Origin: an uncultured Alphaproteobacteria bacterium
GTDB taxonomy: Bacteria > Pseudomonadota > Alphaproteobacteria > HIMB59
Length of the DNA stretch: 64,000 nt
Assembly: GCA_902526965.1 (NCBI GenBank)
Contig: CABZMT010000002.1
Span: forward strand, 62,001-126,000
Direction of reading: 5' to 3'
Positions 1-64,000 of this stretch are shown here, one piece after another. The position numbers and the translations under genes were made by a program. The notes under the pieces were generated by a model. The model did no database searches. It worked only from the letters and a program-made list of their open reading frames with translations, and was not told the origin of the DNA. Numbering within the stretch: position 1 is the stretch's first letter; each line of letters begins with the position of its first letter.

Positions 1-642
1 TTTGTTATCATCTGATAAGAAATTTTGAAATTCTTTGAGAAACTCTATTTTGATTTCAATAATAGACTTACCTATATCAAAAAGTTGTTTATCGATTGAA
101 ATAAGCCATGAAATATCCTGTGAGGATTGCAATATTCTTTTTTTTTCTCTTCTTAGCTTAGTGTATTGATTCAATAAACTGAATAATTTTGGTTCAAAAT
201 AACAAATAATTCGATTGATAGTATTTCTTTGATATTGAGTATCTTTAATAAAATAAACCTTATCTATCTCCGTAAACCAAAATAGTTGAAAAATATCCAA
301 TAATTTTTGTTGTTGTATTTTTTTATCATTTAAAAAATATTGTTTAGACCATCTTTCATCTTTGTTACTTAATTCAATAGTCAAATGATTTTCTAAATCC
401 TCATTCTCAAAATCAAATGTAATAGAACTCTTTAATTTTTCTTGTTTTTGAAAAATAAAATTTTGTATTCCATCTTTTCTAAAGCCTGTGCCAGGGCATA
501 AAAAACTTATGGCCTCTAAAATATTGGTCTTTCCAACGGCATTCTTTCCTTTAAACAAAGTATGTTCAAATTTAAAAACTTCTTTTTTGTTTATGAAATT
601 TCTGTAGTTAGATAACTGTAAACCCTTCAGTGGTGGGGACAA
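1..642 (-). CDS. recF: DNA replication/repair protein RecF, N-terminal part (runs off window start)
   Basis: Reverse-strand translation from TTG at 642: MSPPLKGLQLSNYRNFINKKEVFKFEHTLFKGKNAVGKTNILEAISFLCPGTGFRKDG..., Walker A GKNAVGKTN; directly follows dnaN. Confidence 0.88.
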   Translation of the reverse strand, partial: MSPPLKGLQLSNYRNFINKKEVFKFEHTLFKGKNAVGKTNILEAISFLCPGTGFRKDGIQNFIFQKQEKLKSSITFDFENEDLENHLTIELSNKDERWSKQYFLNDKKIQQQKLLDIFQLFWFTEIDKVYFIKDTQYQRNTINRIICYFEPKLFSLLNQYTKLRREKKRILQSSQDISWLISIDKQLFDIGKSIIEIKIEFLKEFQNFLSDDNK

Positions 643-1752
643 TTAAATTCTCATTGGCATTAAAATATATAAACTTGTTGGATCTTTAGGGTCCTTTACT
701 ATGACTGGTGATGATTGGTTGAGCAACTCTAAGATCATAGTGTCTCCTTCAATCACGTCTTGTAAATCCAAAATATATTTTGAGTTAAAAAGTATTTCTA
801 AACCCTCAGCAGCGTAGTTTGCTGCAACCTCTTCGTCTCCTTTGTTGCTGTCCGTGCTTGTAGCCATAATCTTAATACTATTATTTTCAAATTGTAATTT
901 AACTGTGGGTGTTTTGTCTTGATTTACAGTCGAGACTCTATCAATAGCATTAAAAAATGGTTCCGCTTCAACTTGCAGTAATTTGTCATTAGATACAGGT
1001 ATTACTTTTTCGTAATCTGGGAAAGTTCCATCGATAAGCTTACTTATTATTATGAAATTATCTGCTTCTAAGCTTACCTGAGTATCTGTGCATATTATTT
1101 TTACCTTACCTTCAAAGTCCCCTAACATACGGTCTAACTGAAGTATAAATTTTCTTGGGAGAATGATACCTGATATGTTGATAACATTTGCTAGATCTAA
1201 CTCTGTCTTAGCTAATCTATGACCGTCAGTAGCAACGCATCTTAAAGTAGACTTTGCGCCATTGGTGACAGTATGAAAGTAAATACCATTGAGATAATAT
1301 CTTGTCTCTTCGGCAGATATTGCAAATTTTGTTTTATTAAAGAGTCTTTTAATCTGTGGTATTAATATCTCGAAAGAGTTTGTTGGGTCTAACGGTACAA
1401 ACTTTGGGAACTCGTCTGCCGTTAATGCATTTAATTCGAAAACGGAGTTATCAGAGTTTATTATTAGTCTATTTCCCTCTAATTTACATTTTACAATAGA
1501 GTTTTTTTTTGTTTTACGAATTATATCAGTAAGTATTCTGGAGTTGACCGTTGCTTCACCGTTTTTTGAAGAGTCAGTTGAAACAAACTCTCGAATAGAA
1601 ATGTCCATATCTGTTGATCTTATTTCAATTTGGCTGTTGTCACATTTAATATAGATATTGGATAAAATTGGAATAGTCGATCTACTATCAACAATTGAAC
1701 TGACATGAGTTAAAACTCTTAAAAAAGCCTCTCGACTAACTCTAAAATCCAT
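643..1752 (-). CDS. dnaN: DNA polymerase III beta sliding clamp
   Basis: 369 aa ORF, clamp family sequence, C-term LYILMPMRI; between recF and dnaA. Confidence 0.96.
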   Translation of the reverse strand: MDFRVSREAFLRVLTHVSSIVDSRSTIPILSNIYIKCDNSQIEIRSTDMDISIREFVSTDSSKNGEATVNSRILTDIIRKTKKNSIVKCKLEGNRLIINSDNSVFELNALTADEFPKFVPLDPTNSFEILIPQIKRLFNKTKFAISAEETRYYLNGIYFHTVTNGAKSTLRCVATDGHRLAKTELDLANVINISGIILPRKFILQLDRMLGDFEGKVKIICTDTQVSLEADNFIIISKLIDGTFPDYEKVIPVSNDKLLQVEAEPFFNAIDRVSTVNQDKTPTVKLQFENNSIKIMATSTDSNKGDEEVAANYAAEGLEILFNSKYILDLQDVIEGDTMILELLNQSSPVIVKDPKDPTSLYILMPMRI

Positions 1753-3120
1753 TTAGGAAGTTTGCAATATTCTAGTCAAAAGTTCAATATCTTCTGCTAA
1801 GTTAGGGTCATTAACCATAATTTCTTCAATAGTCTTAATAGCATGGATAACTGTAGTGTGGTCTCTGCCACCAAATTTTCTACCAATTTCAGGTAAAGAT
1901 CTTGTTGTAATTGATTTTGCTAAATACATAGCTACCTGTCTTGGACGCGCAACAGATCTTGATCTTCTAGGAGAATGCATATCTGAAAGTTTAATATTGT
2001 AATGCTCAACAACTTTCTTTTGGATTTCATCAATTGTAATTTTTCTAGAGTTAGTTCTTAGTAAATCTTTTAAAACATCTTTCACAAGGTCAACAGATAT
2101 TTCAGAGTCCTGAATTGATGCATGAACAGCCAGTCTATTTAAAGCACCTTCCATTTCTCTGACATTATTAGTAATTTTATTTGCTAAAAATTCCATCACT
2201 TCTTGTTTTAGTTGTAAAGATTTTTGCTCAGCTTTTGCTTGAAGGATACCTAATCGTAACTCATAGGTTAAAGGGTGTATATCTGCAACTAATCCCCAGC
2301 CTAATCTAGATTTTAATCTATCCTCTAAGCCGTCAAGATCTGCGGGTGATTTATCTGCTGAAATAATAATTTGTCTTTTTTTGTCAATTAAAGTGTTAAA
2401 AGTATGGAAAAATTCTTCTTGGGTATTATCTTTACCAATAATAAATTGCACATCATCTATCATAAGAACATCTACTGATCTGAACTGTTCTTTAAAACTC
2501 ATAATATTTTTAAACCTGAGAGCTTTGATAAATTGATACATAAATTTTTCTGCAGTTAAATAAACAACATTTTTTTTTGGATTTCTTTTTTTTATATTCC
2601 AAGCTACTGCATGCATTAAATGTGTTTTACCTAAACCAACGCCTCCATACAAAAATAATGGATTAAAACTTACTACCTCTGATTGCGCAACTCGTTGTGC
2701 AGCTGCATATGCTAGCTCATTGGGCTTTCCAACAATAAAATTATCAAAAGTAAATTTTGGGTCTAATGGTGCAGAGATGTCATCGTAATATGTGTCTTCA
2801 TCATCATCTTTATCTTCATAAATTACTTCTGTACCAGGAATAATACGATCATTATTCTCTTTTACGAGTATCGCTAGTTTATCAATACTATGACCTTGGT
2901 CCATATAAGCTTTTTTGATAACTGAGGCATAGTTTTTTATTATCCAATCACGTAAAAATCTTGTTGGAACTGAAAGGGTGAGAGAAGTATCTATATGAGA
3001 TTCAAAATAAATGGGTTTAATCCAATTTTGGAAGGTATCTTTGTCTAGAGATTTTTTTAATTCAGATGTTATCTTGGACCAGGACACATCTATGCCACCT
3101 TGATGCAGTTCGTCTTCCAC
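1753..3120 (-). CDS. dnaA: Chromosomal replication initiator DnaA
   Basis: AAA+ GGVGLGKTHLMHA, C-terminal domain IV GGRDHTTVIHA. Confidence 0.97.
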   Translation of the reverse strand: MEDELHQGGIDVSWSKITSELKKSLDKDTFQNWIKPIYFESHIDTSLTLSVPTRFLRDWIIKNYASVIKKAYMDQGHSIDKLAILVKENNDRIIPGTEVIYEDKDDDEDTYYDDISAPLDPKFTFDNFIVGKPNELAYAAAQRVAQSEVVSFNPLFLYGGVGLGKTHLMHAVAWNIKKRNPKKNVVYLTAEKFMYQFIKALRFKNIMSFKEQFRSVDVLMIDDVQFIIGKDNTQEEFFHTFNTLIDKKRQIIISADKSPADLDGLEDRLKSRLGWGLVADIHPLTYELRLGILQAKAEQKSLQLKQEVMEFLANKITNNVREMEGALNRLAVHASIQDSEISVDLVKDVLKDLLRTNSRKITIDEIQKKVVEHYNIKLSDMHSPRRSRSVARPRQVAMYLAKSITTRSLPEIGRKFGGRDHTTVIHAIKTIEEIMVNDPNLAEDIELLTRILQTS

Positions 3121-3225
3121 TATGTCTATTCCTTCCTCTAACGATTGGGTATTTAAACATGAAAAGTTAAAAAAGAAGAATAAAAAAAAACGTTTTTTTT
3201 GAAAAAAATATCTTGAAAAAAAGAA

Positions 3226-3492
3226 TTATTTAGAAATTGCGGAAATATCTTTTTGTAGTTTGGAAATAGTTCTTGAGGCTTTATTGAGGTGCATAATTTT
3301 CTTCTTGGTAGACTTATGCAAAACAGACATAACCATTTTTAATTTTTCCATTGATTCATCTACTTTTTTATCTTTAATGAGTCTGTCAATTGCCTTCAGT
3401 TGGGTTGAAACATTAGATTTGACTGCTTTGTTTACTGTATTTTTTCTATCAGATTGACGAAGTCTTTTTTTTGCTGATTTATGTTGTGGCAT
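3226..3492 (-). CDS. rpsT: 30S ribosomal protein S20
   Basis: MPQHKSAKKRLRQSDRKNTVNKAVKS..., adjacent to dnaA. Confidence 0.93.
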   Translation of the reverse strand: MPQHKSAKKRLRQSDRKNTVNKAVKSNVSTQLKAIDRLIKDKKVDESMEKLKMVMSVLHKSTKKKIMHLNKASRTISKLQKDISAISK

Positions 3493-3551
3493 ATAAAAAT
3501 ATTGTTAACAGGTTGTTCGTTTAATAACGTTAATAACTTATATAGATTTTT

Positions 3552-4370
3552 TTATTTTTGTAAAGCAGGTGAAAAAAAGGTCGAACGACCATTTTGAATG
3601 ATTTTTTTTATTTTATAGGATTTTTTTTTGTAAATTACATGTTTCTTTTGGTAAACCTTAAATAAACTCTGGAAACTTCCCAGTGTTCCGTCTGGAGATT
3701 TGTAATCGTTTATAGAAGAGCCTCCGTTCTTCAAAGATAATTTTAATACAAATTTGCAAGAGCTTACTAGCTGAGTCAATTCTGTTAAATTAAGAGAACT
3801 CGTAAGCCTTAGAGGGCTTAATCTTGAGTGAAAAAGTGCTTCATTTGCATAAATGTTTCCAATTCCTACTATCAAACTTTGATTAAGCAGCGCTTGTTTC
3901 AAAGATACTTTTTTGCTAATGAATTTATTATATATTTCTTTAATTTTTACCTCATTAACTAATAGATCAGTGCCATAATTATTAAAAAAAATTTTTACCT
4001 CATTTTTATCTTCAAGTCTAAAAAACATGCCAAACCGACGAGGATCATTGAAGACTATTTTAAATTTATCAAATTGAAGAACGACATGATCGTGTTTCTC
4101 TTTTTTATAATTTCCATTTAAATAAAACTTTAATCTTCCGCTCATTCCTAAATGAGCTATTAAATAATTATTATTATCTAGTCTTATAACGATATATTTT
4201 GCAAAACGTTTTACTGATATAATTTTTCTCTGAGATATAAACTCAAGATCTTTAAAGTTTAAGTTTTTTCTTAATTTTTTTTGTGACTTACTAATGGAAA
4301 TAATTTTTTTTCCTTTAACTTTTGAGGTTAAATATCTTATTGTAGTTTCTACTTCAGGTAATTCAGGCAT
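3552..4370 (-). CDS. mutM: Formamidopyrimidine-DNA glycosylase
   Basis: MPELPEVETTIRYL N-terminus, NGRSTFFSPALQK C-terminus. Confidence 0.95.
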   Translation of the reverse strand: MPELPEVETTIRYLTSKVKGKKIISISKSQKKLRKNLNFKDLEFISQRKIISVKRFAKYIVIRLDNNNYLIAHLGMSGRLKFYLNGNYKKEKHDHVVLQFDKFKIVFNDPRRFGMFFRLEDKNEVKIFFNNYGTDLLVNEVKIKEIYNKFISKKVSLKQALLNQSLIVGIGNIYANEALFHSRLSPLRLTSSLNLTELTQLVSSCKFVLKLSLKNGGSSINDYKSPDGTLGSFQSLFKVYQKKHVIYKKKSYKIKKIIQNGRSTFFSPALQK

Positions 4371-5070
4371 GATGTCTAAAAATAGTTCAAATCAATATAA
4401 TATTACAGATATTTTTGAAAATGTATCTCATGCAAAATATGACTTAATGAATGATGTTATGAGTCTAGGCATACATAGGCTTTGGAAAAAATATTTTGTA
4501 GATCTTGTCATATTAAAATATAACGCTAATGAAAAAATTTTAGATATAGCAAGTGGTAGTGGGGATATCTTCAATTTACTACCTATAACAAAAAATCTTT
4601 ATGCAATAGACCCTGTCTCTGAAATGCACAATATATCTCGAAAAAAAAATAAATCTAAAAATATTAATTACCAAGTAGGATATGCGGAAAAACTACCATA
4701 CAGGAAAAATTTTTTTCAAACTATAACTTGTACTTACGGTGTAAGAAATTTTAAAAATCGAAAAGATGGTTTTACTGAGATCTATAGATGCTTAAAAAAA
4801 AATGGTTATTTTTTAATTATGGAATTTGGCATACCAAAAAGAGATTTACTTAAGAATCCATATAAAAACTTTTTAAAGTATGTTCTACCTTTTACTGGTA
4901 GCATAGTCGCTAATGATAGACACAGTTATAAATACTTAGCTGAGAGTATTATTTCTTTTCCCTCTCAAATTAGTCTTGTGAATGAGCTGAAAAATATTGG
5001 TTTTTCTCATGTTAAAACTATTGATTTCATTTCTGGTGCGAACAGCATATATATATTGCAGAAAAAATGA
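4369..5070 (+). CDS. ubiE: Demethylmenaquinone/ubiquinone methyltransferase UbiE
   Basis: FENVSHAKYDLMNDVMSLGIHRLWK, SAM motif LDIASGSGDIF; supplied ORF starts at 4294 but ATG 4369/4372 is the likely start. Confidence 0.92.
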   Translation: MMSKNSSNQYNITDIFENVSHAKYDLMNDVMSLGIHRLWKKYFVDLVILKYNANEKILDIASGSGDIFNLLPITKNLYAIDPVSEMHNISRKKNKSKNINYQVGYAEKLPYRKNFFQTITCTYGVRNFKNRKDGFTEIYRCLKKNGYFLIMEFGIPKRDLLKNPYKNFLKYVLPFTGSIVANDRHSYKYLAESIISFPSQISLVNELKNIGFSHVKTIDFISGANSIYILQKK

Positions 5071-5585
5071 AAATATTAATCATTATTACGGGAAGTGTTG
5101 GCTGCTACAAGTCTTTAGATTTAATTCGTGAATGTCAAAAAAAATCAATTGACTATGAAGTTATTGCAACAAAAAACACTTTTGAATTTATTTCTAAATT
5201 ATTACTTGAAACAATTTGTAATAAACAAGTTTATTCTGAGCTTTTTGATTTAGATATGGAAAAAAAAATTGGACATATAAAATTAGCTCGAGATAATTCT
5301 CATATTATTGTTTACCCTGCAACAGCTAACATTATTTCTAAATTTGCAAAGGGTTATTGTGATGATCTTGCGTTGACATGTATGATTGCAGCAAACAAAC
5401 CTATATATTTTGCTCCTGCTATGAACAAAGAAATGTGGGCTAATCCGATTATTCAAAATAATGTGGACTATTTAAAGAAAATTGGTCATCAGTTTATTGG
5501 GCCTGATGATGGATCTTTAGCCTGTGGTGAATATGGAAGTGGTCGATTAGTTGACCCTGGGGAAATACTAAATCAACTTAAATAA
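5067..5585 (+). CDS. coaC: Phosphopantothenoylcysteine decarboxylase domain (CoaC half of CoaBC/Dfp)
   Basis: Flavoprotein fold; PATANIISKFAKGYCDDLALT, APAMNKEMWANPIIQNN. Confidence 0.9.
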   Translation: MKILIIITGSVGCYKSLDLIRECQKKSIDYEVIATKNTFEFISKLLLETICNKQVYSELFDLDMEKKIGHIKLARDNSHIIVYPATANIISKFAKGYCDDLALTCMIAANKPIYFAPAMNKEMWANPIIQNNVDYLKKIGHQFIGPDDGSLACGEYGSGRLVDPGEILNQLK

Positions 5586-6224
5586 GTGAAAAAAGCATTA
5601 ATAACCATTGGGTCTACTCGAGAGTATATTGATCCGGTAAGATATATCTCTAATGAGTCGTCGGGTCGGCAAGGTATGGCCTTAATAAAAAGTCTTTTAA
5701 AATCTAATTATAAAATTATTTGTTTACATGGATATATTCAAGTTAAACAAATAGTTTCGAAAAATGTTAAGTATATTTTTACTTCCAGTGCTAAAGATAT
5801 GTTAAAAGAAGCAGAAAAATATAAGTCAGTAGATTTAGGAATTTTTAATGCAGCGGTTAGTGACTATAAAGTTGAAAAATATAGTAAAGTGAAAATAAAA
5901 AAAAATAGTGGCTTATCTTTGAAACTGATTAACAATCCTGATGTTTTAAAATCAATGTCGACTGGAAAAAATAAACCCAAAATTACAGTTGGGTTTGCGT
6001 ATGAAACTGACAATGTATTGCAGAATGCGAAAAGAAAACTATTAAGCAAAAATTGTGATTTTATTATTTTAAACTATCCAACACCTAAAAATAAAATTTT
6101 TAATACCAACTATAACAATGGTATTTTGATTGGGAGATCGGGTGCTTTATTAAAAATAGGTAGTGTTAGCAAAACAATTTTTGCTGATAAGATAGTTAAA
6201 TATCTTGAAAATATTAAAACTTAA
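5586..6224 (+). CDS. coaB: Phosphopantothenate-cysteine ligase domain (CoaB half), GTG start
   Basis: ITIGSTREYIDPVRYISNESSGRQG, FNAAVSDYKVEKYSKVKIKK; same reading frame as coaC, separated by one TAA. Confidence 0.9.
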   Translation: MKKALITIGSTREYIDPVRYISNESSGRQGMALIKSLLKSNYKIICLHGYIQVKQIVSKNVKYIFTSSAKDMLKEAEKYKSVDLGIFNAAVSDYKVEKYSKVKIKKNSGLSLKLINNPDVLKSMSTGKNKPKITVGFAYETDNVLQNAKRKLLSKNCDFIILNYPTPKNKIFNTNYNNGILIGRSGALLKIGSVSKTIFADKIVKYLENIKT

Positions 6225-6225
6225 T

Positions 6226-6669
6226 ATGGTTGATATTAAAGTAAATAAAATAGATGACAGAGTTGATCTTCCAGCTTATGAGACATCGAAAAGCGCTGGG
6301 ATGGATATTAGAGCATTCCTACCAAATGGAAATGTTGACATTGCTCCTCAACAAACAAAGCTAATTGGGACAGGGTTGATTTTTGAAATACCTGATGGTC
6401 TCGAGGTTCAGATCAGACCTCGAAGTGGATTGGCGCTAAAAAACTCAATTACTGTTTTAAATAGCCCAGGGACCATTGATGCAGATTATAGAGGAGAAAT
6501 TAAAGTGATTTTAATTAATCATGGATCGAACAATTTTGAAGTTACCAATAAAATGAGAATTGCACAAATGGTTGTGTCAAAATATGAAAAGATTAATTTT
6601 AAGTTAGTAAGCGATTTAAATGCAACAAAGAGAGGAAGTGGTGGTTTTGGGTCAACAGGAACAAAGTAA
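6226..6669 (+). CDS. dut: dUTP diphosphatase
   Basis: SAGMDIRAFLPNG, RPRSGLALKN, GTIDADYRGEIKV, RGSGGFGSTG; ATG 6226 preferred over 6205. Confidence 0.94.
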   Translation: MVDIKVNKIDDRVDLPAYETSKSAGMDIRAFLPNGNVDIAPQQTKLIGTGLIFEIPDGLEVQIRPRSGLALKNSITVLNSPGTIDADYRGEIKVILINHGSNNFEVTNKMRIAQMVVSKYEKINFKLVSDLNATKRGSGGFGSTGTK

Positions 6670-7390
6670 TAAACTGATAGAGGAATTTGGAAGACAAATT
6701 CTAGTTCCTGGTATTAATGAAGCAGGACAACATAATATCTCGAAAAAAAAGGTTTGTATAATTGGATTGGGTGCCTTGGGAACAGTTGCATCACAGTATC
6801 TTGTTCGAGCTGGTGTTGGTGAAATACATCTCATTGACCACGATAAAATTGAAAAGTCAAATTTACATCGTCAGATAAATTATGATCTAAATGACGTTGG
6901 AAAGTCAAAATCAAAAATCTCAAAGCATAAACTTAAGAGTGTTAATAATACAACGATAATTAAAGAGCATACATTAAATTTTGAGTCTTTTATTGAAGAA
7001 AATCCAAGAATTAAATTTGATTTAATGTTTGATTGTACTGATAACCATCAAAACAAAATTTTTTCTTCAAAATTTTCTAAGATGACCAAGATATCTTTTG
7101 TATCTATCTCAATAAACTCATCAGAAGGAATTTATTTTGCACAAGACTATCAAGAAAATAATTCGTCATGTTTTGAGTGTCTTTTTCCATATGCTGATCA
7201 GTATCACCGCTGTTTGAACAGTGCTATGATTGGACCAGTTGCAGGCTTTGTTACTAGTTTTGCTTGTATGAAAATTTTATTTGCTCTTGCAAAAAATAAA
7301 ACTCAATTGGTGAATGAAATCAGCTTGATAGACCTTTTGACTTCAGACATAAACAAACTACAATTGGATGATAAAGATTGTCCTCACTAA
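6620..7390 (+). CDS. ThiF/MoeB/HesA-family adenylyltransferase (E1-like); true start probably downstream of 6620
   Basis: GLGALGTVASQYLVRAGVGEIHLIDHDKIEKSNLHRQ, FDCTDNHQNK; ORF overlaps the dut 3' end. Confidence 0.85.
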   Translation: MQQREEVVVLGQQEQSNKLIEEFGRQILVPGINEAGQHNISKKKVCIIGLGALGTVASQYLVRAGVGEIHLIDHDKIEKSNLHRQINYDLNDVGKSKSKISKHKLKSVNNTTIIKEHTLNFESFIEENPRIKFDLMFDCTDNHQNKIFSSKFSKMTKISFVSISINSSEGIYFAQDYQENNSSCFECLFPYADQYHRCLNSAMIGPVAGFVTSFACMKILFALAKNKTQLVNEISLIDLLTSDINKLQLDDKDCPH

Positions 7391-7391
7391 T

Positions 7392-7907
7392 ATGAACACA
7401 TTTACACCACAATCTAGTTATAGTTACGAAGAGATTATTGAATGTGGAAAAGGAAATTTATTTGGAAAAGGGAATGCTCAACTACCCGCTCCACCCATGC
7501 TTATGTTTGACCGAATTACTAAAGTTAATAAGGATGGTGGGGTCCATGGAAAAGGCGAAATAACCGCTGAACTCGATATTAATGCTGATTTATGGTTCTT
7601 TAAGTGTCATTTTTTAGGCGATCCTATCATGCCAGGATGTTTAGGTCTTGACGCTTTATGGCAAATGTTAGGTTTTTATTTAGGTTGGCTTGGATACCCT
7701 GGAAAAGGTCGTGCTTTAGGAGTTGGGGAAATCAAATTTGTAGAAGAAATAAAGCCAGATAAAGAATTAATTGAATATAAGGTTAGTTTAAAAAAATCTT
7801 TGAATAAAAAAGGGCTATCAATTGGTTATGGAGATGGACAAATAATACACAAAGAAAAAATAATATATCACGCTAATGATTTAAGAGTGGGTTTGTTTAA
7901 TGAGTAA
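7392..7907 (+). CDS. fabA: 3-hydroxydecanoyl-ACP dehydratase
   Basis: [43 protein letters not shown]. Confidence 0.96.
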
Positions 7908-9117
7908 CAAAAGAGTTGTCATTACAGGATACGGTATAGTTTCTTGTATAGGCGATAACAAAAAAGAGGTTTTGCAAAGTTTAAAAGATGTGAAGTCTGG
8001 TATCAGTCATTGTGAAGAATATGAAGAGCTTGGGATGAGGAGTCACGTACATGGCAAACCTAAAATAAATATTGAAGAAAATGTAGATAGAAAAATCTTA
8101 CGTTTTATGGGTGAAGGTGCTGCTTATAATTATATTGCAATGAAAGAGGCAATTGAACACTCAGGACTTGATGAAACTCTCATATCAAACGTTAATACCG
8201 GATTAGTAATGGGTTCTGGTGGTCCATCAACATTTCAATTACAACAAGCATTTGATATAGCAAGAGAAAAAGGTGTTAAAAAAATTGGACCTTATATGGT
8301 TACAAGAACAATGGCATCAGGAAATTCTGCTACCTTGGCAACACCTTTTAAAATTAAAGGTGTTAATTATTCTATCAGCTCAGCATGCTCGACAAGTTTG
8401 CACTGCATTGGCAACGCTTACGATCTTATTAGACATGGACAACAAGAGATTGTATTTGCCGGTGGTGGAGAAGAAACGCATTGGACAATGTCAATTTTAT
8501 TTGATGCTATGGGAGCTCTTTCAAGCAAATATAATGAAACTCCCGAAGTTGCCTCCCGTGCGTATGACTCCTCTAGAGATGGCTTTGTCATTGGAGGTGG
8601 TGCGGGCGTTTTAGTGGTCGAAAGTCTTGATAGTGCTAAAACAAGAGGTGCGAATATTGTAGCGGAAATTCAAGGTTTTGGTCAAACATCAGATGGGTAT
8701 GACATGGTTCAACCCTCTGGAGAAGGGGCCGTGAGATGTATGAATATGGCAACTCAGGGAAGGCCTGTTGATTATATTAATGCTCATGGAACCTCCACCC
8801 CTGTGGGAGACATGATTGAATTAAAAGGTATAAGAGAGGTTTTCGGTGATAATGTTCCTCCAACAAGTTCCACAAAGTCCTTAACTGGTCACTCACTTGG
8901 TGCTACTGGCGTACAAGAAGCTGTTTACTCTCTTTTAATGATGGAAAATGATTTTATGGTTGAGTCCGCTAATATTTCAAACCTAGATGAAAAGGCTGAA
9001 GGAATGAATATTCTTCGAGAGAATAAAAATGATGTTAAAATTAATTCTATCCTATCAAATAGTTTTGGTTTTGGTGGAACCAATGCCTCTATCTATCTAA
9101 CTAGTTATAATGACTAA
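7900..9117 (+). CDS. fabB: 3-oxoacyl-ACP synthase I
   Basis: Active site [36 protein letters not shown]. Confidence 0.96.
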
Positions 9118-9886
9118 GATTTTAGAAGGTAAAAAGGGATTAGTTGTAGGCATCGCTAATGATCACTCTATTGCTTGGGGTATTGCAAAGTCTTTAAGTG
9201 ATGAGGGTGCAAGTATGTACTTAACTTATCAAAATGACTCCATTAAAAAAAGAGTTGAGCCCCTGTCTGAGAAAATTAATTGCCTTGGAATTATGCCTTG
9301 CGATGTATCTGACACCTCCTCTGTTGAAAGTGTTCGTGATGGAATTAATGGTAATATTGATTTTTTTGTTCATGCTGTCGCCTATTCAGATAAAAATGAA
9401 CTGTCTGGAAAGTATTTAAATACTTCCAAAGAAAACTTTCTCAAAACTCTACATATTTCTGCATACTCTTTAACCGAGATGATAAGATTGTTCTCCCCAA
9501 AGATGAACGACGGCGCTTCTATCATGGCACTAACTTATTATGGATCAACAAGATATATGCAAAGTTATAATGTAATGGGTGTTGCAAAGGCTGCGTTAGA
9601 AACTTCGATAAGGTATCTTTCTGTTGATATGGGTGACAGAGGAATAAGGGTTAATGCGATTTCAGCAGGCCCAATGAGAACTCTAGCGGGTGCTGTAATT
9701 AATAAATCAAGAAAGATATATAATTATACAATTGAAAACTCTCCTATCAAAAAACCATTATCATTAGAGGATATTGGTAAATCATCAGTTTATCTCATGA
9801 GTGATCTCTCTAAAGGAGTGACTGGGGAAATACTTTATGTTGACAATGGTTATAATAATGTTGGTATGAGTATTCAAGATTTGTGA
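9110..9886 (+). CDS. fabI: Enoyl-ACP reductase (NADH)
   Basis: [43 protein letters not shown]. Confidence 0.95.
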
Positions 9887-10008
9887 TGAAGTTATTTTTT
9901 ATTTCTATCTTATTGTCATTAAGTTTATTTATTTCTTCTTGTAATACAGTCGGGGGTTTTGCTAGAGGTGTCGTAGATGATGTAAGATCTGTAGTGCCTG
10001 GAATATGA
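9886..10008 (+). CDS. Small entericidin-like lipoprotein, 40 aa
   Basis: My translation [40 protein letters not shown]; lipobox-like SSC, CNT-GxxxGxxxD pattern; start overlaps the fabI stop (TGATG). Not in the ORF track (too short). Confidence 0.75.
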   Translation: MKLFFISILLSLSLFISSCNTVGGFARGVVDDVRSVVPGI

Positions 10009-10160
10009 AATTATTATTAACACTATCAATTATTGGAGCTTTAACTTTAACTAGTTGCAATACCGTTATGGGAACAGCCAAAGGTGTTGGTAGAGACGCT
10101 AAAGCAGTTTATATTTATTCTAGAGATGCAGTTTCAGGTAGACCTGTATCAGATAAATAA
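10005..10160 (+). CDS. Small entericidin-like lipoprotein, 51 aa
   Basis: My translation MKLLLTLSIIGALTLTSCNTVMGTAKGVGRDAKAVYIYSRDAVSGRPVSDK*; lipobox LTSC; ATGA overlap with the previous ORF. Confidence 0.78.
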   Translation: MKLLLTLSIIGALTLTSCNTVMGTAKGVGRDAKAVYIYSRDAVSGRPVSDK

Positions 10161-10164
10161 AAAA

Positions 10165-10194
10165 TAGCGCAGACAAATTTAAATATCTGCGCTA
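10165..10194. terminator. Hairpin terminator between convergent lipoprotein genes and pnp
   Basis: Perfect 9-bp inverted repeat TAGCGCAGA/TCTGCGCTA with A- and T-rich flanks. Confidence 0.75.
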
Positions 10195-10204
10195 GAAATA
10201 AATT

Positions 10205-12268
10205 TTAGACTTCTTTCATACTGAGTTTTACCTTACCAGCACGATCAACGTCGAGTACTTTCACTTGTACTTCTTGGCCTTCTGATAAAACATCAGATAC
10301 ATTCTCTACTCTTTTTTGAGAGATTTGAGAGACGTGTAGTAAACCATCACGAGCGCCCATAAAGTTAACAAAGGCTCCAAACTCAACGATTTTTACAACT
10401 TTACCATTGTATACCTTGCCTATTTCAGGCTCAGCTACGATGTCCTCAACCATTTGTTTTGCAGTATTAATAGACTCTTCATTGCTAGATGCAATTTTGA
10501 CAATACCGTCATCGTTGACTTCAAGTTTTGCTCCTGAGACCTCTACAATATTTCTGATCACTTTTCCACCAGACCCAATAACATCTTTGATCTTAGCTTT
10601 ATCGATAGAAATAGAAATTACCTGAGGTGCATGCTTGGAGAACTTAGTACGAGCTTCTGGTAAAGCTTCTGACATAATTCCTATTATGTGTTTTCTTCCA
10701 CCTGATGCTTGATTTAAAGCTATCTCCATGATTTCTTTTGTTATACTTGTAATTTTAATATCCATTTGAAGTGAAGTAATACCGTCCATAGTACCTGCCA
10801 CTTTGAAGTCCATATCACCTAAGTGATCTTCATCACCAAGGATATCGCTCAACACAACAAAGTCATCGCCCTCTTTGATTAATCCCATGGCAATTCCACC
10901 GATATGTTTTTTAATGGGAACTCCTGCTGCCATTAAAGCAAGAGATGAGCCACAAACGGTAGCCATAGAACTAGAGCCATTTGATTCAGTTATCTCAGAA
11001 ACCAATCGAAGCGTATAAGGAAAGTCCTCTTTTGTCGGTAACATTGGATGAACTGCTCTCCATGCTAGCTTACCATGACCTATCTCTCTTCTACCTGTTG
11101 AGCCCATTCTTCCAACCTCTCCAACTGAGTATGGAGGGAAGTTGTAATGCAACATAAAATGTTGTTTGTGCATAGGGTCAAGAGAGTCAATCATTTGTTC
11201 ATCGTCTCCTGTGCCAAGGGTTGTAACAACTATTGCTTGGGTTTCTCCTCTAGTAAATAAACAAGAACCATGAGCCCTAGGGAGAAGGTCTAATTCGCAA
11301 GTAATTTTTCTGACCTCATCAAGTTTTCTACCATCAATTCGATTTTTATTTTTGATGATGTCACCACGTACAACATCTTTTTCAATATTTTTAATAATAG
11401 TAGTGGCGGCTAATACTTGATCGTCTTCAACGTTATCTATAATTGAAGATCTGATTTCGTCTAACTTCTGACTTCTTTCTTGTTTATCAACAAGACCATA
11501 AGCCTCTTTAATCGGATCTGCAATTTTTGAGGCAATATCCTTTTGAAGACCCTCATAAAAGTCAGGTAATGAAGGTACATCAAATTTTTTGATCTCTGTC
11601 ATTCCAGCAAATTCGTGGACTTCTTTTATAAAAGTTTGATAAAAATCGTGACCAAACATTACAGCCTCAAGCATAGTGCTTTCTGGAAGTTCTTTTGCTT
11701 CGGATTCAACCATTAAAACACCTTCTTCTGTCCCGGCCACAACTAAATCTAGAGCTGAATTTTCTAACTCTTCAATGGTTGGGTTAGCTACTAGCTTGCC
11801 ATCAATATGACCAACTCGAGCGGCACCAAGTGTTCCTGCTACGGGCAGACCAGATATTGCAAGTGCAGCACCAGTTGCGTACATTGCGATTACATCTGGG
11901 TCCACTGATCCATCATATGACAAAACTGTTAGTGTAACTTGAGTTTCATTTTTAAAATTTTTGTGAAAAAGAGGTCTAATAGGTCTATCAATCAATCGAC
12001 AGATTAATGTCTCTCTTTCTGTTGGCCTTGCTTCTCTTTTAAAAAAACCTCCTGGAATTTTTCCAGAGGCATAATATTTTTCCTGATAATTAACTGTTAA
12101 AGGAAAAAAATCGATATCAGGTTTTTGTGTTTTGGCAGCACATATGTTTGCCATAACCATGGTTTCGCCACAAGTTACAACAACAGATGCATCTGCTTGC
12201 TTTGCAATTCGATTAGTTTCTAAAGTGATTTGTTGGTTACCCAACGTAAAAGTATGTTCTATTTTCAT
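10205..12268 (-). CDS. pnp: Polyribonucleotide nucleotidyltransferase
   Basis: 687 aa; two RNase PH domains, KH (DVIGSGGKVIRNI) and S1 domains. Confidence 0.97.
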   Translation of the reverse strand: MKIEHTFTLGNQQITLETNRIAKQADASVVVTCGETMVMANICAAKTQKPDIDFFPLTVNYQEKYYASGKIPGGFFKREARPTERETLICRLIDRPIRPLFHKNFKNETQVTLTVLSYDGSVDPDVIAMYATGAALAISGLPVAGTLGAARVGHIDGKLVANPTIEELENSALDLVVAGTEEGVLMVESEAKELPESTMLEAVMFGHDFYQTFIKEVHEFAGMTEIKKFDVPSLPDFYEGLQKDIASKIADPIKEAYGLVDKQERSQKLDEIRSSIIDNVEDDQVLAATTIIKNIEKDVVRGDIIKNKNRIDGRKLDEVRKITCELDLLPRAHGSCLFTRGETQAIVVTTLGTGDDEQMIDSLDPMHKQHFMLHYNFPPYSVGEVGRMGSTGRREIGHGKLAWRAVHPMLPTKEDFPYTLRLVSEITESNGSSSMATVCGSSLALMAAGVPIKKHIGGIAMGLIKEGDDFVVLSDILGDEDHLGDMDFKVAGTMDGITSLQMDIKITSITKEIMEIALNQASGGRKHIIGIMSEALPEARTKFSKHAPQVISISIDKAKIKDVIGSGGKVIRNIVEVSGAKLEVNDDGIVKIASSNEESINTAKQMVEDIVAEPEIGKVYNGKVVKIVEFGAFVNFMGARDGLLHVSQISQKRVENVSDVLSEGQEVQVKVLDVDRAGKVKLSMKEV

Positions 12269-12306
12269 CTTCCTCTTTTCTACTTATTGCACTAATTAAA
12301 AAGTAT

Positions 12307-12561
12307 TTACTTTTTTCTTAGTTTTAGTTTATCTGCTACTTCTGAGTACTTTCCTACATTCCTCTTCTTTAAATACGCCATCAATCTATTTCTTTTACCA
12401 ACCATCATCAGCAGACCTCTTCGAGAATGAAAATCTTTCTTATGTATTTTGATATGTTCTGTTAACAGATTAATTTTCTTTGTGAGAAAAAAAATTTGGG
12501 ACTCTGGTGAACCAGTGTCATTATCAGCACGTGCTATATCGTTTATTTGTATTTCCGACAT
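12307..12561 (-). CDS. rpsO: 30S ribosomal protein S15
   Basis: [51 protein letters not shown]; start refined to the ATG preceded by AAGGAG. Confidence 0.94.
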
Positions 12562-12609
12562 CAATACTCCTTTCAAAGTAGACATCATCTGACCAGGATG
12601 TCGCCCAGT

Positions 12610-13305
12610 TCAAATGGTAATCAGGTTGCTATGTAAATCATTTATGCTTGAGAAATCAAGGATTTTTTCATAGGGAATGGCTTGATTTAAAGAAAAAGTA
12701 CCTATTTTCAGTCTTTTTATCATACTAGCATATGCGATATCCCCTAAAGAATTCGCAAACTCTTCTGCAAATGCCCTCACATAAAATCCTGAATGACAGT
12801 GCAACTCAACGTTCATTTTAGAGGTACTAGAGAGTAAAACTTTTAAACTCTGAACTGATACTTTTTTATAGCGTTTTTCAATTTTTTCATTTTTCCTAGC
12901 CAGCTCATAAAAATTCTTGCCCTTTAATTTGTGAGCCGAAAAGTCTGGTATTTTTTGTTGATATGCTCCTATGTATTTTTTTAAGTGATTAATTCTGTCT
13001 AAAGTTTTATGACCAATAGGGTTCATTTTTAAAAATCTTCCCTCTGAGTCTAAAGTGTTTGTTGAAGCACCAAATCGTATCTCAACTTCATAACTTTTTT
13101 GATATTGGTGTATGTTTGGTATTTTTTTAGTTGCTTTGTTTATACCTATTAATAATAAACCAGAAGCAAGAGGATCTAAGGTTCCTGCAAAACCAATTTT
13201 ATTAAATGAATAACGAAATTTTAATTTTCTTATAACTCCAAAAGACTCTATGCCCTCTGGTTTATCTATAAGTAACCATCCACTACTAGGAAACTTTTCT
13301 TTCAT
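12610..13305 (-). CDS. truB: tRNA pseudouridine(55) synthase
   Basis: SSGWLLIDKPEGIESF, GFAGTLDPLASGLL. Confidence 0.94.
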   Translation of the reverse strand: MKEKFPSSGWLLIDKPEGIESFGVIRKLKFRYSFNKIGFAGTLDPLASGLLLIGINKATKKIPNIHQYQKSYEVEIRFGASTNTLDSEGRFLKMNPIGHKTLDRINHLKKYIGAYQQKIPDFSAHKLKGKNFYELARKNEKIEKRYKKVSVQSLKVLLSSTSKMNVELHCHSGFYVRAFAEEFANSLGDIAYASMIKRLKIGTFSLNQAIPYEKILDFSSINDLHSNLITI

Positions 13306-13311
13306 TAAAAA

Positions 13312-13656
13312 TTATAATTTATCAAGAAGCGATTGTACTTTTAAGGATTCTTGGAAAGATTGGTCGAATATTAGAGATATCTTTGGAGTGTATTTACTTG
13401 TCAGAGTTCTTGCTATTAAGTTTTGTATTTCTCTGAGATAAAGTTTATTAAATTCTTTAAATTCTATCTCTGTAATATTATGAATAAGAAATATTTTTGC
13501 AAATCTTAGATCTTTACTAACTTTTACTTCGGTGATTTCAAAGCGAACAGTGGGAAATTTTATAAGATAATCTTTTTGGGTTACGAGATATTCGGAGACA
13601 AGCCTTTTAATTGAAAGTTCAACTTTTTTGGTTCGAAAACTTGGCTTATTGTCCAC
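13312..13656 (-). CDS. rbfA: Ribosome-binding factor A
   Basis: RbfA-type sequence and position between truB and infB. Confidence 0.85.
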   Translation of the reverse strand: MDNKPSFRTKKVELSIKRLVSEYLVTQKDYLIKFPTVRFEITEVKVSKDLRFAKIFLIHNITEIEFKEFNKLYLREIQNLIARTLTSKYTPKISLIFDQSFQESLKVQSLLDKL

Positions 13657-13657
13657 A

Positions 13658-15673
13658 CTACAATTCTTTTTGAACTTCTTTAGTTATGTAAAATTCAATT
13701 TCATCTTTTTCTAAAATATCTGAGTAGTCTTTAAATGAAATACCGCACTCATAATTTTCTTTGACCTCTTTAACGTCATCTTTAAATCGTTTCAGGGTTC
13801 CAACTTCACCCTCATGGATAATCTTCCCTTCTCTAACAAGCCTGATTTTGGCTGTGTTTTGAACGATTCCATCAGTAACAAAACAACCGGCTATGGTGCC
13901 GAACTTTGAAGATTTGAATGTATCGCGAACCTCAGCGTGACCAATAATCTCCTCTTTAGTGTCTGGGGTGAGTAGACCAGAGAGCATTTTTTTCATATCA
14001 TCGATTAATTCATAAATAATAGAATAATATCTGATGTCTACCTTATCGCGTTTTGCAATTGTTCGGGCTTGAGGGATAGCTCTGATATTAAAACCAATTA
14101 CTAATCCTTGAGCGGAACTCGCTAAGCTCACATCGCTTTCATTAATTGCACCAATTGAGTTATGGACAACATTAATTTTAACTTCTTCATTGCCCACTTT
14201 TTCTAAGGAAGAAACTATTGCTTCAAGAGAGCCTTGGACGTCTGCTTTAACAATAATTGGAAGTTTTTTCATGTCTCCCTTCGATACATTCGCCATCATT
14301 TCTTCTAATGAAGATTTTTTTACTGACTCAGTGTTTTCTAGTTTTTTTTGTTCTTTTACTTTTTCTGTAATATCTTTTGCAATATCTTCATTAGGCATAA
14401 CATAAACTGTGTCGCCTGCTTGAGGGACTGAGTCAAAGCCCAACACTTCAATCGGCATACCTGGATTTGCAGATTTAATTCTGCTTCCATTCTCATCGAG
14501 TAAAGCTCTCACTCTTCCAAAAGCTGAACCGCAGGTAAAATGATCCCCTTCTTTGAAAGTTCCATTTTTTACTATTACTGTTGCAACTGGTCCTTTACCT
14601 GTTTCAATTTTAGACTCAACAACTATTGCTTCAGCAAGTTTATCATGCTCGACGTTAAGGTCTAAAATTTCAACTTGTAATAAAATATTGTCTAGTAATT
14701 TTTCTAAGTTTGTTTTTTTGATGGCAGATATCTCTGTTTCTAGTACATCACCACTGTAACTTTCTACGACCACTTCGTGTGTTAACAAATCGTTTCTAAC
14801 AATGCTTGGGTCGACATCTGGTAAGTCCATTTTATTAATGGCAAGAACGATTGGCACTTTAGCTGCTTTGGCATGTGAAATAGCCTCAATTGTTTGAGGT
14901 TTTACACTGTCGTTAGCAGCCACTACTAAAACAACAAGGTCCGTTAAATTAGCACCTCGCGAGCGGATATTTGAAAAAGCTGCGTGACCGGGTGTATCTA
15001 AAAATGTGATGGGATTATTTTTATGTTGAATTTGATAGGCGCCAATATGTTGGGTAATACCACCTGACTCTTTTGAGGTAACATTGGTATTTCTGAGTGC
15101 ATCCAATAATGATGTTTTGCCATGATCAACGTGGCCCATGACAGTTACGATTGGGGGCCTTGGTAAAATTTTAGAATTTTTAGTTTTTTGATGATTTGCA
15201 ATTTCATCTTTTAGACTAATTGCCTCTGCTCTTTTAGGAGTGTGTCCTAATTCTGTAACAATTAATTCGGCCGTATCACCATCAATATATTGATTAGCTG
15301 TAGCCATAATACCACTCTTCATTAAAGCTTTTACAACGTCTCCTGTTTTTTCGGACATTCTACTAGCTAGTTCTTGAACAGAGATTTTGACAGGAATGTC
15401 AACTTCACGAACGATTTTTTGAGAACTAGTTAGGTTTGGTTTATATTTAGTTTTTTGTTTTTCTCTATTTCTTTTTGTTTTTGCCAGACTCGGCATTTTT
15501 TCATAATCAGGCTCTTCGTCTAAAAGGTTGTTAACTGAAATAGATGACAGTTTTTTTTGAAATGCGGTTGTATTGAGAGTAAGTTTTTTTCTAGGCGCAG
15601 TAGAGCCTGCAGGGGAGGGTGTGGCAGGTTTGCTTGTTGTTGTTGGTTTTGTGTTCTTAGTCTCTTTTGTCAT
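13658..15673 (-). CDS. infB: Translation initiation factor IF-2
   Basis: PPIVTVMGHVDHGKTSLLDALR, FLDTPGHAAFSNIRSRGA, NKMD. Confidence 0.97.
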   Translation of the reverse strand: MTKETKNTKPTTTSKPATPSPAGSTAPRKKLTLNTTAFQKKLSSISVNNLLDEEPDYEKMPSLAKTKRNREKQKTKYKPNLTSSQKIVREVDIPVKISVQELASRMSEKTGDVVKALMKSGIMATANQYIDGDTAELIVTELGHTPKRAEAISLKDEIANHQKTKNSKILPRPPIVTVMGHVDHGKTSLLDALRNTNVTSKESGGITQHIGAYQIQHKNNPITFLDTPGHAAFSNIRSRGANLTDLVVLVVAANDSVKPQTIEAISHAKAAKVPIVLAINKMDLPDVDPSIVRNDLLTHEVVVESYSGDVLETEISAIKKTNLEKLLDNILLQVEILDLNVEHDKLAEAIVVESKIETGKGPVATVIVKNGTFKEGDHFTCGSAFGRVRALLDENGSRIKSANPGMPIEVLGFDSVPQAGDTVYVMPNEDIAKDITEKVKEQKKLENTESVKKSSLEEMMANVSKGDMKKLPIIVKADVQGSLEAIVSSLEKVGNEEVKINVVHNSIGAINESDVSLASSAQGLVIGFNIRAIPQARTIAKRDKVDIRYYSIIYELIDDMKKMLSGLLTPDTKEEIIGHAEVRDTFKSSKFGTIAGCFVTDGIVQNTAKIRLVREGKIIHEGEVGTLKRFKDDVKEVKENYECGISFKDYSDILEKDEIEFYITKEVQKEL

Positions 15674-15682
15674 TCAAAAAAT

Positions 15683-17185
15683 TTAGCTATTAAGAAAAAT
15701 CTCCCTAGCGTCCATAATAATTTTTTCAGCAGCAGACTTTTCAACTCTTTTTTGGAGTATGCCCTCTTTACCAACTAGTTCATCAGTTGCTAAATCAGCA
15801 AGGTCTTGACGAGAAAAAATATTATTTTCTATCAAAGTAGCTAAAATTTTATTATCAAACTCTGATATCCCTTTAATGTAATCATCTAAATTTGAAGCTT
15901 GGATTAATTTTTCAAGTTCTGCTTTTTCATTTTCCATAAACTGTGTTGCACGAGCATATATCTCAGCTGCAAGTTCATTGTCAAAGCCTTCAATTTTTTC
16001 TATGTCTTGGATTGATGCGTTCGCTATTTTTTCTATGCTTGAGTATCCCTCAACCGCTAGTAATTGTGCGATCATGTCTTCGAGGTCGAGCTTTTCAGCA
16101 AAAAGAGATGTAATTTTTTTAAATTCTTCTTGTCTTCTCTCGGCGTCTTCTTTTTCTGTTAATATATCAATTTCTAAATTAGTTAAAATTGAGGCTAATT
16201 TAACATTTTGGCCTCTTCTACCAATAGCGATGCTGAGTTGATCTTCAGGTAAAACAATCTCTACGCGATTAGAGTCTTCAAACTCATTGACTTTTGCAAC
16301 TTGTGCAGGAGCGATAGCGTTTTGAACATACATCGATTTTAATTCATTCCAATTTACAATATCAATCTTTTCCCCTTGTAATTCATTAACAATAGCTTGG
16401 ACTCTAGAGCCCCTCATACCTACGCATGCTCCAACAGGATCGATGGACTTGTCATTTGCTCGAACTGTAATCTTTCCTCTGCTACCCGGGTCTCTTGCAA
16501 CAGATAGAATTTCTATTTGACCTTCATAAATTTCAGGGACTTCTTGTTCAAATAATTTTGCCATAAATTGAGGATGTGTTCTTGAAAGAAAGATTTGATG
16601 ACCTTTAGCTTCTTCTTTGATATCAAAAAAATAAGCTCTAATGCGATCTCCATTTTTAAAATTTTCTCTTGGTATCAGTTCGTCTTTTCTCAAAAATCCC
16701 TCTGCTTTACCAAGGTCGACAATTATATTTCCAAATTCAATTCTTTTAACAATCCCTGATAGGACTTCTCCAACACGATCTTTGAAGTCATTAAACTGTC
16801 TACTTTTTTCTGCCTCTCTGACTCTTGAATAAATTACTTGTCTTGCCATGTTGGCTGTAACTCGTCCAAAATTAACTGAAGGCAAAGGAATTGTTATTTG
16901 TTTTCCAACTTCTGTATTAGCGTCATACTTTTTTGCATGATCTAATAAAATTTGATTAGACTGTAAAACAGGGTCAATTGTTTCAACTACATCTTTAATA
17001 TGGGATAAACTGATATTACCAGTCATTCGATCAATCACTGCTTTGATATTATTATCCATACCATATTTTGACTTCCCAATTATTTCAAAAGACTCCTCAA
17101 GAGCCTTCATGACTATGTCCATTTCGATGCCCTTCTCTTGTGAGACGACTTCGGCAATTTTTAATATTTCTGTGTTATTTAGCAT
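15683..17185 (-). CDS. nusA: Transcription termination/antitermination factor NusA
   Basis: 500 aa; S1 plus KH domains, DPVGACVGMRGSRVQAIVNELQGEKIDIV. Confidence 0.95.
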   Translation of the reverse strand: MLNNTEILKIAEVVSQEKGIEMDIVMKALEESFEIIGKSKYGMDNNIKAVIDRMTGNISLSHIKDVVETIDPVLQSNQILLDHAKKYDANTEVGKQITIPLPSVNFGRVTANMARQVIYSRVREAEKSRQFNDFKDRVGEVLSGIVKRIEFGNIIVDLGKAEGFLRKDELIPRENFKNGDRIRAYFFDIKEEAKGHQIFLSRTHPQFMAKLFEQEVPEIYEGQIEILSVARDPGSRGKITVRANDKSIDPVGACVGMRGSRVQAIVNELQGEKIDIVNWNELKSMYVQNAIAPAQVAKVNEFEDSNRVEIVLPEDQLSIAIGRRGQNVKLASILTNLEIDILTEKEDAERRQEEFKKITSLFAEKLDLEDMIAQLLAVEGYSSIEKIANASIQDIEKIEGFDNELAAEIYARATQFMENEKAELEKLIQASNLDDYIKGISEFDNKILATLIENNIFSRQDLADLATDELVGKEGILQKRVEKSAAEKIIMDAREIFLNS

Positions 17186-17200
17186 TATCTTTTCTAGTTA

Positions 17201-17225
17201 AAAAAAAAGGCGGGATAACCCACCT
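17201..17225 (-). terminator. Rho-independent terminator/attenuator after trmB, directly before nusA
   Basis: Minus-strand AGGTGGG-TTAT-CCCGCCT (G-U wobble) followed by a run of T; ends 15 nt before the nusA ATG. Confidence 0.8.
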
Positions 17226-17237
17226 CCTCATTGTTGG

Positions 17238-17882
17238 TTAATAATTTTTAAGAACGCTAAAATAGAATAATTTATGATTTTTGTCTAAGGCTTTTTTTTC
17301 GAATTTAGTATGTAAAGCATTGGAATCACTGTATTCCCAAGATTTCGGGCTAATATTTGGCATGGTGTATTTAAATTTTTTCATCAAAGCCAATGCTTCA
17401 ATAAAATAATCACCATGGTCGGTTGCAAAATGAATAAAGCCTTTTTTTTTGAGTTTTTTAGTGAGATCTTTGACAAATGTTTGGTTAACGGTTCGCCTTT
17501 TTTTATGCCTATTTTTTGGCCAAGGATCTGGGAAATAAATCCTTATTTCCACAAAATAGTTATCTGGTATTAAAGGTAACAGCTCTTGGATGTTTAAATG
17601 GAATACTTTAAGGTTCTTTAATTTATGATGAACAGAGTTTCGAATAGCTCTCAACACTCCATCAGCAAAAATATCACAACCTATAAAGTTGACTTTAGAA
17701 TTAGATTTTGCGTCTTCACTTATTTTTTCTCCATCCCCTATTCCAATTTCTAAAATTCTAGGAGTTTTAATTTTGTTAAATAATATTTTTTTTGGTTCGA
17801 CATGATATTTTGTATATTGTTCGAGTCTTAAAAAAGACTTTCCTTTCTTTCTTCCAAAATATTTATTTTTTGACTCGAACAT
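17238..17882 (-). CDS. trmB: tRNA (guanine-N7-)-methyltransferase
   Basis: LEIGIGDGEKI, IRIYFPDPWPKNRHKKRR. Confidence 0.93.
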   Translation of the reverse strand: MFESKNKYFGRKKGKSFLRLEQYTKYHVEPKKILFNKIKTPRILEIGIGDGEKISEDAKSNSKVNFIGCDIFADGVLRAIRNSVHHKLKNLKVFHLNIQELLPLIPDNYFVEIRIYFPDPWPKNRHKKRRTVNQTFVKDLTKKLKKKGFIHFATDHGDYFIEALALMKKFKYTMPNISPKSWEYSDSNALHTKFEKKALDKNHKLFYFSVLKNY

Positions 17883-19374
17883 ATAAAAAACTAAGTAGGA
17901 AAATTAAGAAAAGTAAAACCATCACTGAGTTCAGTGTTGAGGAGCAGATAGATTGGTTTTTAGTAATTGGGTGTTGGTAATACAGGTAACCTTTTTTATT
18001 ACTTGCAATAGTTTGAATAATTTTACCTGAATGATCAACTATAGAAGTAATCCCAGAGGGTGTTGATCTAATGAGAGGTTTTTGAAATTCAACACTTCGT
18101 AAAAGAGAGTTTGCTAAATGCTGATGAGGTCCATACCATTTACCAAACCAAGAGTCATTTGAAATTTGTATAACCATATCTGAGCCACAAATCTCTTTAT
18201 TAATAGATTGATAATTGAATATTGACTCAAAACAAATCATGGGGACAGCATTTATATCTTTGGGTAGATTAAGAGTTTTTTGGACATGACCTGGTGTATA
18301 ATTCATTCCTAAATTTAAAAACTTACTCACTAAGGGTTTTATAAAAGGTATGTATTCACCAAATAAAACTAATTTTTGTTTATCATAAAAATCTATGATC
18401 TTTCCCTGATGATCAATAACATATAAACGATTAAATAATTGATCTTCTTCAATGGCACTTGAGCCAACTATTATTTTTTGATCTTCGTTAATCAAGGAGG
18501 ATACTCTGCTCAGTAGTCCTATCCTATTATTTAAATCGATAGGCAAGGACCCCTCTGGCCAGATAATTAAATCTGTTTTTGGTGATTTTGAAAGGGCCTC
18601 AATTGTTAATTGTTCATATTTTTCAAGATTTTTAAGGACATCAAATTCAACTAGTGATTCATAGAGGTTGGGTTGTATTAGAAGTATATTATGTGTCTCA
18701 TCTGTTTTTTTAATATTATTGTTTTCAATAAAACCAAAAAAATAAAAGATAATACTTAGTGCTAATAAAACACTAGGTATGATTTTATTTTTGTAATAAA
18801 GAAAATAAATCATTAAACCGATAATCAAATGAACGACAAGACCTAAGCCATATACACCTAGATAAGGTAAGGATTTTAAAATCCAAATATTTTTGTAGTA
18901 AATAATCGCTGAGGGATTCCAAGGAAAGCCCCCGAAGATAAATTCTTTTAATAACTCAACTATAGAGAGGCCTAGAGGAAGTAAAAAAATTAGTAATAAT
19001 TTTTGTTTATAAAATGATAAAATTAAAATAGTTGCTGAATAGTGTAAAAATGCAACAAACAAAGAGAGGATAGAGACTAAAATTATTCCTAAAAATAAAT
19101 ATCCTGTTCCTCCTGAATAAAATGACTGGATAATCCAGCTAAGAGTAACTAATTGGGTTACTAAAAAAAAATAAAATATTTTTTTTTTAAAAAAAACATC
19201 GCTATTTAAAATGTTTAAAAAAAATATTACAAAAGACAGATAATAGAAAAAAGATATACCAAACGGGGGAAGTGAAAATATGTATAAAGTAGAACAAATA
19301 ATTATTAGGTATGATGGCCTAGATATAGAGCTTAATAAGTTATTGAGATTTAACACCACTGACCACAACTTCAA
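17863..19374 (-). CDS. lnt: Apolipoprotein N-acyltransferase
   Basis: Multi-TM N-terminus plus nitrilase domain: IIWPEGSLP, ICFESIF, NDSWFGKWYGPHQHL. Confidence 0.92.
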   Translation of the reverse strand: MKLWSVVLNLNNLLSSISRPSYLIIICSTLYIFSLPPFGISFFYYLSFVIFFLNILNSDVFFKKKIFYFFLVTQLVTLSWIIQSFYSGGTGYLFLGIILVSILSLFVAFLHYSATILILSFYKQKLLLIFLLPLGLSIVELLKEFIFGGFPWNPSAIIYYKNIWILKSLPYLGVYGLGLVVHLIIGLMIYFLYYKNKIIPSVLLALSIIFYFFGFIENNNIKKTDETHNILLIQPNLYESLVEFDVLKNLEKYEQLTIEALSKSPKTDLIIWPEGSLPIDLNNRIGLLSRVSSLINEDQKIIVGSSAIEEDQLFNRLYVIDHQGKIIDFYDKQKLVLFGEYIPFIKPLVSKFLNLGMNYTPGHVQKTLNLPKDINAVPMICFESIFNYQSINKEICGSDMVIQISNDSWFGKWYGPHQHLANSLLRSVEFQKPLIRSTPSGITSIVDHSGKIIQTIASNKKGYLYYQHPITKNQSICSSTLNSVMVLLFLIFLLSFLYVRVKK

Positions 19375-20167
19375 GAATTTTTCTTGTTGATACCTTGTGA
19401 ATGGTGAAAGATAATTTTTTATTAATTGTAAATTTTTCTTTTTTCTTGGGGATACGTCCTGCCATATTGAATATTATACCGCCTATTGTTCCAACATCCT
19501 CTTTTAAGTCCTCGGGGATATTTACATCGAATTCCCTCTCGAAATCATCCACTAGCATTGCAGCGTCCATGATAATGTTCTCGTTCTTTTGGCGGTACAT
19601 TGGCGCTTCGTCCTTGTCATGCTCGTCTTCAATCTCACCAACTATTTCTTCCACTAGGTCTTCAATGGTTACTAAACCCGTCACACTATTAAATTCATCC
19701 ATCACAATCGCTAAGTGAATGTTTTGTTTTTTCATTTTTTGTAGGAGGTTGAAAACTGGTGTCGCTGAGGGAATATAGATAACTTCTCTCAGTAAACTCT
19801 TGATATTAAAAGATTTATTATTAATTTTTTTAAATAAGTCTTTTATGTGGACCATTCCTAAGCAATGCTCTAAGTCATTTTTAACCACTGGCATCCTTGA
19901 GTGTGCTTCTTTGTTAATAATTTTAATGATGTTTTCTTTGTTAATATTTTGATCGATAAAGATTATCTCACCCCTAGGCACCATAACATCATCAACTGTT
20001 TTTTTGTGTACCTTCAAAAGATTATTAAAAATCTTCTTTTCTTCATTTTTTGCAATCCCTGAGCTGTCCGATGTTGCAGAAATAAGATCTATTATATCTT
20101 TTTTAAAGTTTTCATCTTGTATGAGTTCTTTGACTAATTTAATTGCTAAATTTTTTTTAATTTTCAT
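19340..20167 (-). CDS. corC: CBS-domain CorC/YbeX-type protein
   Basis: DDVMVPRGEIIFID, VVMDEFNSVTGLVTIEDLVEEIVGEIEDEHD. Confidence 0.9.
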   Translation of the reverse strand: MKIKKNLAIKLVKELIQDENFKKDIIDLISATSDSSGIAKNEEKKIFNNLLKVHKKTVDDVMVPRGEIIFIDQNINKENIIKIINKEAHSRMPVVKNDLEHCLGMVHIKDLFKKINNKSFNIKSLLREVIYIPSATPVFNLLQKMKKQNIHLAIVMDEFNSVTGLVTIEDLVEEIVGEIEDEHDKDEAPMYRQKNENIIMDAAMLVDDFEREFDVNIPEDLKEDVGTIGGIIFNMAGRIPKKKEKFTINKKLSFTIHKVSTRKILEVVVSGVKSQ

Positions 20168-20606
20168 GTACTTTTTTTAAACCTAAAAATTTCATAAAAG
20201 TATTCTCTAAGAATCTCATATTACTTCTTGATTGTTTATCATAGTGATCATAGCCAAATAGATGATGTAATCCATGGCTCACAAGCATAAAAAAATTTTG
20301 TTCATTAATTTTTTTATTTTTATTTAAAATATAACTGTCTGCAATAGCTATATCACCTGCAAAGTCTCCATCAGGAAAAGATAGTACATCTGTTATTTTA
20401 TTTTTTTTTCTAAAATTTTTATTCATACTTTTTATTTCATCATTCGAAACTATTTTTATTGTAACTTGTGTTTTGTGATCTGCTTGATGAATCGTTTGAA
20501 AGTATTCTGATAATTTTTTAATTTTTTCATTTGAACTTTTAAGAAATTTTTCTAAATTATCGTCTCCGATTATCTCTATCACAAATTTTTTGTTACTAAT
20601 CCTCAA
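20157..20606 (-). CDS. ybeY: Endoribonuclease YbeY
   Basis: KITDVLSFPDGDFAGDIAIAD, SHGLHHLFGYDH. Confidence 0.92.
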   Translation of the reverse strand: MRISNKKFVIEIIGDDNLEKFLKSSNEKIKKLSEYFQTIHQADHKTQVTIKIVSNDEIKSMNKNFRKKNKITDVLSFPDGDFAGDIAIADSYILNKNKKINEQNFFMLVSHGLHHLFGYDHYDKQSRSNMRFLENTFMKFLGLKKVHEN

Positions 20607-20608
20607 AA

Positions 20609-21565
20609 TTACTTATCGTAAGCATTAATTATTTTTTCAACTAATGTATGTCGACACACATCACTACTGTTTAAATGTACAAATCCAATATCTTTTACTT
20701 TTTCTAATTTTTCCATCGCATCCTGCATTCCACTTTTTGCATTATCGGGTAAGTCTTTCTGACTTAAATCTCCTGTAATCACCATTTTTGAATTTTGCCC
20801 TAATCTAGTTAGAAACATTTTCATCTGAGTGGATAATGTATTTTGTGCTTCATCTAAAATGATAAAAGATTTATTCAAGGTTCTTCCTCTCATAAAAGCG
20901 AGGGGAGCTATTTCTATTAAATTATTGACCATTTTTCGGTCAATTTCCTCACCTGGCATCATTTCATATAAAGCGTCATACAAAGGACGTAAATAAGGAT
21001 CTATCTTCTCTTTCATATCTCCTGGTAAAAAACCAAGTCGCTCTCCCGCTTCAACAGCAGGTCTTGATAATATCAAGCGATTAATTTTACCTTCAACAAA
21101 TAAACTTACTGCATAAGCAACAGCTAAGTATGTTTTCCCTGTACCAGCAGGACCAACTGCAAAAACAATATCTTTTGATCTCATCTCTTTTAAAAAGATT
21201 TCTTGGTTCTTAGTCTTTGGATAAATTGTTTTTAATTTTGTATTAATTTGAAATTTTTGTTCTTGTTCGATTTGCTCTTTGATATAGGTAGGCTTTGCTA
21301 AATCAATATTGCTTTCAATTTCCTCTGCAGAAATATCATTATTTTTTAATTTTTTGTATAAACCTTCAATTATAAAATATGCTTTTTCAACTGGATCTCG
21401 GTTTCCTTTGATAGATAAAAGATTACCTCTAGTATAAAGCTTTACTTTGAATTTGTTTTCTAAAACTTTTAAATTTTTATCGTGATACCCAAATAAGCTT
21501 GAGAGAAATTGATTATCCTCAAACTCTAATTGTTTTTGATGAGAAGAAATATTTACTGGACTCAA
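20609..21565 (-). CDS. phoH: PhoH-like ATPase
   Basis: FAVGPAGTGKTYLAVAYAV, SRPAVEAGERLGFLPGDMKEKIDPYLRPLYDAL. Confidence 0.95.
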   Translation of the reverse strand: MSPVNISSHQKQLEFEDNQFLSSLFGYHDKNLKVLENKFKVKLYTRGNLLSIKGNRDPVEKAYFIIEGLYKKLKNNDISAEEIESNIDLAKPTYIKEQIEQEQKFQINTKLKTIYPKTKNQEIFLKEMRSKDIVFAVGPAGTGKTYLAVAYAVSLFVEGKINRLILSRPAVEAGERLGFLPGDMKEKIDPYLRPLYDALYEMMPGEEIDRKMVNNLIEIAPLAFMRGRTLNKSFIILDEAQNTLSTQMKMFLTRLGQNSKMVITGDLSQKDLPDNAKSGMQDAMEKLEKVKDIGFVHLNSSDVCRHTLVEKIINAYDK

Positions 21566-22894
21566 TTAAATTTTTTCTCCAAGTAAAGAGTGTGTTAAAA
21601 CCTCTTTAATTTGTACAGGGATTATTTGGCCGATAGTCTCTTTTTCACCTTGAAGCGCTACACTTTGATTAAATTGTGACTTCCCTTTAATTTGTCCTGA
21701 TCGATTACCGGCACCATTGATTAAAACTTGCACCGTTTTCTTTACAAACTGGTTGTTGTATTTAATTTGTTGTTCGTTTAATAAATCTTGTGTGATCTTT
21801 AAACGTTCATTTAAGATCTCTTCATCTATTTCCTCACGATTGGCCGCAGGGGTACCTGGCCTCGGACTATACTTAAAAGAATAGGAGTTCATATATTTAA
21901 CTCTTTCAATTAGATCGATTGTGTCTTCAAAGTCTTTGTCAGTTTCTCCAGGAAAACCAATAATAAAATCTGAAGAAAGAGCTATGTCAGGTTTGACTTT
22001 TCTTACTTTTTCGATGATTTCAAAGTAGTAATCTCTTGTGTGCTTTCTGTTCATCAGCTTTAAGACTTTGTCAGATCCTGATTGAACTGGGAGGTGAAGA
22101 TAGGGCATGAGTTTAGAGTTTTCACCATGAAGGGAAATTAGATCATCAGTCATATTCACAGGGTGACTTGTAGAATAAGTAATTCTTTCAACTCCATCTA
22201 TTAAACTAATACTGTTAATAAGAGATGCTAGATTATTTGATTGACCTTGAGTGTCTAAACCATGATAAGCATTCACATTTTGACCTAGCAGAGTAAATTC
22301 AACGACTCCCTGATCAATTAAGGATTTCACCTCATCTGAGATTTCCTTCACTGTTCTAGAATATTCTGAACCTCTTGTATAGGGAACCACACAAAAGTGG
22401 CAAAATTTATCACAACCTTCTTGAATAGTCACAAAAGAAGATTTATTCGATGTGTTCGTTTTAATATGATTGAGAGTGTCAAACTTTTCATTTACATCAA
22501 ATTCAGTGATAGAGGTTTTTGGTAAATTATTTTTATCTAAAAATTTATTAAGGGACTGAATGGATTGTGGGCCAATGACCAAATCAACATATGGTGCTCT
22601 TTTTTGAATTAACTCACCTTCTGCTTGCGCTACACACCCTGCAACGATAACTTTTTGGTTATCTTTTCCTTTTTTATGAATTTTTCCTAAATCTGAAAAT
22701 GTTTTTTCTGTTGCTTTTTCACGAATGTGACAAGTATTTAAAACAACATAGTCTGCTATTTGAAAGTCATCCGTTTGATTAATATTATGAGATAAGAAAA
22801 TATCTTTCATTTTATCAGAGTCATAAACATTCATCTGACAACCAAATGTTCTAATATAAAATTTCTTATCTGATGGCATCGAGGGATTTGGCAA
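21566..22894 (-). CDS. miaB: tRNA-2-methylthio-N6-dimethylallyladenosine synthase
   Basis: FYIRTFGCQMNVYDSDKM, radical SAM CDKFCHFCVVPYTRG. Confidence 0.95.
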   Translation of the reverse strand: MPNPSMPSDKKFYIRTFGCQMNVYDSDKMKDIFLSHNINQTDDFQIADYVVLNTCHIREKATEKTFSDLGKIHKKGKDNQKVIVAGCVAQAEGELIQKRAPYVDLVIGPQSIQSLNKFLDKNNLPKTSITEFDVNEKFDTLNHIKTNTSNKSSFVTIQEGCDKFCHFCVVPYTRGSEYSRTVKEISDEVKSLIDQGVVEFTLLGQNVNAYHGLDTQGQSNNLASLINSISLIDGVERITYSTSHPVNMTDDLISLHGENSKLMPYLHLPVQSGSDKVLKLMNRKHTRDYYFEIIEKVRKVKPDIALSSDFIIGFPGETDKDFEDTIDLIERVKYMNSYSFKYSPRPGTPAANREEIDEEILNERLKITQDLLNEQQIKYNNQFVKKTVQVLINGAGNRSGQIKGKSQFNQSVALQGEKETIGQIIPVQIKEVLTHSLLGEKI

Positions 22895-23345
22895 ACAAAA
22901 TTGCGTCTTGCGTATGCGAAGCGTTTATAGACTTACTCCGATAATAATTTTTTCTTTCATTGTAGGCTTTATAGCCTAATTTTTCATAAAGTTTAATAGC
23001 AAATTTATTGGAAGAACTTACTTCTAAGAATATTTTGAGTGATTTTTTGTTGATATTTAACAATTTTTCAAGCTCTTCCATTAGGTTAAAAGCAAAACCT
23101 CTGTTCCTAAAATTTGGCAAAATTGCGATATGTAAAATTTCAAATTCATCTAGATCTGAACTTTGGTAAAGATAATGTCCTATAAGAATGCCAATGAGCT
23201 TACTATCTAAGCTCATCTCTATGTTAACACTTTTTTTATTATCAAAGTGTTTATCAATGGAATGATTACTCCACGAAATTTCCAAGAGTTCTTTATATTG
23301 AATTAAAAAATCTGATGAGTTTGTTTTCTCGAAACTACAAGTCAA
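22866..23345 (-). CDS. rimI: GNAT acetyltransferase, RimI-like
   Basis: LHIAILPNFRNRGFAFNLMEEL, LEVSSSNKFAIKLYEKLGYKAYNERKNYY. Confidence 0.8.
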   Translation of the reverse strand: MTCSFEKTNSSDFLIQYKELLEISWSNHSIDKHFDNKKSVNIEMSLDSKLIGILIGHYLYQSSDLDEFEILHIAILPNFRNRGFAFNLMEELEKLLNINKKSLKIFLEVSSSNKFAIKLYEKLGYKAYNERKNYYRSKSINASHTQDAILFAKSLDAIR

Positions 23346-23421
23346 GATAAAAGTTTATCATAAAACAATAAGACGTTCTTTACTTTTAAATGACTTATGC
23401 CAAGATGCATTTTTATTTTTT

Positions 23422-23925
23422 ATGTCTGCAAATCAAAAACTTTATATCAAGAAAAATTCTCGCATTCATTCATCTGGTCTTTTTGCCAAAACAGATATTA
23501 AAAGTGGCTCTCAAATAATAGAATACCGCGGCCTAAAAATAACAAAAGCTCAATCCGACAAGATTGCAGATGTACATATTGAAGCTAATAAGAAGGAAGG
23601 GAAAGTTGGTTCTGTTTATATTTTTACCTTAAACCAGCGCTATGATATTAATGGGAAAGTTTCTTGGAATTTAGCTAAATACATAAATCACTCGTGTGAT
23701 CCTAATTGTGAAACAGATATTGTCAGAGGAAAAATTTGGATTAATGCGATCAGAGATATAAAAAAAGGTGAAGAACTCTCATACGACTACGGTTATGATA
23801 TGCACTATCTTGAAGACCATCCTTGTAGATGTGGATCTAAAAATTGTGTGGGATATATTGTTCGAAGTAACCTTCGATGGCGTGTGAAGAAAAAATTAGC
23901 TAAGAAGAAGATTAAACTTATTTAA
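23422..23925 (+). CDS. SET domain protein (putative lysine methyltransferase) with post-SET-like Cys motif
   Basis: AKYINHSCDPNCETDIVRGKIWINAIRDIKKGEELSYDYGYD...CRCGSKNCVGYI. Confidence 0.9.
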   Translation: MSANQKLYIKKNSRIHSSGLFAKTDIKSGSQIIEYRGLKITKAQSDKIADVHIEANKKEGKVGSVYIFTLNQRYDINGKVSWNLAKYINHSCDPNCETDIVRGKIWINAIRDIKKGEELSYDYGYDMHYLEDHPCRCGSKNCVGYIVRSNLRWRVKKKLAKKKIKLI

Positions 23926-23954
23926 TATTTTATCTTAAAAATCTTTTAACACAC

Positions 23955-24008
23955 TTAAATCACAGATTGATAGAGGTCATCTTCTACTACTAAGATTTTT
24001 CGTTTCAA
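23955..24008 (-). pseudogene. Truncated PhoB-type response-regulator N-terminus (17 codons)
   Basis: TTG at 24008: MKRKILVVEDDLYQSVI*; begins 6 nt after the phoU stop codon. Confidence 0.6.
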
Positions 24009-24014
24009 AGTTTA

Positions 24015-24671
24015 TTATTCAGAGGAGTATTTACCCTCAATTAAAAAATGAACCTCTTCCATAATATTAGTTATTCTGTCACCTACTCTTTCTAAACCTT
24101 TAGAAATTTGTATAAGGGACAATGAGTCTGGGATATAATCATCGTTTTGTTTCATATATGATAAAACATCTTTAATAAATTCTCCATGTAATGTGTCAAT
24201 GATGTCATCTCTTTCAGCAATCTTATCTGCCTGTGATAGTTTTCTTTCAAAAAGACAATTCAGTGCGTCATGTGTCATTACAGAGGCTTTATTTCCAAGT
24301 ATTTCCAATTTTTCGATAAATTCAGGGGGTATACTGGAGTTAATCCTATATCCTTTTTTTGCAACTGTTACTAAATGATCTCCGATCCTCTCAAGGTCTC
24401 TTATAATTTTTATTGAACAAAAGAGGAACCTTAAATCATCTGCCATTGGCTGTCTCATAGCAATAATTTGAAAAACCGTGTCGCTAATATCATGATTTAG
24501 ATCATTAATCTGCTTATCTGTGTCTATTATGTCATTAGCTAAATTTTCATCTCTTGTTGAAAGGACCTTTAAAGCTTTATTAAATTGCTCTTCTAAAATT
24601 GAACCCATTTTTATAAGTTTTTCATTTATTGAGTTCATCTGTATTTCGTAATTTTTATCTGTGTGTTGCAT
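24015..24671 (-). CDS. phoU: Phosphate transport system regulator PhoU
   Basis: PhoU helical repeats; follows pstB. Confidence 0.92.
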   Translation of the reverse strand: MQHTDKNYEIQMNSINEKLIKMGSILEEQFNKALKVLSTRDENLANDIIDTDKQINDLNHDISDTVFQIIAMRQPMADDLRFLFCSIKIIRDLERIGDHLVTVAKKGYRINSSIPPEFIEKLEILGNKASVMTHDALNCLFERKLSQADKIAERDDIIDTLHGEFIKDVLSYMKQNDDYIPDSLSLIQISKGLERVGDRITNIMEEVHFLIEGKYSSE

Positions 24672-24673
24672 TT

Positions 24674-25432
24674 TTATCCAAACCTTCCTGTAATATAGTC
24701 ATTTGTTTTTTGATTATCTGGCTTAGTAAATATTTTAGATGTATCCCCTTCTTCAATTAAATTACCTAAATGAAAAAAAGCGGTTTTATCTGAGACTCTA
24801 GCAGCTTGCTGCATTGAATGTGTAACAATGATTATGGTGTAACTTTTTTTTAATTCAGTAATTAACTCTTCAATTATAGATGTAGCTATTGGATCGAGAG
24901 CAGAACAGGGCTCATCCATTAAAATTACCTCAGGTTTAATTGCAATTGCACGAGCAATACAAAGTCTTTGTTGTTGGCCGCCAGAAAGACTTGTACCTAG
25001 GTCATCCAACCTGTCTTTAACCTCATTAAACAAACCTGCTTTATTAAGCGAAGTATTAACTATCTCATCCAATTCTTCTTTATTGTCGGTAAATCCATGA
25101 ATGCGAGGACCATAAGCTACGTTATCGTAAATAGACTTTGGAAAAGGATTGGGTTTTTGAAAAACCATACCTATCTTTTCTCTCAGTTGTTCCACCTCAA
25201 TTTCATTACTATAAATATCAATATTATTCATACAAATTTGACCTTCTATTTTGCAAATCTCTATTACGTCATTCATTCTATTAAGGCATCTAAGAAAAGT
25301 TGATTTCCCACAACCTGATGGACCAATAAGAGCTGTCACATTATTTTTTAAAAAGTTAAGGCTTATATTATCAATTGCTTTTTTATCGCCATAATGAACA
25401 TTGACATTTTTAGTTGTGATAATATTTACCAT
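24674..25432 (-). CDS. pstB: Phosphate ABC transporter ATP-binding protein
   Basis: [33 protein letters not shown]. Confidence 0.96.
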
Positions 25433-26676
25433 TTTTTTTCATATTTTTTTCTAAAATACACAGAAACAAAATTTACAACAATTAAAAATATCAACAATAA
25501 AATTATTGCGGAGGATGTCTTTTCGATAAATCCTCTCTCAGCACTTTCTGACCATAAATAAATTTGAGCAGGCATGCCAACTGCAGGATCTAATGGAGTA
25601 GAGGGTACGTTCATTATAAATGCAACCATTCCTATCATTAAAAGAGGGGCCGTCTCTCCAACTGCTCTTGCTAAACCTATAATAGTCCCTGTCAAAGTTC
25701 CTGGCATTGCAAGAGGAAGCACATGATGAAAAACCACTTGATTTTTCGTTGCCCCTAATGCAAGTGCGCCTTCGCGAATTGATGGTGGTACCGCTCGAAG
25801 AGAGGATCGACAAGCTACAATTATCGTTGGTAGAGTCATGAATGATAAAACCATACCTCCAACAAGGGCAGTGGATCTTGGCAATCCAAAAAAATTCAAT
25901 AATATCCCCAAACCAAGCAATCCAAATATTATTGATGGAACAGCAGCTAAGTTATTAATATTAATTTCTATTAAATCAGTAGTTCTTCCAGGTTTTGCAA
26001 ATTCCTCCAAATAAATTGAGGCGAATATTGCAATTGGAAAACTTAATAGAAAACAAATTAATATCGTGAAAACTGAGCCCATAACTGAACTAGCAACTCC
26101 TGCCGACTCGGGATCCCTTGAGTCTCCAGTTAAAAAATAATCAGTATTAAAAACTTTTTTAACTTTTCCTTCACTTACAAATTGATCATAGATTTCCAAT
26201 TGGAAATTATTAATTTTTCTCTGGTTCTCAGGTATGTCTCTATTAAAATTTCCTTTATGAATTTGATCTATGCCTGTTGAAGCTGTAAATGCAATCTCAA
26301 TTGTTCGATTTAAATAATTTGGGTTATCTAATAATTGTTTTTGTGCCTCTTTATCAATTTTCCTATAAAACAATTTTTTAATTTGTTTAATTTCATCTTT
26401 GGAATAGTTGGAAAAAATTGTTTTAAAATTTTCAGATGTAACTTTTCTAAAAGATGCTTTTCTTATTTGTTCTTGAGATGAATTTTCATCAATTTTTAAT
26501 AGATTTTGATCAAAGTGAAATGGTATTATAAAACTTGTCTTAAAAAAACCACCTATGCCTGCAAAAAAAATATTTAAAATTAATACAAGAACAAACAATA
26601 GGGAAAGGCCGACAGCAAATATTCCATAAAATTGAAATCTTCTCTCTGCTTTTTTTCTCTTAGTAAGATTAGTCAT
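25426..26676 (-). CDS. pstA: Phosphate ABC transporter permease PstA
   Basis: DUF3333-like N-terminus; permease signature [20 protein letters not shown]. Confidence 0.92.
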
Positions 26677-28054
26677 ATACTTCTCTGTATTTTTTTACAA
26701 TTTTCAAAGCAAAATAATTTAAGAATAAAGTTACAAAAAATAAAGTTAGTCCAAGTGCAAATGCTACTAGAGTTTTGGGGTTATCAAATTCGGTATCCCC
26801 AGTCAAAGCTGTAACAATTTGAGTAGTAATCGTTGTTGCAGGCTCTAGAGGATTTATAGTTAAATTAGCTTGGAGACTTGCTGCCATTACAACAATCATT
26901 GTCTCCCCAATAGCTCGTGAGATTGCTAATAAAAAAGACCCTATGATACCTGGTAAAGCAGATGGAAGAATAACTTTAATTATAGTTTCAGATTTTGTTG
27001 CGCCTAGTGCGAAAGAGCCATCTCTTAGGCTCTGAGGAACTGCAGTTATTACATCGTCTGATAAAGATGAAACAAAAGGAATAATCATAACTCCCATAAC
27101 AACTCCTGCTGCTAGAGCACTCTCTGAGGAGACGTCTAAACCTAAAGTTTTTCCTAGCACAACTATTTTAGGTGCCACAACTAATGCAGCAAAAAAACCA
27201 TAAACTACAGTGGGTATTCCAGCTAAAATCTCGATTACCGGTTTAGAAAAATCTCTAATTTTTTTTGGTGCATACTCTGCTAAATAAATGGCAGACATTA
27301 AACCTAATGGGATTGCAACAATCATTGCTAAAAATGCTATTAACAATGTCCCTCCTAAAAGTGGGATGATGCCAAATGCATCTTTGAGAATTTCTTTGTC
27401 TATAGTCTCTGAGCTATCAATAACAAAAGCTTTGTTTGGACTCCAATTTATGCCAAATAAAAAGTCAAATGGGTTGACATAGCTAAAAAAATTTAATGTC
27501 TCAAAAACTAAGGATAAAAATATTCCTAATGTAATCAATATTGCTAGAACGGAACATATTTGAATAAATCGATTGACTATTTTTTCAACATACCGCTGAC
27601 TTTTATAATGGGGTAATATTTTTTTTCGTGCAGTATAAAAAGAAAAAGCTGAAATTAAAGTGATTACAAAATATGTAAAAAGTTTAAACAATCTTTCAAA
27701 TTCTAGTATTTTTTGAGAAGCAAATAACTCGATGTCACTTTCTGAACCAAATGACATCCCTAAAGATAAATTTTTAGCCTTACTAAAAAAAAGCTTAATT
27801 TCATTACTATTCATTAACTGTAAGTGATCTGATAAGACAGCCATTAAATATTGAGCAAGAATAAAATTCTTTCCAATTAATAAAATAAACCAAACTATGA
27901 TAGTTGGTATGCATATGTATAAAAAAGTTAAATAACCATAGTACGCTGGTAGACTAGCTAGTCTTTGATCTTTAGATAGTTCTTTAGATCTTTTTATCCC
28001 CAAGTAATAACCCCCGACAGATAGAATTAGCAGAAAAAGTACGGGGTAGTACAT
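26669..28054 (-). CDS. pstC: Phosphate ABC transporter permease PstC
   Basis: DGSFALGATKSETIIKVILPSALPGI; operon position. Confidence 0.92.
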   Translation of the reverse strand: MYYPVLFLLILSVGGYYLGIKRSKELSKDQRLASLPAYYGYLTFLYICIPTIIVWFILLIGKNFILAQYLMAVLSDHLQLMNSNEIKLFFSKAKNLSLGMSFGSESDIELFASQKILEFERLFKLFTYFVITLISAFSFYTARKKILPHYKSQRYVEKIVNRFIQICSVLAILITLGIFLSLVFETLNFFSYVNPFDFLFGINWSPNKAFVIDSSETIDKEILKDAFGIIPLLGGTLLIAFLAMIVAIPLGLMSAIYLAEYAPKKIRDFSKPVIEILAGIPTVVYGFFAALVVAPKIVVLGKTLGLDVSSESALAAGVVMGVMIIPFVSSLSDDVITAVPQSLRDGSFALGATKSETIIKVILPSALPGIIGSFLLAISRAIGETMIVVMAASLQANLTINPLEPATTITTQIVTALTGDTEFDNPKTLVAFALGLTLFFVTLFLNYFALKIVKKYREVYD

Positions 28055-28087
28055 ATAGTTTTAGTATATCAAAGATTGAAATAATAT

Positions 28088-28109
28088 AGGGGGCGATTTG
28101 CAGCCCCCT
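28088..28109 (-). terminator. Intercistronic hairpin between pstS and pstC
   Basis: Perfect 7-bp AGGGGGC/GCCCCCT stem with 8-nt loop, immediately after the pstS stop; no clear U-tract. Confidence 0.55.
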
Positions 28110-28127
28110 GTTAATAAATTTAAATAT

Positions 28128-29189
28128 TTACTTACAAGCAGAACCGAAGCCGTCCAATTCTTTGAGTGGATGTTTTTTTTCAGCACAGCTTTGTAAATCC
28201 ATTGTTACTAAATCTTCTACGGACTCTAGAGTTCTATCTGTTAGATCATCAGTCATTGGTGCAAGGCCATATTCAGTTAAGTAACCATCTTCCCCAATAG
28301 CATCTTCGGAGACCATTAAAGATGCATATTCAGCAATACCTGGAATTACACCTATATGGGCTTTTTTGATATAAAAGAAAAGTGGTCTAGCATTAGGGTA
28401 CTCATATGATTGAATGGTTTCCATGGTTGGCTCAACACCATCTATGATACTTCCTTGAATTTTATCCTGATTGGCACTCAAGAAACTATAACCAAAATAT
28501 CCAAAACGTTCTGGGTCTTCAGCGAGTTTTTGAACAATTAAAGTGTCGTTTTCACCCATTTCAATTGTTCTGCCATCTTCCCTGTATGCTGTGCAGCCAT
28601 CTTCGCTTCCTTTAATGTCCACGTATCCAGATTTTTCACAACCTTTTTCCATTACCAAACCATCGAACGCATCTCGAGTCCCAGAAGTAGGAGGGGCAAC
28701 AAGTACTTCAATTTCATATTCAGGATAAGATGAGTCAATCTCACTCCATTTTGAATATGGATTTTTGATGATCACACCATCTACAGGAACTTCATCAGCC
28801 ATTGCTAAAAAAATATGTTCTTTTTTTAAGCTAAACCTCTCAGCTTCAACACTATTTGAAAATGTAAGACCATCATTACCTAAGACCACTTCGATAACTT
28901 CAGTGACACCATTTTCAAGGCAAAGTTTTGCCTCTTTTGATTTCATTGGTCTAGAAGCATTTGTAATATCAGGAAATTTTTCACCAATACCTCCACAAAA
29001 AAGTTTCATACCACCACCGGTACCAGTGGGCTCAATGGTTGCTCCGTTATAACCCTCTTCAGTAAATCTTTCTGCACCAATTGTTGCATAAGGAAATACT
29101 GTTGATGAACCAACAATGCTAATAGTATCTCTTGCGTTAGCCACAGAAATTAGAGTGAAAAGAATAAAAGTTACAAATGTTTTTTTCAT
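28128..29189 (-). CDS. pstS: Phosphate ABC transporter substrate-binding protein
   Basis: Signal peptide; ISIVGSSTVFPYATIGAERF, PPTSGTRDAFDGLVM. Confidence 0.93.
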   Translation of the reverse strand: MKKTFVTFILFTLISVANARDTISIVGSSTVFPYATIGAERFTEEGYNGATIEPTGTGGGMKLFCGGIGEKFPDITNASRPMKSKEAKLCLENGVTEVIEVVLGNDGLTFSNSVEAERFSLKKEHIFLAMADEVPVDGVIIKNPYSKWSEIDSSYPEYEIEVLVAPPTSGTRDAFDGLVMEKGCEKSGYVDIKGSEDGCTAYREDGRTIEMGENDTLIVQKLAEDPERFGYFGYSFLSANQDKIQGSIIDGVEPTMETIQSYEYPNARPLFFYIKKAHIGVIPGIAEYASLMVSEDAIGEDGYLTEYGLAPMTDDLTDRTLESVEDLVTMDLQSCAEKKHPLKELDGFGSACK

Positions 29190-29394
29190 TTTTTTTCCTT
29201 TAAATTATTTATTTAATAAGAATCTTATATTTTAAATATATGAAGAATTTATTCGATAAAAATAGGAATAAAAGTTTTATATTTATTAATAAACATGAAT
29301 GTGCTTAGAAATTGATTTAAGATTACATTGATACATTTTTTTTTAAATGTATTAATTCTAATATGTTACTGAAGACAAATATTAAGTTTGTTTT

Positions 29395-31947
29395 ATGAAA
29401 AAAGTCCCTAGTTTTAAAAAAAAATATCTTGAGGGCAGAGATATGCTTTTTGGCTCCCTGATTAAAAATAATAATGGGGTCTTATTTAACAAAAGCCATG
29501 GTAATCTGGTCGATAAATTAATTATTGAGATTGTTAAAGATATTCAAATTACTTTTCCAGTTTCTGACTTCTGTTTAATCGCTGTAGGAGGTTATGGCAG
29601 ACATGACTTGTCACCAAAAAGTGATGTTGACTTACTATTTATTTATAAAAAATCTAATAAAAATATAAGAGATTTTATTACTCAATTAAATAATACACTG
29701 TGGGATATTGGATTAGAAGTTGGAATATCTTTCTTAACAATTAAACAGGCATTAATCGATTCTAAGAAAGATACAAAGACAATTACAAAATTTGTTGAGA
29801 CTCGTTTTATTATTGGTGATGAAATTCAATATGGTGAGTTTGTTCGTTCCATTAAGATTTTAATTGGAAAACAAAATCCCCTAAAGCTCAGCGAATTAAA
29901 GCTTATAGAGTTGGTTGAAAGACATGACTATCGAATAGGAATTAAAAGTAATTTAGAGCCGAATATCAAAGAGGGTATTGGGGGTCTTAGAGATATTCAT
30001 ACCATACTGTGGGTATCGATCTTTATGTTTAACATTTATAAATTAGAAGACTTAACGTCTATTAATATCTATACCAAAGAGGAAATTAAAGAATTAAAGA
30101 ATGCTTGGAAATTTCTCTTAACCATTCGAGCATTTATTCATTTATTTAACGAAAGCAAAGGCGATGTTTTATCTATTGAAAATCAATTAAAAATTTCAAA
30201 AAAACTCTCTTACAAAGATAAAAAGAAGGAAAAAGGAGTAGAGATTTTTATGAAAGATTTGTTTGTGAATGTTGCAAAGATTAATTCTCTCTTAAGAGCC
30301 TTTTATTCAAAGCTTCCAGAGGATTTAATAATCAAAACAATTTATAAAAGAAAACCCACTAAAACTAAATCATTAGAAAAAGAATTTATAATTGAAAAAG
30401 GTTTTCTGAATTTAAAAAATAATACTGCTAAAAACCTTCAACTAAAATGGGCAAACGTCTTTGAAAAATCCTTGGAACATAATTTACTCATTCATCCTCG
30501 CTTTTTAAAGACCGTCGAGGAAAGGAGAAAAGTTTTAAAAAAAACCACTGATAAACAACATATCCAATCATTTTTAAATATTGTCGTCTCCAAAAAAAAT
30601 CCTATACAGGCCCTTCATGATTTTAATGATACCCAGCTATTTAGCGAAATATTTCCTGAGTTTGGCAGAGTTTGGGGACAAGTGCAGTTTGATATTTATC
30701 ATCACTACACCACAGACGAACACTTATTATTAACACTGCACAACCTAAATGAGCTAAGACAAAAATCCTTTTATAATGAAATATATAGCAGGTTATCCTC
30801 AAGAGAAGCCCTTCACATCGCTTTACTATTTCATGACATCGGAAAGAAGGGGCCAAAAAATCATTCTGTTTATGGAACAGAGTTAACTAATAAAATTTTA
30901 AAAAGACTTCCTGTATCACAAGAAGTGAAAGAATTAACATTGTGGCTAGTTGAACATCATTTAGTAATGAGCGATACAGCCTTTAAAAATGACACGCAAA
31001 GCTCTGAGGCAATTGCTAAATTTACTTCTATTGCGAACACAGAAGAAAAAATAAATTCATTATTTCTATTTACCTTGTGTGATATTGCTTCTGTTGGACC
31101 AAATATTCTAAATGAATGGAGAATAAGTTTGCTTCGAAGTTTGTTTTATAATGCAAAAGACTTTCTTCAAAGAGGCTTAGATACAAAAACTTATTCATCC
31201 TCTGTTCAAGAATCCTTGAAGAAGTCTGTATTACAACAATCCGATATAAGCCTGAAAAAATTTATCAACAAGTCAATCAAAGAATTTCCTGCTCCGTTTT
31301 GGGAAGCCTTTTCGTCCAGAATGATTGTAGATATATTTAAAATTTATCAAAAAAATAAAAAAGCAAAAATTATTAACTCAGTAAATTTTTTAAACTATGA
31401 AAATAAAGAATATAGTGCGGTTGTCGTAACGAGTAAAAATAGATCTGGTATATTAAAAGACATTGTCTCTGGGTTTACTCATTCTCAATCAAACATTCTA
31501 AGCTCCAGAATAATCTCTTTGAATAACAATCAAGTAATTGATGTATTTTGGGTAACGAACTTCTTCAATAAAGGTGTTTTAGATCTCAACGAGCAAAAGC
31601 GAACAGCGAAACACGTGATGAGCGCTCTTAATCAAAAAGATTTTAAACCCTTACAGTCCTTTACCAAAGATCAGCAAAAACTAGCCGTCAATCCTCAAAT
31701 CACAATTGATAACGAGATGAGCAAGCAAGTCACTACTTTTCAAATATTATCCGGCGATCGACCGGGGCTTTTAATGGATATTCTAGGAGTGTTTCATGAT
31801 AAACAAATTAGCGTTCAATCAGCAAAAATCTCCACTTATGGAGAGAAAGTTTTTGATATTTTTCAATTAACAAATAGTAATAACCAAAAAATAAAAGATA
31901 CAAAATTGCTTAAATCTATAGAAAGCAATCTGATTTCTATTCTTTAG
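29395..31947 (+). CDS. glnD: [Protein-PII] uridylyltransferase
   Basis: GGYGRHDLSPKSDVDLLFI, HD motif LLFHDIGKKGP, C-terminal ACT domains. Confidence 0.95.
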   Translation: MKKVPSFKKKYLEGRDMLFGSLIKNNNGVLFNKSHGNLVDKLIIEIVKDIQITFPVSDFCLIAVGGYGRHDLSPKSDVDLLFIYKKSNKNIRDFITQLNNTLWDIGLEVGISFLTIKQALIDSKKDTKTITKFVETRFIIGDEIQYGEFVRSIKILIGKQNPLKLSELKLIELVERHDYRIGIKSNLEPNIKEGIGGLRDIHTILWVSIFMFNIYKLEDLTSINIYTKEEIKELKNAWKFLLTIRAFIHLFNESKGDVLSIENQLKISKKLSYKDKKKEKGVEIFMKDLFVNVAKINSLLRAFYSKLPEDLIIKTIYKRKPTKTKSLEKEFIIEKGFLNLKNNTAKNLQLKWANVFEKSLEHNLLIHPRFLKTVEERRKVLKKTTDKQHIQSFLNIVVSKKNPIQALHDFNDTQLFSEIFPEFGRVWGQVQFDIYHHYTTDEHLLLTLHNLNELRQKSFYNEIYSRLSSREALHIALLFHDIGKKGPKNHSVYGTELTNKILKRLPVSQEVKELTLWLVEHHLVMSDTAFKNDTQSSEAIAKFTSIANTEEKINSLFLFTLCDIASVGPNILNEWRISLLRSLFYNAKDFLQRGLDTKTYSSSVQESLKKSVLQQSDISLKKFINKSIKEFPAPFWEAFSSRMIVDIFKIYQKNKKAKIINSVNFLNYENKEYSAVVVTSKNRSGILKDIVSGFTHSQSNILSSRIISLNNNQVIDVFWVTNFFNKGVLDLNEQKRTAKHVMSALNQKDFKPLQSFTKDQQKLAVNPQITIDNEMSKQVTTFQILSGDRPGLLMDILGVFHDKQISVQSAKISTYGEKVFDIFQLTNSNNQKIKDTKLLKSIESNLISIL

Positions 31948-32021
31948 ATATTTTTATGAATCAACTGAAGTCACTCGATCTTATTAGATAATTCTGATAT
32001 CAATTTTATTAACAATTAAAA

Positions 32022-33026
32022 ATGACTAGTTTCCAAAAAAGAGTTTTTTCTGGTGTTCAACCAACAGGGACGCTGCACTTAGGTAATTACCTGGGTGCTA
32101 TAAAAAACTTTGTGGAACTTCAAAAAGAATTTGAATGTATTTATTGTGTGGTGGACCAACACGCAATCACCGTTGAGCAAAATCCAAAGGAGCTTCGCTC
32201 GAACACTCTAGAAGTATTAGCATCATTTATTGCTGCAGGAGTGGATTACAAAAAACAAATTATATTTCAACAATCAAGTGTAGCAGAGCACTCTCAACTC
32301 GCTTGGGTGTTTAATTGCGTCAGTCGTATTGGTTGGCTGAATAGAATGACACAGTTTAAAGATAAGGCGGGAAAAAATAGAGAAAACGTAAGTGTTGGGT
32401 TAATGGTTTACCCTAATTTAATGGCGGCAGATATTCTTGCATATCTTGCAACGCATGTTCCGGTTGGTGATGATCAAAAACAGCATTTAGAATTATCAAG
32501 AGACATTGCACAAAAGTTTAATAATGATTTTAAAGTCGATTTCTTTCCCCTGCCTGAACCTTTAATCTATGGCAATGCTACGAGGGTGATGAGTCTACGG
32601 GATGGAACTAAAAAAATGTCAAAGTCTGATGCTTCCGAGCTTTCCAGAATTTTATTAACTGATAGCGATGATGATATCAGCTCTAAGATAAGAAAAGCGA
32701 AGTCTGACTCAGACCTTATTCCAGAAGATAAAGACCAATTACAAAACAAACATGAATGTTTAAACCTAATAAATATTCTGTCTGCTTGTTTGGACCAGAG
32801 TATTGAAAAAACTTTAGCGGGCTATGCAGGCAAAGAGTACTCAAAATTAAAAAACGATCTTGCGGACACTTTAATTCAAGTTGTTGGTCCCGTTAGGAAA
32901 GAGATACGCAATCTTCTCGATAACAAGGATGAGTTAAATAAGATTTTGCAGGTGGGGAGTGAAAAAGCATCCACAATCGCAGGCCCTATTATCAAGGAAG
33001 TCTATAAGATAGTCGGTTTTAGATAA
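32022..33026 (+). CDS. trpS: Tryptophanyl-tRNA synthetase
   Basis: [28 protein letters not shown]. Confidence 0.97.
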
Positions 33027-33071
33027 ACACTTAGGCTTGAATTTTCCAATTTTATAGACATATTATTAGCA

Positions 33072-33629
33072 ATGTTTGTACAAACTGAACCGACACCAAA
33101 CCCAGCAACGCTAAAGTTTTTGCCAGGAAAAGAGGTGATGACAGATGGAACGATGTTCTATCAAAACCAAGAATCTGCCTCTAACTCTCCATTAGCAATG
33201 AACTTATTCAATATTAAAGGAGTGGAGGGAGTTTTTTTTGGATCGGATTTTATCACTATCACGAAGGGCAATGATAATGATTGGACTCTTATGAAGCCTG
33301 CTATCTTAGGCTGTATCATTGAGCACTTTACAATGAACAAACCTGTCATTTCAGAAAACACAGCATCAACGGAGCATGTCATTGATGAAAACGACAGTGA
33401 CGTTGTAAAGAAAATTAAAGAACTTCTTGATAGTAAGGTAAGACCCGCTGTTGCGATGGACGGTGGAGATATAATTTTTGACAAATATAATGAAGGAATA
33501 GTTTTCCTTCAAATGCAAGGAGCCTGTCAGGGATGTCCTAGCTCTACGGCTACTTTAAAAATGGGAATTGAGAATATGCTAAAGCATTATATTCCTGAAG
33601 TCCGTGAAGTACGACCCGTTGAAGCCTAG
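33072..33629 (+). CDS. NifU-like Fe-S scaffold (Nfu family)
   Basis: MFVQTEPTPNPATLKFLPG (Nfu_N), C-terminal GACQGCPSSTATLK. Confidence 0.93.
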   Translation: MFVQTEPTPNPATLKFLPGKEVMTDGTMFYQNQESASNSPLAMNLFNIKGVEGVFFGSDFITITKGNDNDWTLMKPAILGCIIEHFTMNKPVISENTASTEHVIDENDSDVVKKIKELLDSKVRPAVAMDGGDIIFDKYNEGIVFLQMQGACQGCPSSTATLKMGIENMLKHYIPEVREVRPVEA

Positions 33630-34455
33630 TTTTTTTATTTTTTTTTTTGGATTTTTTATAAATTCTTTTCTTAACGCAGGAGAATTTGATAGTTGGGTAG
33701 ATTTAAATAAATATTACAAAAAAAATAATTTTATACCTGAGAGTTTAACTGAAAAGAATATCGATCACCTTCCCATTATATCTGAATTGCCCAAAGATTT
33801 TTCAGACATTCAAGATGTCCCAATAAAGAAAAAATTATTTTACCTCGTCACACTTCCTATAATTTACAAAACCAATATTTTAATCATGCAAGAAAGAAGA
33901 ATGGTTGTGAATATTGAAAAAAAGTATGCTAGAAAAGAATTAAATGAAAACGAAACCAATGAGGTGATTAGACTATCTAAAAAGTATAAGTTAGATTACA
34001 GCGAGATTAACAAAAAATTATTTAAAAAACTTAAACAACGCATAAACATTATTCCTATCTCCCTTGCTCTAGGGCAGGCGATTATTGAGAGTGGTTGGGG
34101 CCAGTCAAGATTTGCCAGTGAAGGAAACGCTCTTTACGGCCAATGGACAACCCGTGAGGATAGAGGAATTATTCCCCAAGATAGAGATGAGGATAAAACT
34201 CATGCCGTTTTAAAATTTAATAATTTATCTGAGAGCGTTGAAGCTTATATGTTTAATATCAACACGCACCCTGCGTATTATAATTTTCGAGTCGTAAGGC
34301 ATATTGATGAGCGCCTCAAATACACAGATCCCATCAGTATGAAGGTGAAATATTTAGCGGCTTACGCTGAAATTGGCGATAAATATGTTGATCAATTAGA
34401 ACTCATTATTGCTTCAAATAAACTTCAAGATTTTGATCGGTTCAAAATTAATTAA
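33604..34455 (+). CDS. Bax-like glucosaminidase-domain protein
   Basis: ALGQAIIESGWGQSRFASEGNALYGQWTT, hydrophobic N-terminus; start uncertain (GTG 33604 or a downstream TTG). Confidence 0.85.
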   Translation: MKYDPLKPSFFIFFFGFFINSFLNAGEFDSWVDLNKYYKKNNFIPESLTEKNIDHLPIISELPKDFSDIQDVPIKKKLFYLVTLPIIYKTNILIMQERRMVVNIEKKYARKELNENETNEVIRLSKKYKLDYSEINKKLFKKLKQRINIIPISLALGQAIIESGWGQSRFASEGNALYGQWTTREDRGIIPQDRDEDKTHAVLKFNNLSESVEAYMFNINTHPAYYNFRVVRHIDERLKYTDPISMKVKYLAAYAEIGDKYVDQLELIIASNKLQDFDRFKIN

Positions 34456-35449
34456 TTAAATACTGATAACCAAACCAAAAAATACCGTTATTAACTTTTG
34501 TACAATTAAATCTTAGTCTTCCTTTTACAGGAAGTCTGTTGAGCTCAATTAATAATTTACTACTAAGGTTTGTTGTTGTTTGATTAAAAGAGCCTTGAAA
34601 ATCACTGATGAAACAATTGATGTTCGATGCGTCTTCTTGAAAATCTAAAACATATCTTGTAATTGGTTCTATTTGATAAGGATTGCTTGGTTGAATGTCT
34701 ACGTTATTGAAAGGTAAAACACTGGACGCATCTTTGATACGATCAATAGATCCATAGTTTTCATTGAGAGGAAATCTAGGAATAAAATACTTTTGATTAA
34801 TCGAAAAGGCTCCTGAATGTTGACCAAAGGCAGCATCAAAATATTGCGAAACAACGTTTTGTGCTGTGGAACTGTTCTCACCAAAAGGATAAGCAAATAA
34901 ATTAGGAGTAATACCTAAGTTTTCCAAAATAAGCTTTTGAGATTTTTCTATTTCGTTCGCTATTTCTAATTCATTAAGAGTGGGTAGACTGGAATGAGAG
35001 TGTGTATGATTTTGAATATCAACATCTCTATTTAATGCATCTTTGAGTTGGCCCCAAGACATATAATTCTGCCCACCAATATTTTCTGTATTTAAAAATA
35101 AAGTAACGGGTACTTCAAATTTTTCAAAAACAGGTAAGCCCACTTCATAAAACGATAAGTATGCATCATCGATTGTTATGGAAATAGATTTTTCTTGTAA
35201 TTTATCTGGGAACAAAAGATCTTTTACTAAAATAAATTTAAATCCTTGATCCTTTAAATATGTTAAATGACTAACTAATTGTTCTTTTCGAATATTTGTT
35301 GAGGGGTACTTAATTTCATCAAAACGGTGATACATTAAAATGTTATTTGGAATTGTATCATTTACACTTGTTGCATAGGATGTATTAACTGGAATTACAA
35401 AATTAGATATAAAAATGACTAATAAAATGAAAAATTTTGAAATCGGCAT
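34448..35449 (-). CDS. Polysaccharide deacetylase family protein (secreted)
   Basis: ILMYHRFDEIKYPSTN, SITIDDAYLSFYEVGLPVFEKFEVPVTLFLNT, QNHTHSHSSL; start refined to MPISKFFILLVIF signal peptide. Confidence 0.88.
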   Translation of the reverse strand: MPISKFFILLVIFISNFVIPVNTSYATSVNDTIPNNILMYHRFDEIKYPSTNIRKEQLVSHLTYLKDQGFKFILVKDLLFPDKLQEKSISITIDDAYLSFYEVGLPVFEKFEVPVTLFLNTENIGGQNYMSWGQLKDALNRDVDIQNHTHSHSSLPTLNELEIANEIEKSQKLILENLGITPNLFAYPFGENSSTAQNVVSQYFDAAFGQHSGAFSINQKYFIPRFPLNENYGSIDRIKDASSVLPFNNVDIQPSNPYQIEPITRYVLDFQEDASNINCFISDFQGSFNQTTTNLSSKLLIELNRLPVKGRLRFNCTKVNNGIFWFGYQYLIN

Positions 35450-36068
35450 CGATAGTTCTTTATCATACTGTTCTATTACTTTATTTAAAAATGAAAAAAT
35501 TATTTGGGATAAAACAGTAAAAAGTGAGTTTGGACATGAAAAAGTTTTATCTAAATTGTTGGCTGACTTAGTAAAAAAAACAAAAATAAAGGCTGAATTC
35601 ATTAAAAAGTTACACCTCAACAAAGGGCCAGCGCGCTTTACTGCAATACGAAATTGCCATTCGCTCATGAAAGGCTTTTTTATAAGCCACGAGGTGGAAA
35701 TAGTGAGCTACTCTATTTTTGAGCATTTCTTTTTGGGACTTAAAAAGAAACCCACTAAAAGCATCTTGTGTTTAGTAGATACAAATAGAAGAGATTTAGC
35801 TATTCAAAAAATTGATACATCTGGCAAGTTAGCTGGCAAGACAAAGACTTTAAATATTAATTCAGATCTTATTGAATTATTGAGTCAAGATTATTACCTA
35901 ATAGGGAATGGTACAGAGAAGCTGAAAGATATTTCTGAATTTAAATTTATTAAAAGTAAAACTTTGTCTGTAACGAAATTAAAATCAAATTATTTTGTGA
36001 ACAAATATTATAAAAAAAAATCTAATTATAAGTTTCCTAAAATTATTTATCCGTACTCTCCTTTATAA
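35415..36068 (+). CDS. tsaB: TsaB-like tRNA t6A biosynthesis protein (divergent)
   Basis: FEIGIDSSLSYCSITLF, GHEKVLSKLLADLV, LNKGPARFTAIRNCHSLMKGF; start may be ATG 35427. Confidence 0.75.
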   Translation: MTNKMKNFEIGIDSSLSYCSITLFKNEKIIWDKTVKSEFGHEKVLSKLLADLVKKTKIKAEFIKKLHLNKGPARFTAIRNCHSLMKGFFISHEVEIVSYSIFEHFFLGLKKKPTKSILCLVDTNRRDLAIQKIDTSGKLAGKTKTLNINSDLIELLSQDYYLIGNGTEKLKDISEFKFIKSKTLSVTKLKSNYFVNKYYKKKSNYKFPKIIYPYSPL

Positions 36069-36072
36069 AAGA

Positions 36073-36537
36073 TTAGAAGTTTAAAAAAGAGTATTTTCTT
36101 TCCATGTACTTTTGATGATAGTCTTCCGCTGGACAATAGTTTTTAACAGGCTCTATGACTGTTGTGATTTTTTGATTAAATTTACTTTCATTTAATTTGT
36201 CTGTGATCTGTTTAGCTACTTCTAATTGGGTATCGTCGTAGTAAGCTATAACTGAGCGGTATTGAGAGCCTCGATCTGGGCCTTGTTGATTTAAAGTTGT
36301 GGGATCATGGATTTGGTAGAAAAACTCCACTAAGTTTTCGTATGAGATTTTTTCTTCATCAAAAGTTAAAAAAACAACTTCAGCATGGTTTGTATTACCT
36401 GTACAAACTTCTTCATATGTAGTTTTATCTGTTAAACCTTGAGAATAGCCAACTTGGGTTTGAATGACTCCTTTGATCTCAGAGAATTTTTTTTCTGGTC
36501 CCCAAAAACATCCTGCTCCAAATAAAGCTTTAGACAT
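36073..36537 (-). CDS. msrA: Peptide methionine sulfoxide reductase MsrA
   Basis: ALFGAGCFWGPEKKF, GNTNHAEVV, CPAEDYHQKY. Confidence 0.96.
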   Translation of the reverse strand: MSKALFGAGCFWGPEKKFSEIKGVIQTQVGYSQGLTDKTTYEEVCTGNTNHAEVVFLTFDEEKISYENLVEFFYQIHDPTTLNQQGPDRGSQYRSVIAYYDDTQLEVAKQITDKLNESKFNQKITTVIEPVKNYCPAEDYHQKYMERKYSFLNF

Positions 36538-36748
36538 TCATTTTACCTTTGAGCTGGGTTCTTTGCGCACTTCTTTGATGAATTCTTTTTCTCCAAATTT
36601 CATAACTTTTTCGTTTTATATTATTTTTCATAATTTTTTTTACTCCCCCCTCATTAATTTCATAAATTTTTGTTATATGGCTAAAATCAGTTTGATCATC
36701 CCATGCCATTTGAATAATGTCACTAATCTGAGTTTGATTAAATTTCAT
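36530..36748 (-). CDS. DUF2805-like small protein
   Basis: MKFNQTQISDIIQMAWDDQTDFSHITKIYEINEGGVKKIMKNNIKRKSYEIWRKRI. Confidence 0.75.
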   Translation of the reverse strand: MKFNQTQISDIIQMAWDDQTDFSHITKIYEINEGGVKKIMKNNIKRKSYEIWRKRIHQRSAQRTQLKGKMNV

Positions 36749-36750
36749 AT

Positions 36751-37662
36751 TTAATGATACAAATCATGGATGTTTTCAGATCTATAACAGTTTGAGGCAT
36801 ACCCTTGCTCTTGAGTTACGAACTTAAAAAGTTTTCCCGCATGTGGTTGTCTTTCTGCCTCGATATCGTTTAGACCGACAGACGCTGTTGTAATAAAAAG
36901 CTCATTTAAATTTTTTCCACCAAACGTACAACTTGTTACTTTTGAAACAGGAAGTTGTAATATTAATTTGAGACTACCTTGTTTATCAAAGCAACAAACT
37001 TTACCGCTCCCCCACATTGCAACCCATAAGTTGCCTTTTTTATCAACTGTCATTCCATCTGGATTTCCATCAATTTTGTTCATAGAAAGAAAAACTTTTT
37101 TGTTTATTCCATTACGAGACAAGTCGTTTATTGAAAAGATATAAATTATTCTTTTTATAGAGTCCGTTACATAACCAACGTTTCTCTCGTAATCAAAAAC
37201 TGGTCCATTGGAAATAATATAAGAGTTATCAGAATAAATTGGTTTTAAATTAGTATCGTGGCATATGACTTTACCCGTCTGAGACTTTTGCTGAATATCC
37301 ATAGTCGATATCCATATCTGACCATTTAAATCCACATCTGCATCATTAATTCTATTATTAGGACTTTCAAACTTGATCTTTGTAAGAAGTTGTTTTTTTG
37401 AAAGAGAGGGATGAATAGAAAAAATAGAGTCGTAAGAACTCATAATATAATTTTTATTGTCTTGTAAAAGAATATTAGTCACACCGTCAGGTACAGTGAA
37501 ATGTCGCTCTCCACTATTCTCTTGATCTGTTTCAATTATTTTATTTTCATAAATATCCACCCATAGCAACTTATCATGCCTCCAGTCCCAGATTGGTCTT
37601 TGTCCTAAAACACTTTTATAAGATTGATGACAAACAGATGGTTGTTCATATTTAATTTTCAC
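36751..37662 (-). CDS. SMP-30/gluconolactonase-family protein
   Basis: RPIWDWRHDKLLWVDIYENKI, RINDADVDLNGQIWISTMD, GNPDGMTVDKKGNLWVAMWGSGKV. Confidence 0.9.
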   Translation of the reverse strand: MKIKYEQPSVCHQSYKSVLGQRPIWDWRHDKLLWVDIYENKIIETDQENSGERHFTVPDGVTNILLQDNKNYIMSSYDSIFSIHPSLSKKQLLTKIKFESPNNRINDADVDLNGQIWISTMDIQQKSQTGKVICHDTNLKPIYSDNSYIISNGPVFDYERNVGYVTDSIKRIIYIFSINDLSRNGINKKVFLSMNKIDGNPDGMTVDKKGNLWVAMWGSGKVCCFDKQGSLKLILQLPVSKVTSCTFGGKNLNELFITTASVGLNDIEAERQPHAGKLFKFVTQEQGYASNCYRSENIHDLYH

Positions 37663-37789
37663 AAATAAGATTATAAACTATATAACTCGAAGAAAAAAGT
37701 GGACAAGATATAACTTAGATTCGATTGTTATATTTTGTTTTTAATATAGAAGTTGCATGTGAACTTTATTTACCTAATAATTTAGGAAA

Positions 37790-38203
37790 TTGATGACTTT
37801 TATAATTCCATTTAAATATTTCATTTTTATTTCATTACTTATTATAACAGTGAGCTGTGAGACAACTGATGTGGAAGAGAAGGTTATAAAACCAGAGCCC
37901 GTCACTAAAATTATATATACCCCAAAGGTAGAGGAAACCGTTGAAGAAAATGAAGAAATTGTTGAACATTTCAAAGATATAGAGCTATTTTTAAATAAAC
38001 CCTTGAACGATTTAATCATAAAGTATGGGAAGGCTGATTTTTCAAAGATAGAAAAGATTTATGAATTTCATAGATACAATACTGATAATTGTAGAATCTT
38101 TATACAAAACAAATCATCTGATAAAAAAATAATTAATATTACGATTTATAATTATAAAGATAATTCTTTCATCGAAATGTACTCGAAAGAATTATGTACA
38201 TAA
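37790..38203 (+). CDS. Hypothetical lipoprotein
   Basis: Hydrophobic N-terminus with TVSC lipobox; no family recognised. Confidence 0.6.
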   Translation: MMTFIIPFKYFIFISLLIITVSCETTDVEEKVIKPEPVTKIIYTPKVEETVEENEEIVEHFKDIELFLNKPLNDLIIKYGKADFSKIEKIYEFHRYNTDNCRIFIQNKSSDKKIINITIYNYKDNSFIEMYSKELCT

Positions 38204-38257
38204 ATTTGAAACAGATAATCATTTAACAAAGAGTAATAAATAATATATTTAATCCTA

Positions 38258-38656
38258 ATGAATATTAAATTTTCAATATTTTTATTATTTATATCCGTTA
38301 ATTGTTTCGCTCATCACCCTGGAAATAAGATAGATGCCGAAAAGCCTTATCCTTTGATTAATTTAGAAATTATAAAAGATAAAGTTGATGGATATAATTT
38401 ATATATTGATTTAGAAAATTTTACATTAAACCCCTCGCAAATTGGAAATGAAAATCAATCTAATATGGGATACTTACAATTATTTGTAAATGATATAAAA
38501 ATTACAAGAGTTTATTCTAACTGGGTGCATGTTCCTCAACGCTTTTTTAATCTAAAAGATAATTTTATAAAAATTACATTTAATTCAAATCTTTACGATG
38601 AATTTACGATAGAGGGAGAGCCTCTTCAATATATACTAAAGGTTACTGGCGATTAA
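38258..38656 (+). CDS. Hypothetical exported protein, His-rich mature N-terminus (AHHPGNK)
   Basis: Signal peptide MNIKFSIFLLFISVNCFA; no family recognised. Confidence 0.6.
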   Translation: MNIKFSIFLLFISVNCFAHHPGNKIDAEKPYPLINLEIIKDKVDGYNLYIDLENFTLNPSQIGNENQSNMGYLQLFVNDIKITRVYSNWVHVPQRFFNLKDNFIKITFNSNLYDEFTIEGEPLQYILKVTGD

Positions 38657-38708
38657 ATTTTAATAACCCAATTAAGTATAATATGTCCTCTATGAATAAA
38701 ATGAGTTT

Positions 38709-39182
38709 TTATACTTCATAAGGAAGTGAAGAGTGGTGCAATACTATTTTCAATGAACCGTTTTTAGTTTTTTTATAACCCCAGCTTTTATCAACTTTAA
38801 CCTGATCTCCCTTTTTGTCGATCAGTGTTACCCAACCCATCCACATGGCGATATTTTCCTCTAAAAATATTGAAGATGTTTCTGATTTAAAATCACGCCA
38901 AGATTTAATTCCAAATCCACTATCCAAAGGGTACTTTGGGTTATTTCCAATAAAATAAGATAAGGCGCCTTCTTTATTTGATCGAAATGTTTGGCTGCCC
39001 CCACTAAGAGTTGGTTTAAATAAGACTGGCCCAAACTCAAACCCATATAACTGATCTAACATTTCATTTGCAACTATTGTAGCATCATCGATGCCTGATT
39101 TTTCATAGGCTTTTGAAATTGCTATCATACCATTGCCCCAAGCTACACGCGCATCAGCTAATTCATTTTCATTGATTGTCAT
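38709..39182 (-). CDS. Conserved hypothetical, possibly SnoaL/NTF2-like
   Basis: 157 aa ORF; fold assignment is a guess from the pattern ENIAMWMGWVTLIDKKGDQVKVDKSWGYKKT. Confidence 0.5.
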   Translation of the reverse strand: MTINENELADARVAWGNGMIAISKAYEKSGIDDATIVANEMLDQLYGFEFGPVLFKPTLSGGSQTFRSNKEGALSYFIGNNPKYPLDSGFGIKSWRDFKSETSSIFLEENIAMWMGWVTLIDKKGDQVKVDKSWGYKKTKNGSLKIVLHHSSLPYEV

Positions 39183-39221
39183 TTAATGTGAGCCATTTCA
39201 TATATTTAAAAATTTTTTTAT

Positions 39222-40121
39222 TTATTTAACACGATTGACAATAAAGTTTACAAGACTTGACATGTATAGCAAGGCCTCCTTATTTGTACCAAAGAATTTT
39301 TCCATTGTTTTGTAATTTTTATTTTGTATCTGTTTTAAATATTTAGAGCATTCTATACGACTAAGTTTATAAGCAATACTCGCTTTTTTGGAGTCTTTTT
39401 TAATTTTTTTACCAACTTTACGTTCATTGCCCCATCTATCTAACATATCATCTGTAACTTGAAAAATTTTTCCAATGGTATTAGCAATAATTTTTAGTTC
39501 TCTCTTCTTACTCACATTCAAATTTTTTACGTTTAAAAGAAGATTGAAGCACAAACTAAATAGAGCACCTGTTTTTAAAAGATACATCTCTTCTATTTGT
39601 TTTATGGTAGAATTTTTTTTCATATAAATATCTAAGGATTGTCCTGCTATTAAGCCTTCCATGCCATTAGCTTTAGAGAGCATCTTAATTGAGTTTACTT
39701 TTTGACTAGCAGAAAGGTATTTTGACTCTGCTAGAGTTTTGACTGATAAGACCTGGAACATATCTCCAGCTAAGACAGCAGTGGCCTCATCAAATTTTTT
39801 GTGAACAGTTAGCCTTCCTCTTCTATAGTCGTCGTTATCCATAGAGGGCAAATCATCATGAATTAAAGAATGAAGATGAACACACTCAATTGAGAGGGCA
39901 AAGTCATCTAAGAGGCTAGGCTTAATATTTAAAAATGAACCCATATAATAAAGCAAGAAAGGTCTAATCCTTTTTCCCCCAGTTTTGGCAAAATAAAGCA
40001 AAGCCTTTTTGATGCGTTTATCAGGTGACTTTAATTTTTCAATGTGTTGGAGGAGCTTTTTATCAAAATTAAGAGAAAATGCTTTAATTTGTGTTTCGTC
40101 AAAGGTTGCACTTATTTTCAT
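39222..40121 (-). CDS. Polyprenyl (geranylgeranyl/farnesyl) diphosphate synthase
   Basis: HLHSLIHDDLPSMDNDDYRRGR, FQVTDDMLD; next to the carotenoid cluster, CrtE versus IspA not resolvable by eye. Confidence 0.9.
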   Translation of the reverse strand: MKISATFDETQIKAFSLNFDKKLLQHIEKLKSPDKRIKKALLYFAKTGGKRIRPFLLYYMGSFLNIKPSLLDDFALSIECVHLHSLIHDDLPSMDNDDYRRGRLTVHKKFDEATAVLAGDMFQVLSVKTLAESKYLSASQKVNSIKMLSKANGMEGLIAGQSLDIYMKKNSTIKQIEEMYLLKTGALFSLCFNLLLNVKNLNVSKKRELKIIANTIGKIFQVTDDMLDRWGNERKVGKKIKKDSKKASIAYKLSRIECSKYLKQIQNKNYKTMEKFFGTNKEALLYMSSLVNFIVNRVK

Positions 40122-40125
40122 GTAC

Positions 40126-40347
40126 TTACAAGTTATCTAAATAATGTGACGTGTGATTATCAAAAATGAATATAATGACTCCAATAAAAACCAGATAAAT
40201 AATTAAATTAACGGTTTTCTTAGTTTTTTTGTTATTTATGTAGCTTTTGTTGAATTTCAGCAATACCCATAACAACAGTGTGGATAAAAAGAATAAAAAC
40301 CCATTAAACAGTACACTATCTTGAAAAATAGCCATTTTTTTACCCAC
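40126..40347 (-). CDS. Small two-TM protein of unknown function
   Basis: 73 aa, two hydrophobic segments; 4 nt upstream of the polyprenyl synthase. Confidence 0.5.
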   Translation of the reverse strand: MGKKMAIFQDSVLFNGFLFFLSTLLLWVLLKFNKSYINNKKTKKTVNLIIYLVFIGVIIFIFDNHTSHYLDNL

Positions 40348-40408
40348 TATACTCCCAAAATATATTAATAAAAGTCATATTAAGTATTTTTTTTTTGCAA
40401 TTAATACC

Positions 40409-40414
40409 TATAAT
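40409..40414 (+). promoter_or_regulatory. Candidate -10 element (TATAAT) of the proteorhodopsin promoter
   Basis: Exact TATAAT about 75 nt upstream of the ATG; no convincing -35 at 17 nt. Confidence 0.4.
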
Positions 40415-40486
40415 CCGTTCAAATTAACAAATCCAAAGTTTTAGGATTCTGTTATAAGTTTTAGAACTTAAGAAAAGGAGTACTCA

Positions 40487-41254
40487 ATGATTAAGTTTTT
40501 GAAATCAATGGCTATCCCAACAGCTGCACTTGTTGCACTGCCAGGAATAGCTTCTGCAAGCGTTGGCTTAGAGCCAAACGACTTTGTTGGGATATCTTTT
40601 TGGGTTATCTCAATGTGTATGGTTGCCGCTACTGCATTCTTTTTTTTAGAGACTAACAACGTATCAGGTAAGTGGAAGACATCTCTTGCACTTGGTGGTC
40701 TTGTTTGTTTAGTTGCTGCAGTTCACTACTTCTACATGAGAGAAGTGTGGGTAACAACAGGTGCTACACCTACTGTTTATAGATATGTTGACTGGTTAAT
40801 CACTGTTCCTTTACAGATGATTGAATTTTACATAATCCTTGCTGCTGTTGCTACAGTTTCAGCTGGTATTTTCTGGAGACTATTAATTGGTACTTTAGTA
40901 ATGCTTGTAGCTGGTTATGCTGGTGAAGCAGGCTTCATCAACGCATGGGCAGGTTTCATTGTAGGTCTAGCTGGTTGGGCATACATTTTATACGAAATTT
41001 TTGCTGGTGAAGCTGGTAAAGCTGCTGCTGACAAGTGTCCTGCAGCTGTTCAAACAGCTTTCAACACAATGAGATGGATTGTTACAGTTGGTTGGGCTAT
41101 TTATCCTTTAGGATATTTCTTCGGTTACTTAACTGGAGGAGCTGATGCCGTAACATTAAACGTTATCTATAACGTTGCTGACGTTGTGAATAAGATCGCT
41201 TTTGTCGCAGTTATCTGGGCTGCTGCAGTAGCATCTTCAGGCAAAAAAGCTTAA
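40487..41254 (+). CDS. Proteorhodopsin, blue-absorbing type
   Basis: YRYVDWLITVPLQMIEFYIILAA (D102/E113/Q110, own numbering), retinal Lys NVADVVNK236IAF; RBS AAAAGGAG. Confidence 0.98.
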   Translation: MIKFLKSMAIPTAALVALPGIASASVGLEPNDFVGISFWVISMCMVAATAFFFLETNNVSGKWKTSLALGGLVCLVAAVHYFYMREVWVTTGATPTVYRYVDWLITVPLQMIEFYIILAAVATVSAGIFWRLLIGTLVMLVAGYAGEAGFINAWAGFIVGLAGWAYILYEIFAGEAGKAAADKCPAAVQTAFNTMRWIVTVGWAIYPLGYFFGYLTGGADAVTLNVIYNVADVVNKIAFVAVIWAAAVASSGKKA

Positions 41255-41275
41255 TAAAGCTTTATAACCTATTTA

Positions 41276-41309
41276 AACCAGGCAAGGCTAACTTGCCTGG
41301 TTTTTTTTT
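41276..41309 (+). terminator. Rho-independent terminator after proteorhodopsin
   Basis: AACCAGGCAAG-gctaa-CTTGCCTGGTT followed by a T-run. Confidence 0.92.
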
Positions 41310-41336
41310 ATCTAAAATTCCTATATTTTAATTATC

Positions 41337-42824
41337 TTGAATAAAAAAGTTGTTGTAATTGGTGGAGGGTTTGGAGGACTAGCTGCAGCGTTAAGGTGTA
41401 GAAAGCTAGGTTTTGACGTCACTCTTATTGAGAGGCTTAACATGCTCGGTGGAAGGGCTAGAGTGTTCGAGAAAGGTGGCTACAAGCACGATGCTGGACC
41501 AACAGTAATAACAGCACCATTCTTATTTGAAGAACTATTCGAGTTGTTTGGAGAAGACCTCAAAGATCATTTAGATTTCAAATCCCTAGACCCTTGGTAT
41601 AGGTTTTACTTTCATAATGGGAAAACTTTTGATTATCGACCTTCTATAGAAGATACAAATAATGAAATTAGAAAATTTGATGAAAATGATGTCAAGGGCT
41701 ATGACAAATTATTAAAAACATCAAAAGATATTTTTGAAATAGGCTTTGAAAAGCTATCAGATAAACCCTTTATTTCATTCTGGGAAATGGCAAAACAATT
41801 ACCCTCTTTAATCAAGCTAAAGAGCTATTTAACAGTTAGCCAATTGGTAAATAGCAAATTAAAAAATAAGTATCTACGGAAAGCATTTTCAATACACCCT
41901 TTGTTAGTTGGAGGTAATCCATTTACAACAACATCTATTTACGCTTTGATACACTACCTTGAGCGAAAATGGGGAGTTTACTTTTGTATGGGCGGCACAG
42001 GTAAAATTGTAAAAGAGCTAGAAAATTTAATGGTAAGGCAAGGCATTGATATAAAAAAGCAGTCCGATGTTGAAAGAATTTCTATAACTAACGGTAAAGC
42101 AGAAAATGTTGTACTTACAGACGGAAGTAAAATAGAAGCAGATCTTGTAATATGTAATGCAGACCCTCCAACAGTTTATAGTGAGATGTTGCCTTCAAAG
42201 TATTCAAGAGACAGTCTTTTGAAGCCTAAAAAATTTACACACTATTCTATGGGTCTGTATGTTCTTTTTTTTGGATCTAAGAAAAAATTTTCTAACGTTG
42301 CTCACCACACTATTTGGATGTCTGAAAGATATAAAGAATTATTACACGATATTTTTGAGAGAAAAATTTTAACAGATGATTTTTCACTTTATCTTCATCG
42401 ACCTACTGCAACAGATGAAACTTTTGCGCCTAAGGGATGTGATAGTTTTTACGTGTTATGCCCTGTTCCCAATCTTCAGGGAAATGTTCAATGGGATACA
42501 GAAGGACCAATACTTAAAGATAAAATCGTCGAAGCCTTAGATAAAACCATTATGCCGGGATTGACCAAAAATATAGAGGCAGAGTTCTGGATGACTCCTG
42601 AAGATTTTAAAAAAGATTATAGGTCAAAATATGGTGCAGGGTTTTCAGTAGCTCCAATTTTTTCACAATCGGCATGGTTTCGTTATCATAATAGAGATAA
42701 AAAAATATCAAATCTGTATTTCTCTGCAGCGGGATCACATCCAGGAGCTGGAATACCAGGAGTGCTTTGTTCAGCTAAGGTGATTGAGAAACTTATAATT
42801 AAGGACTTTAAAGTTAGTCATTAA
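41337..42824 (+). CDS. crtI: Phytoene desaturase, TTG start
   Basis: VVVIGGGFGGLAAALRC, LGGRARVFEKGGYKHDAGPTVITAPFLFEELF, GSHPGAGIPGVLCSAKV. Confidence 0.96.
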   Translation: MNKKVVVIGGGFGGLAAALRCRKLGFDVTLIERLNMLGGRARVFEKGGYKHDAGPTVITAPFLFEELFELFGEDLKDHLDFKSLDPWYRFYFHNGKTFDYRPSIEDTNNEIRKFDENDVKGYDKLLKTSKDIFEIGFEKLSDKPFISFWEMAKQLPSLIKLKSYLTVSQLVNSKLKNKYLRKAFSIHPLLVGGNPFTTTSIYALIHYLERKWGVYFCMGGTGKIVKELENLMVRQGIDIKKQSDVERISITNGKAENVVLTDGSKIEADLVICNADPPTVYSEMLPSKYSRDSLLKPKKFTHYSMGLYVLFFGSKKKFSNVAHHTIWMSERYKELLHDIFERKILTDDFSLYLHRPTATDETFAPKGCDSFYVLCPVPNLQGNVQWDTEGPILKDKIVEALDKTIMPGLTKNIEAEFWMTPEDFKKDYRSKYGAGFSVAPIFSQSAWFRYHNRDKKISNLYFSAAGSHPGAGIPGVLCSAKVIEKLIIKDFKVSH

Positions 42825-42825
42825 G

Positions 42826-43701
42826 GTGACACCTTTTAAAACAAACACCTATAGCATTAAATCAGAGGGTAAAAGTTTTTATTGGGCAAGTTTTTTCTTA
42901 CCTAAGAAAAATAGAATTGCTGCTTCAAAACTTTATAGCATATGCCGCTATCTAGATGACGTTGCTGATAGTTCTGATTTAGATAAGTCCTCTCAAATAA
43001 AAGATATATTTGAACAAGTTAAATATAACAAGACATCTGAGATCAATATTTTCTTTGAACAAAACCAAATCAATTTAAATATTTTAAATGATTTAATAGA
43101 TGGATTAATAAGCGATCAACAAAATGTTAGAATTGCTGATGAGAGGGAATTAGTAAAGTACTCCTATAGAGTGGCTGGAACAGTTGGTTTGATGATGCTG
43201 CCAATTATTAATACTAAAAATAATGAAGCCAGAAAGCATGCTGTTGATCTAGGAATTGCGATGCAATTAACTAATATTGCGAGAGATGTATTTGAAGATG
43301 CTAAATTAAAAAGAGTGTATTTACCTCAGGAATGGATAGGTCAAATTACTTTAAGTGATTTAACAGATAATAATATTGATGACCAAAAAAATAAAATAAT
43401 TGAATTATCAATTAAAAACTTAATAGAACTCTCTGAAAAGTTTTACGCAAATGGTTTTTGTGGTATGAAATATATTCCTTTAAGAACAAGATTAGCGATT
43501 TTTTTCGCTGCAAAAATCTATAAAGGGATTGGTAATAAAATTAAGAAGAAAGGTTATGCGTATCAATTCGAAAGAGTTTATTTAAATAAATTAGAAAAAT
43601 TATGGATTACAATAGTTTCAATACCTGAGTTTTTATTTTTAAAGAGTATTTTTACATCCTATAAACCAATTAGAGATAATTTTAAAAATGAAAATATATG
43701 A
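42826..43701 (+). CDS. crtB: Phytoene synthase
   Basis: FYWASFFLPKKNRIAASKLYSICRYLDDVAD, AMQLTNIARDVFEDAKLKRVYLP; GTG start. Confidence 0.95.
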   Translation: MTPFKTNTYSIKSEGKSFYWASFFLPKKNRIAASKLYSICRYLDDVADSSDLDKSSQIKDIFEQVKYNKTSEINIFFEQNQINLNILNDLIDGLISDQQNVRIADERELVKYSYRVAGTVGLMMLPIINTKNNEARKHAVDLGIAMQLTNIARDVFEDAKLKRVYLPQEWIGQITLSDLTDNNIDDQKNKIIELSIKNLIELSEKFYANGFCGMKYIPLRTRLAIFFAAKIYKGIGNKIKKKGYAYQFERVYLNKLEKLWITIVSIPEFLFLKSIFTSYKPIRDNFKNENI

Positions 43702-44773
43702 CGTCGCTTTTATAGGTATGGGCGCTAGTGCTCTAGCTACAGCTAAATTGAATTATGCGGGAACGAAACATAGTCTTATTGGTATCGATAAAGAATATCA
43801 TAATAAAAGAAATAATTTTTTTGCATTCTGGATGACAGATTGGATGGAAAATTTTAGCAATCTTGCACAAAAAAAATGGTTTAATTGGGAATTTTACTTG
43901 GCAAATGAATGTATATTGCATGAAACTAAAGATTTACCATATTGCACAATACGGTTTCAAGATTGGAAAAAATATTGTTTAGACGACCTAGAAAACTTGT
44001 CCATTAAAACCCTAAATGTTCATCGTATTGGTAATTTAGAGAAATATTTTGAGATAGAGCTTGATAACGGCGAAAAAGTTTATGCGAAGAAAATTTATGA
44101 CTCTAGAACACCAAAATTAGAGGAAAATAAGGTTAAGCAGCATTTCTTTGGGTACCTTATAGATACAAAGCAAGTTATTGATAACAAAAAAGTTACTTTA
44201 ATGGATTTTCGTGTTGACCAAGATGTTGGATTACACTTTATGTATTGTTTGCCAATAAGTGAAAATAAAGTATTAGTTGAGTCAACAGTTTTCTCCTCAG
44301 AAATCCAAGCTGATAGTTGGTATAAAGATCAAATAAAAAAATATATTGAGACAAAGTTAAAGATATCTGAATATACAATTGTTGACGAAGAGAAAGGTGC
44401 TTTACCGATGTATGATATTAGAAATAAATCATACAAAAATTATATTAATATTGGCTCAAGAGGGGGCGCCACTAAAATATCAACAGGGTATGCTTTTTCT
44501 TTTTTTTTAAAAAACTTAGTGAAACATAAGGATGGCTCTGAGAAAAAACATCATTCCTATTTTGATCAGTGGATGGATAAAGTCTTTGTCAATTACTTAA
44601 AAAATAATAATGGGACTGAAAAAATTTTTATTAATATGGCTAATTCACTAAATGGTAATGAGTTTGCATCGTTTATGATGGGTATATCTAATACAGCAAC
44701 AAAATTTAAGGTCATAATGTCAATGCCCAAATATAAATTTATAAAAAGTGCTCTTGGTACTATTATTAACTAA
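43688..44773 (+). CDS. crtY: Lycopene beta-cyclase, CrtY type
   Basis: FAD-binding N-terminus and position; FFAFWMTDWMENF, LMDFRVDQDVGLHFMYCLPISENKVLVESTVF, NIGSRGGATKISTGYAF. Confidence 0.9.
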   Translation: MKIYDVAFIGMGASALATAKLNYAGTKHSLIGIDKEYHNKRNNFFAFWMTDWMENFSNLAQKKWFNWEFYLANECILHETKDLPYCTIRFQDWKKYCLDDLENLSIKTLNVHRIGNLEKYFEIELDNGEKVYAKKIYDSRTPKLEENKVKQHFFGYLIDTKQVIDNKKVTLMDFRVDQDVGLHFMYCLPISENKVLVESTVFSSEIQADSWYKDQIKKYIETKLKISEYTIVDEEKGALPMYDIRNKSYKNYINIGSRGGATKISTGYAFSFFLKNLVKHKDGSEKKHHSYFDQWMDKVFVNYLKNNNGTEKIFINMANSLNGNEFASFMMGISNTATKFKVIMSMPKYKFIKSALGTIIN

Positions 44774-45589
44774 ATGTATGAACTAAGCTTTACCTCGTTA
44801 CTCGCACTTTGTATGGTTTCTTTCATAGGCGTTCCCCACGGCTCTTTTGATGGTGCTGTTGCAGCTTTATTAGGATACAAGACAAGAAAAGATTTTTTTA
44901 TTTTTGTTATCTTATATTTGATTATATCTGCGTCTGTAATTGTGTTTTGGATTTTCTTTCCAGTGGTCACTTTATTTATATTCATTTTTATGAGCGTAAT
45001 TCATTTTGGATTATGTGATTGGTCTTATTTAGAATTAGGAAAATATAAGTGGTCAATATCGATAACCCATGGTTTAAATATTGTATTTGGGATTATTTTT
45101 TTTCACACAAGTGAAACGTTTGAAATATTTGCTTTTTTATCTAATTCATCTTTTATCCACCTTCAAAACTATCTTTTCATAGCATATTTTTTCTACTTCA
45201 TTCTATTACTAAGATATAGTTACTTAGCATTCATTGTGCCAAGATTAAGATGGGGTCTTTTGGAAATGATTATTGTATTACTGATTGTTTTTTTGACTGA
45301 ACCACTTGTTGGCTTCTCAATTTATTTTTGTTTTATTCATACATTTAAACACGTTAAATCAATACTTAAAGATACATCAAAACACTTATCCAATAATAAT
45401 TTTGTAAGCATAACCACTATCTCTTTTACTCTACTAACATGGATTGGGGGGAGCTTTGCAATAGTCTATCTTTATAATAATTATTCTTTTGATGAGTCGT
45501 TTATAAAAACTTTGTTTATTGGATTAGCTGCTCTAACCCTTCCTCATATGACTTTAGTGGATGTTTTTTATAGAAGAAAATTTAATTAA
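44774..45589 (+). CDS. blh: Brp/Blh beta-carotene 15,15'-dioxygenase
   Basis: IGVPHGSFDGAVAALLGYKTRKDF, multi-TM, HTFKHVKSIL, TLPHMTLVDVFY. Confidence 0.92.
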   Translation: MYELSFTSLLALCMVSFIGVPHGSFDGAVAALLGYKTRKDFFIFVILYLIISASVIVFWIFFPVVTLFIFIFMSVIHFGLCDWSYLELGKYKWSISITHGLNIVFGIIFFHTSETFEIFAFLSNSSFIHLQNYLFIAYFFYFILLLRYSYLAFIVPRLRWGLLEMIIVLLIVFLTEPLVGFSIYFCFIHTFKHVKSILKDTSKHLSNNNFVSITTISFTLLTWIGGSFAIVYLYNNYSFDESFIKTLFIGLAALTLPHMTLVDVFYRRKFN

Positions 45590-46520
45590 GAAAATTAGGT
45601 ATTTTAAAGGTTATGTTTTCATCTTCTTTAAAATTTAAAACTTCGATTGCATAAACCTTTTTAATTTGATCAATGAACATATTTAATTGCTCTTCTGGAG
45701 CGGAGGCGCTAGCCGTCAGACCTATTGTATTGAATTCTGCTAAGGTTGAGTAATCAAAGTCATTTATATTTTCTATTAATTCACTATATTTGCAGCCAAA
45801 TCTTTTAGCAGTCTCAACCAACCTAATTGAATTTGAACTATTGTGCGCCCCGATCACAAAAAAAGCATCAACATTTTTAGACATCTCTTGTACAGATAAT
45901 TGCCTATTAGAAGTTGCGTAACAAATATCTGATTTTTTCGGTGCAAGGATTGAAGGGTATTTTTTTTCAAGGGCATCAACAATATCTTGTGTGTCAAATA
46001 CTGATAGCGTTGTTTGTGTTATGTAGGCAAGTTTTTGGCTTGAAGGAAAATATAACTTATCAACATCATCGATATCTTGAACTAAAGTTAAATTACTGAT
46101 GTCTTTTAATTGGCCTGCGGTTCCATCAACCTCTGGGTGGTGTTCATGACCAATCATTATTATTTTATATTCGTTGTTTTCTAACTGAATTATTTCTTTG
46201 TGAATCTTGCTAACTAATGGGCAAATGGCATCATAAAATAACAAATTATAATCTTTAGCTTTGTTGATAACTCTTTGTGCAACACCATGGGCGGAAAAAA
46301 TAACTGGTTGTTTTGTATTTTTAGGTATTTCTTCTAAGGAGTCTACAAATACAACTCCTTTCTCTCTTAAATTGTTGACAACAAACTTATTATGAACAAT
46401 TTCATGGCGAACATAAACTGGGGCTCCATATTTTGTTAGGCTTTTTTCAACCATCTCAACAGCTCTCTCAACTCCGGCACAAAAACCTCTGTGTTTAGCC
46501 GTTATAATCTTTTTAACCAC
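45582..46520 (-). CDS. ispH: 4-hydroxy-3-methylbut-2-enyl diphosphate reductase
   Basis: AKHRGFCAGVERAVEMVEK, FSAHGVAQRVI, DAICPLVSKIH, HHPEVDGTAGQ. Confidence 0.97.
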   Translation of the reverse strand: MVKKIITAKHRGFCAGVERAVEMVEKSLTKYGAPVYVRHEIVHNKFVVNNLREKGVVFVDSLEEIPKNTKQPVIFSAHGVAQRVINKAKDYNLLFYDAICPLVSKIHKEIIQLENNEYKIIMIGHEHHPEVDGTAGQLKDISNLTLVQDIDDVDKLYFPSSQKLAYITQTTLSVFDTQDIVDALEKKYPSILAPKKSDICYATSNRQLSVQEMSKNVDAFFVIGAHNSSNSIRLVETAKRFGCKYSELIENINDFDYSTLAEFNTIGLTASASAPEEQLNMFIDQIKKVYAIEVLNFKEDENITFKIPNFLN

Positions 46521-46552
46521 GGTACATAGTTATCATATTATTATTAAATAAA

Positions 46553-49500
46553 TTATTTTATAATTAATAAAAGTTGCTGGGCTTCAATATTTTCGCCAGC
46601 TTTTACGCAAAGTCTCTCTACGGTTCCAGGTTGGTCGGCGTAAATAACAGTTTCCATTTTCATCGCCTCGATAGTGCATAATTTAGCACCCTTGGGTACT
46701 TTTATTCCTTCTGTGACGGCAACATCTACAAGCAAGCCTGGAATTGGTGCTGCCACATGATCCTTGTTACTTGGGTCTGCAGTTTCTTTAGCTAAATCGT
46801 CTACTGCTATAGAATTGTCTTTAATGTCAACTGATCTAGCTTGACCATTTAATTCAAAATAAACTGTTCTAAAACCTTTTTCGTTGGGTTCACTTAGAGT
46901 GAAGTATCTAATGATTAATGTTTTTCCGGGTTCAATAGAAACATATATTTCTTCATCCGTATTCATACCAAAAAAGTAATTTGAAGTTGGAATAACACTA
47001 GTGTTGCCAAATTTCTTTTTATGTTTCATATACTCATCAAAAACGTCAGGAAAAAATATTTGTGAAATTGTATCTTTCTCAGAAATAATCTCATTGTAGT
47101 TTTTCTCTAATTCTTTAGTTCTGTTTTTAATCTTTAAAAAAGGGAGTTTTGAACCAAATCTATAATTAATTGGTTTTTTTCCTTTTAAGATTTTCTTTTG
47201 GAGTACTTTTGGAAACCCTTTGTATGGTTGACCCAATCGACCACTAAAAAACTCAATTACTGATGCAGGAAAACCAACATCTTTTTTTGGGTCTAAGACA
47301 TCTTTAATTTGAATATTATTTGCCAACATATAAATTGCCATGTCACCAACAACTTTAGATATAGGTGTAACCTTAATAACATCTCCAAATATTTTATTTA
47401 CCTCCGCATACATTGATGCTAATTCTGGCCATCTCTCATCAGTAATGCCCATTGATCTTGCTTGCTCTCTTAAATTTGTATATTGCCCACCTGGCATCTG
47501 ATGTAAATATACCTCAGACATACTAGTTCGAGTTTTACTTTCGAAAGGCTGGTATTGCTTTCTAACACCTTCCCAATAATTTGCTGCAGTCCTAACAACA
47601 GCAGAAGATATTTTTGGGTCTCTGCTGTTTCCATCAAGTGATTCAAGAACTGCGCCGAAGCTAGGTTGTGAGGTAAAACCAGACCAAGAGTCAATTGCTA
47701 CATCAACTATATCCACTCCAGCATCAGAGGCATTAAGCAACGTCGCAACACCGTTTCCACTTGTATCGTGTGTATGGAAATGAATTGGGATTTTTATGTT
47801 TTTCTTTAATTCTTTAAATAAGATTTTTGCCGCCTTGGGCTTACATAAGCCTGCCATATCTTTAATAGCAAGGAAATGAACTCCCATTTTCTCAAGCTTT
47901 TGGGCCATTTTTAAATAATATTCAAGTGTATATTTTTTTTCTGCAGGTGAAGATAGATCACCAGAATAACAAATAGAAGCTTCACAAATTTTTCCGGATT
48001 TTAAAACTTCATCAATAGACACTCTCATATTTTCTATCCAGTTTAATGCATCAAATATTCTAAAAACATCAATCCCTGACTGAGCAGAAAGCTGAATAAA
48101 CCTTCTTAAAACATTATCTGGATAGTTTGTATATCCAAGTGCGTTAGACCCTCTAAATAACATTTGTAGTAATGCGGATGGCATTTGCTCACGTAATTTT
48201 TCTAAACGTTCCCACGGATCCTCTTTTAAGAATCTTAATGCAACATCAAAAGTCGCCCCACCCCAGCATTCTAATGAAAATAAATTCTTAAGTCTTTCTT
48301 CGTATAAATCGGTTATGCCTAACATGTCTTGAGTTCTCATTCGAGTTGCTATCAAAGACTGATGGGCATCTCTAAAAGTAGTGTCTGTGATTAGTAATTG
48401 TTTTTCTTTTAATACAGCATGAGCAACAGCAGATGGACCTTCAGCATCTAAAATTTGTTTATATGTATTATTTACTGTCTCTTGTGCTTTTTTTGATCTA
48501 GAAATTCCGTAGTCAGAGAGTTTTGCCGGTGTGGTCTCTCTTAATCGTGGTCTGTTAGCAACTTCTGGATTGCCATTGACAATAACTTCTGCCAAAAAAT
48601 TTAATGTCTTAGTGGCTCTATCTTTTCGACCAGAGAATTGAAATAAACTTTTTTCGCTATCTATAAATTTTGTATGGTATTTAAAGATGTCGAAGCCTTC
48701 GTGATTAATTAGCTTTAATAAAAAAGGTATGTTTGTTTTTACACCTCTGACTCGAAACTCACTTAAAGCTCTGTTCATTCTTCTCTTTGCTTCAATAGGA
48801 GTTTGACCTTTCGCAGTAACTTTCACCAAAAGAGAGTCATAATATGGTGTAATAATCGTACCTGTTGATGCGGTTCCAGCATCAAGCCTTATTCCAAGAC
48901 CACTCGCAGATCTATAAACATTAATTTTTCCATAATCTGGTGCAAAATCATTGGCTGCATCCTCCGTTGTAACTCGTGATTGGATGGCGTGACCTTTCAT
49001 GTGTATATTTTCTTGAAGTGGTACACCACATATATTATCACCAATTTTAGCACCAGCTGCTAAAAGAAACTGGGCTTTAACTATATCAATACCTGTTATT
49101 TCTTCTGTTACTGTATGTTCAACTTGAACTCTTGGGTTAACTTCAATGAAGAAAAAGTCTCTAGATTTAGCATCCATTAAAAACTCTACTGTTCCAGCAC
49201 ATGAATATTTAACTTGTTTTCCAATTCTCACACCTGCTTCACAAATTGCATTTCTCTCTTTAACTGACAAGTAGGCAGCAGGAGCTCTTTCAACTACTTT
49301 TTGATGACGCCTTTGAAGAGAACAGTCTCTCTCAAAAAGATGAACTATGTTTCCATGAGTATCTCCAATTATTTGGACCTCAACATGAAACGCTTTTTCG
49401 ATGAGTTTTTCAAAAAATACATCGTCTTTTCCAAAAGCACTTTTAGCTTCTCTTCTAGCGGTATTAATGTAATTTTCTAATTCTGTTTCTTTTTTAATAA

Positions 49501-50017
49501 CTCGCATCCCGCGACCGCCACCACCCCAAGATGCTTTGAGCATAATTGGATAGCCAATTTTTTTTGCAAGGTCTTTACATTTTTTTAAATCTTTTGGTAA
49601 AGGTCCTGTGGAAGGTATGGTTGGAACTTTGGCTTTACCGGCAGTTTTTTTTGCTTCAACTTTATTTCCGAGGGATCGCATAATATTTGGAGAGGGACCA
49701 ACAAAAATTATATTGTGCTTTGCACATTCATCAGCAAATTCTGGGTTTTCAGATAAAAAGCCATAGCCAGGGTGTATGGCATCACTGCCTGAGTTAACTG
49801 CAATTTGTACGATTCCTTTGTAGTCCAAGTATGCTTGTATAGGTCCTAATCCTGAACCAACGAGATAACTTTCATCTGTTTTAAAGCGATGTAATGCAAA
49901 ACGATCTTCGTAAGAGTAAATGGATACTGTTTTAAAGCCTAATTCTGTTGCAGCACGAGATATCCTAATTGCGATTTCACTTCTATTGGCAATTAATATT
50001 TTCTTAATTTGTCTCAT
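46553..50017 (-). CDS. pyc: Pyruvate carboxylase (single chain)
   Basis: 1154 aa; biotin carboxylase, carboxyltransferase (TFRDAHQSLIATRMR) and biotinyl (CTIEAMKMETVI) domains. Confidence 0.96.
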   Translation of the reverse strand: MRQIKKILIANRSEIAIRISRAATELGFKTVSIYSYEDRFALHRFKTDESYLVGSGLGPIQAYLDYKGIVQIAVNSGSDAIHPGYGFLSENPEFADECAKHNIIFVGPSPNIMRSLGNKVEAKKTAGKAKVPTIPSTGPLPKDLKKCKDLAKKIGYPIMLKASWGGGGRGMRVIKKETELENYINTARREAKSAFGKDDVFFEKLIEKAFHVEVQIIGDTHGNIVHLFERDCSLQRRHQKVVERAPAAYLSVKERNAICEAGVRIGKQVKYSCAGTVEFLMDAKSRDFFFIEVNPRVQVEHTVTEEITGIDIVKAQFLLAAGAKIGDNICGVPLQENIHMKGHAIQSRVTTEDAANDFAPDYGKINVYRSASGLGIRLDAGTASTGTIITPYYDSLLVKVTAKGQTPIEAKRRMNRALSEFRVRGVKTNIPFLLKLINHEGFDIFKYHTKFIDSEKSLFQFSGRKDRATKTLNFLAEVIVNGNPEVANRPRLRETTPAKLSDYGISRSKKAQETVNNTYKQILDAEGPSAVAHAVLKEKQLLITDTTFRDAHQSLIATRMRTQDMLGITDLYEERLKNLFSLECWGGATFDVALRFLKEDPWERLEKLREQMPSALLQMLFRGSNALGYTNYPDNVLRRFIQLSAQSGIDVFRIFDALNWIENMRVSIDEVLKSGKICEASICYSGDLSSPAEKKYTLEYYLKMAQKLEKMGVHFLAIKDMAGLCKPKAAKILFKELKKNIKIPIHFHTHDTSGNGVATLLNASDAGVDIVDVAIDSWSGFTSQPSFGAVLESLDGNSRDPKISSAVVRTAANYWEGVRKQYQPFESKTRTSMSEVYLHQMPGGQYTNLREQARSMGITDERWPELASMYAEVNKIFGDVIKVTPISKVVGDMAIYMLANNIQIKDVLDPKKDVGFPASVIEFFSGRLGQPYKGFPKVLQKKILKGKKPINYRFGSKLPFLKIKNRTKELEKNYNEIISEKDTISQIFFPDVFDEYMKHKKKFGNTSVIPTSNYFFGMNTDEEIYVSIEPGKTLIIRYFTLSEPNEKGFRTVYFELNGQARSVDIKDNSIAVDDLAKETADPSNKDHVAAPIPGLLVDVAVTEGIKVPKGAKLCTIEAMKMETVIYADQPGTVERLCVKAGENIEAQQLLLIIK

Positions 50018-50080
50018 AATGGTAAATAAAGTTATTTTTATACATTATTCTATTTTTTTTCATAGATAATCTGGTTGAAA

Positions 50081-50734
50081 TTAGGGTTTTTTTACTTTGA
50101 TAGCCTTTGTTCTTTTTGGATAGCAATCTTTGCAAATTTTGCATTCAATTCCGAAGCAGCTTCTTGCTTTGCAGAATTCTCTTCCATAGAAAATCATTTG
50201 TAAATGAAGTCTATTCCAAGTCGCTTCTGGAAATAATTTTTTTATATCCATTTCAGTTTGAACGACATTTTTTCCATTAGTTAAGCCCCACCTTTGTGCT
50301 AAACGGTGTATGTGCGTATCAACAGGAAACGCAGGATGACCAAAGCCTTGGGACATCACAACACTTGCTGTTTTATGACCGACTCCCGGTAAATTCTCTA
50401 AATCTTCAAAAGTCTCTGGAACCCTACCATTATATTTTTTAATTAAAATTTTTGAGAGTTTAGAAATCGCCTTTGATTTTTTAGGTGCAAGTCCACATGG
50501 TTTGATAATTTTATAAATTTTATTTACAGGCACCTTTGCCATATCATGAGGATTATTTGCCATTTTAAACAATAAAGGTGTAACCCTGTTAACGCGTTCA
50601 TCCGTGCACTGCGCACTTAACAGTACTGCTATTAAAAGCTCATAAATGTTCTGATGTTTCAGTGGAATTGGGATCTTTGGATAGAATTTATTCAAATTAC
50701 CCAAAACGACGTTTGCTCTTTCTTGTTTTTTCAT
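50081..50734 (-). CDS. nth: Endonuclease III
   Basis: LIAVLLSAQCTDERVNRVTP, LPGVGHKTASVVM, CxxxxxxCxxC cluster at C-terminus. Confidence 0.95.
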   Translation of the reverse strand: MKKQERANVVLGNLNKFYPKIPIPLKHQNIYELLIAVLLSAQCTDERVNRVTPLLFKMANNPHDMAKVPVNKIYKIIKPCGLAPKKSKAISKLSKILIKKYNGRVPETFEDLENLPGVGHKTASVVMSQGFGHPAFPVDTHIHRLAQRWGLTNGKNVVQTEMDIKKLFPEATWNRLHLQMIFYGREFCKARSCFGIECKICKDCYPKRTKAIKVKKP

Positions 50735-50798
50735 ATTATTGTTGGTGTGCTATTAAATCTATTATAAATATAAATATAATTTTATAAATTGATAGAAT

Positions 50799-51233
50799 AT
50801 GACAAGAAAACTGCACTTAAAACCAAATAGAAGTTTAACTAACCTTCAAATATTGTTTTTCTTACTAATTACAGGTTTTTTAATTATTTTTATTGGAGGA
50901 AGATTTTTACTTGTTGGGGCTTGGCCCATAATAATCTTTGGTCTAGTTGAATTTTCTATTTTGGTTATTTGCACTATTTATTTTGTTAGGAGTTTGAAAA
51001 AAACTGAAAAAATTTCTTTGGAATCAAAATCTATGCAATTAGAACGGCTTGATGGTGATGAAATTGTTGAACAGAATAGTTATAATCTTAATTGGTTGAA
51101 AATAAAAAATGAAAAAAATTCCTTGAGTGTTAACTATTCTGGTAAGAAAAAATTATTTGCTAGTTTTTTAAGTGAGGATAGAAGAAAAAAATTAAAAAGA
51201 ATAATTGAAAAGTACAGTTCCTCGTCTAGCTGA
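50799..51233 (+). CDS. DUF2244-like membrane protein
   Basis: LKPNRSLTNLQILFFLLITGFLIIFIGGRFLLVGAWPIIIFGLVEF. Confidence 0.75.
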   Translation: MTRKLHLKPNRSLTNLQILFFLLITGFLIIFIGGRFLLVGAWPIIIFGLVEFSILVICTIYFVRSLKKTEKISLESKSMQLERLDGDEIVEQNSYNLNWLKIKNEKNSLSVNYSGKKKLFASFLSEDRRKKLKRIIEKYSSSSS

Positions 51234-52005
51234 TCATGTCTTTAAAAGAATAAAAACCATTTTCCTGCGCAGAAAGCCAAACTGCCACCTCAATGGCACC
51301 ATCGGAAAAAATTTTTCTATTATAGGCCTTGTGTGTTAATTCTACAGACTCATTATCGCCGTGAAATATAACTGTATGTTCCCCTGGTATATTCCCTCCT
51401 CTTATTGATGAAAATCCAATTTCATTTTCTTTTCTTTGGCCCTCTTGGTCTTGACGTTTAAAATTAAAATTTGATTTGGATAGCCCAAGCACTGCTGCAA
51501 TCTCTTCACCAAGCTTTAAAGCTGTTCCACTAGGAGCATCCTTTTTATGTCGGTGATGTGTCTCAATTATTTCTATATCAAAATCTTTTAAATGTTTTGC
51601 GGCTTTTCTTGCAATTTCAAAAAATGTATTTACACCGTAACTCATGTTTGGTGCATAGAAGATTTTAGTTGAATTACTTGATTGCTTTAAAAGATTGAAA
51701 TGACTTTCATCTAAGCCCGTTGTACCAACTACTAAACCAGTGTTATTAGAAACGGCGGCTTCTGTAAAATTAAATAAGGCTTTAGGTGACGTGAAATCTA
51801 TTACTATATCTGCTGTTTTAAAAGACTCTTCTCTTGTGGTAATGATATTTTCTGGAATTTGATACTTGGATATAAAGTTAGTGTCAATATCCTTGACATC
51901 AAATACACCAATAAGTTCAACATTTGTATTTGAAATCGCTGAACTAATAAGATTATTTCCCATTCTTCCTAATGCTCCAGCAATAGCTACTTTTACTTTA
52001 GACAT
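51226..52005 (-). CDS. dapB: 4-hydroxy-tetrahydrodipicolinate reductase
   Basis: VAIAGALGRMGNNLISS, VGTTGLDESH, ETHHRHKKDAPSGTALKLGE. Confidence 0.96.
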   Translation of the reverse strand: MSKVKVAIAGALGRMGNNLISSAISNTNVELIGVFDVKDIDTNFISKYQIPENIITTREESFKTADIVIDFTSPKALFNFTEAAVSNNTGLVVGTTGLDESHFNLLKQSSNSTKIFYAPNMSYGVNTFFEIARKAAKHLKDFDIEIIETHHRHKKDAPSGTALKLGEEIAAVLGLSKSNFNFKRQDQEGQRKENEIGFSSIRGGNIPGEHTVIFHGDNESVELTHKAYNRKIFSDGAIEVAVWLSAQENGFYSFKDMIS

Positions 52006-52080
52006 GATTAAGTCTTGTTATACCTAAATAAGCCAATATGGAATAGCAAAATTATTAAATATTATGCTAAAATTAATAAC

Positions 52081-52251
52081 ATGATCAGACTTCTACTCAT
52101 TCTTTTAATTTTACTATTGGTAAGTTTGTTATTATTTAATAAGAAATTTAGGGAGGCTTTTACAATATCAGTAATACCTCTAGTGTTGCTGGTCGTAGGA
52201 CTTATTGGATATATGATTTACTATATGTTCAGCACTAACTATTTTTCATAG
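52081..52251 (+). CDS. Small membrane protein
   Basis: MIRLLLILLILLLVSLLLFNKKFREAFTISVIPLVLLVVGLIGYMIYYMFS; ATG at 52081. Confidence 0.55.
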   Translation: MIRLLLILLILLLVSLLLFNKKFREAFTISVIPLVLLVVGLIGYMIYYMFSTNYFS

Positions 52252-52269
52252 TTATATTTGTAGTAAGTA

Positions 52270-52662
52270 TTATATGCCTTGCTCGGTTTTAAAACCGAGG
52301 TTTACCCAATCGATCAATCCTTTGTCCATTTCATAAATAGTGCCTTGATATCCTTGTGCAACTAAATTGTCCGCTACCTTTTTAGAGGTTATGCCTGCAG
52401 TGCAATGAATAATAATGTCCTTGTTATCAGGATTTATGGAATTAATCTTTTCAACGGTTATTTCTTTAAAAGGAATATTGTGTGAATTCTCTATTCTTAT
52501 CTTATTGTATTCATATGGATATCTGACATCAATAACTATCGCTCCTTCTTGAATTCTTTTTAAAGTTTCTTCTGTGTCTATCGGTATGTATTTCATTAGC
52601 TTATTATCTGCAAATAATAAATGAGTTGATAGAAAAAAAAATAAAAAAAAATATTTTAACAT
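52270..52662 (-). CDS. Exported rhodanese-like protein
   Basis: IQEGAIVIDVRYPYEYNKIRIENSHNIPF, active-site IIIHCTAGITS; start refined to MLKYFFLFFFLSTHLLFA. Confidence 0.85.
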   Translation of the reverse strand: MLKYFFLFFFLSTHLLFADNKLMKYIPIDTEETLKRIQEGAIVIDVRYPYEYNKIRIENSHNIPFKEITVEKINSINPDNKDIIIHCTAGITSKKVADNLVAQGYQGTIYEMDKGLIDWVNLGFKTEQGI

Positions 52663-52666
52663 GCGG

Positions 52667-53080
52667 TTAATCTTTAAAACGGGAGTGACAACTTTTGCAG
52701 CTCCCAAATAAGTTTTGATGATATTGTTGTACTTCGTCAACATTACCCTCCAGTGCTGCTAACTTAGCGAATGCTGCATTGTCCTCTGTTTCTTTTGCAA
52801 TTTGATTAAATAAGTCTCTATTATCAATAATGTCTGTACTTGCTTTGGACTTACCGCCAAATGAATCGTCAGGAAATAAAGTTGGGTAGACTTTCATAAT
52901 TTCTTCAATTTCTTCATAAATACTTGCAAGGTCATCATTGATAACTGAGTCCCTAATGAGGTTATTTGCGGCTCTCATAAGTTTATTATAATCTCTCATC
53001 GATTCTTGTCTGTCTGCAACAGGGTTTGCGCTCAAAAGTGAAGTGGAAAAAAGTAATAAAGCTAGGGAGAGTTTGATCAT
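52667..53080 (-). CDS. Cytochrome c'-like protein
   Basis: Signal peptide, four-helix pattern, C-terminal GSCKSCHSRFKD heme site. Confidence 0.85.
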   Translation of the reverse strand: MIKLSLALLLFSTSLLSANPVADRQESMRDYNKLMRAANNLIRDSVINDDLASIYEEIEEIMKVYPTLFPDDSFGGKSKASTDIIDNRDLFNQIAKETEDNAAFAKLAALEGNVDEVQQYHQNLFGSCKSCHSRFKD

Positions 53081-53119
53081 GTTTAATTAAGACATATATA
53101 TAAGCTATTAACAAGGTTA

Positions 53120-53725
53120 TTAATAATTAGACGCTAGATCGTTAAATATTAGCTTACCATTATCTAAAATTATTAAGTTGTCAGCCAATTTTTTAATGTA
53201 ATCCATATCATGTAACGTCATGATAATTGTTTTAGATTTGCTTAAATCAGATAATTTCTCGAAAAATTTTTCTTCGCTTTCTATGTCTAAGTTTTGATTT
53301 GGCTCATCCATAATTAATATATCTTGCTCGAAGCTCATAAGCCTAGAAATGAAAACTTTTTGCTTTTCTCCCTCAGATAAACTATCAAATTTATTTGCTT
53401 TTAATTTTCTTAAATTAAATAGATTATAAAAAGTTCTGTCAATTTTTGTTTTTTTGATACTATTCAAAAGCAAAAAATTTTCCTCTAAACTCTTATTCAA
53501 CGAAAGAGATCGTTGAAATAACATGGGTACAGGCTTTTCATATTGTGATTTTATAGAGCCCTTACTTGGGACAATTAGACGATTTAAAATTTTTAATAGT
53601 GTACTTTTACCTGACCCATTCTTTCCAGAAATAACAGTAATTTTATTTTTTTGGATACTAATATTTATATTATTCAGTATTTTTTTTTGATCAGTAGTAT
53701 ATGAAAGATTATAAGCGCTAATCAT
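53120..53725 (-). CDS. tupC: Tungstate-type ABC transporter ATP-binding protein
   Basis: ISGKNGSGKSTLLKIL, SLSEGEKQKVFISRLMSFEQDILIMDEPNQNLD; next to tupB and tupA. Confidence 0.82.
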   Translation of the reverse strand: MISAYNLSYTTDQKKILNNINISIQKNKITVISGKNGSGKSTLLKILNRLIVPSKGSIKSQYEKPVPMLFQRSLSLNKSLEENFLLLNSIKKTKIDRTFYNLFNLRKLKANKFDSLSEGEKQKVFISRLMSFEQDILIMDEPNQNLDIESEEKFFEKLSDLSKSKTIIMTLHDMDYIKKLADNLIILDNGKLIFNDLASNY

Positions 53726-54359
53726 TTTTTAAAGTATTTAAGATAATTGATATTATTAATGTTAATGAAATTAGTATGGCTCCTAAAATAATACCTAATG
53801 AAACATTCCCTTTAGAAGTTTCTAATGCAATGGTAGCTGTCATATTTCTTGTAAAGTGATCAATGGATCCTCCCACGATAGCTGCGGCCCCATATTCACT
53901 GATGGCTCTTCCAAACCCCACTAAAATCACGGTGATGTAAATATTTAATTTATTAGATATAAGCAAGAAAATTATATCCTTTTTACTTGCCCCGTAGGAT
54001 AAGAGTTCTTCTTTGTAAATTGGGTAATCAGTTTCAATATTTTTAATAATTAAGGTAATCATAATAGGAAAAGTAATGACTATTTGAGCTAATATCATAG
54101 CCAATGGTGAATATAATATTTCCATCCAACCAAGAGGCCCAGATCTGCTAATTAATAAATAAACTAAAAGCCCGGCGCAAACAGGAGGAATGGAAGTCAT
54201 CGAGCTTAAAAAAATTACTATAGATTTTTTCAATTTGAATTGATAAATCGCTAGAATATATCCAAAAAACATTGAAAGAATAAATGATATGATTGTCGAA
54301 AATATGCTCACATAAAGTGTTATGAAAATCGCTGACTGTATTTTTTCAAAGGTTAGCAT
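53718..54359 (-). CDS. tupB: Tungstate-type ABC transporter permease
   Basis: GFGRAISEYGAAAIVGGSIDHFTRNMTATIALETSKGN. Confidence 0.88.
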   Translation of the reverse strand: MLTFEKIQSAIFITLYVSIFSTIISFILSMFFGYILAIYQFKLKKSIVIFLSSMTSIPPVCAGLLVYLLISRSGPLGWMEILYSPLAMILAQIVITFPIMITLIIKNIETDYPIYKEELLSYGASKKDIIFLLISNKLNIYITVILVGFGRAISEYGAAAIVGGSIDHFTRNMTATIALETSKGNVSLGIILGAILISLTLIISIILNTLKND

Positions 54360-54378
54360 CTAGAAAATTAATAAAAAT

Positions 54379-55176
54379 TTAGTTTGTAAAAAACAATTTT
54401 TCCCCATTATAAGTAAAGTTATTAATAACATCTTTGCCCGCGCCTGTAATTAGCCATTCAATAAACTCTTTTGATTTGTCATATTCAACGTGAGGAAATT
54501 TTTGAGGATTAATTGCTATTATTCCATATTCATTATGCATCTCTTCCCCTCCTTCAAAAAGGATTTTTAAATTGTTTTTATTTTTAAATGCAATCCATGT
54601 GCCCTTATCGCTGAGGGTATAGGCATTCATCTCTGATGCTACATTCAAAGTGTTGGCCATGCTTGTTCCTGTTTTTATATATTTGTGATTATCGAAAAGG
54701 TTAATATTAGCGAGTTTCCATAAATCATTTTCTTTTATATGAGTTCCTGATTTATCGTCTCTCGAGATAAACTTTTGGTTTGAAAGTGAAATTTTTTTCA
54801 TAATATTTTTTATATCGGTTTCCTGAGATATTTTTGCAGGATCTTCTTTAGGGCCGACAATAATAAAATTGTTATACATTAATTCATATCTTTTAACCCC
54901 AAAGCCATCTGAAACAAATTTTAATTCATCTTTTTTTGAGTGTACCATTAACACATCACCATCGCCTCGTTTGGCGTTAGATATAGCGTTACCTGTGCCA
55001 ACAGCAATTGGTCTAACTTTGATACCTGATTGCTTTTCAAATTTACTTGACAGTAAATCTAGTAGCCCTGTATTTGCAATACTTGTTGTAGATTGTACAA
55101 TTATGTAATCTCTTGAATGAGCATTAAGATTTAATAATATAAATAATATTGATAATAATATTTTATTAAATTTCAT
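54379..55176 (-). CDS. tupA: Tungstate-type ABC transporter substrate-binding protein
   Basis: VQSTTSIANTGLLDLLSSKFEKQSGIKVRPIAVGTGNAISNAKRGDGDVLMVHSK. Confidence 0.88.
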   Translation of the reverse strand: MKFNKILLSILFILLNLNAHSRDYIIVQSTTSIANTGLLDLLSSKFEKQSGIKVRPIAVGTGNAISNAKRGDGDVLMVHSKKDELKFVSDGFGVKRYELMYNNFIIVGPKEDPAKISQETDIKNIMKKISLSNQKFISRDDKSGTHIKENDLWKLANINLFDNHKYIKTGTSMANTLNVASEMNAYTLSDKGTWIAFKNKNNLKILFEGGEEMHNEYGIIAINPQKFPHVEYDKSKEFIEWLITGAGKDVINNFTYNGEKLFFTN

Positions 55177-55211
55177 ATTATTAAAAATAGTAACATATAT
55201 ATGGGTAAAAT

Positions 55212-55748
55212 TTGAGACTAGCTAACACCGCAGATGAATACGGCTTAATCAGTAAATTATTTCACTGGTCAATGGCACTTCTATTGATTGCCGTCTATTT
55301 TTTAGGTAAGAACTTAGAAAATAATTATCAGTATTATTATGAAATATTAATCATTCATAATACTCTTGGCCTATTAATACTTTTATTAGCTATTTTTCGG
55401 CTTAGTTGGAAATGGATTAATATAAGACCAAAGCTTTTAGTTAGTAATAAAATTTTAGTATATGCAGCTAAGACTACATATTTTTTATTTTATTTTATAT
55501 TTTTTTTACAGCCAATTTCTGGTTATTTAGTGACGAACCTACAAGGAGATACTGTTATCTTTTTTAATATAGAATTGGCGTCAATAATAGATGTGGATAG
55601 TGATTTGAGGTTTATATTCAGACAAATACATGAGTACACCAGTAATGTTGTTTTACTCCTCTTTTTTATTCATTCAGGAGCAGCATTGATGCATCATTTT
55701 ATCTTAAAAGATCGTACTCTTAAAAGAATGATGTTCTCAAAAAAATAA
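55212..55748 (+). CDS. Cytochrome b561-family protein, TTG start
   Basis: LISKLFHWSMALLLIAVYFLG, HNTLGLLILLLAIFRLSWKW, IHSGAALMHHFILKD. Confidence 0.88.
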   Translation: MRLANTADEYGLISKLFHWSMALLLIAVYFLGKNLENNYQYYYEILIIHNTLGLLILLLAIFRLSWKWINIRPKLLVSNKILVYAAKTTYFLFYFIFFLQPISGYLVTNLQGDTVIFFNIELASIIDVDSDLRFIFRQIHEYTSNVVLLLFFIHSGAALMHHFILKDRTLKRMMFSKK

Positions 55749-55749
55749 A

Positions 55750-56742
55750 TTACAACCAATCAGGCACTGGAAGTTTTTTGGATAATAAGTAATTTTTATT
55801 ATAAAGTTTACTGAAATATTTATTTGCATCGTCACACAAAATTGTAACAATGTTTTTTCCTGGCCCCATTTCTTTTGCCATTTCAATTGCCCCGGCTACA
55901 TTTACACCAGAGCTAGAGCCAAGAAACAAACCCTCTGTTTTGACCATTTTGTATAAGAGTTCAAATGCTTTGTAGTCCGTAATATGATATGAAAGATCGA
56001 CAAGGGAAGGTTCTACGTTTTTGGTTACTCTATACTGACCTATTCCCTCCGCTTCTGACGGCTCCCCTTTAACTTCTAGTTTTGAAAATTTGAAATAATT
56101 ATACATTTGGGCACCTTGTGGATCTGTACAAGCTATTTTAATGTTTGAATTTAATTCTTTGAGTCCAATAGATGTGCCTGCTAGAGTTCCTCCAGATCCT
56201 ATAGCGCAAGTAAAGCCATCTACTTTTCCATCAAGCTGATTGAATATTTCTACAGCTGTAGTTTTCGAATGAAATTTATAATTTGCCGTATTATCAAATT
56301 GGTTAGCCCACATAACAGAGGTTTCTCCTTTTGATTGTAATTCCTCAACTAGTCTCTTAGATACGTGTTGGTAATTACCTGGATCTGAGTAAGGTTTAGT
56401 AGCTACGACTTTGAGCTCTGCTCCCATGTTCCTTAAAATACTTTGCTTTTCCTCAGAGGCTCCATCAGGCATAACAATTATAGTTTTGTATCCCCTAGCA
56501 TTATTAATCATTGTTAAGGCAATACCTGTATTTCCAAAGGTGCCCTCTACAACAGTGCCTCCAGGCTCTATTAAGTTATTCTCCTCGGCATCGAGAATTA
56601 TTCCCAGAGCTGTTCTGTCTTTAACAGAACCGGCTGGGTTCATAAATTCTGCTTTTCCATAAATATTACACCCTGTAATTTCAGATGGATATTTGAGTTT
56701 AATGAGTGGCGTATTGCCAATAAAATCAACTATATCTTTCAT
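55750..56742 (-). CDS. Cysteine synthase / cystathionine beta-synthase-like PLP enzyme
   Basis: IGNTPLIKL, NPAGSVKDRTA, GTFGNTGIALTM, AIGSGGTLAGTSIGLKE. Confidence 0.92.
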   Translation of the reverse strand: MKDIVDFIGNTPLIKLKYPSEITGCNIYGKAEFMNPAGSVKDRTALGIILDAEENNLIEPGGTVVEGTFGNTGIALTMINNARGYKTIIVMPDGASEEKQSILRNMGAELKVVATKPYSDPGNYQHVSKRLVEELQSKGETSVMWANQFDNTANYKFHSKTTAVEIFNQLDGKVDGFTCAIGSGGTLAGTSIGLKELNSNIKIACTDPQGAQMYNYFKFSKLEVKGEPSEAEGIGQYRVTKNVEPSLVDLSYHITDYKAFELLYKMVKTEGLFLGSSSGVNVAGAIEMAKEMGPGKNIVTILCDDANKYFSKLYNKNYLLSKKLPVPDWL

Positions 56743-56743
56743 T

Positions 56744-57883
56744 TTAAATTTTAGACAGGGCTTGGTCTAAATCTGCAATCAAATCATCAACATCCTCGAT
56801 ACCAACCGATATTCTTAACAATGTATCGGTAATACCCAATTTTTCTCTTATCGAAGAATCGATTGATGCGTGAGTCATGATAGCAGGATGTTCTATTAAA
56901 CTTTCAACTCCTCCTAAACTCTCTGCTAGGGTAAATATATTTAGATTTTTAAGAAAACTTTTTACTCCATCAATATTTGTATCGAGAATAAAAGACATCA
57001 TTCCACCAAAACCATCCATTTGTTTTGCTGCGACTTCTTTATATCTTTCATCAATACCTGGAAAAAAAACTTTATTAATTTTAGAGTGGTTTGTTAAAAA
57101 ATTAGATACGGAAATAGCGTTCTCATTATGCTGTTTCATTCTCACAGATAGTGTTTTAATACTTCTTGTTAGTAAATAACAATCGAAGGGTGAAGGAATA
57201 GCGCCAACTGCATTTTGAATATATGAAATTTTCTCGGCATATTCTTTATTTTCTTTAATCACAATGGACCCTCCTACGATATCAGAATGACCACCTAAAT
57301 ATTTTGTGGAGGAACTCACAACCATATCTGCTCCTAATTCAAGTGGTCTTTGATTGAAAGGAGAGGCAAATGTATTATCACAAATAACTGGTAAATTAAA
57401 TTCACTTGCAATACTAACAGTGTTTTTAATATCAATAATTTTCATTAAAGGGTTTGAGGGTGTTTCAACCCAAATGAATTTAGTATTTTCCTTTATTTCA
57501 TCATTCCAGTTTACGTTTTTATCGAAATCAATATAAGTTACTTCAATATCGGATTTTACTTTATCAAATAATCTACGTGTGCCTCCATAAACATCATCGG
57601 AGCAAATTATATGGAAGTTAGTACCAAATAAATCGCAAACTGTATTTATTGCTGACATTCCAGATGCAAATGCAAAAGCTTTGTGACCAGACTCGATTTG
57701 TGCTAATAGTTTTTCTAATACATCTCTGGAAGGATTTTTTGTTCTCGCATATTCATATTCAAAGTTTCCAGGTTCAATTTGTTTAAACGTTGATGAAAGA
57801 TGGATCGGCGGCATGACTGCTCCGGTTTCTTTATCTGAACCATGTCCAGCATGAATTACTTTTGTGTTAAATTTTTTTTTCAC
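56744..57883 (-). CDS. Cystathionine gamma-lyase/gamma-synthase
   Basis: TKVIHAGHGSDKETGAVMPPIHLSSTFKQ, SSSTKYLGGHSDIVGG. Confidence 0.93.
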   Translation of the reverse strand: MKKKFNTKVIHAGHGSDKETGAVMPPIHLSSTFKQIEPGNFEYEYARTKNPSRDVLEKLLAQIESGHKAFAFASGMSAINTVCDLFGTNFHIICSDDVYGGTRRLFDKVKSDIEVTYIDFDKNVNWNDEIKENTKFIWVETPSNPLMKIIDIKNTVSIASEFNLPVICDNTFASPFNQRPLELGADMVVSSSTKYLGGHSDIVGGSIVIKENKEYAEKISYIQNAVGAIPSPFDCYLLTRSIKTLSVRMKQHNENAISVSNFLTNHSKINKVFFPGIDERYKEVAAKQMDGFGGMMSFILDTNIDGVKSFLKNLNIFTLAESLGGVESLIEHPAIMTHASIDSSIREKLGITDTLLRISVGIEDVDDLIADLDQALSKI

Positions 57884-58003
57884 AGCTCAATTTATAACCA
57901 ATTAATTTTTAAATAACATCTATAACAATATTTTTCTTATTTGACAGGCTTTTTTAAATTATAAAAAATCTGTTTCATATCAACCAAAATTGGAATATTA
58001 TAC

Positions 58004-58059
58004 CCGTCCCCTAGCCGCTTGGGTTGAGACATTGTCGAGGAGGAAGGTGGCAAGGGGCA
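58004..58059 (+). ncRNA. Candidate structured RNA, family unknown
   Basis: GC-rich island in a long intergenic gap; nested stems CCCCT/AGGGG and GCCGCT/GGTGGC (two G-U wobbles on the + strand). Confidence 0.4.
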
Positions 58060-58108
58060 AAAATTCTTTATAAAACCAAAAGTCATTTTTAATATTTGAT
58101 CATTAAAT

Positions 58109-58651
58109 TTAAGTTTCTTTCGAAATTATCTGTTTTAAACGATCAATTTTCATATCTACGGTTATATCGTTTGGCATCAGTCTTTTCATTTCTTCATAAA
58201 CCTTAAGTGCCTCTTCGTAGTTTTTATAATAAATCAAAATTCTACTAAGGCCGTCAAGGGCTCCGAAATGTCTGGGTTCTAAATACAAAGTAGCCTCTAT
58301 ATCTCTCATAGAGCTTTCATAGTCCCCCATCATAAAAAAAAATGTGGCTCTTTTATTGTAAGCCTCTGCAAAGTCTGGCTCCTCTTGAATTATGAAATCT
58401 AAAGAAGCGATAGCATCTTTATAGTTTTTTGAACTGAAAAAATAAGGCATGTTATCCATGATTGTCTGAGCTTCAGAATTTTCAGTTATCAGCCATTCTT
58501 CCCAAATTTGAGATACTATAAGACTTTGTTCTTTGTAGCTCTTAACCTCATAAAGCTGACTAAATAGATCATCAAGTTTAGGGCTGTTTTGATCTGCATA
58601 ACTAACGGATAGGTTAAAAAGAAAAGTAAATATAACAATAAAAATTTTCAT
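58109..58651 (-). CDS. Exported TPR-repeat protein
   Basis: Signal peptide; AEAYNKRATFFFMMGDYESSMRDIEATLYLEPRHFGALDGLSRIL. Confidence 0.85.
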   Translation of the reverse strand: MKIFIVIFTFLFNLSVSYADQNSPKLDDLFSQLYEVKSYKEQSLIVSQIWEEWLITENSEAQTIMDNMPYFFSSKNYKDAIASLDFIIQEEPDFAEAYNKRATFFFMMGDYESSMRDIEATLYLEPRHFGALDGLSRILIYYKNYEEALKVYEEMKRLMPNDITVDMKIDRLKQIISKET

Positions 58652-58681
58652 CTAATTTGTTAAATTACGCATATATATAAT

Positions 58682-59107
58682 ATGCAGTTTAAAAAAATAT
58701 TTTATACTACCGTATCCATATTTCTATTTAGTACTCTATCAATCGCAGATACTATTGATAAAACTGAGTTTAGCGAAACGCAAGCTATAATTGAAAGCCA
58801 ACTAAAAGCCTTTATTAACAAAGATGCAGAAGGGGCTTTTTTTCATGCATCTCCTTATATTAAAATGAGGTTTAATAACCCTCAAGATTTTATGAGCATG
58901 GTTGAGAATTACTACGAGCCAGTTTATAACCCAAAAGATTATTATTTCATGGAGTCTAAATTTTTTGAAGGATCAATTTATCACCAATTGCAGATAATCT
59001 CTCAAGACAATGTTTCTTATCTAGCAATGTACTCGCTAGTTAAAGATAATGGTGAATGGAAAATATCAGGGTGTTCTATTTACCCAATGAACCAACAATC
59101 AATTTAA
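58682..59107 (+). CDS. DUF4864-like exported protein
   Basis: Signal peptide; IIESQLKAFINKDAEGAFFHASPYIKMRF; WKISGCSIYP. Confidence 0.75.
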   Translation: MQFKKIFYTTVSIFLFSTLSIADTIDKTEFSETQAIIESQLKAFINKDAEGAFFHASPYIKMRFNNPQDFMSMVENYYEPVYNPKDYYFMESKFFEGSIYHQLQIISQDNVSYLAMYSLVKDNGEWKISGCSIYPMNQQSI

Positions 59108-59971
59108 TTTTTTTAATTTAGAATAAATCAAATAACCTGAGATAATAATTAAAATGGCTCCTAATATTTCAATTGTTGAAGGGTAATGATTGAAAACAAC
59201 AATGCTTATAACTATCCCAAAAATTATCTGTGAGTAATGCGTAATACTAAAAAATGAGGCTTCAATCCTTCTAAGGGAATAGATTAAAATCATCATAGCA
59301 ACGCCATCAATCAAACCGGCACTTATCATTATTAAAAAATCGTTCATAGCAATATCTTTATAATGATTTATTGAAAATATTGTAAAAATTATACCAGCAG
59401 TCGCCATACTATAAAAAGTTAAAGCCATAGTTCTCTCGGACTTCCCATATACCCGAACAGTAAAATCTAAACACGCTAATGATATTACTCCTAAGACTAA
59501 AAAAATAACTCCTAAAGAATTAAATCCTGCATTTAAACTAAAACCTGAGACCATAAAAACTGCTATCATTGCAAGTATTAAAGAAATTATTTTTGAAAGA
59601 TAAATACTTTCTTTCAAAATTACTATCCCCATTATTGAAAGGAGCACTGGAGCTGACAAAATTATTGGGTAAGCTATAGATAATGGGAGAAGAATTATTC
59701 CCTTAACTACAAAATAGTAAGTTAAAGTCATTAAAATTCCTCTGAAAAAGTGGAGTCTATAATTTTTAGTTTTTATTTCTGCAAAACTTTTTCTATACAG
59801 CAAGTAAATTAAAACTGGAATTAAAGCAGAGAAGCTGGCTATTGAAAAAATAACTGTATCTTTATAAAGATCACCAATTAGTTTTATGATTGTGTCTGCA
59901 ATGGAAAATAATAAAAAGGCAAAAGTACCTAAAATATATATTAAGTGCTTTTTACTCTCTAATTGAGACAT
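59099..59971 (-). CDS. EamA/DMT-family transporter
   Basis: About ten hydrophobic helices in two repeats; FFRGILMTLTYYFVVKGIILLPLSIAYPIILSAPVLLSIMG. Confidence 0.88.
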   Translation of the reverse strand: MSQLESKKHLIYILGTFAFLLFSIADTIIKLIGDLYKDTVIFSIASFSALIPVLIYLLYRKSFAEIKTKNYRLHFFRGILMTLTYYFVVKGIILLPLSIAYPIILSAPVLLSIMGIVILKESIYLSKIISLILAMIAVFMVSGFSLNAGFNSLGVIFLVLGVISLACLDFTVRVYGKSERTMALTFYSMATAGIIFTIFSINHYKDIAMNDFLIMISAGLIDGVAMMILIYSLRRIEASFFSITHYSQIIFGIVISIVVFNHYPSTIEILGAILIIISGYLIYSKLKKLN

Positions 59972-61223
59972 GGAATTTACTTCTATATCTCATTACCAAG
60001 AGTAATACGAACAATTTAATAATCAGTGGAATAAAAAAATAGAATATCATTATATTTGGAATATTGGGGTGTAACGAGAAATTAATAGACTGTAAATAGC
60101 CATAACCAGTTAATGCGATGCCTGCAGCGATACCAATGGCTGCTTTCTTAATTATTGAGAACAATGAAGTAAAGATCTGAGATAAACGATTGTCATTATT
60201 TTGATCAAGAATATCTGCTAATTCAATTTGAGGGATAATAAGATCAATTCCAATCCCAATACCAGTGATTAATATGACAAATAAATATATTTGCCAACTG
60301 TTGCTATTTGTAAAAATAACAAAAAGGAAACCAAATATAGTTAGGCTAGTACCAAACTGAAGAAGAAACATATTTGAGAATTTTCTTCCGTACAAATACC
60401 AGAAAGGTGTAGATATCAATGTTATTAAAAAATATAAAATTAATAAATAACCTGCATATTCGGTAAGACCCAAATAATCTGAAACGAATAAAATAAATAA
60501 ATTTGCAGTAAAGTTATTAGCAAGTAAGTTAAAAAATGTTATATAAGAAAAAGATACAATCTTTTTGTTTTTTTCTATAAATGATTTTAGTTGTACCCAA
60601 GAAATTTCGTTAGACTTATAATTTAGCTCGTCGTCATAAAATAAATAAAAAATTAATCCCCCTGTAATAGCTAAGATAATAAAAATTAACCCGCTTATTT
60701 TTATTACGTTTGGGTTTAACAAATCAACACCCTGAAGTTTTGAAATGATAGTAGGAATAATTAGAGCTGATAATACTCCTAAAATTGCAAATATTTCTTT
60801 AATTGCGGCTAAACGGAATCTTTTTTTAAGAATTTTTTTTTGATCTATTACAATTGAATCATAAGGAATAATTGCAATTGAGTAACTAATCAAAGCTAAA
60901 TTGTAAAAGAAAATGAAAGAATAAATGTTATCTGATTGAATAACATAAAGACCAAATAGAGAAAAAATAAATACTATTATACCAAGAAGGATTTGGTTTT
61001 TTTTTGATCGACCTGAAATAATTCTTTTTTCTGATAGGTAGCCAATTAAAAAGTCTGAAATAACATCAAATAATCTAGATGTTAATATTACTAAACCAAT
61101 GACACTTAAGGGGATACCTATTGATAAATTGTAAAATGTTGGCAAAAAAATAAATAATAATAAAAAACTTCCAGCAAGATAAAATGATTGAAAACTATAG
61201 GATAAAATGGATTTAAGGTTCAT
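59952..61223 (-). CDS. MFS/GPH-type transporter
   Basis: SRLFDVISDFLIGYLSEKR, about 12 TM helices. Confidence 0.85.
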   Translation of the reverse strand: MNLKSILSYSFQSFYLAGSFLLLFIFLPTFYNLSIGIPLSVIGLVILTSRLFDVISDFLIGYLSEKRIISGRSKKNQILLGIIVFIFSLFGLYVIQSDNIYSFIFFYNLALISYSIAIIPYDSIVIDQKKILKKRFRLAAIKEIFAILGVLSALIIPTIISKLQGVDLLNPNVIKISGLIFIILAITGGLIFYLFYDDELNYKSNEISWVQLKSFIEKNKKIVSFSYITFFNLLANNFTANLFILFVSDYLGLTEYAGYLLILYFLITLISTPFWYLYGRKFSNMFLLQFGTSLTIFGFLFVIFTNSNSWQIYLFVILITGIGIGIDLIIPQIELADILDQNNDNRLSQIFTSLFSIIKKAAIGIAAGIALTGYGYLQSINFSLHPNIPNIMIFYFFIPLIIKLFVLLLVMRYRSKFHVSIRE

Positions 61224-61313
61224 TTCTAGATTTTTTGTGATTGAACAACTTTGACTATATCAAAATATTAACTAGTGTTCAGTTAGCATTCATGCGGGGG
61301 CTGATTCGGCATT

Positions 61314-61829
61314 TCACTTTCCTCCTCTATATGTCGAGTCAGCCGTTCCTTTATACTCTATATCTAGTATCTGCCTCTTAATTTTTTTCCCCCACATATA
61401 ATCGCCAAGATTTCCGCTTTTCGTTACTACTCTATGACATGGGACTAGTAAACCCACAGGGTTCTTCCCAACCGCAGATGCTATAGCTCTTACAGCTTTT
61501 GGTTTTTTTATCTTTATGGCAAGATCAGAATAAGAAATTGTTTTACCATAGGGAATTTTCAAAATCTCCTTCCATACTTTTTTTTGTAATGGCGTTCCGT
61601 TGATAAATTTTATTTTAAGATATAATGGTTTTTGAATTTTTCCTTTAAAAAACTCAGTTATAAAAATATTAACTTTTCTAAAGATCAATCCTTTACTTGG
61701 ATTGTAGAGTTTTATGATACTCTTTGTTCTTTTATCATTATATTTGATTAAATAATGAATACCTTTTGGGCTATCTAGAACAAAAAACTTACTGATTGGT
61801 GTTTCGATAAAATCAAAACAATAACTCAT
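61314..61829 (-). CDS. ogt: Methylated-DNA--protein-cysteine methyltransferase
   Basis: PYGKTISYSDLA, RAIASAVGKNPVGLLVPCHRVV. Confidence 0.94.
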   Translation of the reverse strand: MSYCFDFIETPISKFFVLDSPKGIHYLIKYNDKRTKSIIKLYNPSKGLIFRKVNIFITEFFKGKIQKPLYLKIKFINGTPLQKKVWKEILKIPYGKTISYSDLAIKIKKPKAVRAIASAVGKNPVGLLVPCHRVVTKSGNLGDYMWGKKIKRQILDIEYKGTADSTYRGGK

Positions 61830-62908
61830 TAATTAAACATTTTTTTTACTTTGTCGAAAAATCCCTCTGTCATTGTCGAATTTTTCTTGGTAAGGGTGTC
61901 ATTAAATTTATTTAGAATTTTTTCTTGATCTGCTGATAAATTTACTGGGGTTTCAGCATGTACTCTAACAATCATATCCCCTCTAGTTTTTGCTCTTAAT
62001 ATACTCATGCCCTTACCTTTTATTCTTAGTTTGTGTCCCGACTGCATTCCCTTAGGAATTGAGACGTTAACCATTTTTTTTTCTATTGTGGGAACTTCAA
62101 TATTACCCCCCAAAGTAGCAGTAGTGAAAGGTATGGCAACATCGCATATAATGTTATCTCGCTCTCTTTGAAAAAGTTTGTGGTTATTTACATTGATAAA
62201 AACATAAAGGTCACCGTATGTGCCCCCTCTTTCTCCAGCCTCTCCCTCTCCACTCATTCTAATTCTGTTGCCAGTTTCAACCCCTGCGGGGATTTTGATT
62301 TGCAGTTTCTTATTTTGTTTTACTCTGCCTGTATTACTACATTTTGAGCATCGGCCCTTCATTTCTTGGCCTGTTCCGGCACATCTTCCACAGGTTCTCT
62401 CCATAGAAAAAAAGCCACTTTGTGTTCTAACTTTTCCATATCCTTGGCAAGTAGAGCAGCTTTTATAACTGTGTTGTTCGGGACAATTGATCATTTTAGG
62501 TATAGTTACGTCTAATGCTTTTCCAGCAAAAGCTTCCTCTAAGTCAATTGTGACATCGTAACGTAAGTCATCGCCTCTACTTTCGCGTTGCCCACCCTCA
62601 CCAAAGGCACCAAATATATCCTCAAAAATATCTGAAAATCCACCAAAGCCCTGCTGTCCAAACCCACCAGCTCCACCGCTGCCCTGTTCAAAAGCAGCAT
62701 GACCAAATTGATCGTATGTTTGTCTTTTTTTGGGGTCTTTTAAAATTTCATAAGCTTGGCTTACATCTTTAAATTTTTGTTCAGCGGAAGCGTCACCCTG
62801 ATTACGATCAGGATGATATTTCATTGCTAATTTACGGTAGGCGCTTTTAATATCATTGTCGCTAGCTTCACGGGATATACCTAGAGTGTCATAAAAATCC
62901 TCAGCCAT
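61829..62908 (-). CDS. dnaJ: Chaperone DnaJ
   Basis: J-domain HPDRNQGD, G/F region, zinc-finger CxxCxGxG-like repeats. Confidence 0.97.
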   Translation of the reverse strand: MAEDFYDTLGISREASDNDIKSAYRKLAMKYHPDRNQGDASAEQKFKDVSQAYEILKDPKKRQTYDQFGHAAFEQGSGGAGGFGQQGFGGFSDIFEDIFGAFGEGGQRESRGDDLRYDVTIDLEEAFAGKALDVTIPKMINCPEQHSYKSCSTCQGYGKVRTQSGFFSMERTCGRCAGTGQEMKGRCSKCSNTGRVKQNKKLQIKIPAGVETGNRIRMSGEGEAGERGGTYGDLYVFINVNNHKLFQRERDNIICDVAIPFTTATLGGNIEVPTIEKKMVNVSIPKGMQSGHKLRIKGKGMSILRAKTRGDMIVRVHAETPVNLSADQEKILNKFNDTLTKKNSTMTEGFFDKVKKMFN

Positions 62909-62931
62909 AATAAATTAACGCAAGCTAAGAT

Positions 62932-64000
62932 TTACTGTCCGCTTGCTTTTTTATCGTCGTCTACTTCTTCGTAATCAGCATCGATAACATCATCTTCATT
63001 TTTATTTTCATCAGATTTATTTTCTTGCTGTGGTTGTTCTGCACCAGGTGCTTCAGTTGATTGCTGGTCTTTGTACATCGCTTCACCCATCTTCATGGAT
63101 GATTGAGTAAGATTTTGTGTTTTTTGTTTTATAGCTTCAGCATCATTTTTTTCAAGGGCCTCTTTTAAATCTTTCAAGTCAGCTTCTATCTTAGATTTAT
63201 CTTCTGAACTTATTTTATCGCCATGCTCTTTGATGTTCTTTTCAACTTGAAAAACTAAACTATCTGCTTGGTTTTTAACATCAACTTCTTCTCTTTTTTT
63301 CTTATCTGTTTCTGCGTTAGCCTCTGCATCTTTTACCATTTTGTCGATCTCTTCATCTGACAAACCTCCGGATGCTTGTATTTTAATCTGCTGTTCTTTT
63401 CCTGTGGATTTATCTTTTGCAGACACATTGACAATACCATTGGCATCGATGTCAAATGTTACTTCAATTTGAGGAGTTCCTCTTGGCGCTGGGGGTATGC
63501 CAACTAGATCAAATTGACCAAGAAGCTTATTATCAGCAGCCATTTCTCTTTCACCTTGGAAAACCCTTATAGTAACTGCGTTTTGATTGTCTTCTGCAGT
63601 AGAAAAGACCTGACTTTTTTTTGTTGGAACAGTGGTATTTCTCTCGATTAACTTGGTAAATACTCCTCCTAGTGTTTCAATACCAAGTGAAAGTGGTGTT
63701 ACATCTAAAAGCAATACATCTTTTACATCACCTTGAAGAACACCTGCTTGGATTGCAGCACCCATGGCTACAACCTCATCGGGGTTAACACCCTTACTTG
63801 GGTCTTTACCAAAAAAGTTCTTAACAATTTCAGTTACCTTAGGCATTCTTGTCATTCCACCAACTAAGATCACATCATTAATATCGCTTGCTGAAAGGCC
63901 TGCATCGCTTAAAGCTTTTTTACAAGGTTCAATGGTGCTCTGAAGAAGGTCATCAACCAGCTCTTCAAGTTTAGCTCTTGTTAATTTTACATTTAAGTGT
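62932..64000 (-). CDS. dnaK: Chaperone DnaK, C-terminal part (runs off window end)
   Basis: [44 protein letters not shown]; reading frame continues upstream to the window edge. Confidence 0.97.

Follow-up and report, generated by a model that had tools for sequence, protein, structure and literature searches.

Why does a 17-codon open reading frame that starts like the response-regulator gene phoB stand at the end of a pst phosphate-transport operon? The frame, which begins 6 nt after the phoU stop codon and reads LKRKILVVEDDLYQSVI before its own stop, lies in a 64-kb stretch of DNA that was analyzed as a whole (the window; Table 1), and a first-pass annotation had described it as a PhoB-like stub. 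We conclude that it is very probably the dead 5′ end of phoB, remaining after a deletion of ~1.1 kb in a lineage that lost regulator, sensor, and operator and kept pstSCAB-phoU, with pst expression now predicted to be independent of phosphate. The Pho control parts lost would be three: phoB (response regulator), phoR (sensor kinase), and the 11-bp operator repeats before pstS.

Table 1. Features of the pst locus in the window.
Feature	Coordinates	Strand	Remarks
phoB stub, 17 codons	23955..24008	(-)	Translation; aligned to the intact phoB genes of 7 relatives; identical in G000, G012, and G033
phoU–SET intergenic scar, 89 nt	23926..24014	(-)	Holds stub and deletion junction
phoU, intact	24015..24671	(-)	100% protein identity with G012 and G033
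pstB, intact	24674..25432	(-)	
pstA, intact	25426..26676	(-)	
pstC, intact	26669..28054	(-)	
pstS, intact	28128..29189	(-)	
pstS–glnD intergenic region, 205 nt	29190..29394	(-)	Site of phoR and Pho box in sampled relatives, both missing here
SET-domain gene (PF00856), convergent	23422..23925	(+)	Island border
glnD	29395..31947	(+)	Border gene on pstS side; name from reading of protein

Multiple alignments support the assignment to phoB. First, the initial ~12 codons of the stub (TTG AAA CGA AAA ATC TTA GTA GTA GAA GAT GAC) correspond to the phoB 5′ end, and a degenerate DNA pattern for KILVVEDD-type sequences matched the window just once, at the stub and with 0 mismatches (chance expectation with as many as three mismatches, 0.10 per 64 kb over the two strands). 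Second, the phoU–SET intergenic DNA aligned with intact phoB of three relatives (L055, L066, and L057) with scores of 41–44, exceeding 1000 of 1000 dinucleotide shuffles (shuffle maxima 34–39), and with phoB of three others (L056, L064, and L067) with scores merely equal to or barely above the shuffle maxima. Third, with phoU added to the query, the alignment ran collinearly over the phoU–phoB boundary of relatives and ~32–49 nt into the stub, as a phoB remnant at the same locus should. The 24 nt encoding KILVVEDD differed from intact phoB at 2–3 positions in the DNA alignment, after which there was a +2 shift, and in alignments with L055 and L066 the stub tail, LYQSVI and a stop codon, resembled a +2 frame shift of a sequence ending in SISDL. 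Homology beyond this shift was set aside as not significant alone, with ~350 of 2000 shuffles aligning equally well. Judged from these alignments, the part of the stub that can be assigned convincingly to phoB would be ~12 codons, through KILVVEDD. Thus, the first-pass annotation was right about the stub and about KILVVEDD as the start of a PhoB receiver domain, and too generous in extending the resemblance over all 17 codons. What is left of the receiver domain is its first strand with the acidic pair (KILVVEDD); the phospho-acceptor aspartate is missing, as is the Trans_reg_C DNA-binding domain, with 89 nt in all between phoU and SET. The stub itself looks like debris.

A short frame that departs from phoB in its last six residues could in principle be a chance event or an assembly artifact in a lineage that never had phoB here. 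This explanation is scarcely credible given the alignment scores of three phoB sequences, higher than in any shuffle, the exact position, start codon, and spacing, and the presence of phoB at the same place across the order. Moreover, the stub occurs with 0 base differences in three genomes of one genus, namely G000, G012 (AG-337-L15, contig CABZNL010000013.1), and G033 (AG-337-M07, contig CABZOW010000002.1). The flanking genes of the latter two differ from those of the window by roughly 0.2–2%; they are therefore distinct sequences, and an assembly error in a single genome cannot account for the stub. Nor is it drifting at random, another possibility that the first pass had left for comparison with relatives to decide.

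That comparison, in which PhoU served as the query to fetch the equivalent locus, revealed the gene order phoR-pstSCAB-phoU-phoB-low-molecular-weight (LMW) phosphatase followed by convergent SET, with phoR directly before pstS. L055 (AG-349-E10) and L066 (AG-404-P08), the next closest pst types to the stub lineage, have a complete phoB at the stub position, with the same 6-nt gap, the same TTG start, and an identical KILVVEDD; behind it come the LMW phosphatase gene (PF01451) and then SET. phoU and SET are 1171 nt apart in both; in the stub lineage they are 89 nt apart, corresponding to a net deletion of ~1.1 kb that would have left the phoB 5′ end and taken the rest of phoB together with the phosphatase gene. 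The convergent SET gene ends 29 nt beyond the stub, and the earlier proposal that the remainder of phoB was deleted fits the intact gene at this exact place in relatives. Because a sister family (L203 and L204) also has phoR-pst-phoU-phoB, the complete operon is ancestral by parsimony.

Other features of these loci vary. Among nine genomes searched, the PF01451 phosphatase gene was present solely where phoB is and missing where phoB is missing (e.g., L055 9333–9809); in L057 and L058, phoB is followed by an LMW phosphatase homologue on the opposite strand. Immediately upstream of phoR is a gene for a PhnV-like ABC permease in L055 (1222–2133) and L056 (1963–2874), and DUF47-pit occupies this position in L066 (1114–2166). 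Elsewhere, a response-regulator receiver domain in G063 (G063:C1:358733–359061) is split over two overlapping frames, a possible frame shift.

Could PhoB be encoded elsewhere, as the first pass had suggested? Family searches of the three stub-bearing genomes, which are 79, 81, and 50% complete (G000, G012, and G033, respectively), found no PhoB-type regulator, no Trans_reg_C domain above cut-off, no PhoR, no LMWPc phosphatase, and no Pit. The response regulators found were RegA-like and NtrX-like only, 28–32% identical to PhoB, and the two HisKA kinases of G000 each lie beside one of these regulators, neither being PhoR. Absence from a single incomplete genome is weak evidence, and agreement among three is better; a second phoB elsewhere in the stub lineage is unlikely. 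Pst was the sole phosphate importer found in these genomes.

Upstream of pstS, nine phoB-bearing family members carry a Pho-box-like 33-mer at −88 to −93, with three or more 11-bp repeats (in L056, for example, TTGTCATAAAT CTTTCATATTT CTTTAATATTT). The textbook Pho box repeat is CTGTCAT, and from the likeness to such repeats, the repeat structure, and the position, we infer that the 33-mer is a putative Pho box. A scan with an E. coli-type consensus discriminated only partially, and scores were taken from a leave-one-out matrix built on three 11-bp repeats, with the type being scored excluded from training. The nine genomes scored 12.7–40.4 bits, values reached by 0 of 300 shuffles, and the window and G012 scored 1.6, with 51 of 300 shuffles as good for the window. 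In the sister family, L203 scored 16.7 (at −74); the matrix fails for L204 (score 1.0, reached by 28 of 300 shuffles). No predicted Pho box was found before pstS in the window, which would place this operon outside the Pho regulon in the sense of pst under PhoB, and no consensus sigma-70 promoter was found there either. The glnD and pstS genes of the window are divergently oriented neighbors, and no phoR lies between them.

With PhoB and its box gone, transcription of the operon would have to start from another promoter, most simply with steady expression as the result. This promoter would lie in the 205-nt pstS–glnD region and would act independently of phosphate. As Pst is the only importer found, such expression could be tolerated in settings with a constant demand for phosphate. 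The first-pass idea that pst may lack local PhoB control agrees with the loss of phoB, phoR, and Pho box from the locus, and uptake in the stub lineage is probably no longer switched by phosphate. Regulation might instead have been replaced, with pst answering to the RegA-like or NtrX-like regulator or to PhoU via the transporter. Two other response regulators do remain in G000, and the 205-nt region, which has room for an operator, does not differ between G000 and G012; no motif was found in it, however, both regulators are distant from PhoB, and a relative that also lacks phoB (AG-470-L07) has a different upstream arrangement. On balance, we regard replacement as unlikely.

Loss of the control genes has not meant decay of the transporter. 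Summed over the five pstSCAB-phoU genes, the window and G033 differ by 27 synonymous and 7 non-synonymous changes, indicating that the transporter is still under purifying selection. Independently of PhoB, PhoU also acts as a brake on the Pst transporter, which would account for the retention of phoU; in the stub lineage, restraint of Pst uptake would be the only role left to it. Might the stub likewise be retained because it is useful, either encoding a 17-residue peptide or serving as an RNA element at the 3′ end of the pst transcript? All 89 nt are without difference in three genomes, but the adjoining phoU, pstB, and pstA are 99.8–100% identical too, so identity of the stub is expected and needs no function. 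The RNA-element or terminator candidate was rejected: the fold (z = 0.25) did not stand above shuffles, and no terminator was found. AG-470-L07, moreover, has no stub at all. A retained function is thus very improbable, and debris from a phoB deletion remains our reading.

AG-470-L07 (genome G060; loci L065/L205) appears to represent a second, separate loss. Its phoU and SET stop codons overlap by 4 nt; stub, phoR, and Pho box are all missing (matrix score 4.9); and pstS lies ~40 nt behind DUF47-pit. Its pstA and pstC group with those of the phoB-bearing L055 and L066 (support 100/99), apart from the three stub genomes, which form one supported cluster (pstC 100/99); on these genes, the losses are therefore separate. 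The OmpR-type regulator that remains in G060 shares 31% identity with PhoB and 84% with another regulator of G029, and is therefore a paralogue. Judged from these trees and gene contents, PhoRB loss appears to have at least two origins. In each case sensor, regulator, and operator would have been cut together from both operon ends, at least twice in one genus and with the transporter intact, and we lean somewhat toward a recurrent conversion from inducible to phosphate-blind expression, of which the stub would be the fossil of one event. The phosphatase gene, phoR, and Pho box losses and this second lineage go beyond the first-pass annotation, as does the link to a PhoRB-less island already in the literature.

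Where the deletion happened is a separate matter. The pst-phoU DNA (24015–29189) is 74–80% identical to sister types (L055/L205), and the flanks are more similar (SET, rimI, and miaB, 87–91%; glnD, 96% for L205), a sharp drop in identity pointing to allele replacement of the island. Trees also disagree on the nearest kin, phoU grouping with L057/L058 and pstA/pstC with L055, and frequent exchange of the phosphate island has been described in the published account cited here (PMC10734472). A refinement of the phoB-deletion reading, in which the deletion occurred in another lineage, spread, and reached this one with an entire island, already without its regulators, by homologous recombination, seems to us evenly balanced against deletion in place. 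It bears on where, not whether, phoB was deleted, and three genomes carry the stub.

The SET border also occurs without pst. In three genomes of the genus, G002 (L197 12072–13046), G019 (L198 11732–12736), and G023 (L199 6884–7858), a ~325-residue protein stands beside SET instead of the operon; the L197 copy, the one tested, matches PHO4 at 32.0 bits, below the cut-off of 33.7. By the published account, all phosphate islands found contained pst (PMC10734472). A truncated second SET 3′ copy lies near the intact copy in G019 (G019:C1:42760–42870), with one stop and 76% identity across 37 residues.

That HIMB59 pst islands can lack PhoRB is already known. The stub lineage itself probably belongs to the HIMB59 clade (AEGEAN-169): its named relatives are AG-337 isolates and ‘Pelagibacteraceae’, and PMC10308929 uses the name HIMB59 for a further AG-337 genome. 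Molina-Pardines et al. (2023; PMC10734472) found a flexible phosphate island in the HIMB59 order, of which fGIp-A, called the simplest version, is pst-phoU-SET without PhoR-PhoB and is the sole version at >0.5 µM phosphate; version B adds PhoR-PhoB and a tyrosine phosphatase. The authors propose that a cell lacking these regulators may not respond to changes in phosphate, and they refer to the two-component system as acquired. The portions of the paper cited here make no mention of a phoB remnant, a Pho box, or a direction of change, and the ocean-wide pattern they report, with PhoRB-less islands where phosphate is higher, is silent on whether such islands are ancestral or reduced. What is new here is the apparent direction, loss rather than primitive simplicity, with at least two origins and loss of the operator: reduction in these lineages is indicated by the phoB fossil, by the clean deletion in AG-470-L07, and by loss of the Pho box. 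Together these offer a concrete, testable case of streamlined bacteria dropping regulation and retaining the regulated transporter. In the literature on other groups, we found nothing directly comparable for phoB loss.

Compared with these systems, the window resembles fGIp-A in having pstSCAB-phoU with a SET methyltransferase gene and no phoR or phoB, and fGIp-A also lacks Pit in most of the family (PMC10734472). Where that account refers to acquisition, the remnant indicates loss in the stub lineage. Version B (phoR-pstSCAB-phoU-phoB-tyrosine phosphatase) has the operon order and borders of L055/L066, and relative to it the window has no phoR, phosphatase gene, or Pho box and only the start of phoB. 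Like offshore SAR11 (Pelagibacteraceae; PMC12636525), these are streamlined ocean bacteria shedding Pho/Pst parts. According to that paper, however, offshore SAR11 lacks the transporter along with its regulators and retains pitA, whereas the stub lineage appears to have lost the control parts and kept the transporter.
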